A stretch of 64,000 nucleotides of DNA from Pseudoruegeria sp. HB172150 (GTDB lineage: Bacteria; Pseudomonadota; Alphaproteobacteria; Rhodobacterales; Rhodobacteraceae). The stretch covers positions 62,001 through 126,000 of the forward strand of contig NZ_JAATNG010000006.1 of NCBI RefSeq assembly GCF_013184805.1, in the 5' to 3' direction. The position numbers and the translations under genes were made by a program. The notes beneath the pieces are model-generated. The model was not told where the DNA came from. It did no database searches and saw only the letters and a list, made by a program, of their open reading frames with translations. Positions 1 through 64,000 of this stretch are shown one piece after another (within the stretch, counting starts at the first letter, position 1; the number at the start of each line of letters is the position of its first letter).

Positions 1-2
1 AA

Positions 3-965
3 AGCCACGTGGTCGAGTTCGGAGTCCCCGTCAAACGTACGTCTGATGGCCTGCGCGTGGCATTCGCACAGTCCGATGTTCAATTGGCATGCGGCGACGA
101 TTGGCTGACTGTCTCGATTGCCGCAAAGAGCCACATCCACCTCTACCAGATGCGCGAAAGCGTCCTTTATCTTCTGGACCACGTCCTTCCCGATGCGGCA
201 AACGAGCTCTTTGCCGGACCCGACAACCAAACCCCGGATGTTCCTCCGAATTTCCATCACGCGACCGTCGCCTCCGTGGATCGGATCAGCGCGAATTTCC
301 TTCGGGTGGAGCTGGACTGCGACGGCGTCGGGGCGCTGCTCCATGGTGGCATGCACTTCACGCTGTTGATGCCGCCAAGGCACCGCCGCCCGGTCTGGCC
401 CGTTATCAACGAAAAGGGCCGTACCGTGTGGGCCGAAGGAGAAGACGCCCTGCACCGCGCCGCCTACACTTTCGTGGACTTAGACGCGCATAACGGCCGC
501 TTCACCTTCGATGTGTTCGAACACGATGGCGGCCGGACGACCGAATGGGCAAGACAGGCACAGCCGGGAGACAAGGTTGCGGTCATGGGGCCCGGCGGGG
601 GCGACTTCCCGCCGGGAAACCGGTTGTTGATGGCAGGGGACGAAACGGCGCTGCCGGCGATCCGGCGCATTCTTGAACATTCCGGCCCGGATCGGCGCGG
701 CAGTGTACTGCTCGAGATCGGCGATGCTGCCGACCGCTGCGAACTGACCGTTCCGGAGGGGATAGACGTCCGATGGATCATGCGAGGGCAGGGGGGCAGC
801 CTGTGGGACGCATTGCTCGAACAGACTGTGCCGGAAGATCGCGACGACTATTTCGTCTGGGTCGCCGCAGAGCAGGAGTTTGTCCGCAAGGCAAAGGCAC
901 ATTTTCGCTCTGAATATGCGCTGCCTCGTACCCAAGGCTATTTCTCAGCCTATTGGGCAGTCTGA
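3..965 (+). CDS. Siderophore-interacting protein (FAD-dependent ferric reductase), 5' end outside window
   Basis: Flavin-dependent reductase of the ViuB/SIP family, expected to reduce ferric siderophores in the cytoplasm and release iron. The first ~65 visible residues look like the small DUF2218 domain often fused in front. An FAD-binding barrel follows (from FHHATVASVD), with the RAAYTFVDLD segment matching the family's flavin-binding R-x-Y-T region, and then an NAD(P)H-binding part with GDETALPAI, a family signature. A GTG at 9 could start translation, but the frame is open to the window edge and the DUF2218 domain would be clipped, so the true start is probably upstream. No siderophore genes are visible nearby. 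Confidence 0.85.
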   Translation, partial: SHVVEFGVPVKRTSDGLRVAFAQSDVQLACGDDWLTVSIAAKSHIHLYQMRESVLYLLDHVLPDAANELFAGPDNQTPDVPPNFHHATVASVDRISANFLRVELDCDGVGALLHGGMHFTLLMPPRHRRPVWPVINEKGRTVWAEGEDALHRAAYTFVDLDAHNGRFTFDVFEHDGGRTTEWARQAQPGDKVAVMGPGGGDFPPGNRLLMAGDETALPAIRRILEHSGPDRRGSVLLEIGDAADRCELTVPEGIDVRWIMRGQGGSLWDALLEQTVPEDRDDYFVWVAAEQEFVRKAKAHFRSEYALPRTQGYFSAYWAV

Positions 966-969
966 ACTG

Positions 970-2418
970 TTATCGAACCGCCCCGGCCGCGAGGTCGTCA
1001 TATAGATTGACCGCCTCTCGCAACAGCCGGGGATCGAACATCTCGCATGGCTGCTCATCCGTCCCGCTGTGGAACTGGGTGCTGAAATCGCGGCGCCCGG
1101 TCAGGCTCAGGCGTTCCAGCAGCGCGTCCATTGTCGCCTGCGGGGACTGACGCAAAGCGTCTTGCGTCACGATATGCAGGCGATCGGCGTTGCGGGCCGC
1201 CTCCGAGAAAGCCGCATACCAATAGGCCAGCCAGTAGTTGGGATCGTCCGGCCGATACCTGTCCGCGATGTCCGGGTCGAACCCGAGCAGCCGGTGTAGC
1301 GCCCCGAACTCGAGGTGGCCAATGTCCCGCATGTAGCGGAGCGCGAACTCGTCCTCACCATGCAGCCGGGTGAAATTCATGTGCTGGCGGTGCAGCGACG
1401 CAGCATGTGCTGCAGGCCCCCGCAGCGGCACCACGATATCGCATCCAGGAAACATCTCCGGCAGAAGGCGGAGCCGGGCGAGATTGGCGTTGTTTTTCGA
1501 AAGGTACCGGACACCCGAAGTGTCGTCCGGGTGCCTCAGCGCGGCGATCTTGCGAAAATGGCGGGTGAAAAACGCGCGAGATTCGTCGCTTGCATCCCCA
1601 TTTTTCCACAGCTCGATCTGCCGCTCGCCATATTTTCCCGGCCAGTGCAGTCGCCAGAAGACCTCGTCAAACGCCTCCGGGCTGTCGAGCCCGATCGCCA
1701 GTCCGTCGCCATGCGCGCGTTCACGTTCGGCGGTGGCCCTGCGGCCAGAAAGGCGCGACCACAGCAACGGGGCACTGATGAACGGCATGTCTTGGTAAAG
1801 ATGCGTGGCTATGCCCGGAAGGTCGTGCATCGCATTCAGCAGTGCTGTCGTCCCGCCCCGTGCCAACGACGTGATGAAAATCGGCGGTGCATCGGGCGTT
1901 TCGGCGAGTGTCCGGGCAAAGAGACGGTCGTCGAGCCGAGCAAGACCTTTCAGAGTTGCTGGCCCCGAAAAGGCGAAGGCGTGGAGCATCCGGTCGCCTA
2001 AGCCGTTTGCAGCAGTTTCATGCGAATTGCGAACGCGTGACATCATCCAGCCGGCGGCAATCGCCAGTGCAGACACGAGCAGGATGAAATCGGCTCGCGT
2101 CAGAACGCCGAGGCTGCGCTCCAGTGGCACCAGGCCAAGCCCGTCAGCTGCAAGGATCGGCAACAGGACTCCGGCGGCTGCCAGCGCAATACGCCACGCA
2201 ATTCCCCACGCGCCGAGCAAAAGCCGCAACCCGGCCTCGCGCACCGCGCGTTCCTTGGTGTCGTCGTCCAGTGAGCCATCCAGCATCGTCGAAACGCCGG
2301 AAACGGCAATGCCGGCTAACCCGCCCGCAATCGGCAGCGCCCGGCTGCGGACCAGCACTGCGGCAAAGGCGGCCACAGCCAGTAAAGCGACAACAACCGC
2401 GCCGGCTTCAACCGCCAT
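970..2418 (-). CDS. Membrane-anchored sulfotransferase family protein
   Basis: Predicted PAPS-dependent sulfotransferase. The N-terminal ~130 residues hold three or four hydrophobic stretches (near 5-27, 75-95 and 110-128), so the catalytic domain is probably membrane-tethered. The 5'-phosphosulfate loop is visible as FITSLARGGTTALLNAM near residue 185, and VPLRGPAAHAASLHRQH near 330 fits the 3'-phosphate-binding strand and helix. The acceptor is unknown; neighbouring glycosyltransferases make a surface glycan plausible. A GTG at 2424 is an alternative start; ATG 2418 has AGG seven bases upstream. It directly follows the small membrane gene ending at 2431, so the two are probably co-transcribed. 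Confidence 0.75.
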   Translation of the reverse strand: MAVEAGAVVVALLAVAAFAAVLVRSRALPIAGGLAGIAVSGVSTMLDGSLDDDTKERAVREAGLRLLLGAWGIAWRIALAAAGVLLPILAADGLGLVPLERSLGVLTRADFILLVSALAIAAGWMMSRVRNSHETAANGLGDRMLHAFAFSGPATLKGLARLDDRLFARTLAETPDAPPIFITSLARGGTTALLNAMHDLPGIATHLYQDMPFISAPLLWSRLSGRRATAERERAHGDGLAIGLDSPEAFDEVFWRLHWPGKYGERQIELWKNGDASDESRAFFTRHFRKIAALRHPDDTSGVRYLSKNNANLARLRLLPEMFPGCDIVVPLRGPAAHAASLHRQHMNFTRLHGEDEFALRYMRDIGHLEFGALHRLLGFDPDIADRYRPDDPNYWLAYWYAAFSEAARNADRLHIVTQDALRQSPQATMDALLERLSLTGRRDFSTQFHSGTDEQPCEMFDPRLLREAVNLYDDLAAGAVR

Positions 2419-2430
2419 GCTCACGCCTGA

Positions 2431-2655
2431 CTAGCCCCGCTTGGTGGGGTCGGGATGATCGGCGGTTGGAACTTTGGCTCCACGCATCATCCGTTTCAGT
2501 GGGTACCACAAAAAGCCCGCCATCAGGAGCAACACGCCCAACACCAGTGCCAGTGCGGCCGCAATGCTTCCGATGCCGATCCCCGGGCCGACATAGGCCT
2601 GCGCCGAAAGCGGAAATGAAAGAACCGCCATAGCGGCGAATAGGAAAAGACGCAC
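2431..2655 (-). CDS. Small membrane protein with signal sequence
   Basis: 74-residue protein of unknown function. The N-terminus (FLFAAMAVLSFPLSAQA) reads as a cleavable signal peptide, followed by YVGPGIGIGSIAAAL, a glycine-rich transmembrane segment and a basic, proline-containing tail. GTG 2655 is preferred because AAAGGGA lies eight bases upstream; another GTG at 2679 has poorer spacing. It sits seven bases upstream of the sulfotransferase, likely as first gene of a two-gene operon. Small proteins starting AYVGPG next to alkaline-phosphatase- or sulfotransferase-like genes are familiar from proteobacteria, but I assign no function. Confidence 0.6.
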   Translation of the reverse strand: MRLFLFAAMAVLSFPLSAQAYVGPGIGIGSIAAALALVLGVLLLMAGFLWYPLKRMMRGAKVPTADHPDPTKRG

Positions 2656-2890
2656 GGTATTGTTCCCTTTGTGTTTCACCTTCAGGCCGTATCGGGCAAG
2701 TGGCGCGGCGACGGCCGGGGCTCATGGGGCATTTGCATCACCTGGAAACAATATTTGCCAAATCGGGAAATTCTGTGTCGCGATAGGGACATGCTGATGG
2801 TTATCCTCGCCCGGAACAGGTCATGCGACCAATCAAAAGGGCGCTGACAGGGGTTGATTGCGCCGGACACTTCGGCGGAAAGGTGCGTGG

Positions 2891-4156
2891 GTGCAGGGAC
2901 GATTTCCGCGATTGGTGTCGGTGATGGCGGGCTTGGCGCTTCTGGTGCTCTTGTCCGCGGCGCTTGGCTTCTCCGTCGCGCACCGTCAGCTTTGGCCCTA
3001 CGTTCAGATCCTTCGTGCGCAGTACATTCTCTACACCCTCTGGACCTACGGGGATGTGCCTGCCGCTGGTCGGCGGCACCTAGCTCCGTCCGGGGCGGCC
3101 CGTGTTCCCGCGGTGATCCATGATCCCGACAGTGTCATCGGCGAAGGCCATTACGCATTCCTCGCTTGGGATGCGCCGCGCGCCGCCTATTCCATCTTTC
3201 TGCGCGATGCGTCGGGAGAGCTGGTTCACACCTGGCCTGTGGACGAAATGGCGATCACCGACAGGGCCGAGCATCATGAGAACGCTCCGCACGCGATGGA
3301 GGTGCTGCCTGACGGAACTGCGCTGGTCAGCTTCGACTGGCTGGGGCTCATCGCCCGGCTCGACGCTTGTGGTGATCCGATCTGGAGCCGTGAAGGCTTT
3401 TTTCACCATGCATTCTCGCCCGCCGCCGACGGCGGTATCTGGACATGGTACGGCGCCGGTTCGGCTTACGGTCAAATGCAGGCCATCCTGAAATTCGATC
3501 CTCTGACCGGCGAGGATCTGACCCGGATCGATTTTCGGGACGATATCGTGCTTCGGTCGCCGGACAGTGCCCTGCTATTCTCCATGTACCCCGATTTTCC
3601 CTTTGTTCCGGACGATGCCCGCCCGCCGGATATCTTCCATCCCAACGATGTAGAGGAACTCCTGCCGGAACTTGCCCCCGCGTTTCCGATGTTCGAGGCC
3701 GGCGATCTCCTGATCTCCATCCGAGAACTGGACATGGTCGCGGTGATCACCCCGAGTGGTCAGATCAAGTGGCACCAGCACGGCCCATGGCTGAAACAAC
3801 ACGACCCGGATTTTGAAGCCGACGGAACCATCGCGGTCTACAACAACAGCCGCGACCGACCGCGTTCCTCGATCATTGCCGTCGATCCGGCGACTGGCGC
3901 TGTGTCGAATGCAGCCCCGGGGTTCGACGGCCCGTTCAAGAGCGCTTATCGTGGCAAGCATCAGGTCCTGCCAAACGGCAACAGGCTGATCACCATTCCG
4001 GAACAGGGTCAGGCCATCGAAATAGCGGCCGGAGGCTCCGTCGTCGCAGAGTTCAACAATGTCGTGCCAGGGTCTCCGGACTACAACGATGACTTCGCGA
4101 ATGCGAAGTGGCTCCCGGCGGGCTACTTCGAGACCGTTCCGGCCTGTCCGGGCTGA
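2891..4156 (+). CDS. Arylsulfotransferase (ASST)-like beta-propeller protein
   Basis: About 421 residues. A single N-terminal hydrophobic segment (VSVMAGLALLVLLSAALGF) would anchor it with the bulk in the periplasm. The rest consists of repeated beta-propeller-like strands typical of the arylsulfotransferase (Arylsulfotran_2) group: HENAPHAMEVLPDGTALVSF and GKHQVLPNGNRLITIPE are characteristic His-bearing blades. Family enzymes move sulfate between phenolic donors and acceptors without PAPS, but this subgroup is poorly characterised, so activity is inferred. GTG 2891 has GGAAAGG at good spacing; TTG 2858 and ATG 2924 are alternatives. It is transcribed away from the sulfotransferase operon and ends four bases before the convergent hydrolase-like gene. 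Confidence 0.65.
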   Translation: MQGRFPRLVSVMAGLALLVLLSAALGFSVAHRQLWPYVQILRAQYILYTLWTYGDVPAAGRRHLAPSGAARVPAVIHDPDSVIGEGHYAFLAWDAPRAAYSIFLRDASGELVHTWPVDEMAITDRAEHHENAPHAMEVLPDGTALVSFDWLGLIARLDACGDPIWSREGFFHHAFSPAADGGIWTWYGAGSAYGQMQAILKFDPLTGEDLTRIDFRDDIVLRSPDSALLFSMYPDFPFVPDDARPPDIFHPNDVEELLPELAPAFPMFEAGDLLISIRELDMVAVITPSGQIKWHQHGPWLKQHDPDFEADGTIAVYNNSRDRPRSSIIAVDPATGAVSNAAPGFDGPFKSAYRGKHQVLPNGNRLITIPEQGQAIEIAAGGSVVAEFNNVVPGSPDYNDDFANAKWLPAGYFETVPACPG

Positions 4157-4159
4157 CGT

Positions 4160-5116
4160 CTAGTTTGGCTGAGGCAACCAGTCGGGCAGGCGACCGCGCT
4201 CGGCAAGTTGGTTTTGGGCCTGCCGCAGATGCCGGCGAAAGGCCGGGGCGTCATGCCATTCAAGCACATGACAACAGAACAGCGCCATCAGGTAGGGGCG
4301 GTTTAGATGTTCCAGATGGTTCAACACGTGGCGCAGATAGCGGCGGTGTTTCCGCCGCCGCCGCAGGTCATGGTAAAAACCAGAGCGCGTCAGGCGTCCT
4401 TCCGCCGCGTGTTCGACCACGCGGTGCAGCAGGTCGATGTCGAACAGCGTGCGCGCAATCTGGTTTTCGAAAAACCGGCACGGCAACCTGGTCACATTCG
4501 GGCCCCGGAACAAGGTCGCATGGACGCAGTCCAGCTTCGCGTGCGGGTCATACAGGATAAAGGCGCGGCGCGTGCCTTCGATCATGTCCGGCGCGTATCC
4601 GTAGCGATCGGTGAAATCCAGCATCCGCGCAGCCGGAAACCGGCTGTCCCATTCGGTCAGCTCCGCATCCAGAGTGGCCTGCGGTGACATGACGATCACG
4701 GTCGAACCGGGCGCCACGACGGAAAAGGTCGCGGCCGCGTAACCGCCCATGTTGGTTCCGTAAAAGGTAACCTGATCGAAATTCTCGAAGAACGCCTCGT
4801 CGACCAGATCGTCGAGATAGGCGTAAACCGCCTCCGACCGGAACCAGGTGTCCCTGTCGGCGGTGAAATGCAGCACCGACCAGTTCTTGTCGTCGGCAAA
4901 ATCCAGTCCCAGCGGCATGCCGTCACCGGTGGTGTCAAGCGTGTCCTGAACTTTCTCGAAACTGACTAGCAGCTTCGGCCCGCGCGGGACGTAGCTGACG
5001 GTATGGTGGTCGTCGAGAATTCTCTGATATCCGTTCGGACCAAGCTCTGACTTCAGCCCCTCCAGCACATCCTCGATGCTGGCGGCGTGTCGCGCCTGGG
5101 TCATGGCCTCTGCCAT
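4160..5116 (-). CDS. Alpha/beta-hydrolase-fold-like protein with altered nucleophile elbow
   Basis: 318 residues of a roseobacter family that databases sometimes label, without support I know of, phosphoadenosine phosphosulfate reductase. FDQVTFYGTNMGGYAAATF has the strand-turn-helix of an alpha/beta-hydrolase nucleophile elbow, but the Ser/Cys position is Asn (G-T-N-M-G-G). Later segments (FILYDPHAKLDCVHATLF, and a basic His-rich C-terminal helical part) fit the end of such a fold. It may be a non-catalytic binding protein or use different chemistry. ATG 5116 (MAEAMTQ) has AGGAC upstream; ATG 5146 is an alternative. Glycosyltransferase genes lie on the other side of the upstream region. Confidence 0.55.
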   Translation of the reverse strand: MAEAMTQARHAASIEDVLEGLKSELGPNGYQRILDDHHTVSYVPRGPKLLVSFEKVQDTLDTTGDGMPLGLDFADDKNWSVLHFTADRDTWFRSEAVYAYLDDLVDEAFFENFDQVTFYGTNMGGYAAATFSVVAPGSTVIVMSPQATLDAELTEWDSRFPAARMLDFTDRYGYAPDMIEGTRRAFILYDPHAKLDCVHATLFRGPNVTRLPCRFFENQIARTLFDIDLLHRVVEHAAEGRLTRSGFYHDLRRRRKHRRYLRHVLNHLEHLNRPYLMALFCCHVLEWHDAPAFRRHLRQAQNQLAERGRLPDWLPQPN

Positions 5117-5621
5117 AGGTGTGTCGTCCTGTTCTCTGCCTACCATGTACGCACGGCCTGCGGTTGGGCCCGCTGGCCTTTTTCACGAAGCACGGGTCTT
5201 ACAATACTAGCGGATACGTCACCGCGGTGAGTGGAGGCGGCGACAAAGGGACCAGACGGCAATCGCCCGACATCCCTTGGCTCGACCTTGTTCGGAAAAA
5301 ACGCCGCGCATTTGACCGAACCGTGTTCATTTTCCAACGCTTGCCGGCGCCGATGCGTGACGTCCATTGCATCGTGCCCGGTACACGCCGTTCCGATAGT
5401 CGTCACCCACAACTCCTGCAAGCAAAGCCATTCCCAAGGAAATAGCGCAGCACCCCACCGTATTGCGCGGATCGGATCGGCTCGTGTCAACGAGCCGTCG
5501 CTTATCTTTCGCCATCTTTGATGTCATAAAAGGCTGGATCGGTTAATGAATCGCAAATTCGCCGGCAGATTACGCCGTCTTGCTAGGCGATCCTCGGGTG
5601 GGCATGGCGCAGAAGGGCGGG
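5117..5621. other. Divergent intergenic region, no convincing gene
   Basis: About 500 bases between the hydrolase-like gene (minus) and the first glycosyltransferase (plus). It holds a 12-bp palindrome TCACCGCGGTGA at 5219-5230 and a perfect 8-bp inverted repeat at 5478-5497. Only short frames without recognisable protein features occur. Promoters for both flanking genes must lie here; TTGATG at 5518 followed by GTTAAT at 5542 is a weak candidate for the plus strand. Confidence 0.5.
5478..5497. repeat. Perfect inverted repeat upstream of glycosyltransferases
   Basis: CGGCTCGT-GTCA-ACGAGCCG: perfect 8-bp arms around a 4-base centre, about 125 bases before the start at 5622. It could be a regulator binding site or the end of an unseen transcript; no T-run follows. 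Confidence 0.45.
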
Positions 5622-6653
5622 ATGGCAAGGATCCTTTTGATCTCGGCGCTGCGCGATGAAGGACCGCATCTTCTTGAATGGCTGGCGCATCACCGTGCCA
5701 TCGGTGTTACGGATTTTCTGCTTTTCTCGAATGACTGCTCGGATGGTACCGACAAACTGCTCGATGCACTTGCGCCCGCCGGTGTGGCGCATGTCAGGAA
5801 CCAGCCGCCCCCGAACAAGTCGATACAATGGAATGCGCTGAAACTGGCATGGAAGCACGATCTGCGGAAGGCGGCGGACTGGATTCTGGCCATCGACTGC
5901 GACGAGTTCGTAAACCTGCGTGCGCCGTTGGACACGTTGGACGACCTCCTTGGCAAGGTCGGCGTCACAGATGCCGTCGTGTTGCCGTGGCGGTTGTTTG
6001 GATGGAATGGCGAGCGTTGCCTGCGGCAGGGTCTTACGACGGAGCTGTTTTCACGCGCTGCACCGGAAGGCTGCGACTACCCGGCCGACGGTCGCCAATT
6101 CAAGACATTGTTCCGAAGCAGGGGGCCATTCGCTCGGCTCGGCGTCCACCGCCCGCGCACCAGGAAGGGGCAAAGTGCTGCATGGGTCGACGGTTCGGGG
6201 CACGTTCTGCCGGACTGGTTCGCGCAGAACGAGCAGAAGATCACGCTGTTCGGCCTGAAACCGGCCTCGGATCTGGTTCAATTGAACCACTACTCGCTCC
6301 GCTCCGCCCAAAGCTTCCTGCTCAAGCGTGCGCGCGGGTTGCCGAACCGCAAGCACAAGCCGATCGATCTCATGTACTGGGTGGAGCGCAACTTCAACAG
6401 CGTCGAGGATCACTCGATCAACCGGCTCGTCCCCGGCACGAAGGCAGTCCTGAGCGAGCTGATGCAGATCCCCCGCGTCGCGGAACTGCACGCGGCGGCG
6501 GCGGCATGGCACCATGCGCGGTTCGACGAGCTGATGCGCGACGAGGCGGAGCTGAAGCTCTACGGCCGGCTACTGCTCGCTGCCGACAGCACGCCGCTCG
6601 AAGGCGCCGTCGTCACCGACCTGATCCGCCGCTACCAAGCCGCCAATGTCTGA
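5622..6653 (+). CDS. Glycosyltransferase family 2/92-like protein
   Basis: 343-residue cytoplasmic glycosyltransferase of the roseobacter group that starts ILLISALRDEGPHLLEWLAHHRAIGV. The sequence then reads FSNDCSDGTDKLLDAL (nucleotide-sugar-binding region) and ILAIDCDEFVNL at residues 88-98, which contains the metal-binding DxD. NHYSLRSAQSFLLKRARG near residue 225 is another conserved block. ATG 5622 follows AGAAGGG and gives the usual family N-terminus; TTG 5580 and ATG 5604 are alternatives. The downstream gene overlaps by eight bases and carries the same fold twice, so they form one operon. Sugar donor and acceptor cannot be read from sequence. Confidence 0.8.
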   Translation: MARILLISALRDEGPHLLEWLAHHRAIGVTDFLLFSNDCSDGTDKLLDALAPAGVAHVRNQPPPNKSIQWNALKLAWKHDLRKAADWILAIDCDEFVNLRAPLDTLDDLLGKVGVTDAVVLPWRLFGWNGERCLRQGLTTELFSRAAPEGCDYPADGRQFKTLFRSRGPFARLGVHRPRTRKGQSAAWVDGSGHVLPDWFAQNEQKITLFGLKPASDLVQLNHYSLRSAQSFLLKRARGLPNRKHKPIDLMYWVERNFNSVEDHSINRLVPGTKAVLSELMQIPRVAELHAAAAAWHHARFDELMRDEAELKLYGRLLLAADSTPLEGAVVTDLIRRYQAANV

Positions 6654-8895
6654 GCGAGTCTTTCTGCGGCGCGCCCTGAACACTTCATGGCCGGGTGGTC
6701 TGCTGTTGCTCGACGCTCTGCGTCTCGGCCCGGACAGCAACGAACTGCGCCTCTGGTTCGGGCAGGGGACAGAGTCGCTGCCCGCGATCACGGGTGACCT
6801 CCGGATCGTCGGCACGCAGCGTGTCGGCGAGAACCTGATCGCACGCGGCGAGGCTGCGGCACTGAACGGCCCGGTCAATGCTGAAATCGGCGGTCGGCAC
6901 GAGATATTGAGTCCAAGTCTCCCCGAAACGGACCTGTTCGACGGCCTGAACACGCTCTGCGCGCAGTGCTACGCCGAGCTACCAGAGGTCATCGCGGACT
7001 GGCTGCAATATCACATCGAGCAGCACGGTGCCGAGGCTGCGCTGATCGTCGATCGTTCCGCACCCGGACCGGAGCAGGAGGCATTCGCCGCCGCCCTTTC
7101 CGGCATGCGGATCGAAGGTTTGCAGAAAGTGATGCTGGTGACGGCGCCTGTGCCGCTGGGACAGTCCGATCAACCTGCCTTCGGCGACCCGCTAACCGCG
7201 CCGCGGTTGAAAGCCAGGCCGGTACCCGACCCATGGCGTGCCCCGCTGGGCGAGGCGGTGCTCTACGACATCCTCAAATGGCGGTTCCTCGGCCAGGCCG
7301 GCGCGGTGGTCGCGCTGGATGTCTGTGAACTCCTGACAGAGGCGGAGGATGATTTCGGTGTCTTCGACGCCGTCCGCCGCTCCCCCGGCGGCGCGCTGCC
7401 GCTCAAGGGCGAAGCGATCTATCCGTGGCGCGTGAAAAAGGCGAAGCCGCCGGGCTTCGGCGACCACATCTGCCACGCAGATCCGCCCGTGCCGGCTCCA
7501 AGGCGCTGGGCCGTCGCGCCACGCCGCTCCGGCCCCGGCAATCTGTGGCTGCCGGGCATGCTGCTGGGCCACGCCGTGCCGAAGGACGAATACGGCAGCT
7601 ACCACCGATGCATGTCGGTCGTGCAGCCTCAGAACCAGGTCCAGGACCTGATCGACAAGGCGCTGCTAGTCGAGGATGCCAGCCTGCTGGAACGCGCGTA
7701 TGACGTGTTCGGCGCCAAGCCCGTACGGCCGCCCGCTGCACCAAAGCCCGTTCTACCGTCCGGCGCCGGCACCACGGACCGGACCGTCGTCGTCACCTGC
7801 ATGAAGAACGAGGGGCCCTTCATCCTCGAATGGCTGGCCTATCACCGGATGATCGGGGTCAGCGACTTCCTGATCTACACCAACGACTGTACCGACGGTA
7901 CCGACACGATGCTGGACATGTTGCAGGCGAAAGGCCTGGTGCAGCGCCGCGACAATCCGTTCCGGGAAATGGACCTACGCCCGCAGCACGCGGCGCTGGA
8001 TGTGGCGAGAGGCGAAGAAGTCCTGAAATCCGCGGGCTGGATCCTGCCCATAGACGTCGATGAATTCGTCAACATCCATGTCGGGGCGGGCCACCTGAAC
8101 GACCTTTACACGGCAATCGCCCCGGCCAACCTGATATCCCTGACCTGGCGCCTGTTCGGCAACTCGGACCGGGACACCTACGAGGACCGGCCCGTCACCG
8201 AACAGTTCACCAGATGCGCCCCCGAACTCATCCGCCGTCCACACCAGGCCTGGGGTTTCAAGACGCTCTATCGCAATCTGGGCCTCTTCGCCGACATGGG
8301 CGTGCACCGGCCCAAGGGCCTGACACAGGGCGCCGCGGACAAGGTGCACTGGGTCAACGGCTCCGGTCAGCCGATGCCGCGAAAGATACTGCGGACCGGC
8401 TGGCGCAGCAGTCTCGACAGCTACGGCTACGACCTTGTCACATTGAACCATTACGCCGTCCGCAATGCAGAAAGCTTCCTCGTCAAACGCGACCGGGGCC
8501 GCGTCAACCACGTCGACCGCGACCAGGGAGAGGCTTACTGGTTCCGGATGAACAATAACGCCGAACAGGACCATTCGATCCAGCGCCACCTCCCGGCGCT
8601 ACGCCAGGAGATCGACCGCCTCCTTCAGGATCCCGAAATCGCAGCAGCTCACGCCGCCTGCGTCGAAGCCCACCAAGCCCGGATCGCAGAGCTGTCGCAG
8701 CGAGAAGACTACGCGGCGCTCTACACCTCCCTCACCTCCACCCGCATGAAGCGCCTCTCGACCCGTCATGCGCATTTCGGAGCGAACGTGTTTCTCACGG
8801 GTCCGTCCTGCCTGCCCAGAGAGGCCCACGCGGCAGATCTCGCCCCGGACTACTTCTTCAACGCCCCGCGGCCAAAGACAGAGGCAGAAGGGTGA
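6646..8895 (+). CDS. Two-domain glycosyltransferase (degenerate N-terminal copy, intact C-terminal copy)
   Basis: 749 residues. The C-terminal half (from ~380) is a complete relative of the upstream enzyme: VVTCMKNEGPFILEWLAYHR, YTNDCTDGTDTML, ILPIDVDEFVNI with the DxD at 470-472, and NHYAVRNAESFLVKRDRG. The N-terminal half appears to be a worn copy of the same fold: ELPEVIADWLQYHIEQHG aligns with the NEGPFILEW block and VVALDVCELLT (Asp225) with the DVDEF block, replacing the second Asp by Cys. It is therefore probably one active and one structural or binding domain. It overlaps the preceding gene by eight bases. Product unknown; a polysaccharide or cell-surface glycan is likely. Confidence 0.75.
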   Translation: MSERVFLRRALNTSWPGGLLLLDALRLGPDSNELRLWFGQGTESLPAITGDLRIVGTQRVGENLIARGEAAALNGPVNAEIGGRHEILSPSLPETDLFDGLNTLCAQCYAELPEVIADWLQYHIEQHGAEAALIVDRSAPGPEQEAFAAALSGMRIEGLQKVMLVTAPVPLGQSDQPAFGDPLTAPRLKARPVPDPWRAPLGEAVLYDILKWRFLGQAGAVVALDVCELLTEAEDDFGVFDAVRRSPGGALPLKGEAIYPWRVKKAKPPGFGDHICHADPPVPAPRRWAVAPRRSGPGNLWLPGMLLGHAVPKDEYGSYHRCMSVVQPQNQVQDLIDKALLVEDASLLERAYDVFGAKPVRPPAAPKPVLPSGAGTTDRTVVVTCMKNEGPFILEWLAYHRMIGVSDFLIYTNDCTDGTDTMLDMLQAKGLVQRRDNPFREMDLRPQHAALDVARGEEVLKSAGWILPIDVDEFVNIHVGAGHLNDLYTAIAPANLISLTWRLFGNSDRDTYEDRPVTEQFTRCAPELIRRPHQAWGFKTLYRNLGLFADMGVHRPKGLTQGAADKVHWVNGSGQPMPRKILRTGWRSSLDSYGYDLVTLNHYAVRNAESFLVKRDRGRVNHVDRDQGEAYWFRMNNNAEQDHSIQRHLPALRQEIDRLLQDPEIAAAHAACVEAHQARIAELSQREDYAALYTSLTSTRMKRLSTRHAHFGANVFLTGPSCLPREAHAADLAPDYFFNAPRPKTEAEG

Positions 8896-8988
8896 CGCGG
8901 CAACCCGGTCGGTTGCGCGAGAGGCGCAACGGCAGTATTCCCACTCAAGGCACAAGAAATTTCGAAAAGAACGAGTAGCGGCAGGAAC

Positions 8989-9885
8989 ATGAAGTTCGGC
9001 AGTCCCCCCACCACTTTCGTTTATCATCTGGGCGTACACTGCACCGACGACGACCTGCTCGTGCAGTCGCTGCTGCAGGACAGCGCCCGCCTGGAAGAAC
9101 GCCAGATCCTCGTTCCGCGTCCGCGCGCCTACCGCAAACTGGTGCGCGATCAGATGCACGAAAACCGCGGCAATCCGGCGCCCGAAGCGGAACAGAAGGT
9201 GTTCTACGACAAGCTGCTGCCGGAAGCGCCGGTCGAGCGTGTCATCTTCAGCGATGCCGATTACACCACACTTCCTCGCGGCGTCTTCGAACACCGGCAG
9301 CTCTATTCCAAGGCTGGCTTCCGCACCGCCTGGCTGCGCTACCTGTTTCCGGAAAACCCGTGCGAGTTCTTCTTCGCCATGCGCAACCCGGCCACCTACC
9401 TGCCGGAAGTACTGCAGCGCAAGGGCATGCCGGACTACGAGAAATTCGTGAATGGCGTCGACCCGCGCAACATGCTCTGGTCCGGCGTCATCGAACGTAT
9501 CCAGAAGAACAACCCGGGCTGTCCGGTCACCGTCTGGTGCAACGAGGATACGCCGCTGATCTGGCCGGAAATCCTGCGCGCGATCACCGGGACGGAGGCC
9601 AACTATCACATGACTGGCGATTTCGATCTTCTGCGCGGGATCATGAAGGAGGAAGGGCTGGTCAAGCTCGAACACTTCCTCAGCGTGCATCCCCCGGCGA
9701 CTGCCATCCACCGGCGCCGGATCATCAGCGCATTCCTCGACAAGTTCGCGCTCGAGGAAGAGCTCGAGGAAGAGATCGATCTGCCCGGCTGGACGCCCGA
9801 TTTCGTCGACGAGGTTAGCGCAACTTACGACGCCGACATGGAAACGATCGCGGCAATGCCGGACGTCACCCTGATCATGCCCTAG
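8989..9885 (+). CDS. Degenerate sulfotransferase-like protein
   Basis: 298 residues. The start (TFVYHLGVHCTDDDLLVQSLL) sits where sulfotransferases have HxGxxKTGTTxLQ, but the PAPS-binding Lys-Thr-Gly-Thr is replaced by Cys-Thr-Asp-Asp. FFFAMRNPATYLPEVLQRK matches the 3'-phosphate strand/helix (usually LRxPxxxxxS). VTVWCNEDTPLIWPEILR and FDLLRGIMKEEGL are conserved in this roseobacter family as I recall it. PAPS use is doubtful and the role unknown. RBS AGGAAC precedes ATG 8989. It follows the glycosyltransferase pair by 93 bases and its end overlaps the convergent membrane-protein gene by four bases. Confidence 0.6.
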   Translation: MKFGSPPTTFVYHLGVHCTDDDLLVQSLLQDSARLEERQILVPRPRAYRKLVRDQMHENRGNPAPEAEQKVFYDKLLPEAPVERVIFSDADYTTLPRGVFEHRQLYSKAGFRTAWLRYLFPENPCEFFFAMRNPATYLPEVLQRKGMPDYEKFVNGVDPRNMLWSGVIERIQKNNPGCPVTVWCNEDTPLIWPEILRAITGTEANYHMTGDFDLLRGIMKEEGLVKLEHFLSVHPPATAIHRRRIISAFLDKFALEEELEEEIDLPGWTPDFVDEVSATYDADMETIAAMPDVTLIMP

Positions 9886-10925
9886 GGCCCGCGGTTCGGC
9901 CGGTCCATCAGCCGCGCGAAGAGCGGGGCGAAGATGATCACCGTGAACACCCTGAGCAGGTGATGGGTGACGACAAAGGCGATATCCGCCCCCGACACCA
10001 GCGCCACGACGACCATCTCTCCCTGTCCGCCGGGCAGGAAGGACAGCATCACGTCCAGCGGTTCGGCAGGGCTGAACAGCAGCACCACCTCGATGAAGGC
10101 CAGGCTGATCGCTGCGAGGATCAGGGAAAAAGCTAGTCCCGCGCCAACATCCACACGGATCTCCCGCGTCGTGATCCCCGAGTAATTCGCGCCCACCGCC
10201 AGGCCGATGAAGAACTGCGCCGCCCAGATCATCTCCGCCGGCGGCCGGTGCTCGATCAGCCCGGTCAGGGACAGGATCGCGGTAAGTACCATCGGCCCGA
10301 TGATCGACGCGCCGAAGATCTTCAGCCGCTCGGCGATCTTCCATCCGATGATCCCGGAGGCAATCATCAGGGCTATCTCGTGCCATGGAATGTCGCCCAC
10401 ATGCTGTCCCGGCGGCGCCGTTAGGTCGATGTCGTAGAACAGCGTCAGCAGGAACGGCGCCACAGTCACGATCACCAGCACCCGCGTTGCGTGGATCAGC
10501 GACATCGCCCTCACGTCCCCGCCCGCCTCTTCGCCGAATATCAGCATGTCCTGCAGCCCGCCGGGCATTGCGGAGTAAAACGCCGTCGGGTGGTCGAACC
10601 CCATCACCCGCCGGAAGAACGGGTAGCAGGTGAAGCCGATCAACCCGATGAATACGGGGATCAGGATAAGTGTCGGCGCATAGCCAGGCAGGTCCCGCAC
10701 CAGTTCCGGCGTGATCGAAGTCCCGATCGCCACGCCCAGGATCGTCCGCATCACCACGCCCAGCAGCCCCATCCCCTCAAGCCGCACGCCTCCCAGCGCG
10801 AAGGCCAGGCAACCCAGCATCGGACCCAGCAACAGGGGCAGCGGCAGGCCGAGCAGGACGAAGATCACTGATCCCAGCGCGGCGGCCAGCAGGGCCATCC
10901 CCCGGGCGCGGGTAAGAAATTTCAT
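9882..10925 (-). CDS. AbrB-family integral membrane protein (PF05145)
   Basis: 347 residues, almost entirely hydrophobic, with about ten predicted membrane spans. FYSAMPGGLQDMLIFGEEAGGD in the first half and LSFLPGGQGEMVVVALVSGAD in the second are the duplicated PGG(L/Q)xEM signatures of the AbrB membrane family, historically mislabelled ammonia monooxygenase. The family arises from duplicated five-helix units; export or regulatory roles have been suggested but the substrate is unknown. It is unrelated to the DNA-binding AbrB. It is divergent from the coxD-like gene with about 95 bases between starts. Confidence 0.8.
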   Translation of the reverse strand: MKFLTRARGMALLAAALGSVIFVLLGLPLPLLLGPMLGCLAFALGGVRLEGMGLLGVVMRTILGVAIGTSITPELVRDLPGYAPTLILIPVFIGLIGFTCYPFFRRVMGFDHPTAFYSAMPGGLQDMLIFGEEAGGDVRAMSLIHATRVLVIVTVAPFLLTLFYDIDLTAPPGQHVGDIPWHEIALMIASGIIGWKIAERLKIFGASIIGPMVLTAILSLTGLIEHRPPAEMIWAAQFFIGLAVGANYSGITTREIRVDVGAGLAFSLILAAISLAFIEVVLLFSPAEPLDVMLSFLPGGQGEMVVVALVSGADIAFVVTHHLLRVFTVIIFAPLFARLMDRPNRGP

Positions 10926-11021
10926 GCCGGATCAATAGTCCCGCTTGCGCGGCAGGCGCAAGATGCCCTTGACCCGCGCCATGCCGCATGCCCCCAATGG
11001 CGGGATCCGGAGGAGCCAGAC

Positions 11022-11927
11022 GTGACAGCCAAATCCATCGACGACGTGCAGGCGCTGCTGGCCGCGCAGGACTATGTCTGCGGCCGCCCGCTCGCCACCG
11101 TCGTGTTCCTCGCCCTGAAACTCGGCAAGCCGCTGTTCCTCGAAGGAGAGGCCGGCACCGGCAAGACCGAGATCGCCAAGGCCATCGCCGCCGCGCTGGG
11201 CCGCCGGCTGATCCGGCTGCAATGCTACGAGGGGCTCGACGCCGCCGCCGCGGTCTACGAATGGAACTTCGCCGAGCAGATGATCGCGATCCGCACCGCC
11301 GAAGCTGCCGGCGGCGCCGACCGCGACGTTCTGAAGGACGAGCTTTTCACCGAAGACTACTTGATCGAACGCCCGCTGCTGCAAGCGTTGCGCCCGCAGG
11401 ACGGCGGCCCGCCGGTTCTGCTGATCGACGAGCTTGACCGCACCGACGAACCGTTCGAGGCCTTCCTGCTGGAGGCGCTGTCGGATTTCCAGGTCACCAT
11501 CCCCGAGCTCGGTACCATCAAGGCGGAACATCCGCCCATTGTCATCCTCACCTCGAACCGCACCCGCGAGGTCCACGACGCGCTGAAACGCCGCTGCCTC
11601 TATCACTGGGTCGACTACCCCGCCTTCGACCGAGAGATCGAGATCCTCCATGCCCGCGCCCCCGAGGCCGCCGAGGCGCTGTCCCGCGAAGTGGTCGCCT
11701 TCGTCCAGAAACTCCGAACTGAGGACCTGTTCAAGAAACCCGGCGTCGCCGAAACCATCGACTGGGCCAAATGCCTCCTCGCCCTCGACGTCATCGCCCT
11801 CAGCCCCGAGGTCATCGCCGACACGATTGGCGCAATCCTCAAATACCAGGACGACATCCAGCGCATCCAGGGATCGGAGGCCAAGCGTCTGCTGGACGAG
11901 GTCCGCGCCGATCTCGAAACCGCGTGA
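11022..11927 (+). CDS. coxD: MoxR-type AAA+ ATPase, CoxD-like
   Basis: 301-residue AAA+ ATPase of the MoxR family. Walker A GEAGTGKT at 42-49, Walker B LLIDELDR near 133-140, sensor region VILTSNRTREVHDALKRRC with the arginine-rich segment. In carbon monoxide dehydrogenase clusters CoxD is the membrane-associated ATPase that acts with the VWA protein CoxE in maturing the Mo-Cu site. Here a CoxE-like gene follows after 59 bases, an XdhC-family gene about 5 kb downstream, but no CODH structural genes lie in the window, so the client may be another molybdenum hydroxylase. The coxD symbol is by similarity and context. Confidence 0.75.
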   Translation: MTAKSIDDVQALLAAQDYVCGRPLATVVFLALKLGKPLFLEGEAGTGKTEIAKAIAAALGRRLIRLQCYEGLDAAAAVYEWNFAEQMIAIRTAEAAGGADRDVLKDELFTEDYLIERPLLQALRPQDGGPPVLLIDELDRTDEPFEAFLLEALSDFQVTIPELGTIKAEHPPIVILTSNRTREVHDALKRRCLYHWVDYPAFDREIEILHARAPEAAEALSREVVAFVQKLRTEDLFKKPGVAETIDWAKCLLALDVIALSPEVIADTIGAILKYQDDIQRIQGSEAKRLLDEVRADLETA

Positions 11928-11980
11928 TGCTTCTTCTGGTCGAAAATATCCCGGGGGTATGGGGGCAGAGCCCCCATTCT
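11928..11980 (+). repeat. Interspersed hairpin element, copy 1
   Basis: Begins TGCTTCTTCTGGTCGAAAAT, continues ATCCCGGGGG and ends in a perfect 8-bp stem ATGGGGGC-AGA-GCCCCCAT at 11959-11977. An inverted, slightly diverged copy lies at 63567-63620. It fills the gap between the CoxD-like stop and the CoxE-like start. I recall this kind of element as common behind genes in Rhodobacteraceae. The stem could terminate or stabilise transcripts. Confidence 0.7.
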
Positions 11981-11986
11981 CTGTGA

Positions 11987-13252
11987 ATGGCCGAACAGTT
12001 CCCCCGGGACATCCCCGAAGACGGCAAGCTGACCCACAACATCGTCTGGTTCGCCCGCGCGCTGCGCAAGGCCGGTCTCCCCGCCGGTCCCGGCCGCACG
12101 CTCGACGCGATCCGCGCGGTGGAAGCCGCGGGCTTCACCTCGAACCAGGATTTCTACTGGGCGCTCCACACCTGTTTCGTCTCGCGCCCCGAGCACCGCG
12201 CCGTCTTCGCCCAGATCTTCCGGCTCTACTGGCGCGATCCCCGCTACATGGAGCACATGATGGCGATGCTGCTCCCGGCGATCCGCGGCGTGCAGGAAGA
12301 GCGCGGGCCGCAGGCCGGCGAAAAACGCGCCGCCGAGGCGTTGCTCGATGGTGTCGAACGGGAGGCACCGGAGAATACCCCGACCGAAGACGACGAAGAC
12401 GCCGAGATACGGATCGACGCCTCGCGCACCGCTTCCTCCGAAGAACGCCTCCGCACCCTCGATTTCGAGCAGATGAGCACCGAAGAGGCGGCGCAGGCCA
12501 AGCGCATGCTTGCGCGCCTGACCCTGCCCGTGAAACCACTTCAGTCGCGCCGATTGATGGGCGACCCGGCCGGCCCGCGCCCCGACTGGCGCGCCACCAT
12601 GCGCGCGGCGATGCGGCGCGGCGGCGAAGTCCATGAATTCTCAAGGCGCGCGCAGCGCACCCGCTGGCCGAACCTCGTCGTGCTTTGCGATATTTCCGGC
12701 TCCATGTCGCAATACTCCCGCGCCGTTCTGCATTTTCTCCATGCCGTCTCGAACAACAAGGGCGCCGGATGGGCCAGGGTGCACGCCTTCACCTTCGGCA
12801 CGCGCCTGACCAACATCACCCGCCACCTCGCGACCCGCGATGTCGACGCGGCTTTGGCGACCGCGGGTGCAGAGGCGCAGGACTGGGAAGGCGGCACCCG
12901 CATCGGCCAGTGCCTGCACGCCTTCAACCGCGACTGGTCGCGCCGCGTGCTGGGGCAGGGCGCCGTGGTCCTGTTGATCACCGACGGGCTCGACCGCGAC
13001 GACCCGGCACTGCTGGAGCGCGAGATCGAGCGCCTGCACCTCTCCGCACGCCGTCTCATCTGGCTCAACCCGTTGTTAAGATGGGAAGGTTTCGCGCCAC
13101 GCGCGCGCGGCATCCGGTCCATTCTGCCTCATGTCGACAGCTTCCGCGCCGGCCACAACATCGCCTCGCTCGAAGGGCTGGCCGCCGCCATCTCCGACCC
13201 GCGCGACCACGGCGAAAAGGCGCGCCTACTTCGGCTGATGCACGCCGACTGA
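11987..13252 (+). CDS. coxE: VWA domain protein, CoxE-like
   Basis: 421-residue CoxE/von Willebrand A protein. After a helical N-terminus typical of CoxE proteins (VWFARALRKAGLPAGPGRTL, FYWALHTCFVSRPEHRAVF) and an acidic linker (~130-150), the VWA domain carries an intact metal-ion-dependent adhesion site: DISGSMS at 235-241, a conserved Thr (GTRLTNITRHL), and ITDGLDRDD. In cox systems it partners the MoxR ATPase CoxD to remodel the molybdoenzyme active site. It follows coxD in one operon, with the hairpin element between them. No membrane segment is seen, so it is cytoplasmic or peripherally bound. Confidence 0.78.
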   Translation: MAEQFPRDIPEDGKLTHNIVWFARALRKAGLPAGPGRTLDAIRAVEAAGFTSNQDFYWALHTCFVSRPEHRAVFAQIFRLYWRDPRYMEHMMAMLLPAIRGVQEERGPQAGEKRAAEALLDGVEREAPENTPTEDDEDAEIRIDASRTASSEERLRTLDFEQMSTEEAAQAKRMLARLTLPVKPLQSRRLMGDPAGPRPDWRATMRAAMRRGGEVHEFSRRAQRTRWPNLVVLCDISGSMSQYSRAVLHFLHAVSNNKGAGWARVHAFTFGTRLTNITRHLATRDVDAALATAGAEAQDWEGGTRIGQCLHAFNRDWSRRVLGQGAVVLLITDGLDRDDPALLEREIERLHLSARRLIWLNPLLRWEGFAPRARGIRSILPHVDSFRAGHNIASLEGLAAAISDPRDHGEKARLLRLMHAD

Positions 13253-13380
13253 CCGGACCACACCGGCTTTCCTTCGGAACAATCAATCCGAGCCCGCGTT
13301 GAGCCAGCCTACGGGGCGGAGCGCCTTCAAGGCACCCGCAACATGCGCCGTTCCCGTCGCGAAACCGAAAAGGATAGGAC

Positions 13381-15345
13381 ATGACGCATCGCATTCGCAT
13401 CCTCAGCGCCTCGACGGCGCTGGTCGCCCTCACCGCCGTCGTGCCGCAGATGGCCGCCGCGCAGAGCATCCCCGGTTGCAGGCAGAATATCGAGGCCAAG
13501 CCAATCGCCGAGATCACGCAGGAAAACCTGACCGGCGAGATCACGATGGAAGATCTGCCTGGCCTGCTTGAAACCGAGGGTGTCTGTGTCCGCAAGAACG
13601 GCAAGCTGCGTGTGCTCGCACCGGAAGGCGAGGAAGCGCAGGCTGAGACACCCGTCGAGAACCCACCCGCAGAGGAAAACGCCGAGGCGCCCGCCACCGA
13701 AGCCCCGGCGGCCGAAGAAGATGCGGCTGCAGCCGAATCCGAGGGTGCCATGCCTGCCGTCGGAGAAGTCGTCGAAGGTCTGTCGGAAAACCTGCCGGGC
13801 ATGACTTCCGACGAGTCCGGCGATGCACAGCAGGCCGAAACCGCCGAGCCGGCCGAAACCCCGGCCGCAAAAGCGCCCGCGCAGGCCGAAGCTTCGGCAG
13901 AGCCCGCCGAACAGCCAGCCGCGGAAACGACCGAGGAGACCGCGCAGGCCCCCGCCGAGGAACCTGCCGCGGAACCCGTTCAGGAAGAAACCGCAGAGGC
14001 CCCCGCTCCGGCGGCTGAAGCCGAAGGCGATGCCGAGGCGACCGCCGAGACGGACCAGCCCGCAGCCGACCCTGCGCCGGAACAGACCGCGGAATCCGCC
14101 GAGACGCCGGAGCAGACCAACGCGCCGACGGTCGGTGAAATCGTCGAGGAACTCGCCGGGCCGGAAGTCGCGGCAGAACTGACGGGCGAAGACGCAGCTC
14201 CCGAGAAAAATGCCAAGGTGTCCGAGGAAACCGCTGCCAACACGTCAGCTGATGGTGAACTGGCCGTTTCCAACGACAATGGCAAACCTGTTGCTGCCGC
14301 GGCCGCCGCAGCAGACGAAGGTGCCGGGGAAGAAGTCGTCGAAACCAAGGAAACCAAGGTGACAGAGGAAAACTCCCGCTCGAGCGGTGAGGAGTTTGAA
14401 GAACTGAAGCCGAAGGCCAGCGCAGAAGCGAATGATGACGACGATGGCGGTCTCTCGAACTTCGAGAAATTCGCGCTCGGCGCGGCCGGTCTCGTCGTGC
14501 TCGACCAGCTGATCGGCAACAACGATCAGGTCGTGGAAAACACCGGCGACCGCGTCGTGGTCCAGCGCCAGGACGGCAGCTACTACGTGCTGAAGGACGA
14601 GGATGAACTCCTGCGCCGCCCCGGCTCGGACGTGCAGACCGAAACCTTTCGCGACGGTTCGACCCGCACCACTGTGACCCGCCCCAACGGCGTGAAGGTG
14701 GTCACCATCTCCGCCGCTGACGGTACCGTCCTGCGCCGCGCCAAGGTGATGCCCGACGGCCGCCAGGTCGTGCTCTTCGACGACACTCAGGGTGCCGAGC
14801 CCGTGCAGGTCAGCCAGCTGCCTGCCGCGCCGACGCAGGAAACCGTCGAGGCCGACAACGAAGCCGCGCTGCGCGCCGCGCTGGAGGCTGAACGTGCCGC
14901 CGACGTGGGCCGCCGCTTCACCCTCAGCCAGGTGCGCAACATCCGCGAGGTGCGCCAGCTGATGCCGGAGATCAACATCGACGCCATCAACTTCGAGACG
15001 GGTTCGTCCGCGATCCGTCCCAACGAGGCCGAAGATCTCTACGCGCTGGGCGAGGCGCTTCGCGAGTTCATCGGGGAGAACCCGGAAGAGCTGTTCCTGA
15101 TCGAAGGCCACACCGACGCCGTCGGCGGCGCCGCGATGAACCTCGCCCTGTCGGACCGCCGCGCTGAAAGCGTCGCGCTGGCGCTGACCGAGTATTTCGA
15201 CGTGCCGCCCGAAAACATGATCGTTCAGGGCTACGGCGAGGAATTCCTGCTGGTGCCGACCGATGACGCAGAGCGGACCAACCGCCGCGCCACCGTGCGC
15301 CGGATCACGCCGCTGCTGACCGTCGCCGACGCCAGCGCGGGCTAA
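13381..15345 (+). CDS. OmpA-family outer-membrane protein with long acidic Ala/Glu/Pro linker
   Basis: 654 residues. Signal peptide in the first ~28 residues (ASTALVALTAVVPQMAAA), a short Cys-containing segment (IPGC, EGVCVRKNGKLRV), then ~280 residues of Ala/Glu/Pro-rich sequence that is probably disordered and would span the periplasm. FEKFALGAAGLVVLDQLIG is a single hydrophobic stretch near 360-380. The C-terminal OmpA peptidoglycan-binding domain (~530-650) has INFETGSSAIRP, LIEGHTDAVGG and LALSDRRAESVALAL. AAAGGATAGG precedes ATG 13381. It stands alone, between the coxDE pair and a strong terminator. Confidence 0.85.
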   Translation: MTHRIRILSASTALVALTAVVPQMAAAQSIPGCRQNIEAKPIAEITQENLTGEITMEDLPGLLETEGVCVRKNGKLRVLAPEGEEAQAETPVENPPAEENAEAPATEAPAAEEDAAAAESEGAMPAVGEVVEGLSENLPGMTSDESGDAQQAETAEPAETPAAKAPAQAEASAEPAEQPAAETTEETAQAPAEEPAAEPVQEETAEAPAPAAEAEGDAEATAETDQPAADPAPEQTAESAETPEQTNAPTVGEIVEELAGPEVAAELTGEDAAPEKNAKVSEETAANTSADGELAVSNDNGKPVAAAAAAADEGAGEEVVETKETKVTEENSRSSGEEFEELKPKASAEANDDDDGGLSNFEKFALGAAGLVVLDQLIGNNDQVVENTGDRVVVQRQDGSYYVLKDEDELLRRPGSDVQTETFRDGSTRTTVTRPNGVKVVTISAADGTVLRRAKVMPDGRQVVLFDDTQGAEPVQVSQLPAAPTQETVEADNEAALRAALEAERAADVGRRFTLSQVRNIREVRQLMPEINIDAINFETGSSAIRPNEAEDLYALGEALREFIGENPEELFLIEGHTDAVGGAAMNLALSDRRAESVALALTEYFDVPPENMIVQGYGEEFLLVPTDDAERTNRRATVRRITPLLTVADASAG

Positions 15346-15364
15346 GACCGCCAAACCCCACGGT

Positions 15365-15396
15365 AAGGCGCGCCAAACCCGGCGCGCCTTTTTTTT
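15365..15396 (+). terminator. Rho-independent terminator after the OmpA-type gene
   Basis: GGCGCGCC (15367-15374), loop AAACCC, GGCGCGCC (15381-15388), then eight T. A textbook intrinsic terminator 20 bases after the stop codon. Confidence 0.95.
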
Positions 15397-15424
15397 CTTC
15401 GGCAGGGCGCACGCCGCACCGGAA

Positions 15425-15438
15425 TTGACCTGCATCAA
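15425..15438 (+). promoter_or_regulatory. FNR/FnrL-like box upstream of YeeE/YedE genes
   Basis: TTGACCTGCATCAA differs from the FNR consensus TTGAT-N4-ATCAA at one position. TAACAT at 15460-15465 could be the -10 element, which would place the start point near 15472 and the box centre at about -41, the classic class II activator position. Binding is inferred. Confidence 0.65.
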
Positions 15439-15465
15439 GGTGCCGATCCCTACAGACCCTAACAT

Positions 15466-15481
15466 ATTCGCATCAACGAAT
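15466..15481. promoter_or_regulatory. ATTC-N8-GAAT inverted repeat, candidate SqrR/BigR-type operator
   Basis: ATTCGCATCAACGAAT matches the ATTC-N8-GAAT form I recall for the sulfide/persulfide-sensing repressor SqrR of Rhodobacter. It overlaps the start point predicted from the neighbouring -10 element, as expected for a repressor, and sits 20 bases before the first YeeE/YedE start. No sqrR gene is in this window. Confidence 0.6.
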
Positions 15482-15501
15482 GTGATAAGGAGGGCGCGGA
15501 C

Positions 15502-16053
15502 ATGGTGCTCAACTGGAAAATCGGCGGGCTGTTGCTGGGGCTGGTGTTCTTCCTCGCAGTGGCACTCGTCAAACCGATCGGGGTCTCGACGCAGTTCGTC
15601 ATCCTCGATGGCGTCGCCTGGAACGCGGTCGACAGTTCGGTCGTCACCCAGACAGAGGAAGGCTACACCTCCACCAACGCCTATCTCGACAAGTCGAGCG
15701 GCAAATATGCCAAGGCGGTGGCCAACCCGCTGAACTACAGCTTCCTCTTCGTGCTTGCGATGGCGCTGGGCGGCTTCGCCTCCGTCATGCTGCGCGGCGG
15801 GCTGGAACGCGGAGAGCGGCAGATGCCGCAGTTGTGGCGCACGAATTTCGGCGGCAGCACCCTGACCCGCTATGCCGTCGCCTTCGTCGGCGGCTTCATC
15901 GTCCTTTACGGCGCGCGCCTCGCGGGCGGCTGCACCTCGGGCCACATGATGTCCGGCATGATGCAGACCGCGCTGTCAGGTTACATCTTCGCCGCCGGCG
16001 CCTTTGCGGCCGCCATCCCCACCGCAATGCTGCTCTTCAGACAGGAGGCCTGA
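15502..16053 (+). CDS. YeeE/YedE family half-transporter, first subunit (sulfur compound uptake)
   Basis: 183 residues with about four to five membrane spans. GARLAGGCTSGHMMSGM is the conserved Cys motif of YeeE/YedE (DUF395) proteins, whose structurally studied member carries thiosulfate through a path of Cys residues. Here the family's two halves are separate genes, as in PmpA/PmpB-type pairs. It is co-transcribed with the next gene (three bases between stop and start). The upstream FNR-like and SqrR-like sites predict expression under low oxygen and in response to sulfide or persulfide. The exact substrate (thiosulfate, sulfide, persulfide) is inferred. Confidence 0.8.
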   Translation: MVLNWKIGGLLLGLVFFLAVALVKPIGVSTQFVILDGVAWNAVDSSVVTQTEEGYTSTNAYLDKSSGKYAKAVANPLNYSFLFVLAMALGGFASVMLRGGLERGERQMPQLWRTNFGGSTLTRYAVAFVGGFIVLYGARLAGGCTSGHMMSGMMQTALSGYIFAAGAFAAAIPTAMLLFRQEA

Positions 16054-16056
16054 GCC

Positions 16057-16641
16057 ATGGAAATCCTTCTGGCAATCGTGATCGGCACCGCCTTCGGCTT
16101 CGTCCTCGACCGGATCGGTGCCGCCAACCCAACCTGGATCGGCCGCATGCTGTCGCTGACCAACCTGCACCTGATGAAGACGATCCTGCTGGCCATCGGC
16201 ACCGGCTCTGTCCTGATGTTCGGCGGTCAGATGCTGGGCCTGGTCGACGTCGGCCACATGTCGGTTAAGGCTGCCTATGTCGGCGTCTTCATCGGCGGTT
16301 TGCTCCTTGGCTTCGGCTGGGCGCTCTCGGGCTACTGCCCGGGAACCGCGGTCGTCGGCGCCGGGGCAGGGCGCAAGGACGCGCTGGCCTTCATCGCTGG
16401 CGGCCTGCTCGGCGCCGCAGCCTACATGGCGACCTACCCGGGGTGGAAGGCCAGCGGCATCTTGAACGACATCGCCGGCGGCAAGGTGACGCTCGGAACT
16501 GTGCCCGGTTCGTCCTACGAGGGGCTCACGGCCATTCCGGGCGACCTCCTCGGCCTGCTCCTGGGCGCCGCCTTCATCGTCGTGGCCTTCGTTCTCCCGG
16601 AACGGCTCTCGGGCCAGGGCAGGGCGGTGCCTGCGGAGTAA
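16057..16641 (+). CDS. YeeE/YedE family half-transporter, second subunit (DUF6691-like)
   Basis: 194 residues with about five membrane spans. FGWALSGYCPGTAVVGAGAGRKDALAF carries the conserved Cys of the second YeeE half, equivalent to the GGCTSGH motif of its partner. PGSSYEGLTAIPGDLLGLLLGAAF fits the C-terminal part of this subgroup. It is translated from an ATG with GACAGGAGG upstream that overlaps the end of the first subunit. The pair probably forms one channel. A strong terminator-like hairpin follows at 16765. Confidence 0.8.
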   Translation: MEILLAIVIGTAFGFVLDRIGAANPTWIGRMLSLTNLHLMKTILLAIGTGSVLMFGGQMLGLVDVGHMSVKAAYVGVFIGGLLLGFGWALSGYCPGTAVVGAGAGRKDALAFIAGGLLGAAAYMATYPGWKASGILNDIAGGKVTLGTVPGSSYEGLTAIPGDLLGLLLGAAFIVVAFVLPERLSGQGRAVPAE

Positions 16642-16764
16642 GACGGGTCCGGGTTCAGACGGAGGCATAAGCCGGACATCCCGCTTTTCCGATACTTTCG
16701 CGGCGGTGTCCGGCCTGGTTGAAACCCGATCCGCACACGCTGCGGTTCTTCCCTTCGCAGCGCG

Positions 16765-16797
16765 GGGCCCGGAGGAGCATACCTCCGGGCCCGTTTT
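16765..16797 (+). terminator. Strong hairpin terminator between transporter pair and XdhC gene
   Basis: Perfect 11-bp stem GGGCCCGGAGG / CCTCCGGGCCC (16765-16775 and 16782-16792) around the loop AGCATA, followed by GTTTT. It ends the transporter transcript before the XdhC-family gene. Confidence 0.85.
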
Positions 16798-16854
16798 GCA
16801 TCTGGTCCTCGCCGCGTCCCATCCCCATATTGCGGAGGGACAGAGGAGGCCGCC

Positions 16855-17853
16855 ATGGACAAGACGATAGAAACCAAGGGCTTCGACGACATTCTCGAAA
16901 CCGCACTGGAATGGCATCGCGCCGGCAAGGGCGCCGTGCTGGCAACCGTCGTGCAGACCTGGGGCTCGGCCCCGCGCCCAGTCGGCGCCAATCTCGCCGT
17001 CTCGGGAGAGGGCGAACTCGCCGGTTCCGTCTCCGGCGGCTGCGTCGAAGGCGCGGTCGTCGCTGAAGCCTTCGAGGTTCTGGACACCGGCGAAAGCCGG
17101 CTTTTGACCTACGGCGTTTCCGATGACGAAGCCTTTGCCGTCGGTCTCGCCTGCGGCGGCACGATCCGCGTCAAGGTCCAGCCCATCGGCGATTACGAGG
17201 ATGGCCTGCCAGAGGATGTCCTCGCCGAAATCGTCACGGCCCGCGCCGAACGCCGCCCCATCGCCTATGTCGTCGACACCGAGACATGGAAACGCCGCAC
17301 CGCCGGGCCGGAGGAATTCCCCGACCGCTTCCGCGCCGACCGCTCCGGCTTCGACGAGGACGAAAAGACCTTCGTCGCCATCCACAACCCGCCGCTCCGC
17401 ATGGCTGTCATCGGCGCCGTCCACATCGCCCAGCCGCTCCTGCAGATGGCCCGGCTTGCCGGCTACGATCCCGTCCTGATCGACCCGCGCGAAGCCTTCG
17501 CCTCGGAAAGCCGCTTCCCGGAGGAAACCATCAACCACGACTGGCCTGACGAGGCGCTGGCGGATTACGGCCTCGACGCCCGCACCGCAGTAGTGACCCT
17601 GACTCATGACCCCAAGATCGACGACCCCGCGATCATGGCGGCGCTGAAATCCGACATCTTCTACCTCGGCTGCCTGGGCTCCACCCGCACCCACGCCAAG
17701 CGCGTCGCGCGTCTGCAGGAGGCGGGCTTCACCGAGGATCAGATTGCCCGGATCCACGCCCCGGTCGGCCTCGACATCGGCGCGAAATCCCCGGCGGAAA
17801 TCGCCATCTCCGTCATGGCCGAGATCACCCAGACGCTGCGGCAGAAACGATGA
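16855..17853 (+). CDS. XdhC/CoxF-family molybdenum hydroxylase maturation protein
   Basis: 332 residues with both family domains. The N-terminal XdhC_CoxI domain reads VLATVVQTWGSAPRPVGANLAV, SGGCVEGAVV and GLACGGTIRV, with the conserved Cys that binds molybdenum cofactor. The C-terminal Rossmann-like domain (from ~175) has AVIGAVHIAQPLLQMA and LGCLGSTRTHAKRVARL. XdhC-type proteins hold and sulfurate the cofactor for xanthine-dehydrogenase-like enzymes; the CoxF member serves CO dehydrogenase. AGGAGG precedes ATG 16855. It overlaps the molybdopterin-binding gene by four bases and probably works with the coxDE-like pair 3.6 kb upstream. Confidence 0.85.
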   Translation: MDKTIETKGFDDILETALEWHRAGKGAVLATVVQTWGSAPRPVGANLAVSGEGELAGSVSGGCVEGAVVAEAFEVLDTGESRLLTYGVSDDEAFAVGLACGGTIRVKVQPIGDYEDGLPEDVLAEIVTARAERRPIAYVVDTETWKRRTAGPEEFPDRFRADRSGFDEDEKTFVAIHNPPLRMAVIGAVHIAQPLLQMARLAGYDPVLIDPREAFASESRFPEETINHDWPDEALADYGLDARTAVVTLTHDPKIDDPAIMAALKSDIFYLGCLGSTRTHAKRVARLQEAGFTEDQIARIHAPVGLDIGAKSPAEIAISVMAEITQTLRQKR

Positions 17854-18839
17854 AATTCGGACCCGTTCCTGTTGGCGAGGCCGCGGGCGCGGTCCTCGCC
17901 CACTCCCTGGCGCTCGGCGGCAGGAAGCTGCGCAAGGGCAGGGTGCTCGAAGCCGACGACATCACCGCAATAAGAGACGAAGGTCTCGACGAGGTCATCG
18001 TCGCCCGCCTCGACACCGACGACCTCGGCGAAGACCCCGCCGCCACCCGCATCACCGCCGCGATGATCCCCGACCCGGAAGCCGCCCATCTTCGCGTGAC
18101 CAGGGCCAGCACCGGCCGCGTCAACGTCTACGCCACGACCTTCGGTGTCCTCGATATCGACGTCGACAAGATCGAGGCCGCGAACCGCATCGATCCGCTG
18201 GTCACCATCGCCACGCTCCCGCCCTTCGCCCGCTGCGGCGACCGCACCATGGTGGCGACCGTCAAGATCATCGCCTACGGCGTCGCCGAGAAATCGGTGG
18301 ATATGGCCGAAGTCCTCGTTGCCGACGCCATGCGCCTCTGCCCCGTGCAGCTGGCCACCGCCACGCTGATCCAGACCGATATCGGCGCCGGACCCGGCAA
18401 GGGCGAGGACGCCATCGCCGGCCGTCTCGACGCGCTGGGCATGGACCTGACCGGTACCGAAACGGTCCCGCACCGCACCGCGCCCCTCGCCGAAGCGGTG
18501 GCGCGCGCGAAAGGCGACCTCGTCCTGATCCTCACCGCCTCCGCCACCTCCGACCCGCATGACGTGGCACCCGAGGCGGTGCGGCAGGCAGGCGGCACAG
18601 TGACCCGCTTCGGCATGCCGGTGGATCCCGGCAACCTGCTGTTCATCGGCGAGCAGGGCGGCCGCCCGGTGATCGGCCTGCCGGGGTGCGCGCGTTCGCC
18701 GGCACTGAACGGCGCCGACTGGGTGCTGGAACGCGTGGCCTGCGGGCTCGAGGTCACCGACGCCGACATCGCCGCGATGGGGGTAGGGGGCCTGCTCAAG
18801 GAAAGCCCCGCACGGCCGCATCCGCGCGAAAAACGCTGA
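17850..18839 (+). CDS. Molybdopterin-binding protein (MoCF/MoeA-like domain)
   Basis: 329 residues. The N-terminus (PVGEAAGAVLAHSLALGGRKLRKGRVL) resembles the opening of MoeA and related proteins; the region from ~165 is a MoCF_biosynth-like molybdopterin-binding domain with LATATLIQTDIGAGPGKGEDAIAGRL and GDLVLILTASATSDPHDV. GRPVIGLPGCARSPALNGADW closes the domain. In cox and xdh loci such proteins (sometimes fused to a MobA-like domain, absent here) handle the cofactor or its cytidylation. Start overlaps the XdhC gene (ATGA), so they are translationally coupled. Confidence 0.75.
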   Translation: MKFGPVPVGEAAGAVLAHSLALGGRKLRKGRVLEADDITAIRDEGLDEVIVARLDTDDLGEDPAATRITAAMIPDPEAAHLRVTRASTGRVNVYATTFGVLDIDVDKIEAANRIDPLVTIATLPPFARCGDRTMVATVKIIAYGVAEKSVDMAEVLVADAMRLCPVQLATATLIQTDIGAGPGKGEDAIAGRLDALGMDLTGTETVPHRTAPLAEAVARAKGDLVLILTASATSDPHDVAPEAVRQAGGTVTRFGMPVDPGNLLFIGEQGGRPVIGLPGCARSPALNGADWVLERVACGLEVTDADIAAMGVGGLLKESPARPHPREKR

Positions 18840-18853
18840 CCAAGGCGCAACCT

Positions 18854-19390
18854 TCAGCTGGCAGCGAATTCCGAGCGCCGCTCACCGCTGCGCCATGCCG
18901 CCAGAATGCGCTCCACGTTCCGCTCCAGCCCATCCTCGGACTGCAGTTCAAGGTCATAGACCCGTCTGACATGGATCGTCTCGAAATCCTGCTTCGCACT
19001 GCCCGCGGGCCGGTCTCCGCGCTCCGCCTCGCGCGCGATCAGCATGTCCAGCGCACAATGCACCGCCACGAACAGCACATCGTGCGGCGCGAACAGCGCG
19101 CGCAGCGTGTCGATCCACCCCTCTGTATCGAGGATATGCTCAAGGATCAGGTTGTTCCCGGCATCCGCATATGCGCCCAGAGACGCATGGTACCCGTCAA
19201 AGAACGCGGGCCGCGCGTCACGCCACCGGAACTCGCCGCTCTTGAAGCGCTCCGTCGGAAGCACGCCAGCGTCCCTGAGATGGTCGATGGAAATATGCCA
19301 GAACGGCTGTTCGATCGTCGCCTGCAACGCCCGCGCGATGGTGGATTTGCCGCTGCTCGATGCGCCGTGAAGAAAGATGATGGACGCCAC
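18854..19390 (-). CDS. Chloramphenicol phosphotransferase-like P-loop kinase
   Basis: 178-residue nucleotide kinase-fold protein. FLHGASSSGKSTIARAL is the Walker A loop; ISIDHLRDAG, ILEHILDTEGW and VHCALDMLIAREAERGDRPAG fit the chloramphenicol phosphotransferase-like (CPT) family with its arginine-rich lid. CPT inactivates chloramphenicol in Streptomyces, but most homologues are uncharacterised small-molecule kinases, so a resistance function should not be assumed. It converges on the molybdopterin gene and ends 14 bases from it. Confidence 0.7.
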   Translation of the reverse strand: MASIIFLHGASSSGKSTIARALQATIEQPFWHISIDHLRDAGVLPTERFKSGEFRWRDARPAFFDGYHASLGAYADAGNNLILEHILDTEGWIDTLRALFAPHDVLFVAVHCALDMLIAREAERGDRPAGSAKQDFETIHVRRVYDLELQSEDGLERNVERILAAWRSGERRSEFAAS

Positions 19391-19426
19391 GCGGCTGGCT
19401 CCTGAGGGTCCGGAATCGTCCGCAGC

Positions 19427-19675
19427 TTACTGCCGCCGGAACCCGCCCGTCACCCATCGATACGCCGGGACGACATCCAGTGATGCGACGGCAACGCCCA
19501 GCGGAAGCATCCAGAAGCCCAGTATCGGCAGAAAGCCCACCATGCCACCGGCCATCAGCAACAGCCCGACGGGAAGCCGCGTGCCCGGCGGCAGCCGATG
19601 GCGCGCCCAGTTCTGGCCTGCGAGCGTCAGTTCCACCGCAGTGTCCCAGGTCTTTTTCAGCCATTTGAACGTCAT
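19427..19675 (-). CDS. Small membrane protein of unknown function
   Basis: 82 residues. A basic N-terminus (TFKWLKKTWDTAVELTLAG) precedes PPGTRLPVGLLLMAGGMVGFLP and LGFWMLPLGVAVASLDVVPAYRW, two likely membrane helices. I recall similar small proteins in alphaproteobacteria without known function. ATG 19675 overlaps the stop of the SgcJ-like gene, so it appears to be the last or near-last gene of the operon starting at 21488. Confidence 0.6.
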   Translation of the reverse strand: MTFKWLKKTWDTAVELTLAGQNWARHRLPPGTRLPVGLLLMAGGMVGFLPILGFWMLPLGVAVASLDVVPAYRWVTGGFRRQ

Positions 19676-20118
19676 CGGTAATCCTGTGGTTTCAGCCCGT
19701 CGCTGGTTGCTCGCAATGTCTCGGCGCCTGGCATGATATCGGTGTTCTGCGCCGTCACACAGTACCATTTAAGATCGGTACGCCGCATTACAAAGACGAG
19801 TATGGTATTCCTCCGCCCTGCGTCGCTTCCGTCAGGCGCTTTCTGTCCTGTCAGCACAAAGCGGCAATGAACCACTGCAACGTCATCACCCAGATAGCGC
19901 ACCTTCACCTTGCCAGGTGTCAGCGTCGTCTGCGCAAAAAACGATGTCAGCGCATAGTCATGCGCCCGCTCTATCGCGGCCCGGTCCTGCCACCAGATAC
20001 CCACGACATTCACGAAATCCGCGTCCTCCGCGAACAGCGCCGCCAGAGCCTCCGCATCCCGCGCCATCCAGGCGCGGGCAAAGGCATGCGGCATCTCTTC
20101 CGGCGAGGACAGGCTCAC
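19672..20118 (-). CDS. SgcJ/EcaC-type SnoaL-like (NTF2-fold) protein
   Basis: 148 residues, NTF2/SnoaL-like cone fold. MPHAFARAWMARDAEALAAL and EDADFVNVVGIWWQDRAAIERAH are typical of the SgcJ/EcaC group, followed by VRYLGDDVAVVHCRFVLTG and NTILVFVMRRTDLKWYCVTAQNT. The group includes polyketide cyclase and isomerase relatives; the substrate here is unknown. The GTG start at 20118 overlaps the oxidase stop (GTGA), indicating translational coupling. Reading further upstream only shadows the oxidase gene. Confidence 0.7.
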   Translation of the reverse strand: MSLSSPEEMPHAFARAWMARDAEALAALFAEDADFVNVVGIWWQDRAAIERAHDYALTSFFAQTTLTPGKVKVRYLGDDVAVVHCRFVLTGQKAPDGSDAGRRNTILVFVMRRTDLKWYCVTAQNTDIMPGAETLRATSDGLKPQDYR

Positions 20119-21488
20119 ATCTGACGCACCATCTTGCCGGGGTTCAGGATGTTCTGCGGATCGAGCACGCGCTTGATATCGCCCATCACGTCCCAGGCTG
20201 CGCCGTGCTCCGCTTCCATGTACTTCATCTTGCCGGTGCCGATACCATGCTCGCCCGTCACGGTTCCGCCCAGCCGCAAAGCTCGCTGCGACAGCCGATG
20301 TGACAAGTCCTCTGCCTCGGCCCGTTCCTTCGGGTCGTCCTCCATGAATAGCAGGATGCAGTGGAAATTCCCGTCGCCCACGTGTCCCACGATAGGGCCG
20401 GGTATCGACGCACCTGCAATATCCTCGCGCGTCTCCTCCACCGCCTCCGCCAGCCGGGAAATCGGCACGCAGATATCCGTCACGATCGCCCGCGCACCCG
20501 GGCGCGAGGCAAGACAGGCAAAATGCGCGTTGTGCCGCATCGTCCACAGCGCGGTACGGTCTTCGGGTTTCGTCGCCCACTGAAAATCGGACCCGCCGAA
20601 ATCGTCGGCGATCTCGCGGAACCGCTCCGCATCCTCCGCGACACCCCGCTCCGATCCGTGGAACTCCAGCATCAGATGCGGCACCTCCTGGAAAGACGAA
20701 CCCGCATAGGAGTTGAATGCCGCCGCCGTCGCCGGATCGACGAACTCGATCCGCGCCATCGGAATACCCATCTGGATCGTCGCAATCACTGCGTTCACCG
20801 CGTCTTCCATCGATGGAAAGGCGCAGACCGCCGACGACACCGCCTCCGGCTGTCCCTGCAGCTTCACCGTCATCTCGGTGATCAGCCCCAGCGTACCCTC
20901 CGAACCGACCATCAGCCCGGTCAGGTCATACCCGGCCGAGGATTTCCGTGCCCGCGTCCCGGTCCGGATGATCCGCCCGTCCGCCAGCACCACCTCCAGA
21001 GCCATCACGTTGTCGCGCATTGTGCCGTAGCGGACCGCGGTCGTTCCCGACGCACGGGTCATCGCCATCCCGCCCAGAGTGGCATTCGCACCCGGGTCCA
21101 CTGAAAAGAACAGTCCGGTGGCGCGCAGTTCCTTGTTGAGTTCCTCGCGCGTGATCCCGGGCTGCACCACGGCATCCATATCCTCTTGGTTCACCTGCAA
21201 CACACGGTTCATCCGCGTGAAGTCCACCGTCACGCCACCGGTCAGTGCAAGTGCGTGCCCCTCCAGCGATGTTCCGACACCCCAGGGAACCACTGGGCAG
21301 TCGTGCTTCGCGCAGATCTTCACGATCTCGCTGACTTCGTTCGAAGTCTCCGGATAGGCGACCGCCTCGGGCACCGTTAACGGGAAGTAACTCTCCGAGC
21401 GCCCGTGCAGGTCGAGATCGGACTTGGAACGGCTCAGCCGATTCCCTAGTAACGTTGACAACTCGTTCAATGCCGCGTTGTAAGCCAT
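20115..21488 (-). CDS. FAD-linked oxidase, D-lactate/glycolate dehydrogenase type
   Basis: 457-residue FAD-binding (PCMH-type) oxidase. VVPWGVGTSLEGHALALTGG and DPGANATLGGMAMTRASG are the FAD pyrophosphate-binding segments, with LMVGSEGTLGLITEMTVKL next. The C-terminal FAD-oxidase domain ends TVTGEHGIGTGKMKYME and LDPQNILNPGKM, the signature of D-lactate dehydrogenase (cytochrome), GlcD and related 2-hydroxyacid enzymes. Substrate is probably a D-2-hydroxyacid such as D-lactate; GlcE/GlcF partners are absent, favouring a single-subunit lactate-type enzyme. ATG 21488 starts MAYNAALNELSTLLG. Divergent from the chloride channel gene. Confidence 0.82.
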   Translation of the reverse strand: MAYNAALNELSTLLGNRLSRSKSDLDLHGRSESYFPLTVPEAVAYPETSNEVSEIVKICAKHDCPVVPWGVGTSLEGHALALTGGVTVDFTRMNRVLQVNQEDMDAVVQPGITREELNKELRATGLFFSVDPGANATLGGMAMTRASGTTAVRYGTMRDNVMALEVVLADGRIIRTGTRARKSSAGYDLTGLMVGSEGTLGLITEMTVKLQGQPEAVSSAVCAFPSMEDAVNAVIATIQMGIPMARIEFVDPATAAAFNSYAGSSFQEVPHLMLEFHGSERGVAEDAERFREIADDFGGSDFQWATKPEDRTALWTMRHNAHFACLASRPGARAIVTDICVPISRLAEAVEETREDIAGASIPGPIVGHVGDGNFHCILLFMEDDPKERAEAEDLSHRLSQRALRLGGTVTGEHGIGTGKMKYMEAEHGAAWDVMGDIKRVLDPQNILNPGKMVRQM

Positions 21489-21546
21489 TGGCTTCGCCCC
21501 CCAAGGTTCCACTAGAACGCGGCGCAGACTAGAGGATGACAGTTCG

Positions 21547-23280
21547 TTGCGTAACCGCCCGAAACTCGTAGACAAGTCAGCGGGACACGATGCGGATGAA
21601 AGCGCAAGATCGTTTCTGGCACGCAGTTTGTCCAGAGGCAGCGCCTCTTTGTGCAACGGTTGGCAACTGCTGCTGACAAAGGGGCCTGGTCAGGTCCAGT
21701 TCTGGTTCATCGCCCTGTTGATTGGCGCTGCGGCGGGGATCGCGGCGGCGGGATTCCGGATCGCGATCTTTTGGCTTCAGGGGCTGCTATACGGCGTCGA
21801 CGACATCCTGCACCTGCATACCTTCGCGCGCAGCCTCGCCTGGTACTGGATCCTCCTGATTCCGGTGGCGGGGGGATTGCTGGTTGGATTTATCCTTAGC
21901 CGGTTCACCCGCGACCATCGCGTCCGCTCCGTCGCCGACGTGATCGAGGGTGCCGCCCTGAACGATGGCCGCGTCGAGGTCCGCGAAGGGCTCGCATCGG
22001 CGGTGGCTTCCTGGATCACGCTCTCTTCGGGCGGATCGTCGGGTCGCGAAGGCCCGGTTGTTCACCTCGCGGGTGTGATTTCCACCTGGGTGTCCGACCG
22101 GATCAAGGCCGACGCCGTCACCGGGCGCGACCTTCTCGGTTGCGCGGTGGCGGCGGCGGTGTCGGCAAGCTTCAACGCCCCGATTGCCGGTGCGCTTTTC
22201 GCGATGGAGGTCGTGCTGCGCCATTTCGCGGTGAACGCATTCGCGCCAATCGTGATCGCCTCGGTCGCTGGCACCGTTGTCAGCCGCCTGACCTTCGGCG
22301 ATGTCACCGAGTTCACTCTGACAGACTCCAGCGCCTTGGAATTCTACGTCGAGCTTCCGGCATACCTGATCCTCGGCCTTGTCGCCGGGCTGGTCGCGGT
22401 CGCGCTGATGCGGTCGGTTTTTGTCGCTGACGAATTTGGTTCCTGGCTGCAGCGCCGTGTCGGGCTTCCGGCGGTGCTGCGCCCCGCGGCAGCCGGCCTT
22501 CTGCTTGGCGGTATCGCGATCTTCTACCCCCATATCATCGGTGTCGGCTACGAAACGACCGCCGCCGCGCTGACCGGCAAACTGCTTCTGCACGAGGCCA
22601 TCATCTTCGCCGTGATCAAGGTCGCCGCGCTTGCAATCACCCTGGGGGGTAGAATGGGCGGCGGCGTGTTTTCGCCTTCGCTGATGGTCGGCGCGTTGAC
22701 GGGCCTGTCTTTTGGCATGATCGCCACCGCGGTCTTCCCGGACGTGTCCGGGTCCGAGACGCTCTATGCACTGGCCGGCATGGGCGCGGTCGCGGCAGCC
22801 GTTCTCGGCGCGCCCATATCCACGACACTGATCGTATTCGAACTGACCGGCGACTGGCAGACCGGCCTTGCCGTGATGGTGGCCGTTTCGATGTCGACGG
22901 CCCTCGCCAGCCAGCTCGTCGCGCGGTCATTCTTCCTGACGACGCTTGCCAGGCGCAATATCCACCTCGCCGCGGGGCCGCAGACCTATCTTCTGTCCAC
23001 GGTGCGTGTCGCCCGCCTGACCCGCGACCTGACAGAGAAGGGGCCGGCAACCGAGCAGGCCTGCTGGCAGCTGATAGAGCAGGGCATCTATGTCGACGGG
23101 GCTGCCACGCTCGCCAGCGCGATGCCGATCTTCGACAAGGGCGGCGCCAGTTTCCTGCCGGTCGTCACGCTCTGGAGCGATGGCCGCCCGCCCGAGCTGC
23201 TGGGCGCGCTCCATCACGTCGACGCGCTCAAAGCCTACAACAAGGCACTTGCCGCGACTGCGGCAGAGGAACACCGGTAA
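21547..23280 (+). CDS. ClC-family chloride channel or antiporter
   Basis: 577 residues, about ten membrane helices. SGGSSGREGPVVHLAG holds the GREGP selectivity motif with the gating Glu; GGRMGGGVFSPSLMVGA matches the GxFxP motif; AGMGAVAAAVLGAPISTTLIVFELTG is the conserved helix before the C-terminus. A C-terminal region (~480-570) looks like a reduced CBS-type domain. I see no in-frame ATG before the first membrane helix, so TTG 21547 is the best available start; a further-upstream start is possible. Whether it is a channel or H+/Cl- exchanger is not decided by what I can read. Divergent from the FAD oxidase, 58 bases apart. Confidence 0.82.
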   Translation: MRNRPKLVDKSAGHDADESARSFLARSLSRGSASLCNGWQLLLTKGPGQVQFWFIALLIGAAAGIAAAGFRIAIFWLQGLLYGVDDILHLHTFARSLAWYWILLIPVAGGLLVGFILSRFTRDHRVRSVADVIEGAALNDGRVEVREGLASAVASWITLSSGGSSGREGPVVHLAGVISTWVSDRIKADAVTGRDLLGCAVAAAVSASFNAPIAGALFAMEVVLRHFAVNAFAPIVIASVAGTVVSRLTFGDVTEFTLTDSSALEFYVELPAYLILGLVAGLVAVALMRSVFVADEFGSWLQRRVGLPAVLRPAAAGLLLGGIAIFYPHIIGVGYETTAAALTGKLLLHEAIIFAVIKVAALAITLGGRMGGGVFSPSLMVGALTGLSFGMIATAVFPDVSGSETLYALAGMGAVAAAVLGAPISTTLIVFELTGDWQTGLAVMVAVSMSTALASQLVARSFFLTTLARRNIHLAAGPQTYLLSTVRVARLTRDLTEKGPATEQACWQLIEQGIYVDGAATLASAMPIFDKGGASFLPVVTLWSDGRPPELLGALHHVDALKAYNKALAATAAEEHR

Positions 23281-23384
23281 CGGGACATCTGCAGGATTTC
23301 CGGCCGAGACTGCCGTAGCAGCGTCGTTTCACCGTGCCGCGGCCGCCACGATCCTGAAGCAGCGGGCCTTCCGCCCGGATCAGA

Positions 23385-23726
23385 TCAAAGCTGCTCCACC
23401 GCTACCCGGTCGGTGTAAAAGGCCAGATGCCCCGTGATCGCCTCCATCCCGGCAATCGGGCTCTCGTAAGACCAGGCCGCATTCAGGATCGGGCCGCTCT
23501 TGGCCTGTATCGTGTAATAGCTGGCATCGCCCTTGTGCGGACAATGAGAGGTTTTCTCCGACGCCTCGAGAAACGCCATCGCGATGTCTTCGCGCGGGAA
23601 ATAGATCACCGGCTCATAGCCGTCTTCCAGCAGTTCTACGGCATTCTGGGTCTCTCCCAGCACGGCGCCACCGGCGCGGACAACCCAGGTTCCCGCGGCC
23701 TTGCGCGTCTCGATATGGCTGCTCAT
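23385..23726 (-). CDS. DUF427 domain protein
   Basis: 113 residues covering a complete DUF427 domain: ETRKAAGTWVVRAGGAVLGET, EPVIYFPREDIAMAFLE, SHCPHKGDASYYTI and AWSYESPIAGMEAITGHLAFY. The CPHKG(D/E)A and YP segments are the family hallmarks. Function is unknown; the fold is a small beta-tent-like protein found widely in actinobacteria and proteobacteria. ATG 23726 is preceded by AGGGGA at good spacing; an ATG at 23747 lies upstream. Confidence 0.8.
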   Translation of the reverse strand: MSSHIETRKAAGTWVVRAGGAVLGETQNAVELLEDGYEPVIYFPREDIAMAFLEASEKTSHCPHKGDASYYTIQAKSGPILNAAWSYESPIAGMEAITGHLAFYTDRVAVEQL

Positions 23727-23790
23727 GTCCCGCGATCCCCTATCCATAGTGTCCGGCGGCTTTTACCACCCTTCGGATGACATTCCCATG

Positions 23791-25587
23791 TCAAATCATC
23801 CGGGTCGCATGGGCCAGCCAGGCGCGGGCGCTGTCGGACAGCCGCGCGCCCACTTTCTCCGACACCTCGGCATGATAGGCGTTCAGCCAGTCGCGCTCGT
23901 CCTGGGTCAGCATGTCCGACGCGACCAGCGCCAGGTCGATGGGCACCCAGGTGATCGTCTCGAAGTCCAGCATCTTCCGCTTCGCATCGCCCCCCGGCAG
24001 GTCACCGGCGTCCTTGACCACCACGAGGTTCTCGATCCGGATGCCGAATTCACCCTCGCGGTAATACCCGGGTTCGTTCGACAGGATCATGCCCGGCTTC
24101 AGCTCCACCTCGCCGGTCCGCGCCAGCCGCTGCGGCCCCTCATGCACCGACAGGTACAGCCCGACACCATGCCCCGTGCCGTGGTCGTAATCCCGACCCG
24201 CCTGCCAAAGCGCAATCCGCGCCAGCACGTCGAGGTCGCGGCCCGCACGCCCCTCCGGCCAGCGCGCCCGCGAAATGGCGATCATGCCCTTCAGAACCTG
24301 AGTGAAGCAGGTCTTCTGCTCGTCGGTCGGCGCACCCACCGCGATCGTCCGCGTGATATCCGTCGTCCCGTCCACGTACTGCCCGCCGCTGTCCACCAGC
24401 AGCAGCTCGCCCGGATTGACCGCGCGGTTGGTCTCTTCGGTCACCCGGTAATGCACGATGGCCCCGTTCGGCCCCGCGCCGGATATGGTCTCGAAAGAGA
24501 TGTCCTGCAGCGCGTTCGTCGCCCGCCGGAACCCTTCAAGCGCCGTCACCACGTCGATTTCCGTCAGCCCGCCCTTCGGGGCTTCCTCGGCCAGCCATGC
24601 AAGGAACTCGCACATGGCGCCGGCGTCGCGCAGATGCGCGGTCTTCGTCGCCGCAATCTCGGTCTCGTTCTTGCAGGCCTTCGGCAGGATGCAGGGATCG
24701 TCTGCATAGGCGATCTGCACCCCCGCCGCCTGCAGCGCCCGCGTCACCGCCAGCGGCGCGCTGGCCCTGTCGACGCGCACCGGACCCTCCAGTGCGGCCA
24801 GCGCCGGCGCGAAATCGTCCCAGTGCTTCAATGCGATGGCCGGATCGGGGCCGAGCCCGGCGAACTTCTCAGGGTCAGAGAACAGCTCGACCGTGCCGTC
24901 GGACTTCAGGATCGCGAAGGCCTGCGTCACCGGCACGCAGGGCAGGTCGGCCCCGCGGACGTTCAAGAGCCAGCAGATCGAATCCGGCAGCGTCAGCACC
25001 GCGGTCTTCTGCCCCTCCGCCGTCAGGATGGCCGCGATGCGCCCGCGCTTGGACTCGTCGCCTTCGCCAGCGAATTCCTTCGGAAAGGCGGTCACCGGCT
25101 CGGCGGGCCGGGCAGGGCGGTCCGCCCAGATCCGGTCGACGAGGTTTTCCACCTCCACCAGCTCGATCCCGGTACCCTTCAGCCGTTTCTGCAGCTTCTC
25201 GATCTCGCCCAGTGTGTGCAGCCACGGATCGAACCCGACCTTGCCGCCATCTGGCAGAGCGTCCTTCAGCCAGTCGCCCAGCTGCACCTCGGGCCAGTCC
25301 ACCGGTGTGAACTCATCCGCCACCTGCACCTTGACCTGCACCCGGTAACGTCCGTCCACGAACACGCCCGCCCGGTCCCGCAAAGCAGCGCAGAACCCGG
25401 CCGACCCGGTAAACCCGGTCAGCCACTCAAGGCGCGCGTCACAGTCGGCAACATACTCGCCCTGATGCGCATCCGCCCGCGGCACGAGGAACCCGTCGAG
25501 GCCCTCCTTCTCCAGTTCCGTCCGCAAAGCAGCAAGCCGCGGCGGCCCCTGATCGGGCGAGGAGGACGAGTCGAATGTCTGGAACAT
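23791..25587 (-). CDS. pepP: Xaa-Pro aminopeptidase (aminopeptidase P, long form)
   Basis: 598-residue M24 metallopeptidase releasing N-terminal residues before proline. It has the three-domain long architecture (two creatinase-like N-domains and a pita-bread catalytic domain). Metal ligands are visible: LLVDSGGQYVDGTTDITRT (two Asp), DHGTGHGVGLYLSVHEGPQ (His), SNEPGYYREGEFGIRIENL (two Glu). ATG 25587 starts FQTFDSSSSPDQGPPRLAALR. The gene is probably monocistronic; cobT lies about 250 bases upstream of it on the same strand. Gene symbol is by family only. Confidence 0.88.
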   Translation of the reverse strand: MFQTFDSSSSPDQGPPRLAALRTELEKEGLDGFLVPRADAHQGEYVADCDARLEWLTGFTGSAGFCAALRDRAGVFVDGRYRVQVKVQVADEFTPVDWPEVQLGDWLKDALPDGGKVGFDPWLHTLGEIEKLQKRLKGTGIELVEVENLVDRIWADRPARPAEPVTAFPKEFAGEGDESKRGRIAAILTAEGQKTAVLTLPDSICWLLNVRGADLPCVPVTQAFAILKSDGTVELFSDPEKFAGLGPDPAIALKHWDDFAPALAALEGPVRVDRASAPLAVTRALQAAGVQIAYADDPCILPKACKNETEIAATKTAHLRDAGAMCEFLAWLAEEAPKGGLTEIDVVTALEGFRRATNALQDISFETISGAGPNGAIVHYRVTEETNRAVNPGELLLVDSGGQYVDGTTDITRTIAVGAPTDEQKTCFTQVLKGMIAISRARWPEGRAGRDLDVLARIALWQAGRDYDHGTGHGVGLYLSVHEGPQRLARTGEVELKPGMILSNEPGYYREGEFGIRIENLVVVKDAGDLPGGDAKRKMLDFETITWVPIDLALVASDMLTQDERDWLNAYHAEVSEKVGARLSDSARAWLAHATRMI

Positions 25588-25833
25588 GTTCGGGGCCTTT
25601 CTGCTTCGCCGCGAGACTGCCCCGCCGCCGCGCGATATGCCAGAGGGCACCGCCGTCTAAATGCGCCGCTGACGCTGCAAGACTCATCTCTCCGTCGCCG
25701 CCTTCGGCTCTGGCGGAGTCCGCGGGCGAAGGTGCGATGCGACTGCTGGCCGTTGCGCCTTTGGTCCGGGATACTGCTTTTCTGCGGGGAAGCCCGCCGG
25801 GGGCGGGCCGCCAGATCAATGAGCGGCGGGCAA

Positions 25834-27711
25834 CTAACTCGCCCGCCGGATCCCCATCATCCGTGCCCGTGCGCGCGGGTCACTGTCGAACAGACTCGCA
25901 AGCTGCTCGGTCATCGCGCCGGCCAGCTGTTCCACATCCGTGATCGTCACCGCGCGCTGATAGTACCGCGTCACATCGTGCCCGATGCCGATGGCGATCA
26001 GTTCCACCTGCTTGCGCTTCTCCACCATCGCGATCACGTCGCGCAGGTGCTTCTCCAGATAGTTCGCCGGGTTCACCGACAGCGTCGAGTCGTCGACCGG
26101 CGCGCCGTCCGAGATCACCATCAGGATCTTCCGCGCCTCCGGCCGGTAGGCCACGCGCCGATGCGCCCATTCCAGCGCCTCGCCGTCGATGTTCTCCTTC
26201 AGCAGGCCTTCCTTCATCATCAGGCCCAGGTTGTCCCGCGACCGGCGCCACGGCGCATCCGCCGCCTTGTAGATGATGTGCCGCAGATCGTTCAGCCGCC
26301 CCGGCGACTGCGGCCGCCCGGCGTTCAGCCAGTCCTCCCGGCTCAGCCCGCCCTTCCAGGCCCGCGTCGTGAAGCCCAGGATCTCCACCTTCACGTCGCA
26401 CCGTTCCAGCGTCCGCGCCAGCACGTCGGCGCAGATCGCCGCGATGGAAATCGGCCGCCCGCGCATCGAGCCCGAATTGTCCAGCAGCAGCGTCACGACC
26501 GTATCGCGGAACTCGGTGTCCTTCTCGATCTTGAAGGACAAGGGCGTCGTCGGGTTCGCCACCACGCGCGCCAGACGGCCCGCGTCCAGCATCCCCTCTT
26601 CCAGGTCGAATTCCCACGCCCGGTTCTGCTGTGCCTGCAGCCGCCGCTGCAGCTTGTTCGCCAGCCGCCCCACGGCGCCCTTCAAAGGCTCCAGCTGCTG
26701 ATCCAGATAGGCGCGCAGCCGCTCCAGCTCCTGCGGCTCGGCGAGGTCCTCGGCCTTGATCTCCTCGTCGTGGTCGGTGGTGAAGGCCTTGTAATCCGGG
26801 TCCGCCTCGGAATGCGGCATCGGCGGCGGCGGTTCCATCGGCATGTCGCCTTCGGGCATCTCCGCCTCGTCCGACAGCTCCATGTCGTCCATCTCGTCCA
26901 TCGAGACCTGCGCCTCGGCGGCATCCATCTGCTCGTCCTGCGACTGCTCCGGCGTCGCGTCGGGATCCTGTTCGGCATCGTCCTCTTCGCTGCCGGTGCT
27001 TTCCGGATCCTCCTCCTGCTCCTCGGACGCCGCGTCGTCCTGATCCTCGTCCGACATCTCGTCGGGGTCGTCGCCCAGCTGGTCGCCGTAGCCCAGATCC
27101 TCGATCATCCCGCGCGCGAACTTCGCAAAGGCCGACTGGTCCGACAGCTTGTCCTGCAGGTCCTCCAGCCGCGCGCCCGTCTGATCCTCGATATGCTGGC
27201 GCCACAGCTCCATGACGTTGTTCGCCGAGACCGGCAGCGGCCGGCCCGTCGCCAGATGCCGGATCAGGTAGCCAGCAGCAGCAGCCAGCGGCGCCTCCGA
27301 CGACTCCGTGATCTGCCCGTAACCCTTGCGCTCCGCCTCAGCTTCGATCTTGGCGTCGATATTGGTCGCCGTGCCCGGCATCGATCGTGCGCCTACCGCC
27401 TCGCAGCGCGCTGTCTCCATCGCCTCGTAGATATCCCGCGCCATCTGCCCCGGAGGGGCATAGCGGTTATGGGTCGCCTCGTTGTGATGCTTGATCTTCA
27501 GCGCATAGGCGTCGGCGGTGCCGCGGGCCAGCAGCACCTCCTGCTTGGTCATGCGGCGGCTTACCTGCGGCAGGCGGACCGAGTCGTTCGAAGCGCCCGG
27601 CGGATCGACGGAATAGCTGACCTGCAGCTCCGGATCGTCGGCGATCACCTTGGTCGCCTCGGCAAGCGCCTTTTTGAACGGATCGGCCGGGTTGTCGTTG
27701 GGCTTTTTCAT
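25834..27711 (-). CDS. cobT: Aerobic cobaltochelatase subunit CobT
   Basis: 625 residues. CobT forms, with CobS, the AAA+/VWA complex that works with CobN to insert cobalt into hydrogenobyrinate a,c-diamide. The N-terminus ([22 protein letters not shown]) is typical. A strongly acidic Asp/Glu/Ser stretch (~215-300) follows, then the VWA domain with [15 protein letters not shown] near 408, and [13 protein letters not shown]. The C-terminus [20 protein letters not shown] and [13 protein letters not shown] is characteristic. CobS lies about 2 kb upstream on the same strand, separated by other genes; CobN is not in the window. Confidence 0.93.
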
Positions 27712-27775
27712 ATGCCGATACATCGTCCCGCAGGCGGCGAAACGCAAGGCGGAACTGCGCCCGGATGCGCCCCGG

Positions 27776-28168
27776 TCAGCTGCCCAGTATCAGCATGTCG
27801 CAGGCCGCGATATGGCGGTCCGCCAGTGTCTGCGCATCGCGTCTTGTCCTGTCGTCGGTCGCGAAATCCGCCGCGCGGAACAGGGCGGCCTGCGCAACTT
27901 TTGCCTCGATCCGCCAGGTCAGCACCTCTCGCCCGGCCTCCCTGGGCTGAACCGCCTCCAGCAAATCCGCGAAACTGTTGCGCCGTGCCTCGGTCCGGCC
28001 CGAGGCGGGATCGTAGAGCAGCCGCTGATGTTCCATCAGGGCAGAGTAGCGGCCGGTGCAATTGGCGAATTCCCGAACCAGGTCAAAGGATTGAGCGGCA
28101 GACGCCGCAGCCGGGAGGCTGAGAAGGATAACGGCGGCGCCTGCGCAGGTCGTTCTTTTTATGCCCAT
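27776..28168 (-). CDS. Small exported protein of unknown function
   Basis: 130 residues. A signal peptide ([19 protein letters not shown]) precedes a helical domain with two Cys: [17 protein letters not shown] and [14 protein letters not shown], which could form a disulfide in the periplasm. I recall similar short proteins near cobT in roseobacters but cannot assign a role. It lies 64 bases upstream of cobT on the same strand and may share its transcript. Confidence 0.65.
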
Positions 28169-28311
28169 GAATCACACATTATCATCAAAATACTGCCAAT
28201 CAATTAGGCGATATGAAAACAATGTAACGGGAAATTCCGGCGCGAAATGGGCGCCGGTTTGTCAGGGCAAGGCCGGAAAAGCCGGATTGAACGGATTGGG
28301 ACCCGGTCCGC

Positions 28312-28761
28312 TCAACCTTCCTTCGCGTCGTACTCGGCCCGCGCCGCCTCGATCCGGTCGATGTTCTCCAGCGTCCAGCGCGCCAGCCCGCTGACCGGCA
28401 CCAGCAGACAGCGGCCAAGTTGCGTCAGCTCATATTCCACCGCCGGCGGCCGCGATGGCGTCACCGTCCGCAGGACGAATCCGTCCCGCTCCAGATTGCG
28501 CAGCGTGGTCGTCAGCATCTTCTGGGAAATGTTGCCGATCTCGCGGCGCAGGGCGTTGAACCGCATCGGCCCGTTCCCGAGATAGGACACGATCAGCACC
28601 GTCCACTTGTCGCCGATCCGCTGCAGCATCGACGAAACGGCCATGCAGTCCGACCCGCCCTGGTCGACTTTTCCTGAAAATTCAGACGCTTGCGCGTGTT
28701 TTGTGCCCGCCTGCACAGATCCTGTGCGTTGATCGGGGGCGGCATGAGGTGGTTTCATCAA
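28312..28761 (-). CDS. HxlR-family winged-helix regulator
   Basis: 149 residues. After an unusual ~38-residue N-terminal extension the HxlR domain begins at Cys39: CMAVSSMLQRIGDKWTVLIV, GPMRFNALRREIGNISQKML (recognition helix) and LRNLERDGFVLRTVTPSRPP. An N-terminal Cys before the DNA-binding domain is the redox-sensing position in YodB/HypR/QorR members. Divergent from the FMN reductase gene; the 76-base gap contains AGATAA-N5-TTATCT, a likely operator. I infer that it represses itself and the reductase until thiol-reactive electrophiles or quinones appear. Confidence 0.85.
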   Translation of the reverse strand: MMKPPHAAPDQRTGSVQAGTKHAQASEFSGKVDQGGSDCMAVSSMLQRIGDKWTVLIVSYLGNGPMRFNALRREIGNISQKMLTTTLRNLERDGFVLRTVTPSRPPAVEYELTQLGRCLLVPVSGLARWTLENIDRIEAARAEYDAKEG

Positions 28762-28780
28762 AGTGCCTCCTTGCGGTATC

Positions 28781-28797
28781 AGATAACTTTTTTATCT
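28781..28797. promoter_or_regulatory. Candidate HxlR operator
   Basis: Perfect inverted repeat AGATAA-CTTTT-TTATCT in the short region between the HxlR regulator and the FMN reductase. The position lets one dimer control both divergent promoters. Binding not demonstrated. Confidence 0.55.
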
Positions 28798-28837
28798 CTG
28801 GTTTCCAGTAGAAACCTACATCCCCGTGGAGAGTGAA

Positions 28838-29443
28838 ATGACCAAACCCCGTATTGCCGTGATCCTCGGCACCACACGTCCGTCCCGCTGGGGCCACGTA
28901 CCCGCCGACTGGATCAAATCCCGCATCGAAGCCGATGGCCGGCTGGATGCCGACATCCTCGACATCGCTGATTACGACCTGCCCATGTTCGACGAAATGG
29001 CGTCGAACAAGTGGATGCCGTCCCAGAACCCGAATGCCGTGAAGTGGCAGGAAGACCTCGCCAAATATGACGGCTACGTCTTCGTCGTCGCCGAGTACAA
29101 CCACTCGATTTCCGGCGCCCTGAAGAACGCGCTCGACCAGGCTTTCCTCGAATGGAACCACAAGCCCGCCGCGATGGTCGGCTACGGCGGCGTCGGCGCG
29201 GCCCGCGCCGTTGAACACCTGCGCCTGATCGCTGTCGAACTGTCGATGGTCAATGTCGCCCCGGCCGTCCATATCGGCGGCGGCGACTTCATCAAGGTGC
29301 ACCCGCTGGGCGGCGATCCGAAGCCGCTGTCCGAGATTGAAGCCTCGATCGGCGCCTCCGCTGACGCGATGATCGGCGAACTGGCCTGGTGGGCTGGCCT
29401 GCTGAAAGACGCCCGCGCGGAAAAACAGAAGGCCGCGGCCTGA
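28838..29443 (+). CDS. NADPH-dependent FMN reductase (flavodoxin fold)
   Basis: 201 residues. RIAVILGTTRPSRWG is the FMN phosphate loop; YVFVVAEYNHSISGALKNALD holds the P-x-Y-N-H-like flavin motif with Glu instead of Pro before Tyr; KPAAMVGYGGVGAARAVEHLR is the third family block. Such enzymes reduce quinones, azo compounds or free flavin at the expense of NADPH. ATG 28838 has GGAGA five bases upstream; GTG 28826 is rejected. Divergent from the HxlR regulator, which probably controls it; a hairpin follows the stop codon. Confidence 0.85.
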   Translation: MTKPRIAVILGTTRPSRWGHVPADWIKSRIEADGRLDADILDIADYDLPMFDEMASNKWMPSQNPNAVKWQEDLAKYDGYVFVVAEYNHSISGALKNALDQAFLEWNHKPAAMVGYGGVGAARAVEHLRLIAVELSMVNVAPAVHIGGGDFIKVHPLGGDPKPLSEIEASIGASADAMIGELAWWAGLLKDARAEKQKAAA

Positions 29444-29463
29444 CATACCCGCGAAACGCGAAA

Positions 29464-29481
29464 GGGCCGGTCACCCGGCCC
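29464..29481. terminator. Hairpin between convergent FMN reductase and cobS
   Basis: GGGCCGG-TCAC-CCGGCCC, 7-bp perfect stem, 20 bases after the reductase stop. There is no clear T-run, but it sits between two convergent genes and may serve both. Confidence 0.6.
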
Positions 29482-29553
29482 TCGATCGCAAAAGTCTGAT
29501 CGTATCCCCGGCATGCGGCCCCTTGATCAAAGGCCGCCGCGCCGGGGGTCGCC

Positions 29554-30540
29554 TTACCCCAGGCTGACGCTCGCCGCGCTTTCCGGCAGCTCCTCGTCAA
29601 AGCAGCGCTGGTAGAACTCCGCCACCGTCTCGCGCTCCAGCTCGTCGCACTTGTTCAGGAACGTCACCCGGAACGCATAGCCGATATCGCGGAAGATCTC
29701 GGCGTTCTGCGCCCAGTTGATGACCGTCCGCGGCGACATCACCGTCGACAACTCGCCATTCATGAAGGCCGTCCGCGACAGGTCTGCGACAGTCACCATC
29801 TGGCTGATCTGCTTGCGGCCCTTCTCGGTGTTGTAATGCGGGTTCTTCGCAAGAACGATGTTGGTCTCGGCGTCATGCGACAGGTAGTTCAGCGTCGCCA
29901 CCAGCGACCACCGGTCCATCTGCGCCTGGTTGATCTGTTGAACCCCGTGATAGAGGCCGGTCGTGTCACCCAGACCAACCGTGTTCGCCGTTGCGAACAG
30001 GCGGAAATACGGATGCGGCGTGATCACCTCGTTCTGGTCCAGCAGCGTCAGCTTGCCGTCATGCTCCAGCACCCGCTGGATCACGAACATGACGTCCGCG
30101 CGGCCCGCATCGTATTCGTCAAAGACGATGGCGGTCGGGTTCCGCAGCGCCCAGGGCAGGATCCCGTCCTGGAATTCGGTCACCTGCACGCCCTCGCGCA
30201 GCTTGATCACGTCCTTCCCGATCAGGTCAATCCGGCTGATGTGGCTGTCGAGGTTCACCCGCACACACGGCCAGTTCAGCCGCGCCGCGACCTGCTCGAT
30301 ATGGGTCGACTTGCCAGTGCCGTGATAACCTTGGATGATCAGCCGGCGGTTCCGGCTGAATGCGGCAAGGATCGCCAGCGTCGTGTCCGGATCGAACTTG
30401 TAGGTCGTATCCAGCTCTGGCACCCGGTCGGTGCGTTCGGCGAACCCCTTCACCTTCATGTCCGAGTCGATGCCGAACACATCGCGGACATCGAGTTCTT
30501 CCGTCGGCTTCGCCGTGATATCCAGTATACCGTCCGCCAT
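29554..30540 (-). CDS. cobS: Aerobic cobaltochelatase subunit CobS
   Basis: 328-residue AAA+ ATPase subunit of the cobalt chelatase CobNST for vitamin B12 synthesis. Walker A GYHGTGKS at 71-78, Walker [17 protein letters not shown], sensor [18 protein letters not shown], and arginine finger region. The opening ([18 protein letters not shown]) is typical of alphaproteobacterial CobS. It is preceded by a J-domain gene on the same strand, a neighbour I recall in many Rhodobacterales. CobT is encoded 1.8 kb downstream. Confidence 0.95.
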
Positions 30541-30663
30541 GTCGACCTCTGCTCAGGGGATTCGTCTGCGCTGCAGGATCCTCGGACCCCGCCGCGGGTC
30601 TTCATGGGGGATTATGACGGGGAGGTCAACGCATCGCTGCGTTGCGGCGGGCGGTGCCGCGCC

Positions 30664-31296
30664 TCAGTTCTGAAAGTTGCGGCTGTCCTTGATCTGGTCC
30701 CAGGCCCAGACAACTTCCTGCAGCTGCTCTTCGTGGCCCCGGTCGCCGCCGTTCATATCCGGGTGCAGCACCTTGATCAGCGCCTTGTAGCTCTTGCGGA
30801 TCTCGGACTTGGCCCAGTGATCCTTGGCATCGAGGATATCCAGCGCGCGGCGTTCCGTCGGCGGCAGCTTGCGCGTGCCGGTGATCGACTTGCCCGGATT
30901 GCGCGTCGCGTTCTCGCCCAGCACCTGGTGCGGGTCGTCGATTCCCAGCCGCGCCCAGGCGCGCTGTTCTTCCCCCGGCTTGGCGAATGGCTTGGTCTCG
31001 CGGCCCCAGACCCGATCCTGTTCCATCTGCTCCTCGAACTCTTCCTCGGTCGTGCCGTTGAAGAAGTTCCATTTCAGATTGTACTCGCGCACGTGCTCCT
31101 TGCAGAACCAAAGGTACTCGTCCAGGTGATCCGGAGACCGCGGCGCGCGGTACTGTCCCGCTTCCGTGCATCCGGGGTGCTCGCACTCGCGCTGCGAGGT
31201 CTCGAACGCGCCCGACATCCCCCGTTTTCCACGGTTGCGTTTCTTCTTGTCGGAAGAGACGCGGATGTCAAAGCCGAACGGATCAGGATTCGCCAT
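30664..31296 (-). CDS. J-domain (DnaJ-class) molecular chaperone
   Basis: 210 residues with the J domain at the C-terminus (~150-208): RRALDILDAKDHWAKSEIRK and YKALIKVLHPDMNGGDRGHE contain the HPD tripeptide needed to stimulate DnaK. The N-terminal part has CEHPGCTEAGQYRAPRS and WFCKEHVREYN, a Cys4/His-like set that could bind zinc. This C-terminal-J architecture is the alphaproteobacterial type found beside cobS. Divergent from bolA, 76 bases apart. Confidence 0.85.
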   Translation of the reverse strand: MANPDPFGFDIRVSSDKKKRNRGKRGMSGAFETSQRECEHPGCTEAGQYRAPRSPDHLDEYLWFCKEHVREYNLKWNFFNGTTEEEFEEQMEQDRVWGRETKPFAKPGEEQRAWARLGIDDPHQVLGENATRNPGKSITGTRKLPPTERRALDILDAKDHWAKSEIRKSYKALIKVLHPDMNGGDRGHEEQLQEVVWAWDQIKDSRNFQN

Positions 31297-31372
31297 TGTA
31301 GTCTGCCTTTGCTACTCGGACACGGAAGTCTAATGGTTTTGCCGCCGGATTGAAGGGGGCGGAAAGGAAAAA

Positions 31373-31630
31373 ATGAAACTGTCACAGACCATCGAGCAGC
31401 GTCTGCGCGAAACCTTTGCACCCGACGAGCTAACTGTCGAAGACGAAAGCGAAAAGCATCGCGGGCATGCCGGGTATCGCGAAGGGGGCGACAGCCATTT
31501 CCGGGTTCACATCCGCGCTGCCGCCTTCGGTCCGATGAGCCGTCTCGAACGCCACCGCGCGATCCATGCAGCGCTGGGCGAAGACGTCATGACAAGCCTT
31601 CACGCCCTGGCGCTGCACATCGAAAGTTAA
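31373..31630 (+). CDS. bolA: BolA-family protein
   Basis: 85 residues, full-length BolA/IbaG fold. SEKHRGHAGYREGGDSHFRVHI contains the conserved His and the GDSHF segment, followed by MSRLERHRAIHAAL and LHALALHIES with the conserved His used for Fe-S binding with monothiol glutaredoxins. Role: iron-sulfur or iron regulation. AAAGGA lies just before ATG 31373. Convergent with the DUF4177 gene, three bases apart. Confidence 0.92.
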   Translation: MKLSQTIEQRLRETFAPDELTVEDESEKHRGHAGYREGGDSHFRVHIRAAAFGPMSRLERHRAIHAALGEDVMTSLHALALHIES

Positions 31631-31633
31631 GGT

Positions 31634-32209
31634 CTACCGCGCCGCTATTCCAGGCGCCTTGTCGCTCGCTTCGGGATGCCGGGCCGCGCCCAGCCGCGGC
31701 GTGTGCCCCTCCTGGCTGCGCGACGAGAATGTCAGCCCCTCTGTCTTTGGTTCAGCCTCTGTCTCCTCCGGCGCCGGGGCCGCGTCTGCACCGGTCTCCG
31801 CGTCCTGCGGGTGGTGGCCGGCGGAATGGAATTCCGGCACCTCAGCCTCCTCGCGCGCGACGGCCTCCGGTTCGGCGGCGGGCGCGGGCTCAGGCTCGGC
31901 CAGGGGGGCAGGGGCTGCCACCGGCGCCGTTGCCGCAACGGGCGCAGCCCGCATCTCCACCGGCACGCGTTCCTCGCCGCCGATCACCCGGCGAAACACC
32001 AGCATGTTCTGGAAATTCGTCGTCCGCCCGGTCAGCCCGCTGCGTTCCTCGCAGGGCAGGGTGTCGGTCCGCTGATACTCCCAGCCATCCGCGCCGTAGG
32101 CGTTCATGATCTCCGCAAGTTCATGGGCAAAGCGATCTTCGGTGGTCTTCACACCTTTGATCTTCCGGGCTTTTTTAGGCGCCGGCACGACCTTGTATTC
32201 GTATCGCAT
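31634..32209 (-). CDS. DUF4177 domain protein with Ala/Glu/Pro tail
   Basis: 191 residues. The first ~75 hold a DUF4177-like domain: YEYKVVPAPKKARKIKGVKT, ELAEIMNAYGADGWEYQRTD and FQNMLVFRRVIG. The remainder is a low-complexity Ala/Pro/Glu-rich tail ending EGHTPRLGAARHPEA. No signal peptide or membrane span. Function unknown. Confidence 0.72.
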   Translation of the reverse strand: MRYEYKVVPAPKKARKIKGVKTTEDRFAHELAEIMNAYGADGWEYQRTDTLPCEERSGLTGRTTNFQNMLVFRRVIGGEERVPVEMRAAPVAATAPVAAPAPLAEPEPAPAAEPEAVAREEAEVPEFHSAGHHPQDAETGADAAPAPEETEAEPKTEGLTFSSRSQEGHTPRLGAARHPEASDKAPGIAAR

Positions 32210-32301
32210 GACCCCCTCCGGATGCTGCGCCGCGGGACACTAGCAGATGGGGAGGGCAAGGGAAAGCGGCAGGCAGGCATCGGGGCGGGAAATGGCCGGG
32301 T

Positions 32302-32544
32302 CTAGGTGGAGAGGCGGGTGCGGAGGTGGTCCCGCAGGCGGGCGGCCTTGTCGTAATTGAAGGCCATATGCCCCGGGTCGAAGACTTCCAGAGCTGCCTC
32401 CACATGTACCATAGCCGCCTCCAGATGCGGGCGCGGATCGGCGGTGCCGTCGGTATCCGCGATGGCCAATTCGGCAATCGCCAAATTGTCCTGTGCTTTC
32501 GCCCAGTCCACCGGACAGTCTGTGTGGATGAAGAAGACAGGCAA
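32302..32544 (-). CDS. Short protein with a single TPR-like unit
   Basis: 80 residues: VDWAKAQDNLAIAELAIADT and HLEAAMVHVEAALEVFDPGH resemble one pair of helices from the DWAxTQNNLG-type tetratricopeptide repeats, followed by YDKAARLRDHLRTRL. It may be a standalone one-unit relic or a small helical-bundle protein. Composition is normal for the genome. Function unknown. Confidence 0.5.
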   Translation of the reverse strand: MPVFFIHTDCPVDWAKAQDNLAIAELAIADTDGTADPRPHLEAAMVHVEAALEVFDPGHMAFNYDKAARLRDHLRTRLST

Positions 32545-32677
32545 GATAATTCTCTGCCCGCGCGGCGTGAGTATTGCCTTTGTGGCGGTCAGTATCGCCG
32601 CCGCATTCGGTGCGCCAACGACACCGGTAATGCTGACTTCCGCCGGTCTTTACGCACTATTGGCGTGGATCGGCTGA
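32528..32677 (+). CDS. Possible 49-residue membrane peptide
   Basis: A short frame from ATG 32528: basic start (KKTGKIILCPRG) then VSIAFVAVSIAAAFG and MLTSAGLYALLAWIG, two hydrophobic stretches. Its first bases overlap the start of the TPR-like gene on the other strand. I include it as a possible small membrane protein; evidence is hydrophobicity only. Confidence 0.25.
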   Translation: MKKTGKIILCPRGVSIAFVAVSIAAAFGAPTTPVMLTSAGLYALLAWIG

Positions 32678-32781
32678 TTCAGAAAGAAGGGTGGAGACGG
32701 AAACCCGTCCCCACCCTATGTTAGCGCAAACATAAACAAAATCAGAGCCTTGACCCCCCGTCCCCATGGGGACGCCCCGGA

Positions 32782-34293
32782 TCAGAGCCCCAGTTTGGCC
32801 GCCACCAGCTCGTTCACCGCCTTCGGGTTGGCCTTGCCGCCCGTGGCCTTCATCACCTGGCCTACGAACCACCCCGCCAGCTTCGGATTGGCCTTGGCCT
32901 TCTCCACCTGCTCTGGGTTCGCCGCGATCACCTCGTCCACCGCCGCCTCGATGGCGCCGGTATCGGTGACCTGCTTCATCCCCCGCTGCTCCACGATCAG
33001 CGACGGGTCGCCCCCCTCGGTATAGACGATCTCGAAGAGGTCCTTCGCGATCTTGCCCGAGATGTCGCCCTTCTGGATCAGCGAGATGATCCCGCCCAGC
33101 TGTGCCGGACTCATCGGGCTGTCGGTGATCTCCCGGTCGTCCTTCTTCAGCCGCCCGAACAGCTCGTTGATGACCCAGTTCGCCGCCAGCTTCCCGTCCG
33201 ACGCCGCCGCGACCTCCTCGAAGAAATGCGCCGACACCACGTCCGCCGTCAGCACCCCCGCATCGTACTCGGTCATCCCGTAGTCCGCCACGAACCGCGC
33301 CTTCTTCTCATCCGGCAGCTCCGGCAGCGAGGCGGCGATATCGTCGACCCAGGCCTGCTCGATCTCCAGCGGCAAAAGGTCGGGGCAGGGGAAGTAGCGA
33401 TAGTCATGCGCCTCTTCCTTCGACCGCATCGACCGCGTCTCGCCCTTGTCCGGATCGTAAAGCCGCGTCTCCTGCTCGACCGTCCCGCCGCCCTCGACGA
33501 TCCCGATCTGCCGCCGCGCCTCGTATTCGATGGCCTGCTGGATGAACCGCATCGAGTTCATGTTCTTGATCTCGCAGCGCGTGCCCAGATGCGAGAAATC
33601 CTGCGTCTCCTGGTATTTCTCGTAGGCCCCCGGCAGGCACACCGACACGTTCACGTCCGCCCGCAGGTTCCCGTTCTGCATGTTGCCGTCGCAGGTCCCC
33701 AGATAGCGCAGGATCTGCCGCAGCTTGCCGACATAGGCCGCCGCCTCCTCGGGCCCGCGGATATCCGGGCGGCTGACGATCTCCATCAGCGCCACGCCCG
33801 TCCGGTTCAGATCGACGAAGGTGTAATGCGGGTCCATGTCGTGGATCGACTTGCCCGCGTCCTGCTCCAGGTGGATCCGCTCGATCCGCACCAGCCGCGC
33901 CACGCCCGGCCCCATATCCACCAGCACCTCGCCCTCGCCGACGATCGGGTGAAAGAGCTGGCTGATCTGATAGCCCTGCGGCAGGTCCGGATAGAAATAG
34001 TTCTTCCGGTCGAAGGCGCTGACCAGGTTGATCGCCGCCTTCAGCCCCAGCCCCGTCCGCACCGCCTGCGCGACGCAGAACTCGTTGATCACCGGCAGCA
34101 TCCCCGGCATCGCCGCGTCCACGAAGGCGACGTTGGAATTGGGCTCTGCCCCGAACTCCGTCGACGCGCCGGAAAACAGCTTGGACTTCGAAGCTACCTG
34201 GGCATGTACCTCCAGCCCGATCACCAGTTCCCAGTCGCTCTGTGCGCCCTGTATGACTTTCGGTTTCGGGGGCTCGAAGGTGAGGTCCAGCAT
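32782..34293 (-). CDS. gatB: Aspartyl/glutamyl-tRNA(Asn/Gln) amidotransferase subunit B
   Basis: 503 residues. Subunit of the GatCAB complex that converts Glu-tRNA(Gln) or Asp-tRNA(Asn) to the amide form. [20 protein letters not shown] opens the kinase-like domain; [33 protein letters not shown] and [17 protein letters not shown] are hallmark segments. The C-terminal YqeY-like tail domain closes with [20 protein letters not shown]. Monocistronic; gatA and gatC are not in the window. Confidence 0.97.
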
Positions 34294-34371
34294 GGCTATC
34301 CGCTCCGGTTCGGGGATCGGAGCGTGTTGTAGGCGAGGGCAGGGGGAGGGGCAAGCACGGATGCGGCCCGC

Positions 34372-35010
34372 TCAGTGTTCCACAAGCGCCTTTGCCATCC
34401 GGGCAACCGTTTCGCTCAGTACAGCCCAGGCGGCGTCCGATGTCAGGTCCATCCCGTCATAGATAGGAGTCAGCCGGGCTCGGGTCGTCAGGTAATTCAC
34501 CGAGCCTCCAAGCAATGCGAAGGCCGGCCCCAGCCGTTCTCTTGCGTTGTCCTGCGGCAAGCCGAAGCGGCCCGCCACCGCAGCAAGTAGTTCGGCCGAC
34601 CGGCGTTCGCGCAGTTCCTCCAGGCACTCGGTCAGGGCGTTCCGCTCCGACATCTCCCAAGCCAGCACTTCCAATGTCACCGGATGTGCGCGCAGGAAAG
34701 CAGCGTGGCGTTCGAAAATCAGCGCAATCGCGTCTGGCAGCTCTTCTGGGGTGTCCGGCAACGGGTCAGCCAGCAGGTCCTCGGGCCGCCACCAGAAATC
34801 GGCCGTCTCAGAATATGCGCGAACCAGTTCGGGCAGCCCACCGAAGTACCGATAGATCATCACTTTGTCGGTACCGGCCTGGCGCGCCACGGCATTCACG
34901 CCGACCGCGCCAAATCCTTTCTTCGCGATGATCTCACCCAATGCAGTGATCAGGCGGGCCTCGGTGCCCGCCCGTTCCCGCACTCGGTTGGTCTCGGATT
35001 CATCTGCCAT
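34372..35010 (-). CDS. TetR-family transcriptional regulator
   Basis: 212 residues. The N-terminal helix-turn-helix reads RLITALGEIIAKKGFGAVGV and AVARQAGTDKVMIYRYFGGL. The C-terminal ligand domain (~70-212) is helical with ALIFERHAAFLRAHPVTLEV and resembles TetR_C domains of unknown ligand. ATG 35010 overlaps the end of the lipoprotein gene by eleven bases, so both are in one operon. Two palindromes GTCACC-N4-GGTGAC upstream of the operon are its likely operators, implying autorepression and control of the divergent arsH. Confidence 0.85.
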   Translation of the reverse strand: MADESETNRVRERAGTEARLITALGEIIAKKGFGAVGVNAVARQAGTDKVMIYRYFGGLPELVRAYSETADFWWRPEDLLADPLPDTPEELPDAIALIFERHAAFLRAHPVTLEVLAWEMSERNALTECLEELRERRSAELLAAVAGRFGLPQDNARERLGPAFALLGGSVNYLTTRARLTPIYDGMDLTSDAAWAVLSETVARMAKALVEH

Positions 35011-35656
35011 CCACGACTCTCCCTGCGCGGCGCAATGTAAGGTCATTGGCCAGCAGCAGGAAGATCTGGTCGAGGGCACGGTCCGCCTGCCCGGTTTTCG
35101 ACAAGGCGCCGCTGACCCAGTGAACCTCTCCGTTCATTGCAGTGACACGGCGATGCAGTATCGTGCCGGTGCCGCTGTCTGACACCTCGATCTCGACCGT
35201 GACCCCGCCCGTATCCAGCGGCGCGAACAGCAGCGCGGCGGTCAGCACGTTCAGGGCCGGATCTGACAGATCCAGTCCGGTGATGGCCGCCTTCACCGTC
35301 AGCGATCCTGCTTCGGGCCACGAAAGCGGAGTGTAATTCCGGTCAAGCCGGGTCTTCAGGTCATTCGTTGCCCGCGCCGTCAGGGAACTTGCATCTGCGG
35401 CAGTGAAGCCGGCCGGTACGTTTTCGCCAATGCGCAGCACGACAGGCTCGACAAAGACCCTGTCATAGGAGGACCAGTCCACATTGGGAGTCCAGGCCTC
35501 CAATAGCGTCGCGCCGTTCTCCAGCGGCCTGGCGGTCAGTGTGCTGTAATTGTCCAGAAAGCCTGTGCGGGTGGGCACTTGGTCGGAACAGGCGGCAAGT
35601 GTCGCGAAGCAGATGGCCAGAAGCGCAGATCTGGCAACGTTTTTGAGCGAAGGCAT
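35000..35656 (-). CDS. DUF3313-type lipoprotein
   Basis: 218 residues. Lipoprotein signal peptide SALLAICFATLAAC with lipobox LAAC, then a DUF3313-like domain: GFLDNYSTLTARPLENGATL, YDRVFVEPVVLRIGE, TDLKTRLDRNYTPL-type and GGVTVEIEVSDSGTGTILHR segments. DUF3313 proteins are predicted periplasmic or outer-membrane lipoproteins of unknown role. ATG 35656 is chosen so the signal peptide starts properly; longer readings run through the operator palindromes. First gene of the operon with the TetR regulator. Confidence 0.75.
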   Translation of the reverse strand: MPSLKNVARSALLAICFATLAACSDQVPTRTGFLDNYSTLTARPLENGATLLEAWTPNVDWSSYDRVFVEPVVLRIGENVPAGFTAADASSLTARATNDLKTRLDRNYTPLSWPEAGSLTVKAAITGLDLSDPALNVLTAALLFAPLDTGGVTVEIEVSDSGTGTILHRRVTAMNGEVHWVSGALSKTGQADRALDQIFLLLANDLTLRRAGRVVDGR

Positions 35657-35719
35657 GGTCGACTCCGATTGGTTCTGGAAGAAGGGCGCAGTCTGCGGAT
35701 CGATGCGGTGTCCATACAT

Positions 35720-35735
35720 GTCACCGACTGGTGAC
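35720..35735. promoter_or_regulatory. TetR-type operator 1
   Basis: GTCACCGACTGGTGAC, a 16-bp palindrome with 6-bp perfect arms, extended to CATGTCACC...GGTGACATG. It lies 64 bases upstream of the lipoprotein start and 24 bp centre-to-centre from a second, mirror-image copy. Confidence 0.75.
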
Positions 35736-35743
35736 ATGCATAA

Positions 35744-35759
35744 GTCACCAGTCGGTGAC
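35744..35759. promoter_or_regulatory. TetR-type operator 2
   Basis: GTCACCAGTCGGTGAC, the exact reverse complement of the site at 35720-35735. Together the two sites form an 18-bp perfect inverted repeat separated by eight bases, and the 24-bp spacing is just over two helical turns. Confidence 0.75.
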
Positions 35760-35944
35760 ATGTCAAGCCGAATGTATTTTCAGATACCCGATTGCGGGTG
35801 TGCCCCCCAGTCTGCCCGGCCAAATGTCACATCGCCACGTGGGGCTATTGTTCCGTTTTCGGGGAGCATTTGGCTCGCATGCCGCGGGAAACATGATAGA
35901 CAGCGCCGCGCCCGGCATGGTCCGACGACAAGCAGTATGAACAG

Positions 35945-36676
35945 GTGACTGAGTTGACCGACACGCCCAACCTCGACGAAAACAGCTTCCAACCCGTCTC
36001 GCCCGACCGGCTTTCCCCTGCCAGTCGCAGCTCCCATGCGCCGCGGATCCTGATACTCTATGGCTCCCTCCGGGAACGCAGCTATTCTCGTTTCTGCGCC
36101 GAGGAATCCGCCCGAATCCTGCACCGGTTGGGCGCCGAAGTCCGGCTATTCGACCCACGCGGGCTGCCGCAGGTGGACACGGATGATCCCGGCCACCCAA
36201 AGGTCGCCGAACTTCGCGACCTGGTAACGTGGTGCGAAGGGATGGTGTGGTCTTCTCCAGAACGCCACGGTGCGATGACCGGGCTGATGAAGTCGCAGGT
36301 GGACTGGATACCGCTCTCGCTTGGCGGCGTGCGCCCGACACAGGGCAAGACGCTGGCGGTGATGCAGGTCAGCGGTGGCAGTCAGAGCTTCAACACCGTC
36401 AACCAGTTGCGGATTCTCGGACGCTGGATGCGGCTTTTGACGATCCCGAACCAATCGTCGGTCGCGAAAGCCTGGGACGAGTTCGACGACGAGGGCCGGA
36501 TGAAGGCGTCGCCCTATTACAACCGGCTCGTCGACGTGATGGAAGAACTGGTGAAATTCACCCTTCTGACCCGCGATATCCGCGACCATCTCGTCGACCG
36601 CTACTCAGAACGCGTGGAATCCCGCGCCGAACTGTCTGCCCGCGTCAATCAGTCCAAGGCGGCGGGAGGGGCGTGA
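35945..36676 (+). CDS. arsH: ArsH-type NADPH-dependent FMN reductase
   Basis: 243 residues, closely matching Ars[21 protein letters not shown] (FMN phosphate loop), [60 protein letters not shown] and the tail [16 protein letters not shown]. ArsH oxidises organoarsenicals or reduces quinones/azo compounds. No arsR, arsB or arsC is visible nearby, so its regulation may come from the TetR-type operators 185 bases upstream. GTG 35945 is used; TTG 35954 is possible. Confidence 0.9.
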
Positions 36677-36801
36677 GACGCCTTCCGCGCATTTCCGCAG
36701 TTACAGGAGATCTGCTGTCTTTCAGCTAATCTGATCGATTGACCTTCGAAAGAAGGGAAAAACCGGATCAGCGGCCGACTCGAGATCCAAGCCGGCTGTT
36801 A

Positions 36802-38016
36802 CTAAGACCACAATCGCTTAATGAGCGGTCTGGACAGGCGTTCGATTTCTTCCTGCAACTCCTGGATCTCCTTGATCCGGGTCTCGATCTCTCCGGACAG
36901 AGAGTCGACCTGAGCATTCAGAACCTCCATCTTCTTCTGCTGTTTCCTGACCCGTGTCCTTAATTGCAGGTTGGTCTTCCGCATCCGGCCCGCAGTTTTC
37001 AGGTGATGTTTTTTCGTTTCCTCAATCTGGTCACTCAGGAATGAGATGATATCTGCCGTTTCCCTGACGATATCCTGATCGATTAGGCTGGTTTCGGTTT
37101 GCACCGGGCTGGAAACCCACGTCTCCTGAACCACCCGGACGTCTTCGTCCCGGTCGAGATGGTGGCGGACGATCCCTTCCTTTTCCGATTTGAAACGGTC
37201 CCAGACCCATTTCTCATCGGTCGCTGTCAACGAAAACGGCTTGCCCGTCATCGATTGCTCGAATGCGCGCCGGATGATCGGTGGTCTCGTGTCCTTTGAG
37301 TAACGCTGGTTCAGCTGGAGGAAACATTCGGCACCGAAGGCGTTCAGCGATTTATTCAGGTCTTGTGGTTCGGCATCGTTCAGACCGGTGATTCCCGTCA
37401 CGGCCTGGAACTGACTGATGATGTCTTCATCCGCGACCCGCACTTTGAACTCGTCCCGGCCGAAGGCAGCTGACCAGTAGTCCAGCCTTTGCTGATAGAG
37501 ACCGTTCGCGAAGTAAGGATCGTTCTCTAGGTCAATGCGGGTAAGGTCACCAGATTTGATGCGCTGGGAGCACAGACCCCGGACATAGTCGACCGGGTGC
37601 CTTAAAAAACAGACCACCAGAATATTGCTGAAACGTTCGCGTAAGAACTGAGACAGCTGTTCGACCGTGCTTCGGTCGCCAAGCAGGAACAGGGCTTCAT
37701 CAGAGAGAAGAACCGTTTCCGGCTCTGCTTCACCGATCTCGGTGTCGAGCTGATCGGCAAACATTTCGGCATAACGGGACCTCGCATCTGCGGTCGTAAG
37801 ACCGAGTCTTTCCATCATGCCATCGGGCGGGCTTGCGGGTACCTTCACTGCGAACCGCAGGCCAACATGGCGCTGTTCGGTCCTGGACTCGAATACGCGT
37901 CCGGCTTTCGCAAATAGGACACCGTTTGCAAGCAACACAGCTTCATTCATCACACAGCTTCGCTGAAGCGATGTTGTTCCGGTCTTGGGGGCTCCTATGT
38001 GGATGACCGCCCGCAT
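36802..38016 (-). CDS. Sulfotransferase-like protein with C-terminal coiled coil
   Basis: 404 residues. The N-terminal P-loop AVIHIGAPKTGTTSLQ (residues 3-18) is an intact PAPS-binding motif, and ILVVCFLRHPVDYVRGLCSQ matches the 3'-phosphate-binding segment. From ~300 the protein turns into a long charged coiled coil (IISFLSDQIEETKKHH, LRTRVRKQQKKMEVLNAQVD, IQELQEEIERLSR). The coiled coil could drive oligomerisation or bind a partner. RBS GGGAGG precedes ATG 38016. Stands alone on its strand. Confidence 0.75.
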   Translation of the reverse strand: MRAVIHIGAPKTGTTSLQRSCVMNEAVLLANGVLFAKAGRVFESRTEQRHVGLRFAVKVPASPPDGMMERLGLTTADARSRYAEMFADQLDTEIGEAEPETVLLSDEALFLLGDRSTVEQLSQFLRERFSNILVVCFLRHPVDYVRGLCSQRIKSGDLTRIDLENDPYFANGLYQQRLDYWSAAFGRDEFKVRVADEDIISQFQAVTGITGLNDAEPQDLNKSLNAFGAECFLQLNQRYSKDTRPPIIRRAFEQSMTGKPFSLTATDEKWVWDRFKSEKEGIVRHHLDRDEDVRVVQETWVSSPVQTETSLIDQDIVRETADIISFLSDQIEETKKHHLKTAGRMRKTNLQLRTRVRKQQKKMEVLNAQVDSLSGEIETRIKEIQELQEEIERLSRPLIKRLWS

Positions 38017-38301
38017 CGCGCCTCCCTAGCCTAATGCAACCAATACGGTTCTTTGGTACAGTGACGGTTCAGGGCGGACAATGATCCAGCTGCGCGTGTG
38101 TTTCGACCTGTGTCTTTTCGTAACTAACCGGACGGTATGGCATTACGCGGCGCAGGGCGGGCTCCGGTCGCTTTCGCGCCCAGATTCCGCCCTGCGCTTT
38201 CACGTGAGGGTACAACAGGCTACCGGACACTCATCCTTTGCAGAAAGATTGTCGAATATGCCGTTTCAGGATGTACCTCGGGCCATCACGGCCCGGATGT
38301 G
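38017..38301. other. Non-coding gap
   Basis: About 285 bases upstream of the sulfotransferase gene and downstream of the exported AhpD-like gene. Only short overlapping frames without protein features are present; I see no RNA gene or clear terminator. Confidence 0.4.
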
Positions 38302-38748
38302 TCACTCGCTGCCGAAGACCTCTGCAACCAGCTTTTTGTAAGCCGGAATATCCGTCTGCGTGCCATAAAGCACGGCTGACCAGTTGCGGGTGTAGCCCGC
38401 CATGGCCGCGGCATGCGCGAGTTCCTGGTCGGTGGCCCCCGCCGCTTTCGCGGCGGCGTAATGGTAGGCAGAGCAGAACTCGCAGGGAATCTGCGCTGCC
38501 ACGGCAAGGCCGATCAGGTTCGACGTCTTGACATCAAGCGGGCCCTCGCCGCTTTCCATTGCCTTCATCCATTCCCACGCGACACCGGTCGCGAAGTCCG
38601 GGTAATTCTCGATATCCGGCAATGGCTTACCACCCATCATTTCAGCGGCTTCGGCGCGAGCCTGTTCCGCAGACTGCTGGGCGGAGGCGATACTGCCCGA
38701 GGCAAGGATGGTCAGGCTCGTGGCAACAACAAAAGTAATCCGTCTCAT
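38302..38748 (-). CDS. Exported carboxymuconolactone decarboxylase/AhpD-like protein
   Basis: 148 residues. A signal peptide (RRITFVVATSLTILASGSIASA) directs it to the periplasm, unusual for this fold. The CMD domain contains IPCEFCSAYHYAAAKAAGAT with the C-x-x-C and downstream His of AhpD-type peroxidase partners and DQELAHAAAMAGYTRNWSAV. Likely a periplasmic thiol/peroxide redox protein; the partner is unknown. Confidence 0.8.
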   Translation of the reverse strand: MRRITFVVATSLTILASGSIASAQQSAEQARAEAAEMMGGKPLPDIENYPDFATGVAWEWMKAMESGEGPLDVKTSNLIGLAVAAQIPCEFCSAYHYAAAKAAGATDQELAHAAAMAGYTRNWSAVLYGTQTDIPAYKKLVAEVFGSE

Positions 38749-38980
38749 AAAAGTTTCCTTCGTTTGAATGTGTCATCCGGCAAGTTTGCTTGGTTGAAAA
38801 ATCTGTTCGCCGAACGGGCGGGAATATCTGCTGCTGCACTGAATCACGGCAGTGGCAAAAAGGACGTTCCAATGGCAGATTTGACAGGCCACGGGGCCGA
38901 ATTGGACAGGAAGAGGCCGAAAGTGACAGACGCGCTTTGGCGGCTGTTTCGTCGGCCCGTCCCTGTCCCGTTTTCCGCTG

Positions 38981-39625
38981 TTAGACTGCGTCAGGCTGCA
39001 CGGGAGGCGCCGCTTTTCGGAACGCCTCCAGCTGGTCCAGGTTCGAAAAGATCCGGCTAACTGTCGGATATCCCGAGCAATCGACCTTGAACCTTTTGTT
39101 GTTCCACATCTGGGCGTAAAGGCAGCAATCCGCCAGGCTTGGGGAGTCTCCGTGGCAATAGGTTCCCGTGTCGGGGCTTTTTGCCAGCAGTGATTCCAGC
39201 GGCTGGAATGTCTCGTGGACCCAGTGGTTGAACCAGGCGGCCTTGCCCTGGTCGTCGGAGTCGAACTCGGACGCGAGGTAGTTCAGGACGCGGAGGTTGT
39301 TCAGGGGATGAACCTCGCAGGCGATCATGTAGGACAGCGCGCGGACGCGGGCGCGGCTTTTGGGGTCGGCGGGCAGGAGGGGCGGCTCGGGATGGACCTC
39401 GTCGAGATACTCGATGATTGCGAGCGATTGGGACAGCATAACGCCATCCTCCAGCTCCAGAACCGGGACCAGACCTGCTGGGTTTTTCGACAGAAAATCA
39501 GGTTTTTGCGTCTCCTTTTTCAGGAGAGAATAGGCGCGGTAGTCGTAATCCAGACCTTTCAGGTTCAGCGCGGCGCGCAGGCGAGTCGAGGTCGAGGAAC
39601 GGAAATAGTTGTGCAGTGTCAGCAT
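38981..39625 (-). CDS. maiA: Maleylacetoacetate isomerase / zeta-class glutathione S-transferase
   Basis: 214 residues. LTLHNYFRSSTSTRLRAALN carries the serine-rich GSH-binding motif of zeta GSTs (SSxxxRxRxALN), with KNPAGLVPVLELEDGVMLSQSL (cis-Pro and E-S pair) and the C-terminal helical domain (VHPLNNLRVLNYL, DSPSLADCCLYAQMWNNKRF). Zeta enzymes isomerise maleylacetoacetate in tyrosine or gentisate breakdown (maleylpyruvate). The pathway partners are not adjacent, so the substrate is inferred from family. ATG 39625 begins MLTLHNYF. Confidence 0.8.
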   Translation of the reverse strand: MLTLHNYFRSSTSTRLRAALNLKGLDYDYRAYSLLKKETQKPDFLSKNPAGLVPVLELEDGVMLSQSLAIIEYLDEVHPEPPLLPADPKSRARVRALSYMIACEVHPLNNLRVLNYLASEFDSDDQGKAAWFNHWVHETFQPLESLLAKSPDTGTYCHGDSPSLADCCLYAQMWNNKRFKVDCSGYPTVSRIFSNLDQLEAFRKAAPPVQPDAV

Positions 39626-39683
39626 CTGCCACCTCCGACGGTCAGAGTTGCGCGGGCCGTGCAGGCTGTGCAAGGGAAATCGA

Positions 39684-40112
39684 TTAAGTCTTGATCTCGC
39701 AGTGCTTTTTCAGTCCGGCATTCTCGGCCCGCAGCGCCCGCCGAAGCAGCGGCAAGATCAGCCAGGCCAGCCCTGGCATCTCCAGTTCCAGGCGGTTCTC
39801 GGTGCCGGTTCCGGCTGGGGTCAACGCGTGGACGGCTTGCACACCGCCTGTCGTCTTGCCTTCCAGGGCGCGGCGAGGCATGCGCCGCCAGGCAAACCGG
39901 TGCGGTGGGTCCAGTTCGGTCACTTCCCATACAGCCTCTGCCTGCATTGGTTGTTTCAGGGCAAAGCGCGCGCCGATCCGGATTTCGCCCTCCTCCAGCG
40001 CCCGTACCGAGGTCACCGTGGGTGTCCAGACCGGCCAGCGCAGTACGTCGGTCGTCACATTCCAGACCTGCCGCGGCGGCGCTTCGATACGGATCGTTTC
40101 GTGGAGAAGCAT
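39684..40112 (-). CDS. SRPBCC-family (polyketide cyclase-like) protein
   Basis: 142 residues. LHETIRIEAPPRQVWNVTTD and WPVWTPTVTSVRALEEGEIR open a START/Bet v1-like fold, with ALKQPMQAEAVWEVTELDPP, HRFAWRRMPRRALEGKTTGG and a long C-terminal helix. The fold binds hydrophobic ligands; function unknown. It is 58 bases upstream of maiA on the same strand and could share its promoter. Confidence 0.75.
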   Translation of the reverse strand: MLLHETIRIEAPPRQVWNVTTDVLRWPVWTPTVTSVRALEEGEIRIGARFALKQPMQAEAVWEVTELDPPHRFAWRRMPRRALEGKTTGGVQAVHALTPAGTGTENRLELEMPGLAWLILPLLRRALRAENAGLKKHCEIKT

Positions 40113-40267
40113 GCCAAGCACTCCGACAACCGGCGATCTCCTCCCGTGACCGACCTTATGGTTGCATGGCAACCCGGTCAATCGCACCAGCGGTGGCGTC
40201 CGGGCTTGAAGGCACCGGTGGGCGCTGTAGGTTCAGGCGCAGATATATCCACGCCGGGAGGGCTCGC

Positions 40268-40957
40268 ATGAAACGGTCAATGGTCAACGAGATCCTGAAG
40301 GACAGCGACGCCTTCATCCGCTCCTTCGGGTACATCATGCCGCCCTTTGCCTACTGGACGCCTGAGGAACTGAAGCAGCACGCTGCGAGCGACTCGCCGA
40401 TGATCCGCGATCATGCACTTGGCTGGGACATCACCGATTACGGGCTGGGCAAATTCGACGAGATGGGTCTCTTCCTGTTCACCGTTCGCAACGGCACCAA
40501 TGACAACGTGCCGAAGGGCAAGGGTATGCTCTATGCCGAGAAGATCATGATCTCGGGCGAGAACCAGATCTCTCCGATGCACCGGCACAACATGAAGACC
40601 GAGGACATCATCAACCGCGGCGGCGGCACGCTGGTGCTGGAGCTGTTCAAGGCGAAATCCGACGGGTCCATCGACGAAAGCGCCGAGGTCCGCGTTCTCA
40701 CCGACGGACGGGAACGCAGCATGGGCGCCGGCGATCACCTGAAGCTGAAGCCTGGCGAAAGCGTCACACTGGAAACCGACACGTGGCACGCCTTCTGGGG
40801 CGAGGGCGGCCGCGTGCTGATCGGAGAGGTCTCGAATGTCAACGATGACCGCACGGACAACGTGTTCCGCGAGCCCATCGGCCGCTTCTCGCAGATCGAG
40901 GAGGACGAAGCGCCGCTCCATCTGCTGGTGTCCGACTACGACAAGTGGCTGGCCTGA
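40268..40957 (+). CDS. D-lyxose/D-mannose family sugar isomerase
   Basis: 229 residues, cupin-fold metal isomerase (PF07385-like) converting D-lyxose to D-xylulose or D-mannose to D-fructose. GYIMPPFAYWTPEEL opens the domain; ISPMHRHNMKTEDIINRGGG supplies two His and Glu metal ligands and LETDTWHAFWGEGGRVLIGE the third His. EVSNVNDDRTDNVFRE is also conserved. GGAGGG precedes ATG 40268. Start chosen at ATG because the longer frame upstream is out of family. Confidence 0.88.
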   Translation: MKRSMVNEILKDSDAFIRSFGYIMPPFAYWTPEELKQHAASDSPMIRDHALGWDITDYGLGKFDEMGLFLFTVRNGTNDNVPKGKGMLYAEKIMISGENQISPMHRHNMKTEDIINRGGGTLVLELFKAKSDGSIDESAEVRVLTDGRERSMGAGDHLKLKPGESVTLETDTWHAFWGEGGRVLIGEVSNVNDDRTDNVFREPIGRFSQIEEDEAPLHLLVSDYDKWLA

Positions 40958-41127
40958 GCGCTGGTCCGGGCGTCGGAACGCTGCCCGGGCAGGGAGTGTG
41001 TAATGGCAGGTATAGCGTCGGAATCTCAGTAGTACGAAATGCGCGGCGGGTCCGTTTTGAAGCTGCCACCGACGTCGTTTCGCGATGCAGTTTCGAGCGG
41101 CAGCGCCGGACCGCCATTTGCAGCCTG

Positions 41128-41628
41128 TCAGGCCGGGTAGCCCTGCTCGCTGATGGCGCGCCAGATCTTCCGGTTGACGGACACGAGTTCTTCGAGCGTG
41201 TCCTCGATGCGGGCAAGTTCGGCCGCGTCGATGGAATCCTTTCGGCCCATCCGGATATCCGTCTTCCGGTCGGAAATGCGCATCAGGATCGTCTGCGGAT
41301 TGCCGCTTTCTGAGTCGAAGGAATAGATGCAGTGGTTGAAATGATTGCGAACGCCCGACAGCTTTGAAAGCGCCCGGGAGAGTTCGAGGATCCGGTCCCG
41401 CTCCGCCGGTTCGCGCCGGCCCATCTTGGCCAGCCGCTCAACCAGATCGATGCGTGCTCGCGTCGTGTTCAGTGTCAGAAAAATTATGACGGCGGTTTCC
41501 TTGTCGGTGCCGGCGAGACCCGCGATCACGTGGATCAGCAGGCTCTCGGTGTTGGTCCACATGTAGTTGAGCTGGCCGGTCAGAAGGAGAAGGCGCTCGA
41601 AATTGCGGTGCGTATCACTGGGGAGCAT
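41128..41628 (-). CDS. Helical protein of unknown function downstream of LuxR regulator
   Basis: 166 residues, predicted mostly alpha-helical: NFERLLLLTGQLNYMWTNTE, LIHVIAGLAGTDKETAVIIF, LNTTRARIDLVERLAKMGRR and LSKLSGVRNHFNHCIYSFDS. The conserved-looking R-N-x-x-x-H-x-x-Y pattern resembles small helical HEPN-like proteins, but I see no clear ribonuclease motif, so I leave it unassigned. It starts inside the end of the LuxR gene (14-base overlap), so it is translationally coupled and probably connected with the regulated system. Confidence 0.55.
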   Translation of the reverse strand: MLPSDTHRNFERLLLLTGQLNYMWTNTESLLIHVIAGLAGTDKETAVIIFLTLNTTRARIDLVERLAKMGRREPAERDRILELSRALSKLSGVRNHFNHCIYSFDSESGNPQTILMRISDRKTDIRMGRKDSIDAAELARIEDTLEELVSVNRKIWRAISEQGYPA

Positions 41629-42358
41629 CGAAGCCGCCCTTCTGCATCGCGAAAAACAGATTCGCCGCGGCGGTGCGGTTCGCCACGCCGAATTTGCCCG
41701 ACAGGTTGTGGATGTGGAGTTTTACCGTGTGCTCCGTGATGCCGAGGCGTTTGGCGATTTCCTTGTTGCTGTCCCCTTCCGATACGAGTTTGAGAACTTC
41801 AATTTCCCTTGGAGTAAGGCTTTTGAATTTCGACCGCAGCTCTCCGTGAAGAATTTCTTCCTCTGTCCGCGTCGCATCGCCGGTGACACTGCTTTTGGCG
41901 ACTTCTTCGAGCAGGCTGCGGGGAAGGAAATATTCGCCGTGGAACAGCATGCGCATGGAGGAGAGAAGGACCTCCAGCGGCACATTCAAAGGCAGAAATC
42001 CGATCTGGCCGTGCCTGTCGCTGGAGCTTCGCTGTAGGAACGCTCTGGCCGCGTCTATGCTGCGATAACCCAGGGCGACCGTGGCGGTTGGGTTGATGGC
42101 CCAATAGTCATCGGGCCGCGAAAGCAAGTCTTCTGCAAGGCTCTGATCCACGACCAGAAGTCTCAGTTCGTCAAGATTTTCGTGTTCTTCGACAAGCTGG
42201 AAATAGGAGTTCGCCTGAACGCAGCGAATTCTGAACTCAATTTCAACGTGCTTACACGTCTGCGACGTAAAGAACCATCCGCCACCAACAACCGCTATTC
42301 CAACGGAATAATCATCTACAAAAGACGGCCCTGGCGACACGCCACGATCCGAAAACAT
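41615..42358 (-). CDS. LuxR/CsgD-type transcriptional regulator with degenerate receiver
   Basis: 247 residues. The C-terminal LuxR helix-turn-helix is clear (~178-240): LTPREIEVLKLVSEGDSNKE and IAKRLGITEHTVKLHIHNLS. The N-terminus looks like a response-regulator receiver that lost key residues: LRLLVVDQSLAEDLL could be beta-3 with an Asp, but the conserved Lys segment reads QIGFLPLNVPLEVLLSSMRM without Lys. This matches CsgD/VpsT-style regulators of matrix genes, which bind ligands rather than being phosphorylated; that comparison is inference. It is divergent from the secretion cluster, 610 bases apart. Confidence 0.75.
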   Translation of the reverse strand: MFSDRGVSPGPSFVDDYSVGIAVVGGGWFFTSQTCKHVEIEFRIRCVQANSYFQLVEEHENLDELRLLVVDQSLAEDLLSRPDDYWAINPTATVALGYRSIDAARAFLQRSSSDRHGQIGFLPLNVPLEVLLSSMRMLFHGEYFLPRSLLEEVAKSSVTGDATRTEEEILHGELRSKFKSLTPREIEVLKLVSEGDSNKEIAKRLGITEHTVKLHIHNLSGKFGVANRTAAANLFFAMQKGGFDAPQ

Positions 42359-42968
42359 TGTCCCCCCCAGCAGCTACCACACATGAAAAATATAACGTGG
42401 GAAGACCGCACCCAAACGGCCCTGAAAGAGCCTGACCCCTATAACACGAATTGGCAGAGCGCGTACAGCGAAACCTCGGAAGATTCTACTATCTGGCTAG
42501 TATCAAAGGGAAATCCGGTACAGTTTCGAAGGTTCTAGAACGCTTGGGTATACCGCGACGATCTGCCCGATAAAGCAATCCACCTTCGGCTAAGGACGGG
42601 CGGATTCTCCGCTTCCCATGACCTGCCCATTGTTACTGTTCGGGAGGTTCGTCACGGAATTAACTTTCGAAGTTTGCAAGTAAAATGAAATTTTTGAGCC
42701 CGCCTGTTCTTTCGGTGAATAGGAAAGAGTTGATGCCTTTGCCACCATTTACTTCTGAATTTTGAACCGGCGGCAAATGCAGGCGCCAATTTGCGCCCAG
42801 ATCGGAAAGGCCGTCGGAAGGGAAGGGGGTGGACACGGCTTGTAGCGATCGTGCGGGGGCGATCCAGAGAATTCCGATCTCCCGCGATTCATTGAAACCG
42901 AGCACGCCGAAATACCGCGTTTGAGATGATTTGCGGTCCGGCGGGCGATTGCATCAAGGAAGAACACC
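42359..42968. other. Long divergent regulatory region of the secretion cluster
   Basis: 610 bases between the LuxR-type regulator and the acidic protein. It is visibly richer in A+T than the flanking genes. A 10-bp palindrome GTTCTAGAAC lies at 42532-42541 and AACTT-TCG-AAGTT near 42663. I find no convincing gene or RNA. Such length suggests multiple regulator sites, as is common for matrix and adhesin genes. Confidence 0.5.
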
Positions 42969-45194
42969 ATGAGTAGAGGTGAAAGACAAACGGTCAACGT
43001 CGCCGACTTCGAAGAGGTGAACATCGACAAGATCGATGCCGATTTCGATACGAACATTTACGTTGATGACGCCAAGGTAGAAGCGGATATCAACGCCCAG
43101 GAGCAGGACCAGGACCAGGAACAGAAGACGGAAGTCGACAACGAGCAGGGTCAGGGCCAGGATCAGGGGCAAGGACAGGACCAGGATCAGGGCCAGGACC
43201 AAGGTCAGGGTCAGGACCAAGGTCAGGGCCAGGATCAGGACCAGGCTCAGTCCGTGGACAACACGAACGGCAACAACGACAACTCCAACTCGCTGGCGAA
43301 TGACATCAACATCGACTTCGGCGAAGGCGAGTGGATTCCGCGCGACGACGACTGGGTCGATATCGACCTCTCGGACGATGCGGAGCTGGATGGCGATGTC
43401 ATCACGTCCAACGGCGAGATGAATTACGATCCGGGCGACGACATTCACATGTCCGATGCGCTGAGCGGCGCAGGCAACGACATGGCGTCGCTGAACTTCC
43501 TGGACGCCAAGCTGGAAGACAATGACTACCTCGAGAACGCGACGGTCTCGAACAATGCCGACTTCCAGCAGAACGGCGATGCACTGGGTGGTGACGCCCG
43601 TGCCGAGGAAGGCATCTCAGCCAGTTCCGATGGTGGTGAGTCCGGCAAGGGCGGATGGGCCTCTGGCGGGAAGGGCGAGGGCGCCAACAGCGTTGGCGGC
43701 ATGGCCGACGCCGAAGGTGGCCACACCGGCGATGCCGAAGCCGAGGCCGAAGGTGGCCATGGCGGCGACAGCGGTGAAGCCGAAAGCGAAAACAAGGCCG
43801 AAGGCAAATCCGAAGCCGAAACCGACAGTCATGCCGACGGTGGAGATGGTGGCGAAGCCGAAAGCGATGCCGAAAGCGAAGCCAAGGCTGAAAGCGATGC
43901 CGAAACCGAAGGCGAAGGCGGTGAGACCGGTGATTCCGGTGCGATCGGCCTTGGTGTCGGGCTGGGCCTGTCCGGTGCATATGCCGAAGGCGACGCCGAT
44001 GGCGGCGACAACGAGACGGATAGCGAAAACGATACCGACTCGGATGTCGACGGCGATGTCGAAGCCGAAGACGCGAATGGCGGTCACTCGGGTGCGCTCG
44101 GTGTCGGCCTGAACGGTGCTTCGGGTGAAAGCGAAACCGACTCGGACGATGTCGAAAGCGGCGACAACGACGCCGACGCCGACGTCCATGCCGATGCCGA
44201 AGCCGATGCCGAAGGCGAAGGTGGTGACAGCGACGATGGCGGCTTCTCCGGCCTGGTCGAAGCTGCGATTGCCGCGCTCTACGAAGAGCTTAACGGCGGC
44301 GAAGGCGAAGTCGATGACGACGAAGGCGACACCGGCGAAGCCACTACCGGCGGCGGCGGTTCTTCGACCGGCGGCGACACGAATGCCGGTGACGGCACTG
44401 GTGGAAACGCGAACGCTGCCCAGACCGCTGAAGGTAACGGCGATCAGACCACCGGCTCCCCGACGGTTCAGCAGACCTCCGGCGATCCGACCACTAACGC
44501 CGCAAATACCACCGACACCGATTCGTCGGGCGGCGACGGCGGCACCAACGATGCCTATGGAAACGCGAACGGATATGCCGACAGCGATTCCGCTACCAGC
44601 GGCAACGGTGGTGCGGGCGGCACGAATATGCCGACGGCCGACTCCTCCGGAGACGGCACGGGCAGTGCCGCTACGGACAGCAGCTCCGGTGACGGCGGCT
44701 ATGCCGACGTTTTCGCACAGTCCGACACCGACGGTACTGCTGACAGCATGTCCGAGGCCATCGCCGGCTTTGGCGGCGAAGCCAGCAACGACAGCGATGC
44801 CAGCTCGGCCGGGTCGGGCGCGAACACCAGCGATACCATGAGCGGTATGGGTGGTGCTGGCGGTGCCGGCGGGGCCACCGGTGGAACCAGCGGCTATTCC
44901 GAAGGCATGGCCACCGGCGGTGCGTCCTCTGGCGGTGCCGTGGCCGGCGGCGATGCAACCGGTGCCAACTCTGGTGCCGGTGGCATGGGCGGCGACTCGG
45001 GAATGTGGGGCTCGAACAACGGTGATGACGGTTACGTCACTGGCGAATCCTACGCCTCGGCCGCCGCTGTCGTGGACACCTCGGCCTTCAACCAGTCGAT
45101 CGTCATGGGCGCGAATGTCCTTGGCAATACGGTCGACATGACGATGGTCGGCGGGTCGATGACTTCGTCCTACGCCGGCGACGATTCCGAATGA
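42969..45194 (+). CDS. Large acidic low-complexity protein, predicted type I secretion substrate
   Basis: 741 residues, extremely rich in Asp, Glu, Gly, Ser and Ala, with no signal peptide. Layout: residues 1-58 charged head (VNVADFEEVNIDKIDADFDT); 58-95 Gln-Asp-Gly repeats (QDQGQGQD); ~100-215 Asp/Asn-rich; ~215-440 Glu/Ala/Ser/Gly repeats (GEAESE-, AEADAE-like); ~450-690 Gly/Ser/Thr/Asp-rich; C-terminal VDTSAFNQSIVMGANVLGNT and VDMTMVGGSM. Canonical RTX nonapeptides were not found. The following ATPase/adaptor pair suggests export by type I secretion. The acidic character would favour divalent-cation binding. It could act as biofilm or surface-layer matrix. Start ATG has AAGGA upstream. Confidence 0.7.
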   Translation: MSRGERQTVNVADFEEVNIDKIDADFDTNIYVDDAKVEADINAQEQDQDQEQKTEVDNEQGQGQDQGQGQDQDQGQDQGQGQDQGQGQDQDQAQSVDNTNGNNDNSNSLANDINIDFGEGEWIPRDDDWVDIDLSDDAELDGDVITSNGEMNYDPGDDIHMSDALSGAGNDMASLNFLDAKLEDNDYLENATVSNNADFQQNGDALGGDARAEEGISASSDGGESGKGGWASGGKGEGANSVGGMADAEGGHTGDAEAEAEGGHGGDSGEAESENKAEGKSEAETDSHADGGDGGEAESDAESEAKAESDAETEGEGGETGDSGAIGLGVGLGLSGAYAEGDADGGDNETDSENDTDSDVDGDVEAEDANGGHSGALGVGLNGASGESETDSDDVESGDNDADADVHADAEADAEGEGGDSDDGGFSGLVEAAIAALYEELNGGEGEVDDDEGDTGEATTGGGGSSTGGDTNAGDGTGGNANAAQTAEGNGDQTTGSPTVQQTSGDPTTNAANTTDTDSSGGDGGTNDAYGNANGYADSDSATSGNGGAGGTNMPTADSSGDGTGSAATDSSSGDGGYADVFAQSDTDGTADSMSEAIAGFGGEASNDSDASSAGSGANTSDTMSGMGGAGGAGGATGGTSGYSEGMATGGASSGGAVAGGDATGANSGAGGMGGDSGMWGSNNGDDGYVTGESYASAAAVVDTSAFNQSIVMGANVLGNTVDMTMVGGSMTSSYAGDDSE
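43145..43250 (+). repeat. Gln-Asp-Gly coding tandem repeat
   Basis: Imperfect tandem units built from CAGGGYCAGGAY, coding for QGQDQGQGQDQD-type sequence within the acidic protein. Near-identical codons make it prone to slippage, so length variation between strains is likely. Confidence 0.85.
43719..44222 (+). repeat. Acidic Glu/Ala/Asp codon repeats
   Basis: Degenerate repeats of GCCGAAGGC, GCCGAAAGC and GCCGAAGCC-type triplets coding for Ala-Glu-Gly/Ser/Ala, interspersed with GGCGATGGC-like units, in the middle of the acidic protein. Confidence 0.7.
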
Positions 45195-45215
45195 TCGTCT
45201 GTTGATCATAAGACC

Positions 45216-45240
45216 GCGCTCGGGCCTTCGGGCCCGGCGC
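45216..45240 (+). terminator. UUCG-capped hairpin after the acidic protein gene
   Basis: CGGGCC-TTCG-GGCCCG at 45221-45236, extended by GCGC on both sides with one bulged base. There is no T-run. It lies between the acidic gene and its partner and could partly terminate or stabilise the upstream message so that the abundant protein is made in excess. Confidence 0.6.
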
Positions 45241-45301
45241 ACGTAGAGATTACCTGGGCCGGCCGATTCTTGGCCCGAAATTATTTAGTTGGGGTGATAC
45301 G

Positions 45302-47389
45302 ATGGGCGCAGATCGCACGACCGATGCCATTGCGCATTTCATTGGGCTTTTCGACCTCAAGGTAGAAGAACTTCGGCTTCGCGAGAGTTACGACAAGTTC
45401 AAGCTGCTGCGGGAGAACGAGGAACTCGAAGCGATCGATACCATCACTGTCGAGATCCCCACGGATTACACCTTGCGCCAGGGCAAGGACGATCCGCTTC
45501 CCAACGTTCCGCCTTATCCCATACCTGAAATGCACTTCGACCCGGAGGGCGAGGTGAAGATTGACCTGCCGGTCCTTTCTGCCAGTCCTTACCAGGCCGA
45601 GCGTCCCGAAGGGAATTCGGATGCGGTTGCGTCCGCGAGGCCAATCGAAGGGGACCTCCCCGCGTTCGAGTGGCAGCTACCCGATCTGCCACCGACGCCG
45701 CCCGGTTCGATCGTAGCAGTCGTGGTCCAATCCGCATGGCTGTCCGATATCGACATTCTGGGCACAGGCGCTTTCCGCTCTGCCGCGGAAAGCGCCACCG
45801 ATCTGGCCCAGCTGAGCGCCATCGTGGAAATGCTGCACGCTCCAATTGGCTTGTGGTCGGGTGTCATACCGGACGCGGACATGATCGCATCTCTGGTTGA
45901 CGCGATCAGTTCGTTCTCCGTCGGCGCGACGTTCGGTTTCGACATCATAACCCTTCGCGGGGATGACGTTCCGGCCACGCTTCTGAATGGACAGGAAGCC
46001 ACCGAGTTGCCGTTCTGGAGCGATATTCTGCCCCTCTTCCATAGTCCGGAGGAGGATGGAGAGGACGACACCGTTTTGCCGGACTGGGCGTTGCCGGACG
46101 GCTACGAGCCGAACCCCGACATGCCCGAGGGCCATAGCCTGATCACCGGCGGGAACCTTCTGATCAATGAGGCGAGCATTTCGATCTCGCTGGTGGATGC
46201 GCCGTTGATCGCGGTTGGCGGATCGTGGACGGATATCGACGTTGTCAGCCAGATTGCCGCTGTTACCAACCGTGATTTCGGTTCGGGTGCCCAGCAGACA
46301 CCAACTACCGTTTTCCAATCGGTGTTGATCGAAGAGGAATCTAGCCCGGCCTTCTGGCAGGCGGGACGGGACATGGACGGCGCAGCCCCAGTCAATGTTC
46401 AACTCAGCATCATCAAGGGTGACCTGTTCATCTCGAATTACCTGGAACAGGTCATCGAGATTATGGACAACGACATGTTCGGCATGTCCATCAGCGGCGC
46501 GAACACGGCCTATATCCTTGGCGACAATACGGTCTTCAATGCCACCACTCTGGCCACCGGGGGACTCGCCTACGACCTGATACTGGTAGGCGGGGACTTC
46601 GTTACCATCAACGCGATCCAGCAGTCGCTGGTGCTTCTGGACGATGACTGGATCGAAGCGGATATGCCGCCAATGCCTGCCGATGGGGCAGGGCCCGACT
46701 ACCAGCTTGCCTCTACACATGAGGAACACGGGCCGGGGATGTCGGAAACCGGCGGCCCGCCGGGACGATTTGATACCGGTATCGACGAAGGCATCGACGA
46801 AAGGCCTGATGCGGCACCCGACAATCTGCTCATGAACGAGGCGCGACTGAGCGCGACCGGAATCGACACACGGGCAGAGCTGAGCGAGTCGCTGGCCGAA
46901 ATGGTCACTGACACGGCGTCCGACCTCGAAGCGCTCAAACAGCAATTGCTGAACGACCCGGCCCTGGCGGGCCTGGAAATGGCGCGCGTCCTGAAGGTCG
47001 AAGGCAACCTGATCCAGTCGACGATAGTCAAGCAGACGATCCTTGCTTCCGACCGGGATGACATACGCGTCGATGGCAATGTGCCGCCGGGGCTGGAACT
47101 GGTGGCGGGTTCGAACGCCTTGCTGAATGCCGCCTCGATATCGACCAACGGGATCGACTCGACCGTCATGACGCAGGAGGATATCTATCCCGACCTTCTG
47201 ATACACCAGGCCAAGCTGATCGACGAACCGGACCTTACCGTTACGCCGGACCAGGAACTGGTCAGCGAGGCCGTCGCGTTCCTGATGGAACAGACGGAAG
47301 AGGCCGTGTCGCAGAAGATGGCAGGGGAATTCTCCGGCGAAACAATTTCCACCGATGAAGTGGACCTTATGAACGGCGTCCTCGTCTGA
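45302..47389 (+). CDS. Secretion-cluster partner protein with repeated beta-like units
   Basis: 695 residues, no signal peptide, unknown family. After an N-terminal ~115 residues (IAHFIGLFDLKVEELRLRES) and a proline-rich stretch, several related units are visible, centred on a V-x-G-(D/N/S) turn: LIAVGGSWTDIDVVSQI (~302), SIIKGDLFISNYLEQVIEIM (~370), LILVGGDFVTINAIQQSLVL (~427) and VLKVEGNLIQSTIVKQTILA (~565). They alternate with N-(L/A)-L-x-N-(E/A)-A repeats such as NLLINEASISI, NLLMNEARLSA and NALLNAASIST. The acidic protein's C-terminus resembles one unit. The protein ends VDLMNGVLV, a hydrophobic tail as in some type I substrates. GGGGTGA precedes ATG 45302. Function unknown. Confidence 0.65.
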   Translation: MGADRTTDAIAHFIGLFDLKVEELRLRESYDKFKLLRENEELEAIDTITVEIPTDYTLRQGKDDPLPNVPPYPIPEMHFDPEGEVKIDLPVLSASPYQAERPEGNSDAVASARPIEGDLPAFEWQLPDLPPTPPGSIVAVVVQSAWLSDIDILGTGAFRSAAESATDLAQLSAIVEMLHAPIGLWSGVIPDADMIASLVDAISSFSVGATFGFDIITLRGDDVPATLLNGQEATELPFWSDILPLFHSPEEDGEDDTVLPDWALPDGYEPNPDMPEGHSLITGGNLLINEASISISLVDAPLIAVGGSWTDIDVVSQIAAVTNRDFGSGAQQTPTTVFQSVLIEEESSPAFWQAGRDMDGAAPVNVQLSIIKGDLFISNYLEQVIEIMDNDMFGMSISGANTAYILGDNTVFNATTLATGGLAYDLILVGGDFVTINAIQQSLVLLDDDWIEADMPPMPADGAGPDYQLASTHEEHGPGMSETGGPPGRFDTGIDEGIDERPDAAPDNLLMNEARLSATGIDTRAELSESLAEMVTDTASDLEALKQQLLNDPALAGLEMARVLKVEGNLIQSTIVKQTILASDRDDIRVDGNVPPGLELVAGSNALLNAASISTNGIDSTVMTQEDIYPDLLIHQAKLIDEPDLTVTPDQELVSEAVAFLMEQTEEAVSQKMAGEFSGETISTDEVDLMNGVLV

Positions 47390-47405
47390 CGATCGGATCA
47401 CTTTC

Positions 47406-49850
47406 ATGAATGCATATTCTAAGAAGATCGATGCGCCAATTGCTGGTGCCGGGTCGCCAACGCCGGATCGTCTGATCCTGGGCAAGCAAATGCGCGTTAT
47501 TCCTGCGTGTCCGCACAAGGACGGCCGGGACGTGGTTGTCGACGGGAAATCGGTTCCATTGCCGAAGGAGGTCGAGGCGACGGATGCACGGGCCGCGAAA
47601 GGCGCTGGCACGCGGCAGAGCGATACGCAAGAGGCGGCAAGGCCTGCCGGTGGTGAACAGGGCTCTGGCAGGTCCTCCGGTGAAAACGATGGGGCACAGG
47701 ATTCGAGTAAGCTCGGCAAGCTCCAACTCGTGCCCGAAACCGGGGACGCGCGGCCCAAACGGAATTGCACCAACAACCTGGCACCGGACTCCGAACTAGC
47801 GCTCTGGTTCAAGCGGAAAGCCACCGCTCAGCGGTTGGAGGCGGAAGGCATCGCTCGGGAGGATTCTACCGGGGGTGACCTGGCGCCGGAGGAGGCTAAG
47901 CGAACGGAAACCGTGTCACCCGCCGCAGACAACGAGGCAGCCGGAGATACGGTAGCGCCGGCTCCGAACCGTGCCCGCGGGCCGGAGCCGACACCCGGCT
48001 CGCCGTCCGGCGCCGCCGGCAGCATGGGGCAGACGATCGAGGCCCGTGCGAATGAGCCGCTGAAACGTGCGTCCTCCGGCGGAGGCGGCGGCGGCCCGAA
48101 GGATCCGTTCCACCGTCGGAGTGACCCGGAACGGCACGAACGGATGATGCAGTCGGCCAAGAAAGCCGTCTCGCGGAACATGATCGTGGTTTTCGTGCTG
48201 ACACTGGCCACGAACCTGCTGGTGCTCGCGATTCCGGTCTACCTGTTCCAGATCAGTGACCGGGTGCTGACCAGCCGCTCCGTCGATACGCTGGTGATGC
48301 TGACACTGCTCATTGTAGGGGCCGTGATCTTGCAGTCCGTCTTCGACGCGATCCGCAGATTTATTCTGATGCGAACGGCCGTCGAGGTGGCGACAAGGCT
48401 GGGGGCTCCGGTCCTGCGGGCGGCGGCGCATGCTTCGCTGCACGGTACCGGCAGGGAATATCAGACGCTGGGCGATCTGCAGACCGTGCGCGGCTTTCTG
48501 GTGTCGCCGACGCTGCTTTCGTTTCTCGACGTGCCCTTTGCGCCGCTCTTCGTGCTTGCCATTTATCTGATCCATCCGGATCTGGGGGTGATCGTCACCG
48601 TCACCGCCATTCTTCTGACCGTCATCGCACTGATCAACCAGCGCGCCACGGCTGGCCATTTCGGCGAGGCCAACGTTGCCCAGGCCAAGGCCAATCAGCA
48701 CCTCGACTCGATGTCTCGCAACAGCCAGGTGATCAACGCTATGGCGATGATCCCCGAGGCCGTGCGCATCTGGGGCAAGGACACGGCGGCCTCGCTCAGC
48801 GCGCAGGTGCGGGCGCAGGACCGTAACGTGACCTTCGCGGCCATTTCCCGTGCCGTCCGGCTTCTGACCCAGGTCGCGATCCTCGGCTGGGGCGCGTATC
48901 TGGCGATAGACGGGTATCTGACCGGCGGAATGGTCATTGCGGCGTCGATCATCTCGGGGCGCGCATTCTCGCCGATCGAAGGCTCGATCGAAGGATGGAA
49001 CAATCTGATCCTGACGCGTGGCGCGTTAAGCCGCATTCGGTCCCTCATGCGGAACACGGAGAACAAGTTCGAGAAACTGCGCCTTCCGAACCCGGAAGGG
49101 CGCCTGGATGTTGAGCGCCTGCTCTATGTGCCGGGCGGAACCAAGCAGGTCGTTCTGAACGGGATCTCGTTCTCCCTCAGCCCAGGTGAAACCCTTGCCG
49201 TGATCGGCAATTCCGGTGCCGGAAAGACGACACTGGGCAAGATGCTGGTCGGGTCGATCCTGCCGACCTCGGGCAGCGTGCGACTGGACCTGATGGATAT
49301 TCGCAACTGGGACGCGCGCCAGTTCGGCGAGAGCATCGGCTATCTGCCGCAAGACGTTCAGCTATTCCCGGGAACGATCAAGGACAACATCGCACGGATG
49401 CGCGACGACGCGACCGACGAGCAAATCCACGCAGCTGCGATGTTGGCGGACGTTCACAACATGATAGCGTCGCTGCCCTACGGATACGAAACGACGGTCG
49501 CCGCCGACGGCGCGCCGCTGTCGGGCGGGCAAAAACAGCGGATCGCCTTGGCCCGTGCCTTCTATGGCAATCCGCGCCTTGTGGTATTGGATGAGCCCAA
49601 TTCCAACCTCGACGTGGCGGGCGACAAGGCCCTCGCAAAAGCGATCGAACATGCCAGGCAGAGCGGCATCACCATCGTCGTGATCACCCAGAAGCCCGCG
49701 CTGCTTAGCGTCGTAGACAAGATCATGCTGCTGACCGATGGACGCGTCGCCCTGTTCGGCATGCGCGAGCAGGTACTGGCCAAGATTAACGGGCCAAAAG
49801 CGCCGCCCGTAGGTAACGGCAAGGGAACACAGGAGATTGGCAATGCCTGA
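47406..49850 (+). CDS. Type I secretion permease/ATPase with long disordered N-terminus
   Basis: 814 residues. The C-terminal ~565 residues are a PrtD/HlyB-type exporter: membrane helices (VVFVLTLATNLLVLAIPVYL, VMLTLLIVGAVILQSVF), the permease motif TLLSFLDVPFAPLFVLAIYL, then an ABC ATPase with Walker A GNSGAGKTTLG near 600, signature LSGGQKQRIALA near 705 and Walker B LVVLDEPNSNLD. The first ~245 residues are Gly/Ala/Pro/Glu-rich, apparently disordered, with no C39 peptidase or receptor domain; PrtD-type proteins usually lack such a region. It lies 17 bases after the partner gene and overlaps the adaptor gene by eight. An outer-membrane TolC-like partner is not in the window. Confidence 0.88.
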   Translation: MNAYSKKIDAPIAGAGSPTPDRLILGKQMRVIPACPHKDGRDVVVDGKSVPLPKEVEATDARAAKGAGTRQSDTQEAARPAGGEQGSGRSSGENDGAQDSSKLGKLQLVPETGDARPKRNCTNNLAPDSELALWFKRKATAQRLEAEGIAREDSTGGDLAPEEAKRTETVSPAADNEAAGDTVAPAPNRARGPEPTPGSPSGAAGSMGQTIEARANEPLKRASSGGGGGGPKDPFHRRSDPERHERMMQSAKKAVSRNMIVVFVLTLATNLLVLAIPVYLFQISDRVLTSRSVDTLVMLTLLIVGAVILQSVFDAIRRFILMRTAVEVATRLGAPVLRAAAHASLHGTGREYQTLGDLQTVRGFLVSPTLLSFLDVPFAPLFVLAIYLIHPDLGVIVTVTAILLTVIALINQRATAGHFGEANVAQAKANQHLDSMSRNSQVINAMAMIPEAVRIWGKDTAASLSAQVRAQDRNVTFAAISRAVRLLTQVAILGWGAYLAIDGYLTGGMVIAASIISGRAFSPIEGSIEGWNNLILTRGALSRIRSLMRNTENKFEKLRLPNPEGRLDVERLLYVPGGTKQVVLNGISFSLSPGETLAVIGNSGAGKTTLGKMLVGSILPTSGSVRLDLMDIRNWDARQFGESIGYLPQDVQLFPGTIKDNIARMRDDATDEQIHAAAMLADVHNMIASLPYGYETTVAADGAPLSGGQKQRIALARAFYGNPRLVVLDEPNSNLDVAGDKALAKAIEHARQSGITIVVITQKPALLSVVDKIMLLTDGRVALFGMREQVLAKINGPKAPPVGNGKGTQEIGNA

Positions 49851-51186
49851 CCTGGTCGCACAGGATCCCGCAAGCGAGTGGTATGGGGAAGTGCCACGGT
49901 CGATCACCCGGCTTGCAGTCCTGGGTCTTAGCCTCATGGCGTTCGCCTTCGGCGGATTTGGCGTCTGGGCCTTTACTGCGCCGCTCGCCGCCGCCGTCAT
50001 CGCGCAAGGAAGCTTTGTGGCGACCGGGCGCAACAAGATCGTGCAGCACCTCGAAGGCGGGATCATCGAGGCGATCCACGTCAGCGAAGGCCAGACCGTG
50101 CAGGAAGGGGACGAGATGCTCACCCTCGACCAGACGTCAGCGGAAGCCAACGAGCGCGAGCTTTTTCTGCGCGAATTGCGTTTGCAGGCAACCTCGGAGC
50201 GGCTGCTCGCCGAATACCGGGAAAGCGCCCAGCTGGTTTTCTCTCCGAACCTGACCGAAGCCGGACAGAGCGACGTCGAGGTCGCCTCCATTCTCGACGG
50301 CCAGCAGCTGACATTCGAGATCACCAGGAAATCCCTGATGAACGACATTGCCCTGCTAGAGCGGAACATCGAGGCGCTCAAAATCCGCGAGCGCGGTTAC
50401 TCGGCGCAGCTTCAGTCGCTGGAACTGCGCAGCGACATCCTGGACGAAGACCTTGATGCGAAATCCGAGCTGCTGGAAAGCGGCCTGATACGGAAAAGTG
50501 AGCTGAACGCGCTACGCCGAATGCAGGCCGAGGCAGAAGGCCAGCTTGCCCGGCTGGAGGCCGAAACGGACGAGGTGCGCCAGATGATCCTGAAGCATTC
50601 CAGCGAAATCGAGCGCGCCCATTCCGCCTACAGAGAGGCGGCGCTGGACGAACTGGGCCCCATAGCCGCCGAGTACGAGAGCATTCGCGAACAGTCCCGG
50701 AAGGCGCGGAATGTGCTGAACAGATCGGTGGTCCGCGCGCCCGTTGCCGGAACGGTCGTGCGCCTGCATTATCACACCCAGAGCGGTGTCATCGAACCGG
50801 GCAAGGCGATTGCCGAGATCCTGCCGGCGGACGCGCCACTTATCATCGAAACGCAGATAGCGCGGACCGAAATCGACAGCGTTGTGCTGGGCCAGATGGC
50901 GACGGTTCGCCTGACGGCGCTCAACCGTCGCACCACGCCGGTGCTGAATGGCGAGGTGTTCTACATTTCCGCCGACGCGCTGATGGAGGATATCGGCGGC
51001 ATTCCACAGGAGGTCTACCTGGCCCGGGTCTCCATCGATCCCAGCGAGCTTGAGCTTGTGCCAGGCCTGATCGCGACGCCGGGAATGCCGGTGGAGGTGA
51101 TGATCCAGACCCAGGAACGCACCTTCGCGGACTATCTGACCAAGCCGATAACCGACAGTTTTTCAAGAGCATTTCGGGAGCAATGA
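49843..51186 (+). CDS. HlyD-family type I secretion periplasmic adaptor
   Basis: 447 residues. One N-terminal membrane helix (LAVLGLSLMAFAFGGFGVWA), then a lipoyl-like half-motif (GRNKIVQHLEGGIIEAIHVS), a long coiled coil (~100-280) and the C-terminal barrel (VVRAPVAGTVVRLHYHTQSG, IAEILPADAPLIIETQIART). The end VEVMIQTQERTFADYLTKPI with PITDSFSRAFREQ is the PrtE-type C-terminus, bridging the ATPase to a TolC channel. ATG 49843 has AGGAGA at good spacing and overlaps the ATPase stop. It completes the cluster; the next gene is on the opposite strand. Confidence 0.92.
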   Translation: MPDLVAQDPASEWYGEVPRSITRLAVLGLSLMAFAFGGFGVWAFTAPLAAAVIAQGSFVATGRNKIVQHLEGGIIEAIHVSEGQTVQEGDEMLTLDQTSAEANERELFLRELRLQATSERLLAEYRESAQLVFSPNLTEAGQSDVEVASILDGQQLTFEITRKSLMNDIALLERNIEALKIRERGYSAQLQSLELRSDILDEDLDAKSELLESGLIRKSELNALRRMQAEAEGQLARLEAETDEVRQMILKHSSEIERAHSAYREAALDELGPIAAEYESIREQSRKARNVLNRSVVRAPVAGTVVRLHYHTQSGVIEPGKAIAEILPADAPLIIETQIARTEIDSVVLGQMATVRLTALNRRTTPVLNGEVFYISADALMEDIGGIPQEVYLARVSIDPSELELVPGLIATPGMPVEVMIQTQERTFADYLTKPITDSFSRAFREQ

Positions 51187-51291
51187 ATTTCTCGGGATAA
51201 GTGCCGGCAGTATGGCTGGTTTGCCCTGTCGCGAGGTGAGCTACTTATCCGCGGCGGAGAAAGCTGTGTGGCTCGCTCCAGCACCCGACGC

Positions 51292-53406
51292 TCAGCCGAA
51301 ACCACGCAGCACGCGGATCTCGTCCGGACTGAGATGGGCCAGGATCGCGCCGATCGCGGCGGGTTCGGGGAAACTGGCGGCTTCCGCATCCGTCTTCCAG
51401 GCGTCAGCCTCGGCGAGCTCCGGCTTTTCCGCCAGCCGCTTCGAGGCAAGCGGATAGCGCAGGTCCAGCACGCACCAGTAGGGCAGCTTGTCGACCACCT
51501 CGAGCGCACCGGCACGCAGGGCATAGCCCAGCCGGAACGAGTAGGCGTTCACCAGCCGGGTGATCGCACGCGGGTTCGGGTCTAGCAGGATCTCTCCCTG
51601 CTCGGGCGCCAGCGTATCGAGCAGCAGGTGCTGCGCCTGTTTCGTCGTTTCGGGCGTCATCAGCTTGCGCAGGGCCGCCCGCCCGGCCGCACGGCGAAGC
51701 GGCTCGCGTGTCTGCTGGCCGACAAGCTCGGTGATCGCCTCCAGCCCGGCAGCCTGCTCGACCTTCTGTTCCACCTCGGCGATTTCCGCCTCAGTCGCAG
51801 TCTCCTCTGTCATCTGAGGCAGCAGAGATCGCAGAAAGCTGCGCTGGTCGCCGCGTCCCAGATCCGGCACGTTCACCGAAAGCTGGAAGATCTTCTTCAC
51901 GAAGAGGTAGCCCAGCGGCAACCCAGGTTCGCCAATAGCACCGGAGAATTTGCTGTAGCTCTGATCGTAGGCCGATACGATCCACTGCCGGTCCGCCGCG
52001 ACGACATAGAGCGCCGGGACGTCGGCATAGACCGTCTGGATCGCCTGCAGCAATTCCACCACGAAGGCGGCGTCACAGCGGTCGAGGTCGTCGATCAGGA
52101 TCGCCACGGGATTGTGTATCTCGCGGATCATCGCTTCATAACGCCGTTTGAGCGCGGCGGTGGGGTCGATCTCCAGATCCTTGATCGCATTCGCGGTCCT
52201 CTCGGACCGCGGCGAGAAGCCGGAGGCGAAGGCGACAATGGCGCCGATGCCGGTGATCAGCCCGGCCACGGTCTTCATCGTTTCGGCGACGCCGCCCTCG
52301 GCACCGGCGGCCGCCGACCAGAACAGAACCAGCGTCACCACCGCCAGCCCGCCAACGATCCAGTTGCGCCAGCTGGAATAGGCGCGCCACCACCAGTCGC
52401 GGCGTCGGAAGGCGGAACCGCGCGCGCCTATCTGCATTGGCGCCTGCGCGGTGACGGCGGTCATCAGCGCCCACCAGGCGTGGCCGGTTTTCTGGTGCCG
52501 CCACGCGTTGAACTCGATGACGACCCAGCCCTTTTCGGTGAAATCGCCGACCCGTCCGGGCGGTGGCGGCAGGGTAACATCCGTTTGCTTCCGCAGACTC
52601 TCCTTCAGGAAGTTCAGGATCGAGGATTTGCCCGATCCCCATGCGCCGGCCAGATGCACGATGAACGGATGCGCAGGGTAGGCGGGTGTCTGGCCTTCCG
52701 CGCTGGGCGTCACGCAGTCGCGCCACACGCCGATCACCTTCTCTTCGATGGCTTCCGCGATGGCGATGCGGTCAAGCCGGTCGCCCTCGCTGCCTTCGAC
52801 CGGGCGGTCGAAGCGAAAGTCGGCGTCGGAGATCTTGATTCTAGCAGTGATTTTTGGAAATATGTCATCGAATATTTTTGAAATTTCTTCAAGTTCTTCC
52901 CGGTTTAAATCTTTTGGAAGGCTGAAATCTATTTTTGAATTATTGGGGAAGTTCCCATTTAATATTTCATCTCGAACAACAGAGAAAATGACCCGTGCAG
53001 AATCAACAAACTTTAAGCCGCCCTGGCCGGTTCCCATAAGTGGAATCCAATATTTCTTTTCGGAATCTCCATAATAATCAATTAAATCCGTATGATCTCC
53101 GGAGCGAATTAGTGCACGGAAATTATCCTCAAGATTGGTTTGCGTCGAGCGTTCTTCATTAATTGTGACAATCTCGGCAAAAGCTGTCCCTTGTTTTGAC
53201 TTGAATGTGTAAAATTTCTCAATCTTTTGCTTTCTTTCTGTAAAGATATCTTCTTCAATCTCCGATTCTACGTAATTTTTCAGCTTTCCGGGGCTTCCGT
53301 AACTATCAGTGGAAACAAATACGAAAGAATATGATTGCGGTGTGAACTCGCCAATTCGTAAAGTTCTATCACGTAGTGACGACTCTGAATAAAATGCAGT
53401 GTCCAT
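51292..53406 (-). CDS. KAP-family P-loop NTPase with N-terminal macro-like domain
   Basis: 704 residues. Residues ~1-185 resemble a macro domain (YGDSEKKYWIPLMGTGQGGL, FVDSARVIFSVVRDEILNG, which fits the P-x-x-G-T-G-x-G-G pattern). The KAP NTPase follows: Walker A HLAGAWGSGKSSILNFL (~250), two membrane helices between the Walker motifs (WIVGGLAVVTLVLFWSAA and VAGLITGIGAIVAFASG), and Walker B VAILIDDLDRCDAAFVVELL with YVVAADRQWIVSAYDQ. KAP NTPases are membrane-associated and often in antiphage or plasmid loci. The first ~190 codons are AT-rich (17 of 60 bases G+C at 53221-53280) against ~68% in the 3' part, so the protein is probably chimeric. Confidence 0.8.
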   Translation of the reverse strand: MDTAFYSESSLRDRTLRIGEFTPQSYSFVFVSTDSYGSPGKLKNYVESEIEEDIFTERKQKIEKFYTFKSKQGTAFAEIVTINEERSTQTNLEDNFRALIRSGDHTDLIDYYGDSEKKYWIPLMGTGQGGLKFVDSARVIFSVVRDEILNGNFPNNSKIDFSLPKDLNREELEEISKIFDDIFPKITARIKISDADFRFDRPVEGSEGDRLDRIAIAEAIEEKVIGVWRDCVTPSAEGQTPAYPAHPFIVHLAGAWGSGKSSILNFLKESLRKQTDVTLPPPPGRVGDFTEKGWVVIEFNAWRHQKTGHAWWALMTAVTAQAPMQIGARGSAFRRRDWWWRAYSSWRNWIVGGLAVVTLVLFWSAAAGAEGGVAETMKTVAGLITGIGAIVAFASGFSPRSERTANAIKDLEIDPTAALKRRYEAMIREIHNPVAILIDDLDRCDAAFVVELLQAIQTVYADVPALYVVAADRQWIVSAYDQSYSKFSGAIGEPGLPLGYLFVKKIFQLSVNVPDLGRGDQRSFLRSLLPQMTEETATEAEIAEVEQKVEQAAGLEAITELVGQQTREPLRRAAGRAALRKLMTPETTKQAQHLLLDTLAPEQGEILLDPNPRAITRLVNAYSFRLGYALRAGALEVVDKLPYWCVLDLRYPLASKRLAEKPELAEADAWKTDAEAASFPEPAAIGAILAHLSPDEIRVLRGFG

Positions 53407-53594
53407 TGTTTTAACTCAATTGATCCGAAGTCTTACTCTACAACCACTGCGCGCATCCCGTCTATCCCCGCAAATCCAGCGCGAAAGCCGGTGGATTCTC
53501 GCCTATCGTAAGGGCATAGGGTAGACCGAGCGCGCCGAATTTGGCAAAGGCATCTCTTGCCGGGCAACGACCCGGTGCTGCCTGGTTACCGCCC

Positions 53595-54194
53595 ATGTTT
53601 GCTACGCTGCTTCGCGCTGCTGCGCTTGTTGCCGCCTTTGCCGCCGCTGGATGCGCGGAAAAGCGGTATGAGACACCGGAAGTTCCGCCGATGCGCTGGG
53701 ACCACCGGCCAGAGGCCAAGGAATGGACCCTCTCCACCATGAACGCGCTGGAATCCCATGGCGCCGTTCTGCCCCGACTGACCCCCGCCGACATCGATGA
53801 CTGGTGCCCGGCTTATCGCGAGGCTCCGCTGAAACAGCGAGAGGCTTTCTGGGTCGCCCTGTTCTCCGCCCTCGCCAAGCACGAGAGCCGCTGGACGCCG
53901 GACGCGTCAGGCGGCGGCGGCCGCTGGCTCGGCCTGCTGCAGATCGCTCCCGCCACCGCGCGCGGCGTCGGCTGTCAGGCGCAATCGGCCGCGGCGCTGT
54001 TCAACGGCTCTGCCAACCTCGCCTGCGGCGTCCGTCTTGCCGCCTACGAGATGGCGCGGGACAACAAGATCCTCGGCGGCCCCGGTGACTGGGGTGGCGT
54101 CGCGCAGCACTGGGCTCCGTTCCAGTCCCCGTCCAAGGTCGCCGACATGCGCGACTGGGTTCGCGCGCAGCCCTACTGCGTCAAGTCCGAGTGA
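53595..54194 (+). CDS. Lytic transglycosylase-like (SLT fold) lipoprotein
   Basis: 199 residues. Lipoprotein signal ATLLRAAALVAAFAAAGC with Cys in the lipobox AAGC. A lysozyme-like domain contains ALAKHESRWTPDASGGGG with the candidate catalytic Glu, GLLQIAPATARGVG and NLACGVRLAAYEMARDN, as in soluble lytic transglycosylases. It probably cleaves peptidoglycan glycan strands from an inner- or outer-membrane anchor. ATG 53595 gives the proper signal peptide. It is divergent from the KAP gene and followed by a hairpin. Confidence 0.75.
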   Translation: MFATLLRAAALVAAFAAAGCAEKRYETPEVPPMRWDHRPEAKEWTLSTMNALESHGAVLPRLTPADIDDWCPAYREAPLKQREAFWVALFSALAKHESRWTPDASGGGGRWLGLLQIAPATARGVGCQAQSAAALFNGSANLACGVRLAAYEMARDNKILGGPGDWGGVAQHWAPFQSPSKVADMRDWVRAQPYCVKSE

Positions 54195-54202
54195 CAGATA
54201 TC

Positions 54203-54223
54203 GGAAGGCGCCCCGCGCCTTCC
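54203..54223. terminator. Hairpin between convergent lipoprotein and SDR genes
   Basis: GGAAGGCGC-CCC-GCGCCTTCC, 9-bp perfect stem, eight bases after the lipoprotein stop; no T-run. Placed to act on both convergent transcripts. Confidence 0.65.
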
Positions 54224-54236
54224 GCCGCACAGACCG

Positions 54237-54983
54237 TCAGCGTCCGCCGCTGACGTCGAGGCCCGCACCGGTCACGTAGCTGGCCTTATCCGATAGCAGC
54301 CAGATCACCGCTTCGGCGACTTCCTCTGCCGTGCCGGGCCTGCCGATGGGAACGGTGTGGCCGATTTTCGCCAGCCGGTCGGACATGCCGCCCTTTCCAT
54401 GGATCGCCGTCTCGATCAGACCGGGACGGATGGCGTTCACCCGGATGCCTTCGGTCGCGACCTCCTGCGCCAGACCCGTGGTCAGCGACTCGATTGCGCC
54501 CTTGCTGGCGGCATAGTCGATGAACAATCCCGGAGAGCCGATCCGCGCGGCGACGCTGGAGATGTTCACGATGGCACCACCAGCGCCACCGTGGCGCGTG
54601 GACATCCGGCGAACCGCGTTCCGCGCCACAAGAAATGCCCCGGTCACATTGGTCGCGAACATCCGCTGCAGCCGTTCCGGCTCCATCTCGTCAAGCCGCG
54701 CCGCCTCCGCCACGATCCCGGCATTGTTGACCAGCGCGTGGAGCCGGGGGAAGGCCGCGTCGAAAGCGGCAAAGATCGCGTCGACCTCTTCCGGGACGGC
54801 CACGTCGCCCTGCAGCAGCACGGCCTTGGCCCCCGCAGCCTCGACATCCGCCGCGACCGCCTCGGTGCCCGCACGGTCGCTGCGATAACCGATCCCGACG
54901 TCATAGCCGGCCACGGCGCAGGCCCGCGCACAGGCCGCGCCGATGCCGGAACTGGCGCCGGTGATCAGGACCGAAGGCCGCAT
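54237..54983 (-). CDS. SDR-family NAD(P)-dependent oxidoreductase
   Basis: 248 residues, classical short-chain dehydrogenase. SVLITGASSGIGAACARACA binds NAD(P); LVNNAGIVAEAARLDE follows; catalytic Ser in IVNISSVAARIGSPG and YAASKGAIESLTTGLA with the Y-x3-K pair; PGLIETAIHGKGG and YVTGAGLDVSGGR complete the fold. It resembles glucose/ribitol or 3-oxoacyl-ACP reductase-type SDRs; the substrate is unknown. Its start overlaps the pepN stop (TGATG), so it is translationally coupled to pepN. Confidence 0.88.
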   Translation of the reverse strand: MRPSVLITGASSGIGAACARACAVAGYDVGIGYRSDRAGTEAVAADVEAAGAKAVLLQGDVAVPEEVDAIFAAFDAAFPRLHALVNNAGIVAEAARLDEMEPERLQRMFATNVTGAFLVARNAVRRMSTRHGGAGGAIVNISSVAARIGSPGLFIDYAASKGAIESLTTGLAQEVATEGIRVNAIRPGLIETAIHGKGGMSDRLAKIGHTVPIGRPGTAEEVAEAVIWLLSDKASYVTGAGLDVSGGR

Positions 54984-57556
54984 CAGTCATCCCCCAGAAT
55001 GCGGCCCACCATTTCCGTGGTGTCGCGCGACAGGGTCGGAACCGCCGCAATCCGCTGCAGCGCCGCGCGCATCAGGGCCTGCCGGTCGGCATCGTACCGC
55101 CGCCATGTCTCGAACATGGTGGTCATGCGTGCGGTAGTCTGCGGGTTCAGCGGGTCAAGGCGGATCAGCCAGTCCGCCACCAGATCGTAGGACGCTCCGG
55201 ACGGATCGTGGAACCCGGCCGAATTCATCGCCAAAGCGCCGATCACCGAGCGGAAGCGGTTCGGATTGCGCCAGTCGAAATCGGGATGCTCGGTCAGCGC
55301 CCGCGCGGTCGCTGCGGCGGCCAGTGGTGCTGTGCGGCTGCATTGCAGGGCGAACCACTTGTCGATCACCAGACGGTCGCCCTGCCATTGGCGGTAGAAC
55401 CGGCCGACCTCTTCCTGCCCGGCACCGATATCCAGCAGGCAGCCGAGCGCGCCGAGCTGTTCGGTCATGTTGTCGGCGGCGCGGAACTGCTTTTCCGCCG
55501 CCTTTCCGCCGTCGAGGCGCGACAGCAGGCCCAGTGCCATCAGCCGGAGCGCCCGGCAGCCGGCCGCCTTCGGATCGGGCGAATAGGGGCCGGGGATATT
55601 CATCGCCTCGTAGATCTCGGGCAGGATCCGCGACAGATGCTCGGCCAGGGCCTGATACAGCTTTTCACGGGCCGCATGGATCGCCAGCGGGTCCGGCACC
55701 GTGCCCGCGTCGAACAGCGTCTGCGCCATGTCGTCATCCGATGGCAGCCGCAGCGCCAGCGCGCGGAAGGCCGGGTCGAGCCCGTCGTCGCGCGCCACCC
55801 GTTCCAGCGCATCCAGATAGGCAGGCCCCGGCGCGGCCTTTTCCGTCACCATACGCGCCAGCACGTCTTTCGCCAGCGCGCGGCCGGCTTCCCACTTGTT
55901 GAACGGGTCGGTGTCATGCGCCAGCAGGAACGCGCGTTCCTCGGTGTTGCTGTCGCGTTCCAGAATGACGGGCGCAGAGAAATCGCGCAGGATAGACGGC
56001 ACCGGCTTCGACGCGAGCCCGTCGAAAGAGAAACTCTGCTCCGCCTCGGTCACTTCCAGCATCTGCGTCGGCAGAACTTCGTCGCCGTTCGGGTTCAGCA
56101 GGCCAACCGCCACGGGGATCACCTGCGGGCCCTTGTCGGGCTGGCCCGGGGTCGGGGACGTGCGCTGGCTGAAAGTCAGGGTGTAGGTGCCGTCCTCGAA
56201 CGCGTCCCTGACCGACAGGCGCGGGGTTCCGGCCTGCGTGTACCATTGCTTGAACTGGGTCAGGTCGCGGCCCGTCGCGTCCTCGAAGACCTGCAGCCAG
56301 TCCTCGATGGTGGCGGCATCGCCATCGTGGCGGTCGAAATAGAGGTCCAGCGCCTTGGCGTAGCCATCGTCGCCGACCAGCCGCTTCAGCATCCCGATCA
56401 CCTCAGCGCCCTTCTCGTAGACGGTCGCGGTGTAGAAGTTGTTGATCTCGACGAAAGAGGACGGCCGCACCGGGTGCGCGAGCGGGCCGTTATCCTCGCG
56501 GAACTGGCGGCCGCGCAGGGCCAGCACGTCCTCGATCCGCTTCACCGCGTGGGACCGCATGTCGCCCGAGAATTGCTGGTCGCGGAACACGGTCAGCCCT
56601 TCCTTGAGGCAGAGCTGGAACCAGTCGCGGCAGGTGATGCGGTTGCCGGTCCAGTTGTGGAAATACTCGTGGGCGATGATTCCCTCGATGTTTTCGTAAT
56701 CCACATCGGTCGCGGTGTCGGGAGAAGCGAGAACGTACTTGGAGTTGAAAATGTTCAACCCTTTGTTCTCCATTGCCCCCATATTGAAGTCATCGACGGC
56801 CACGACGTTGAAAATGTCCAAGTCGTACTCGCGACCGTAAACCTCCTCGTCCCACCGCATCGACCGTTTCAGGGCGTCCAGTGCGTAGTCACATTTCGCC
56901 TCGTCGCCCGGACGAACGTAGATGCCCAGCTCCACCTTGGACCCGGATCGGGTGGTGAAGGTATCCTTCACCGCGCGCAGGTCGCCGGCGACGAGGGCGA
57001 AGAGATAGGCGGGCTTGGGCCAGGGATCGGACCATTCGGCGAAACCAGGGCCGGAACCGCCGCGGTTCCCGTTCGACAACATCACCGGCTGCTCGGATTC
57101 GATGCGCACGTCGAAGGTGGCCATCACGTCCGGCCGGTCCGGGTAGAAGGTGATTTTGCGGAAGCCCTCGGCCTCGCACTGGGTACAGTACATGCCGTTC
57201 GACATGTAGAGCCCTTCCAGCGCGGTGTTGGCCTTCGGGTTGATCTCGACCTCGGCCTCCCAGGTGAAGGCGCCCCCGGGCAGGTCGGAGGCGCCGAGCG
57301 TCAGCCCTGTCTCCGACACCGCACAATCGCGGGTGATGTCGGTGCCGTCCACGGTGGCGCGGATCAGCTTCAGGTTCTCGCCGTGAAGTTCCAGGTTCTG
57401 GCCCGGTGCGGCCTCCGGATTCGGGCGGAACGCGATCTTCGAGATCACGCGTGTCGCCTCCGGATCGAGCCGGAAAATCAGCGAGACGCCGTCGATCAGG
57501 AAGGCGGGCGGCGTGTAGTCGGCCAGGAAGACCGGCTGGGGCGACGCGTCTTTCAT
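54983..57556 (-). CDS. pepN: Aminopeptidase N
   Basis: 857-residue M1 zinc aminopeptidase. NMGAMENKGLNIFNSKYVL is the GAMEN exopeptidase motif; IIAHEYFHNWTGNRITCRDW and the downstream Glu (LKEGLTVFRDQQFSGD) make the HExxH-x18-E zinc site. Length and C-terminal ARM-like repeats (NPNRFRSVIGALAMNSAGF) match the E. coli-type enzyme. It cleaves N-terminal residues in cytoplasmic peptide turnover. The SDR gene is coupled downstream. Confidence 0.95.
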   Translation of the reverse strand: MKDASPQPVFLADYTPPAFLIDGVSLIFRLDPEATRVISKIAFRPNPEAAPGQNLELHGENLKLIRATVDGTDITRDCAVSETGLTLGASDLPGGAFTWEAEVEINPKANTALEGLYMSNGMYCTQCEAEGFRKITFYPDRPDVMATFDVRIESEQPVMLSNGNRGGSGPGFAEWSDPWPKPAYLFALVAGDLRAVKDTFTTRSGSKVELGIYVRPGDEAKCDYALDALKRSMRWDEEVYGREYDLDIFNVVAVDDFNMGAMENKGLNIFNSKYVLASPDTATDVDYENIEGIIAHEYFHNWTGNRITCRDWFQLCLKEGLTVFRDQQFSGDMRSHAVKRIEDVLALRGRQFREDNGPLAHPVRPSSFVEINNFYTATVYEKGAEVIGMLKRLVGDDGYAKALDLYFDRHDGDAATIEDWLQVFEDATGRDLTQFKQWYTQAGTPRLSVRDAFEDGTYTLTFSQRTSPTPGQPDKGPQVIPVAVGLLNPNGDEVLPTQMLEVTEAEQSFSFDGLASKPVPSILRDFSAPVILERDSNTEERAFLLAHDTDPFNKWEAGRALAKDVLARMVTEKAAPGPAYLDALERVARDDGLDPAFRALALRLPSDDDMAQTLFDAGTVPDPLAIHAAREKLYQALAEHLSRILPEIYEAMNIPGPYSPDPKAAGCRALRLMALGLLSRLDGGKAAEKQFRAADNMTEQLGALGCLLDIGAGQEEVGRFYRQWQGDRLVIDKWFALQCSRTAPLAAAATARALTEHPDFDWRNPNRFRSVIGALAMNSAGFHDPSGASYDLVADWLIRLDPLNPQTTARMTTMFETWRRYDADRQALMRAALQRIAAVPTLSRDTTEMVGRILGDD

Positions 57557-57660
57557 TCAGGAAATCCCGTTAGGTAACTGAGGAACATTGAGCTTCCGGA
57601 GGACGTTAGAACTCTGAAACGCGCTCTTCAATGGCTGCAGACGCAAAGAAAGGAAGCCCA

Positions 57661-57855
57661 ATGTCCGCACCGAAGACAAATATCGAAAAGCAGAAGCGGC
57701 GGCATTGGGCGCCGCTGGCCGGAATCGCGCTTGCGCTGATCTTCGCGACACTGCTGACCGCATGGTTCCTCGGGTATCTCGCCGTTCAGGGAGAAGACCG
57801 CGGCGACACGGAGTCGAAACTGACGACGACAGAGGAACTTCGTGCTTCGAATTAG
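57661..57855 (+). CDS. Small single-span membrane protein
   Basis: 64 residues. Basic N-terminus (PKTNIEKQKRRHW), one hydrophobic helix (APLAGIALALIFATLLTAWF) and a charged C-terminus (GEDRGDTESKLTTTEEL). ATG 57661 is preferred as AAAGGAAG precedes it; ATG 57631 is upstream. Divergent from pepN. Function unknown. Confidence 0.55.
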   Translation: MSAPKTNIEKQKRRHWAPLAGIALALIFATLLTAWFLGYLAVQGEDRGDTESKLTTTEELRASN

Positions 57856-57893
57856 CTCACTACTTCGCAGATGGGGCAGCCCGCGCAGACGGT

Positions 57894-58775
57894 TCAGCCC
57901 GCGTAACGCAACAGGCTGTCCAGCGTCTCGCCCCATCCTTCCCGGTGACCGTCGCGCGAGGCAGCGCTGGCAAGGTTTTCCTGCACCAAGGTCAGTTTCG
58001 AGCCGCTGCCAAGCAGGCTGATACTGACCGTGACGGTTGTCTCAGCCGCGACCTGTCCCGCTTCATCTTCCCAGCCATGCGTGAAAACCAGGCGGCGCGG
58101 TGCCTCGACGGTGACGAATCGTCCGCGCACGGGGTAGCGGGTGCCGTCCTCGCCGACCATGACGGTGCGCCACGACTGGCCCTCGCGGGGGAGGAAGTCG
58201 GTTTCCGCAACGGTCATCCCATCCGGCACGAACCAGTGCTGCAGGTGCTCCGGCTCTGTCCAGAATTCCCAAAGCTTTTCGGGCGGGGTGTTTTGCAGCC
58301 GCGTGAGCGACAGGACACTGTCCCCCATCGCCGCCTCTGTCAGGCAGTCGAGGGTGGTGTAGCCATGCGGCACGGCGCCGAACTGTTCCACCATCCGCGC
58401 TTCTTCGGCGGTGGGCAGGACCATGCGCAGGGAAACCTCGGTGCCGTCCTTGACCTCTTCAAAAGTAACGACGGCGTCAAAGCTGTGGTCGCCCTTGCCG
58501 TCATCGTCTAGCAGGTAGTCGATGGCATGTTCCGGCGCGATGCGGGTAAAGCGGTGGCGGTTGGGATAGATGGTGCCGTCCGGCCCGATCATGTGAAAGC
58601 GCCAGACGCCGCCCTCGCGGATGTCGATCTCGTGCGTGCGGCAGGTAAACCCGCGCGGCCCCCACCATTGCGGCAGGCGTTTCGGATCTGTCCAGGCGGC
58701 CCAGACCGCGCTGCGCGGGGCGGGCATGACGCGGGTGATCGTGAGGGTGCGGTCGGCTTCGGCAGCGTCGGTCAT
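57894..58775 (-). CDS. Protein with two SRPBCC (AHSA1-type) domains
   Basis: 293 residues, a tandem of two AHSA1-like folds. Copy 1 (~10-145): ITRVMPAPRSAVWAAWTDPK, LPQWWGPRGFTCRTHEID, IREGGVWRFHMIGPDG. Copy 2 (~150-290): LTRLQNTPPEKLWEFWTEPE, HLQHWFVPDGMTVAETDF, and TLVQENLASAASRDGHREGW with the W-G-E-T-L end. Last gene of an ArsR-led operon with another SRPBCC gene; ATG 58775 is used. Ligand and role are unknown. Confidence 0.8.
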   Translation of the reverse strand: MTDAAEADRTLTITRVMPAPRSAVWAAWTDPKRLPQWWGPRGFTCRTHEIDIREGGVWRFHMIGPDGTIYPNRHRFTRIAPEHAIDYLLDDDGKGDHSFDAVVTFEEVKDGTEVSLRMVLPTAEEARMVEQFGAVPHGYTTLDCLTEAAMGDSVLSLTRLQNTPPEKLWEFWTEPEHLQHWFVPDGMTVAETDFLPREGQSWRTVMVGEDGTRYPVRGRFVTVEAPRRLVFTHGWEDEAGQVAAETTVTVSISLLGSGSKLTLVQENLASAASRDGHREGWGETLDSLLRYAG

Positions 58776-58810
58776 GGATCGGGTCCCGTAATTCAAAGAA
58801 ATGCGCGCGG

Positions 58811-59713
58811 TCAGTTGGCGGTCCAGACCGCCTTCGGCTCGGTTCCGTTCAGGAAGGGCAGAACCGTGCCGGGCAGTTCCGGGGCGACGCCCATCTCGTA
58901 GTGCGTACGCCCGGGCAGGATGGCGAGGCGGTTCTGCGTGACGCTTTCGCGCTGCCATCCGCCGTCCTTCAGCCCGCCGCCGAGCAGCTGGAAGAAGGCA
59001 ATCTCATGCTCCGGGCGGAACATGTCGGAGTCGCCGTAAACCAGCATGACCGGCATCGGCAGCGCCTTCGCTTCGTCCGACCAGTCGTAACCGGTCTTCA
59101 TCAGCGTGCCCATCTCGTCCAGCAGGCGCGGGAAATCCTCGGGCTTTGGCGCGCGGGCCATATAGGTCGCGTGCATCGGCGTGCCCTGCATCGCCCCGGC
59201 CATGTCCGCGCCGACCATCGCCTGCATGGCGAGGATGTCGGCATAGCACCCGTCGCGGGAAAACCCGGTCGAAACAAGCGCCATGCGGCGCACCTTGTCG
59301 AGGTGCTGCGCGGCGAGCTGAAAGGCGATGCCGCCACCCATCGAGTAGCCAAGGACGTCGACGGTATCATACCCGAGGGCGTCGAGCAGCCCGGCCATGT
59401 CGTCGCCCATCGTCTCGTAACCCACGGGCCGCTCGGTCAGCGCCGTGTGCCCGTGGCCATACAGATCCACGAGGATCAGCTGGCGGTCCTCGCCGAGCAG
59501 GGCAGTATTCGGCCCGAACATGTCGGCCGCGCCAAGCCCGCCGTGGAGGAGCAGCAGGGGCTCTCCTTCACCAACAATTTCGTAGTAGTAGTCGACGCCG
59601 TTGACGGTCTTATAGCCGGTCGTCGGGCTCGCCTGAGCAGCTGCGCGAGTGGCAGCCAGCGCTGTGGCGGCCAGCAGCGCGCCACTGGCGAAATCGCGTC
59701 TCGTGAGGGTCAT
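58811..59713 (-). CDS. Exported alpha/beta hydrolase with Tat signal
   Basis: 300 residues. The start TLTRRDFASGALLAATALAA is a twin-arginine signal (RRDFA). The hydrolase core: YEIVGEGEPLLLLHGGLGAA (oxyanion hole region), DTVDVLGYSMGGGIAFQLAA (nucleophile Ser in GYSMGG), MLVYGDSDMF (Asp) and LPGRTHYEMG (His). Probable periplasmic esterase/lactonase-like enzyme. It belongs to the ArsR-controlled operon between two SRPBCC genes; a secreted hydrolase in such an operon is unusual. Substrate unknown. Confidence 0.85.
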   Translation of the reverse strand: MTLTRRDFASGALLAATALAATRAAAQASPTTGYKTVNGVDYYYEIVGEGEPLLLLHGGLGAADMFGPNTALLGEDRQLILVDLYGHGHTALTERPVGYETMGDDMAGLLDALGYDTVDVLGYSMGGGIAFQLAAQHLDKVRRMALVSTGFSRDGCYADILAMQAMVGADMAGAMQGTPMHATYMARAPKPEDFPRLLDEMGTLMKTGYDWSDEAKALPMPVMLVYGDSDMFRPEHEIAFFQLLGGGLKDGGWQRESVTQNRLAILPGRTHYEMGVAPELPGTVLPFLNGTEPKAVWTAN

Positions 59714-59739
59714 GGCAGCTCCTCCCTTCGGTGTCCAAA

Positions 59740-60207
59740 TCAGTCCATCAGGCTGCGGGCGAATTCCTCGAGCTGCGTGGCAACGGTGCCCCAGCCCTGG
59801 GAGAAGCCCATCTCCTCGTGCTTCTCTGCCTGTTCCGGCGTCCGGTGACGGGCCAGCGCGGTGTATTCCGTGCCCTCGGGGTGATCCTTGAAGGTCAGCG
59901 TCGCGGTAAAGCCGAGCCCCGGTTCCGCGACCGGCTGGTAATCGGCGAGCAGAAGGTCGGTGAAGACCAGCTTTTCCTCCGGCACGACTTCAAGGAACGA
60001 TCCGTCGTTGGGATAGGCGTTTCCGTCGACGTTCATCATGGTGAAGAACTGACCGCCGGGCCGGACATCCATCTTCACCTCCGAGATGAAATGCGGCTTC
60101 GGGATGAACCACGGCTTCAGAAGCTCCGGGTCGGTCCAGCAGCGCCAGACAAGGGAACGGGGGGCTTTCAGGATGCGATGCAGGACGAGATCGGTTTCGG
60201 CAGTCAT
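59740..60207 (-). CDS. SRPBCC (AHSA1-type) protein paired with ArsR regulator
   Basis: 155 residues, one AHSA1-like domain: LVLHRILKAPRSLVWRCWTD, PELLKPWFIPKPHFISEVKM, DVRPGGQFFTMMNVDGNAYP, and MGFSQGWGTVATQLEEFARS at the end. Genes of this type commonly sit directly behind an ArsR regulator, as here, where the start overlaps the regulator stop by four bases. Role unknown. Confidence 0.85.
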   Translation of the reverse strand: MTAETDLVLHRILKAPRSLVWRCWTDPELLKPWFIPKPHFISEVKMDVRPGGQFFTMMNVDGNAYPNDGSFLEVVPEEKLVFTDLLLADYQPVAEPGLGFTATLTFKDHPEGTEYTALARHRTPEQAEKHEEMGFSQGWGTVATQLEEFARSLMD

Positions 60208-60539
60208 CTTTTTTCCTCTTTCAAAAGCGTTTCCAAATAGTCTTCCAGGTTGTCGAGGCGCGCCTCCCAGAGGTCGCGCTGTTCTTCCATCCAGTCGCGC
60301 ACCGGGTTCAGTGCGCCGGGTTTGAGAGCGCAGTACCGCGTGCGTCCGCGTTTCGTGGTCTCTATCAACCCTCCCTCTTCAAGCTTTTTCAGATGCTCCA
60401 TGAAGGAAGGCAGGGCCATGTCGAAGGGTTCCGCCAGAACGCTTGCCTTTTCGGGTCCGGCGGAAAGCCGCGCGAGAACGGCCCGCCGCGTGGGGTCGGC
60501 CAGCGCCTGGAACAGGCGGTCAAGTTTCTGACCGGTCAT
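60204..60539 (-). CDS. ArsR/SmtB-family winged-helix regulator
   Basis: 111 residues, single ArsR domain: LDRLFQALADPTRRAVLARL, FDMALPSFMEHLKKLEEGGL (recognition helix) and IETTKRGRTRYCALKPGALN, with no metal-site Cys pattern, so it is of the non-metal SRPBCC-linked type. ATG 60539 overlaps the RibD-like gene and the stop overlaps the SRPBCC gene. Two matching inverted repeats (TTAGG-N6-CCTAA) upstream of the first gene of the operon are its likely operators. Confidence 0.88.
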   Translation of the reverse strand: MTGQKLDRLFQALADPTRRAVLARLSAGPEKASVLAEPFDMALPSFMEHLKKLEEGGLIETTKRGRTRYCALKPGALNPVRDWMEEQRDLWEARLDNLEDYLETLLKEEKR

Positions 60540-61177
60540 TCCCTCTGAAGGCGGATATGGGTCGCGAGGTCGGTCACCGTGGTCTCCTTGATCGTGTAGC
60601 CGAGGCCGGGCAGGTCGAGCCCGGTCCACACCGCTTCTCCACGGCCCAGAAGAACCGGCGAAATGGCGAAATGCGCCTCGTCGACAAGACCGGCAGACAG
60701 GTAGGCGCGCAGCGTCTTCGTGCCGCCGCCAAGGCGGATGTCCTTGCCCTTTGCCGACTCCCGGGCCCTGTCCAGCGCATCGCGGATGCCGTCGGTGACG
60801 AAGTGGAAAGTCGTCCCGCCGTGTTCGAGCGCCGGGCGCGGGTGGTGGGTCAGCACGTAGACATCGCAGTGATAGGGCGGCTCGTCGCCCCACCAGCCTT
60901 TCCAGTCGGGATCGAACCAGTCGCCGCGTTCATGGGTGAACATGTTCCGGCCCATGATCCACGCGCCGATACTCTCGAACCCGCGTTTGGCGATGCGGTC
61001 GTCCTCGCCGGTGGAGCCGCCCTCGTGCCCGAACATCTTGCGGAAGGTGCGGGTGGCAAAGGCCCAGCCGTGCAGGGACATCCCGTTCCGGCCCATCGGG
61101 TTGTCCCGGCTTTGCTCAGGTCCGGCGCCGTAGCCGTCGAGCGAGACGGCGAAGCTTTCAATGCGTAGGCGGGTCAT
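60536..61177 (-). CDS. Dihydrofolate-reductase-like (RibD C-terminal) protein
   Basis: 213 residues. VSLDGYGAGPEQSRDNPMGR, ESIGAWIMGRNMFTHERGDW, DVYVLTHHPRPALEHGGTTF and KDIRLGGGTKTLRAYLSAGL match the RibD_C/DHFR-like family (FDGxxA- and GGG-type motifs); the end GLGYTIKETTVTDLATHIRL is typical. Possible NADPH-dependent reductase; not true folate reductase by sequence. First gene of the ArsR operon. Confidence 0.85.
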   Translation of the reverse strand: MTRLRIESFAVSLDGYGAGPEQSRDNPMGRNGMSLHGWAFATRTFRKMFGHEGGSTGEDDRIAKRGFESIGAWIMGRNMFTHERGDWFDPDWKGWWGDEPPYHCDVYVLTHHPRPALEHGGTTFHFVTDGIRDALDRARESAKGKDIRLGGGTKTLRAYLSAGLVDEAHFAISPVLLGRGEAVWTGLDLPGLGYTIKETTVTDLATHIRLQRE

Positions 61178-61191
61178 GGCAGCGATCCCTT

Positions 61192-61215
61192 TTACTTAGG
61201 TTGATCCCTAAGTAA
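61192..61215. promoter_or_regulatory. ArsR-type operator 1
   Basis: TTACTTAGG-TTGATC-CCTAAGTAA, 9-bp perfect arms, immediately upstream of the RibD-like gene start at 61177. A second, shorter copy of the same motif lies 49 bp away. Confidence 0.7.
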
Positions 61216-61244
61216 TTGGCGGGACTCGATTCGGCAAGAGATAT

Positions 61245-61260
61245 TTAGGTGATCGCCTAA
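61245..61260. promoter_or_regulatory. ArsR-type operator 2
   Basis: TTAGG-TGATCG-CCTAA, same N6 spacing as operator 1, 49 bp away centre to centre, between the ArsR operon and malate synthase. It could affect either promoter. Confidence 0.6.
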
Positions 61261-61395
61261 CTATCGGCGGAATCCCTCCCGGAGCGCGAAAACTGCTGTC
61301 GCGCCCGGATCGGTTGCCAGCGCCATCGCATCTGCCCTATGCAGGGCAAGGCCGTTTCGAACGGCATTGGGTCCGAACGGAAAAGGGGAGATTGC

Positions 61396-63543
61396 ATGGC
61401 GCGTGTGACGAGGGCGAACCTGGATATCGACAGGACGCTGGCGGGGTTCATCGAGGATATCGCCACCGACGGGCTCGATATTCATCCGGTGCAGTTCTGG
61501 CAGGATCTGGCGCAGCTGATCGAGGATCTGGGACCGAAGAACGCCGCCCTTCTCGAAAAACGCGCGTCGATGCAGTCGCAGCTGGATGCCTGGTTCGGCG
61601 ACCGGAAGGGCGCGCCGCAGGACCCGGCAGAGCACGAAGCCTTCCTGCGCGAGATCGGGTACCTCGTGCCCGAGGGCGAGGCGTTTTCCATCGAAACCAC
61701 GAATATCGACCCCGAGATCGCGACCATCCCCGGTCCGCAGCTGGTGGTGCCGATCACCAACGCCCGCTACGCGCTGAACGCCGCGAACGCGCGCTGGGGC
61801 TCGCTCTATGATGCGCTCTACGGCACCGACGCGCTCGGATCGCCACCTCCGGGCGGCGGCTACGACCCCGCACGCGGCGAGCAGGTGATCGCCTGGGCCA
61901 AGGCACATCTCGACGCCGTGGCGCCGCTGGCAGGCGGGTCCTGGGCCAGCGTGACCGCGCTGAGGGTCGAAGGTGACAAGCTGCTGGTCGAGAACGACAA
62001 GGGCGAGACCGGCCTTGCCGATCCGGTGCAGTTCGCCGGCCATGCGGTTGACCCGCTTCGGGTCCTGCTGCGAGTCAACGGGCTGCATATCGAGATCGTC
62101 GTCGACCCCTCCACGCCGGTCGGCGGGCAGGACCCTGCGGGGATATCCGACATCCACCTCGAATCCGCCGTCTCCGCCATCATGGACTGCGAGGATTCCG
62201 TCGCCTGCGTCGATGGCGAGGACAAGGCGCTGGCCTATTACAACTGGCTTGGCCTGATGCGCGGCGATCTGACCGAGGAGGTGTCGAAAGGTGGCAAGAC
62301 CTTCACCCGCGCCCTGAATCCCGACCGCCATTACGTGACGCCGGAAGGCGGCGCGCTGACCCTGAAGGGCCGGGCGCTGATGCTGGTGCGGAATGTCGGC
62401 CACCTGATGACCAACCCGGCGATCCTCGATCCGAACGGCAAGGAAGTGCCCGAGGGCATCATGGACGCCGCGATCACCACGCTGATCGCGATGCACGACC
62501 TCAACAAGACCAATGGCGAGCGGAACTCGGTGGCCGGGTCCATCTACGTCGTGAAGCCCAAGATGCACGGACCGGAAGAGGTCGCCTTCGCCGACGAGAT
62601 ATTCTCGCGGGTCGAAGAGATGCTGGGCCTGCCGCAATACACGGTGAAGCTGGGGATCATGGACGAGGAACGGCGCACCTCCGTGAACCTCAAGGAATGC
62701 ATCCGGGCGGCGAAGCACCGGGTGGCCTTCATAAACACCGGCTTCCTCGACCGTACCGGCGACGAGATCCACACCGCGATGGAATACGGCCCGATGATCC
62801 GCAAGGGCGAGATGAAGAACGCGCCCTGGATCCTGTCCTACGAGGATCGCAACGTCGATATCGGGCTTGCCTGCGGACTGCAGGGCAAGGCGCAGATCGG
62901 CAAGGGGATGTGGGCGATGCCTGACCTGATGGCTGACATGCTGAAAACCAAGATCGGACACCCCAAATCCGGCGCGAACTGCGCCTGGGTGCCGTCGCCC
63001 ACCGCCGCGACGCTCCACGCCACCCATTACCACCACGTCGACGTCTTCGCGCGTCAGGACGAGATCGCCGCCGGCGGCCCGCACGGGACGCTTTCTGACC
63101 TGCTGACAGTGCCGGTGCAGCGGGGCGAGAACCTGTCCGACGCCGACATCGCCGCCGAGATCGAGAACAACGCGCAGGGCATCCTCGGATACGTGGTGCG
63201 CTGGGTCGATCAGGGCGTCGGCTGCTCAAAGGTGCCGGATATCAACGATGTCGGCCTGATGGAGGACCGCGCGACCTGCCGGATCTCCAGCCAGGCGCTG
63301 GCCAACTGGCTGCATCACGGCGTGGTGACGCGCGCGCAGGTGATGGAGGCGCTGAAGAAAATGGCCAAGGTCGTCGACCGCCAGAACGAGGGCGACCCCG
63401 CCTACCGGCCGATGGCGCCGGGCTATGACGGCGTCGCGTTCCAGGCGGCCTGCGACCTTGTGTTCAAGGGCACGGACCAGCCCTCGGGCTATACCGAGCC
63501 GGTACTGCACGCGCGGCGGCTGCAGCTGAAGGCGCAGGGGTAA
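61396..63543 (+). CDS. glcB: Malate synthase G
   Basis: 715 residues, full-length monomeric malate synthase (glyoxylate + acetyl-CoA to malate). Signatures: [40 protein letters not shown] (catalytic Asp region), [13 protein letters not shown]-like [39 protein letters not shown] and [20 protein letters not shown]. The C-terminal plug ([20 protein letters not shown]) includes the catalytic Asp area. ATG 61396 has GGGGAG upstream. A GlcG/HbpS-like gene follows, a familiar pair with glyoxylate metabolism. Confidence 0.96.
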
Positions 63544-63566
63544 GGGGTTTCTCCGGCGGAGAGGCC

Positions 63567-63620
63567 GGGGGGACGCTGTCCCCCCAGACCCCCCTGGGAT
63601 ATTTTCAACCAGAAGAAGCA
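63567..63620 (-). repeat. Interspersed hairpin element, copy 2 (inverted)
   Basis: Stem GGGGGGAC-GCT-GTCCCCCC at 63567-63585 followed by a region whose reverse complement is TGCTTCTTCTGGTTGAAAAT plus ATCCCAGGGGGGT. It is the reverse orientation of the element at 11928-11980, with small differences. It lies between glcB and the GlcG-like gene and could end the glcB transcript. Confidence 0.75.
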
Positions 63621-63662
63621 GGGGATCCGGAAAGGTCTCCGCAGGGACAGGAAAGGACGACG

Positions 63663-64000
63663 ATGGCAGACGTGACCCTGCGCAAGGCGCGCACGATCAT
63701 TCGCAAGACATTGGACAAGGGCCGCGAAATGGAGCTGAAGCCGCTCTCGGTCGTGGTGCTGGACGCTGGCGGCCACGTGCTTGCCTTCGAGCGCGAGGAC
63801 GGCGCGGCGCCCGGGCGCTTTGCGATCGCCCACGGCAAGGCCTATGGCGCGGTGATGCTGGGCATGGCCGGCAAGGCGCAAATGGCGCGGGCCGAAAGCC
63901 AGGCCTATTTCATGGCGGCGGTGAACGGCGTCTACGGCGGCGCGGTGGTGCCGGTGCCGGGCGGCATCCTGCTGCGCGACAAGCGCGGCGCGGTCGTCGG
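63663..64000 (+). CDS. GlcG/HbpS-family heme-binding-like protein, 3' end outside window
   Basis: Start of a GlcG/HbpS protein (PF03928-like): LSVVVLDAGGHVLAFEREDG, RFAIAHGKAYGAVMLGM and GGAVVPVPGGILLRDKRGAV are typical. GlcG-type proteins are small (~140-150 residues), so about 30 residues are missing at the window edge. It follows malate synthase G, as glcG does near glcB in glycolate loci; heme or degradation-product binding is inferred from family members. AGGAAAGGACG precedes ATG 63663. Confidence 0.85.
   Translation, partial: MADVTLRKARTIIRKTLDKGREMELKPLSVVVLDAGGHVLAFEREDGAAPGRFAIAHGKAYGAVMLGMAGKAQMARAESQAYFMAAVNGVYGGAVVPVPGGILLRDKRGAVV

Follow-up and report, generated by a model that had tools for sequence, protein, structure and literature searches.

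The stretch of DNA analysed here (the window, 64 kb of Pseudoruegeria sp. HB172150) carries two half-size YeeE/YedE genes of the PmpA/PmpB type. They had been described from the letters alone as a sulfur transporter pair, and their Pfam Sulf_transp matches bear this out (Table 1). PmpB is reported to correspond roughly to the N-terminal half and PmpA to the C-terminal half of YeeE, with one conserved cysteine in each (PMC11582611); the present PmpA has 183 residues against about 130 in that report. In this protein Cys144 is invariant among 18 aligned relatives, and the translation of PmpB reads with one cysteine. The pmpB-type gene is present at 33 of 42 pmpA loci, compared over locus stretches of differing length. 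The first of the two terminator-like hairpins lies 3' of an upstream OmpA-domain gene (13381-15345) and sets that gene apart from the pmpAB promoter. The neighbours of pmpAB (11022-18839) encode an AAA ATPase, a CoxE-type VWA protein, an XdhC/CoxI protein and a protein with a molybdopterin-binding domain, which suggests a molybdenum hydroxylase maturation neighbourhood.

Table 1. Genes and promoter elements of the pmpAB region; positions are those of the window.
Feature	Coordinates	Strand	Remarks
Terminator-like hairpin with T run	15365..15390	+	Scan found 2 against a shuffle mean of 1.2; weak alone
FNR box TTGACCTGCATCAA, predicted FnrL site	15425..15438	+	Centre 15431.5; position conserved before pmpA orthologues
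-10-like hexamer TAACAT	15460..15465	+	21 nt 3' of the FNR box; predicted start near 15472
Candidate SqrR/SoxR-type operator, ATATTC-GCATCAAC-GAATGT	15464..15483	+	Conserved before pmpA and tsoY orthologues
RBS-like AAGGAGGG	15487..15494	+	Read from the sequence
pmpA-type gene, 183 aa, C-terminal-half YeeE/YedE	15502..16053	+	ATG start codon at 15502; Pfam Sulf_transp positions 177-308
pmpB-type gene, 194 aa, N-terminal-half YeeE/YedE	16057..16641	+	Sulf_transp positions 12-146
Terminator-like hairpin 3' of pmpB	16765..16792	+	Same weak scan (2 found, shuffle mean 1.2)

The three promoter elements named in the initial annotation, an FNR box, TAACAT and ATTC-N8-GAAT, all read as described, and the double site at this promoter is confirmed. 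The box fits TTGAY-N4-RTCAA and is one letter off TTGATN4ATCAA, while TAACAT agrees with TATAAT at four of six positions. The operator, with the core ATTC-GCATCAAC-GAAT (15466-15481), overlaps the -10 and the predicted start, and its palindrome extends beyond the first description (CATATTCG..CGAATGTG). From the predicted start the centre of the FNR box would fall at about -41 and that of the operator near +2. No sigma-70 -35/-10 pair was found in 15300-16900, as expected if the promoter is activator-dependent.

Neither motif is unusual by itself in a sequence of this length. TTGAYN4RTCAA occurs exactly in the window only as the pmpAB FNR box, and AYATTCN8GAATRT only as the pmpAB operator; with mismatches allowed, there are 5 operator-like sites (at most two mismatches; shuffle mean 2.7) and 2 FNR-like sites (at most one; shuffle mean 3.7), so that for each motif the count in 64 kb is not above chance. 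The genome (5,055,836 bases) holds 19 exact FNR boxes (TTGAYN4RTCAA) and 41 exact cores (ATTCN8GAAT). Two box/core pairs lie within 60 bp, where 0.019 are expected (P about 2e-4, or about 3e-6 with the observed spacing class imposed afterwards). These are the pmpAB promoter and C19:200076-200135, which precedes tsoY; a third pair, its FNR box with one mismatch, stands before hemA. Other exact FNR boxes precede cydA, fnrL, the COX1 gene of ccoN position beside fnrL, ccoG/FixG, a universal stress gene and coxB/ctaC, all of them classical FnrL targets. For several more, no convincing gene start was found behind the box.

The same sites recur upstream of pmpA in relatives, as the initial annotation had proposed to look for. 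PmpA is present in 42 of 295 Rhodobacteraceae genomes, and the 150 nt upstream of the 42 genes were compared with dinucleotide shuffles and with 640 control windows of equal length from these loci; one genome (G220) has another pmpA match, at a contig end and lacking upstream DNA, which was left out. The exact FNR box is found in 15/42 promoters (shuffles 0.025; controls 0/640), TTGAYN4RTCAN in 34/42 (shuffles 0.14; controls 3/640) and the exact operator core in 25/42 (shuffles 0.27; controls 1/640), these relatives not being independent samples. At least two cores occur in 6/42 and an FNR-type box together with a core in 19/42, both with shuffle means of 0.000 and no case among the 640 controls. 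Many relatives have TTGATN4ATCAT at this place, which matches the FNR site imperfectly. Fixed coupling of the two sites is opposed by the promoters with a box and no exact core (15/42) and those with a core and no box (6/42); two of the 42 have neither.

Where both sites are present, they are phased. The offsets from box start to core start in the 19 promoters are +12 (9 cases), +37 (10), +39 (2), +41 (2) and +43 (1), with no others. Ten promoters, like the present one, have one operator 37-43 nt 3' of the box start. In the other nine, the box shares bases with a first operator at +12, its final ATCAT running on into the ATTC of the operator, and some of these have a second operator at +37. 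Distances to the start codon are 69-90 nt for 34 of 35 FNR-type boxes. A TANNNT hexamer lies 22 nt 3' of the FNR-type box in 15 of 48 cases, 21 nt in 4 and 23 nt in 6, with 0 to 4 at each other distance from 12 to 33 nt; the peak at 22 nt is the spacing expected for FNR centred near -41.5. Pairwise identity in the columns flanking the motifs is 0.27, near saturation, so the motifs are not just inherited text. A set of named genomes, which partly overlaps the 42, gave 80 pmpA promoters with a box in 58, an operator in 58 and both in 46. These loci include Ruegeria, Phaeobacter, Leisingera, Rhodovulum and Labrenzia/Roseibium. Both sites are found at four Labrenzia/Roseibium loci and in one Filomicrobium MAG, which we take to belong to families other than Rhodobacteraceae. 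G152, the one further genome of the genus that was searched, has a single mismatch in its pmpA operator core, and the site is not among the extended-operator matches at up to one mismatch.

A search for an sqrR homologue had been set as a test of the proposal, and a SqrR-type gene is indeed encoded (L008:1327-1743). Its product is identical at 67 of 101 residues (66%) to the best solved relative (PDB 13ct, 6o8l and others, listed as 'Transcriptional regulator, ArsR family'). PDB 6o8l and its kin are, we presume, R. capsulatus SqrR. A second protein (L043:1114-1569), identical to the same relative at 61 of 96 residues, is here named SoxR for its sox-like neighbours: the gene adjoins, in L043:36-4322, genes read as soxS/V/W/X/Y-like and a full-length YeeE-type gene. 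The two proteins are 75% identical over 106 residues and each keeps two cysteines. An HTH_5 search of the genome listed 18 matches to ArsR-type proteins, and among the frames inspected, which did not include the proteins of L002 and L004-L007, the two-cysteine pattern occurs in these two only. At 94 and 97 bits both fall short of the 155 bits that NCBIfam requires for the BigR equivalog, and so they do not count as BigR by the strict NCBI definition. FnrL is encoded at L041:1541-2296 (NCBIfam NF045989, 435 bits, cut-off 300). Absence of the regulators from the genome is therefore rejected, SqrR-type protein, SoxR and FnrL all being encoded. Across the family, a SqrR-type match (E<=1e-20) is found in 42/42 genomes with pmpA and 195/253 others (P 5e-5, uncorrected for kinship).

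The ATTC-N8-GAAT motif that the initial annotation attributed to SqrR has been published as the deduced site of R. capsulatus SqrR (PMC9774250). The 103 exact cores in the pmpA and tsoY promoters, those of HB172150 among them, refine the operator to AYATTC-N8-GAATRT. In the 5.06 Mb genome this occurs exactly at three places: pmpAB, tsoY and C1:1677236. Allowing up to one mismatch gives 21 places, several of them inside apparent genes, against 0 for the reversed pattern. The third exact site is independent of the derivation of the motif and precedes an operon (L237:2792-7207) whose first gene encodes a metallo-beta-lactamase-fold relative of the Blh dioxygenase part (373 bits, under the full-length equivalog cut-off of 625), followed by a TIGR01244 sulfur transferase fused to an SQR-like oxidoreductase and by a SulP permease. 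SqrR owes its name to targets of the same kind as this persulfide-dioxygenase/SQR (pdo-SQR) operon. The 250 nt upstream of the operon hold no FNR box at zero or one mismatch. A one-mismatch refined operator also lies 132 nt before sqrR, which was not used in the derivation. The core ATTCACTCTTATGAAT, with different flanks (TTATTC..GAATTT), is found before soxX.

The gene behind the second composite site of the genome belongs to the TsoY family (L039:5149-6363; NF047644, 533 bits, cut-off 150), membrane proteins with selenoprotein relatives that are treated in a review of selenoproteins. Its promoter has a -10-like TATATT 21 nt 3' of the FNR box, equal to the distance at pmpAB. In the 72 tsoY promoters compared, from 83 genomes with tsoY (L067 and L082 were included through the composite pattern), a box occurs in 14, a core in 50, two cores in 21 and both kinds of site in 9. 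Searched by itself, the composite FNR/operator pattern is found in 33 of 295 family genomes and its reverse in none. By coordinates, 8 of the 35 places are pmpA and 8 are tsoY. Seven more precede cytochrome oxidase subunit I by reading of the N-terminus (one checked with Pfam), 2 others resemble those sites by DNA alone, 2 precede subunit II (one checked), 1 cydA and 1 hemA, the other 6 being unassigned. In the wider class, 13 of 380 genomes have the pattern and 3 its reverse, so that outside the family it is near background. At the subunit I promoters (L058, L059, L062, L071, L072, L077 and L081) palindromes resembling ATTCTARAACNYGAAT stand 3' of the FNR box. Their centre is nearly fixed (TARAAC), and they may belong to another factor; the composite pattern alone is thus no proof of SqrR. 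A second fixed geometry appears before hemA (L218:1501-1554 and L333-L362). In the promoters of the best 30 of the matches listed, an FNR box that is exact or one mismatch off is found in 24 and an exact ATTCN8GAAT in 14, and in 11 of the 30 the core begins 72 or 73 nt after the start of the box.

Since the joined sites recur before pmpA in many relatives, the pmpAB promoter very probably works as a two-input switch, and the reading of it as a joint FNR and SqrR promoter is supported by the motifs themselves, by the conservation of their phasing, by the fact that the genome encodes both regulators and by the same operator before the pdo-SQR operon. At low oxygen, FnrL would bind the box and recruit RNA polymerase to a promoter that has no -35 element. 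A SqrR-type ArsR repressor, either SqrR or its paralogue SoxR, would cover the -10 and the start and so block transcription. By analogy with R. capsulatus SqrR, persulfide or polysulfide would link the two cysteines of the repressor and release it. We infer that the PmpA and PmpB half-transporters, with a presumed sulfur substrate, would then be made under oxygen shortage if sulfane sulfur is also available. Confidence is strong that a SqrR-type repressor uses the operator and good that an FNR-type activator uses the box; that both act, and in the proposed sense, is probable.

Among other explanations the one that keeps most ground, though rather unlikely, is that the operator is used by SoxR, or by both paralogues, so that thiosulfate oxidation and the transporter would be induced together. 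SoxR is as near to the solved relative as SqrR is (61/96 and 67/101) and shares three quarters of the aligned residues with it, and two related repressors are reported to act jointly in H. denitrificans (PMC12423496). Against this, the core before soxX, one site only, differs in its flanks from those of pmpAB, tsoY, pdo and sqrR. In addition, G152 has a single SqrR-type match, tail to tail with terC as SqrR is in HB172150, and keeps its tsoY operator with one mismatch. The single, terC-syntenic gene argues for SqrR as the binder, despite the degenerate pmpA operator of that genome. That the box serves a protein of the CRP/FNR family other than FnrL, with nitric oxide or redox state as the second input, is improbable. 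A second protein with what we read as an E..SR-type recognition helix is encoded (L197), and in Dinoroseobacter shibae FnrL and three Dnr proteins are reported to act on similar sites (PMC5398030); yet the exact boxes of the present genome precede the classical FnrL set of fnrL, cydA, COX1, FixG/CcoG and coxB. It is slightly harder still to believe that the box is real and FnrL represses or has no effect, leaving the sulfur input alone to matter: exact cores do exceed FNR boxes before tsoY (50 and 14 of 72), but a box centred at about -41, a phased -10-like hexamer and the lack of a -35 form an activating arrangement. Chance resemblance, for which it could be said that either motif singly is no rarer than expected in 64 kb, is hardly credible given the phasing and the recurrence before orthologues, and a chance origin of the sites was rejected on the pmpA promoter counts against shuffles and controls and on the pair statistics.

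More tentatively, and on balance less likely than not, these promoters may be part of a family-wide regulon for anoxia together with sulfane sulfur, with phased FnrL and SqrR sites before pmpAB, part of the tsoY genes and, in the second geometry, hemA, and with pdo-SQR under SqrR only. In the one genome where it was located, the oxygen-consuming pdo-SQR operon has the SqrR operator alone. If the regulon is real, the cell would choose between oxygen-dependent burning of persulfide and an oxygen-independent route for handling it. The supply of heme would also enter the circuit by way of SqrR, reported as heme-binding in the title of a cited work. At the nine of 42 pmpA promoters where box and first operator share bases, FnrL and SqrR would be expected to compete directly, binding of one shutting out the other. 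Apart from this wider regulon, the proposed switch would tie sensors of oxygen (FNR) and of reactive sulfur (SqrR/BigR) at single promoters, at fixed spacing, in a family abundant in the sea, and would place tsoY under the same control. It would give a testable reason for when PmpAB works and for what TsoY may do.

Several known systems share parts of this arrangement. In Hyphomicrobium denitrificans, pmpA and pmpB are reported not to respond to thiosulfate (PMC11582611), which counts against the proposed switch, and SoxR-type control is described there as extending into anaerobic metabolism (PMC12423496). Among open-licence papers, as judged by titles and the starts of abstracts, none was found on a promoter shared by SqrR/BigR and FNR/FnrL. 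In Acinetobacter baumannii, BigR controls a yeeE-yedE-pdo2 operon (PMC7315123). As there, a persulfide sensor of the SqrR/BigR type is predicted here to repress a YeeE/YedE pair. In A. baumannii, however, the pair and pdo2 form one operon, whereas in HB172150 the pair is a unit by itself, pdo-SQR lies in another operon, and the transporter promoter contains an FNR box. R. capsulatus SqrR, with sqr and trxC among its described targets (PMC9774250, PMC9995734, PMC10044876), shares with the present system the ATTC-N8-GAAT site, a two-cysteine repressor and SQR and persulfide genes as targets; the target descriptions in these papers mention no FNR box, which is present here. The box itself is like those of the Dinoroseobacter shibae FnrL regulon, where TTGAT-N4-ATCAA-like sites are centred at about -41.5 at activated promoters (PMC5398030); the main text of that paper mentions neither YeeE nor thiosulfate. 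Finally, YgaV of E. coli is likewise a SqrR/BigR homologue tied to anaerobic respiratory genes, but little overlap is reported between its regulon and the FNR regulon, with 8 of 142 genes shared with FNR or ArcAB (PMC9774250), whereas here the SqrR-type and FNR sites share promoters. The inputs and the proteins are all familiar from such systems; it is their coupling that is new.
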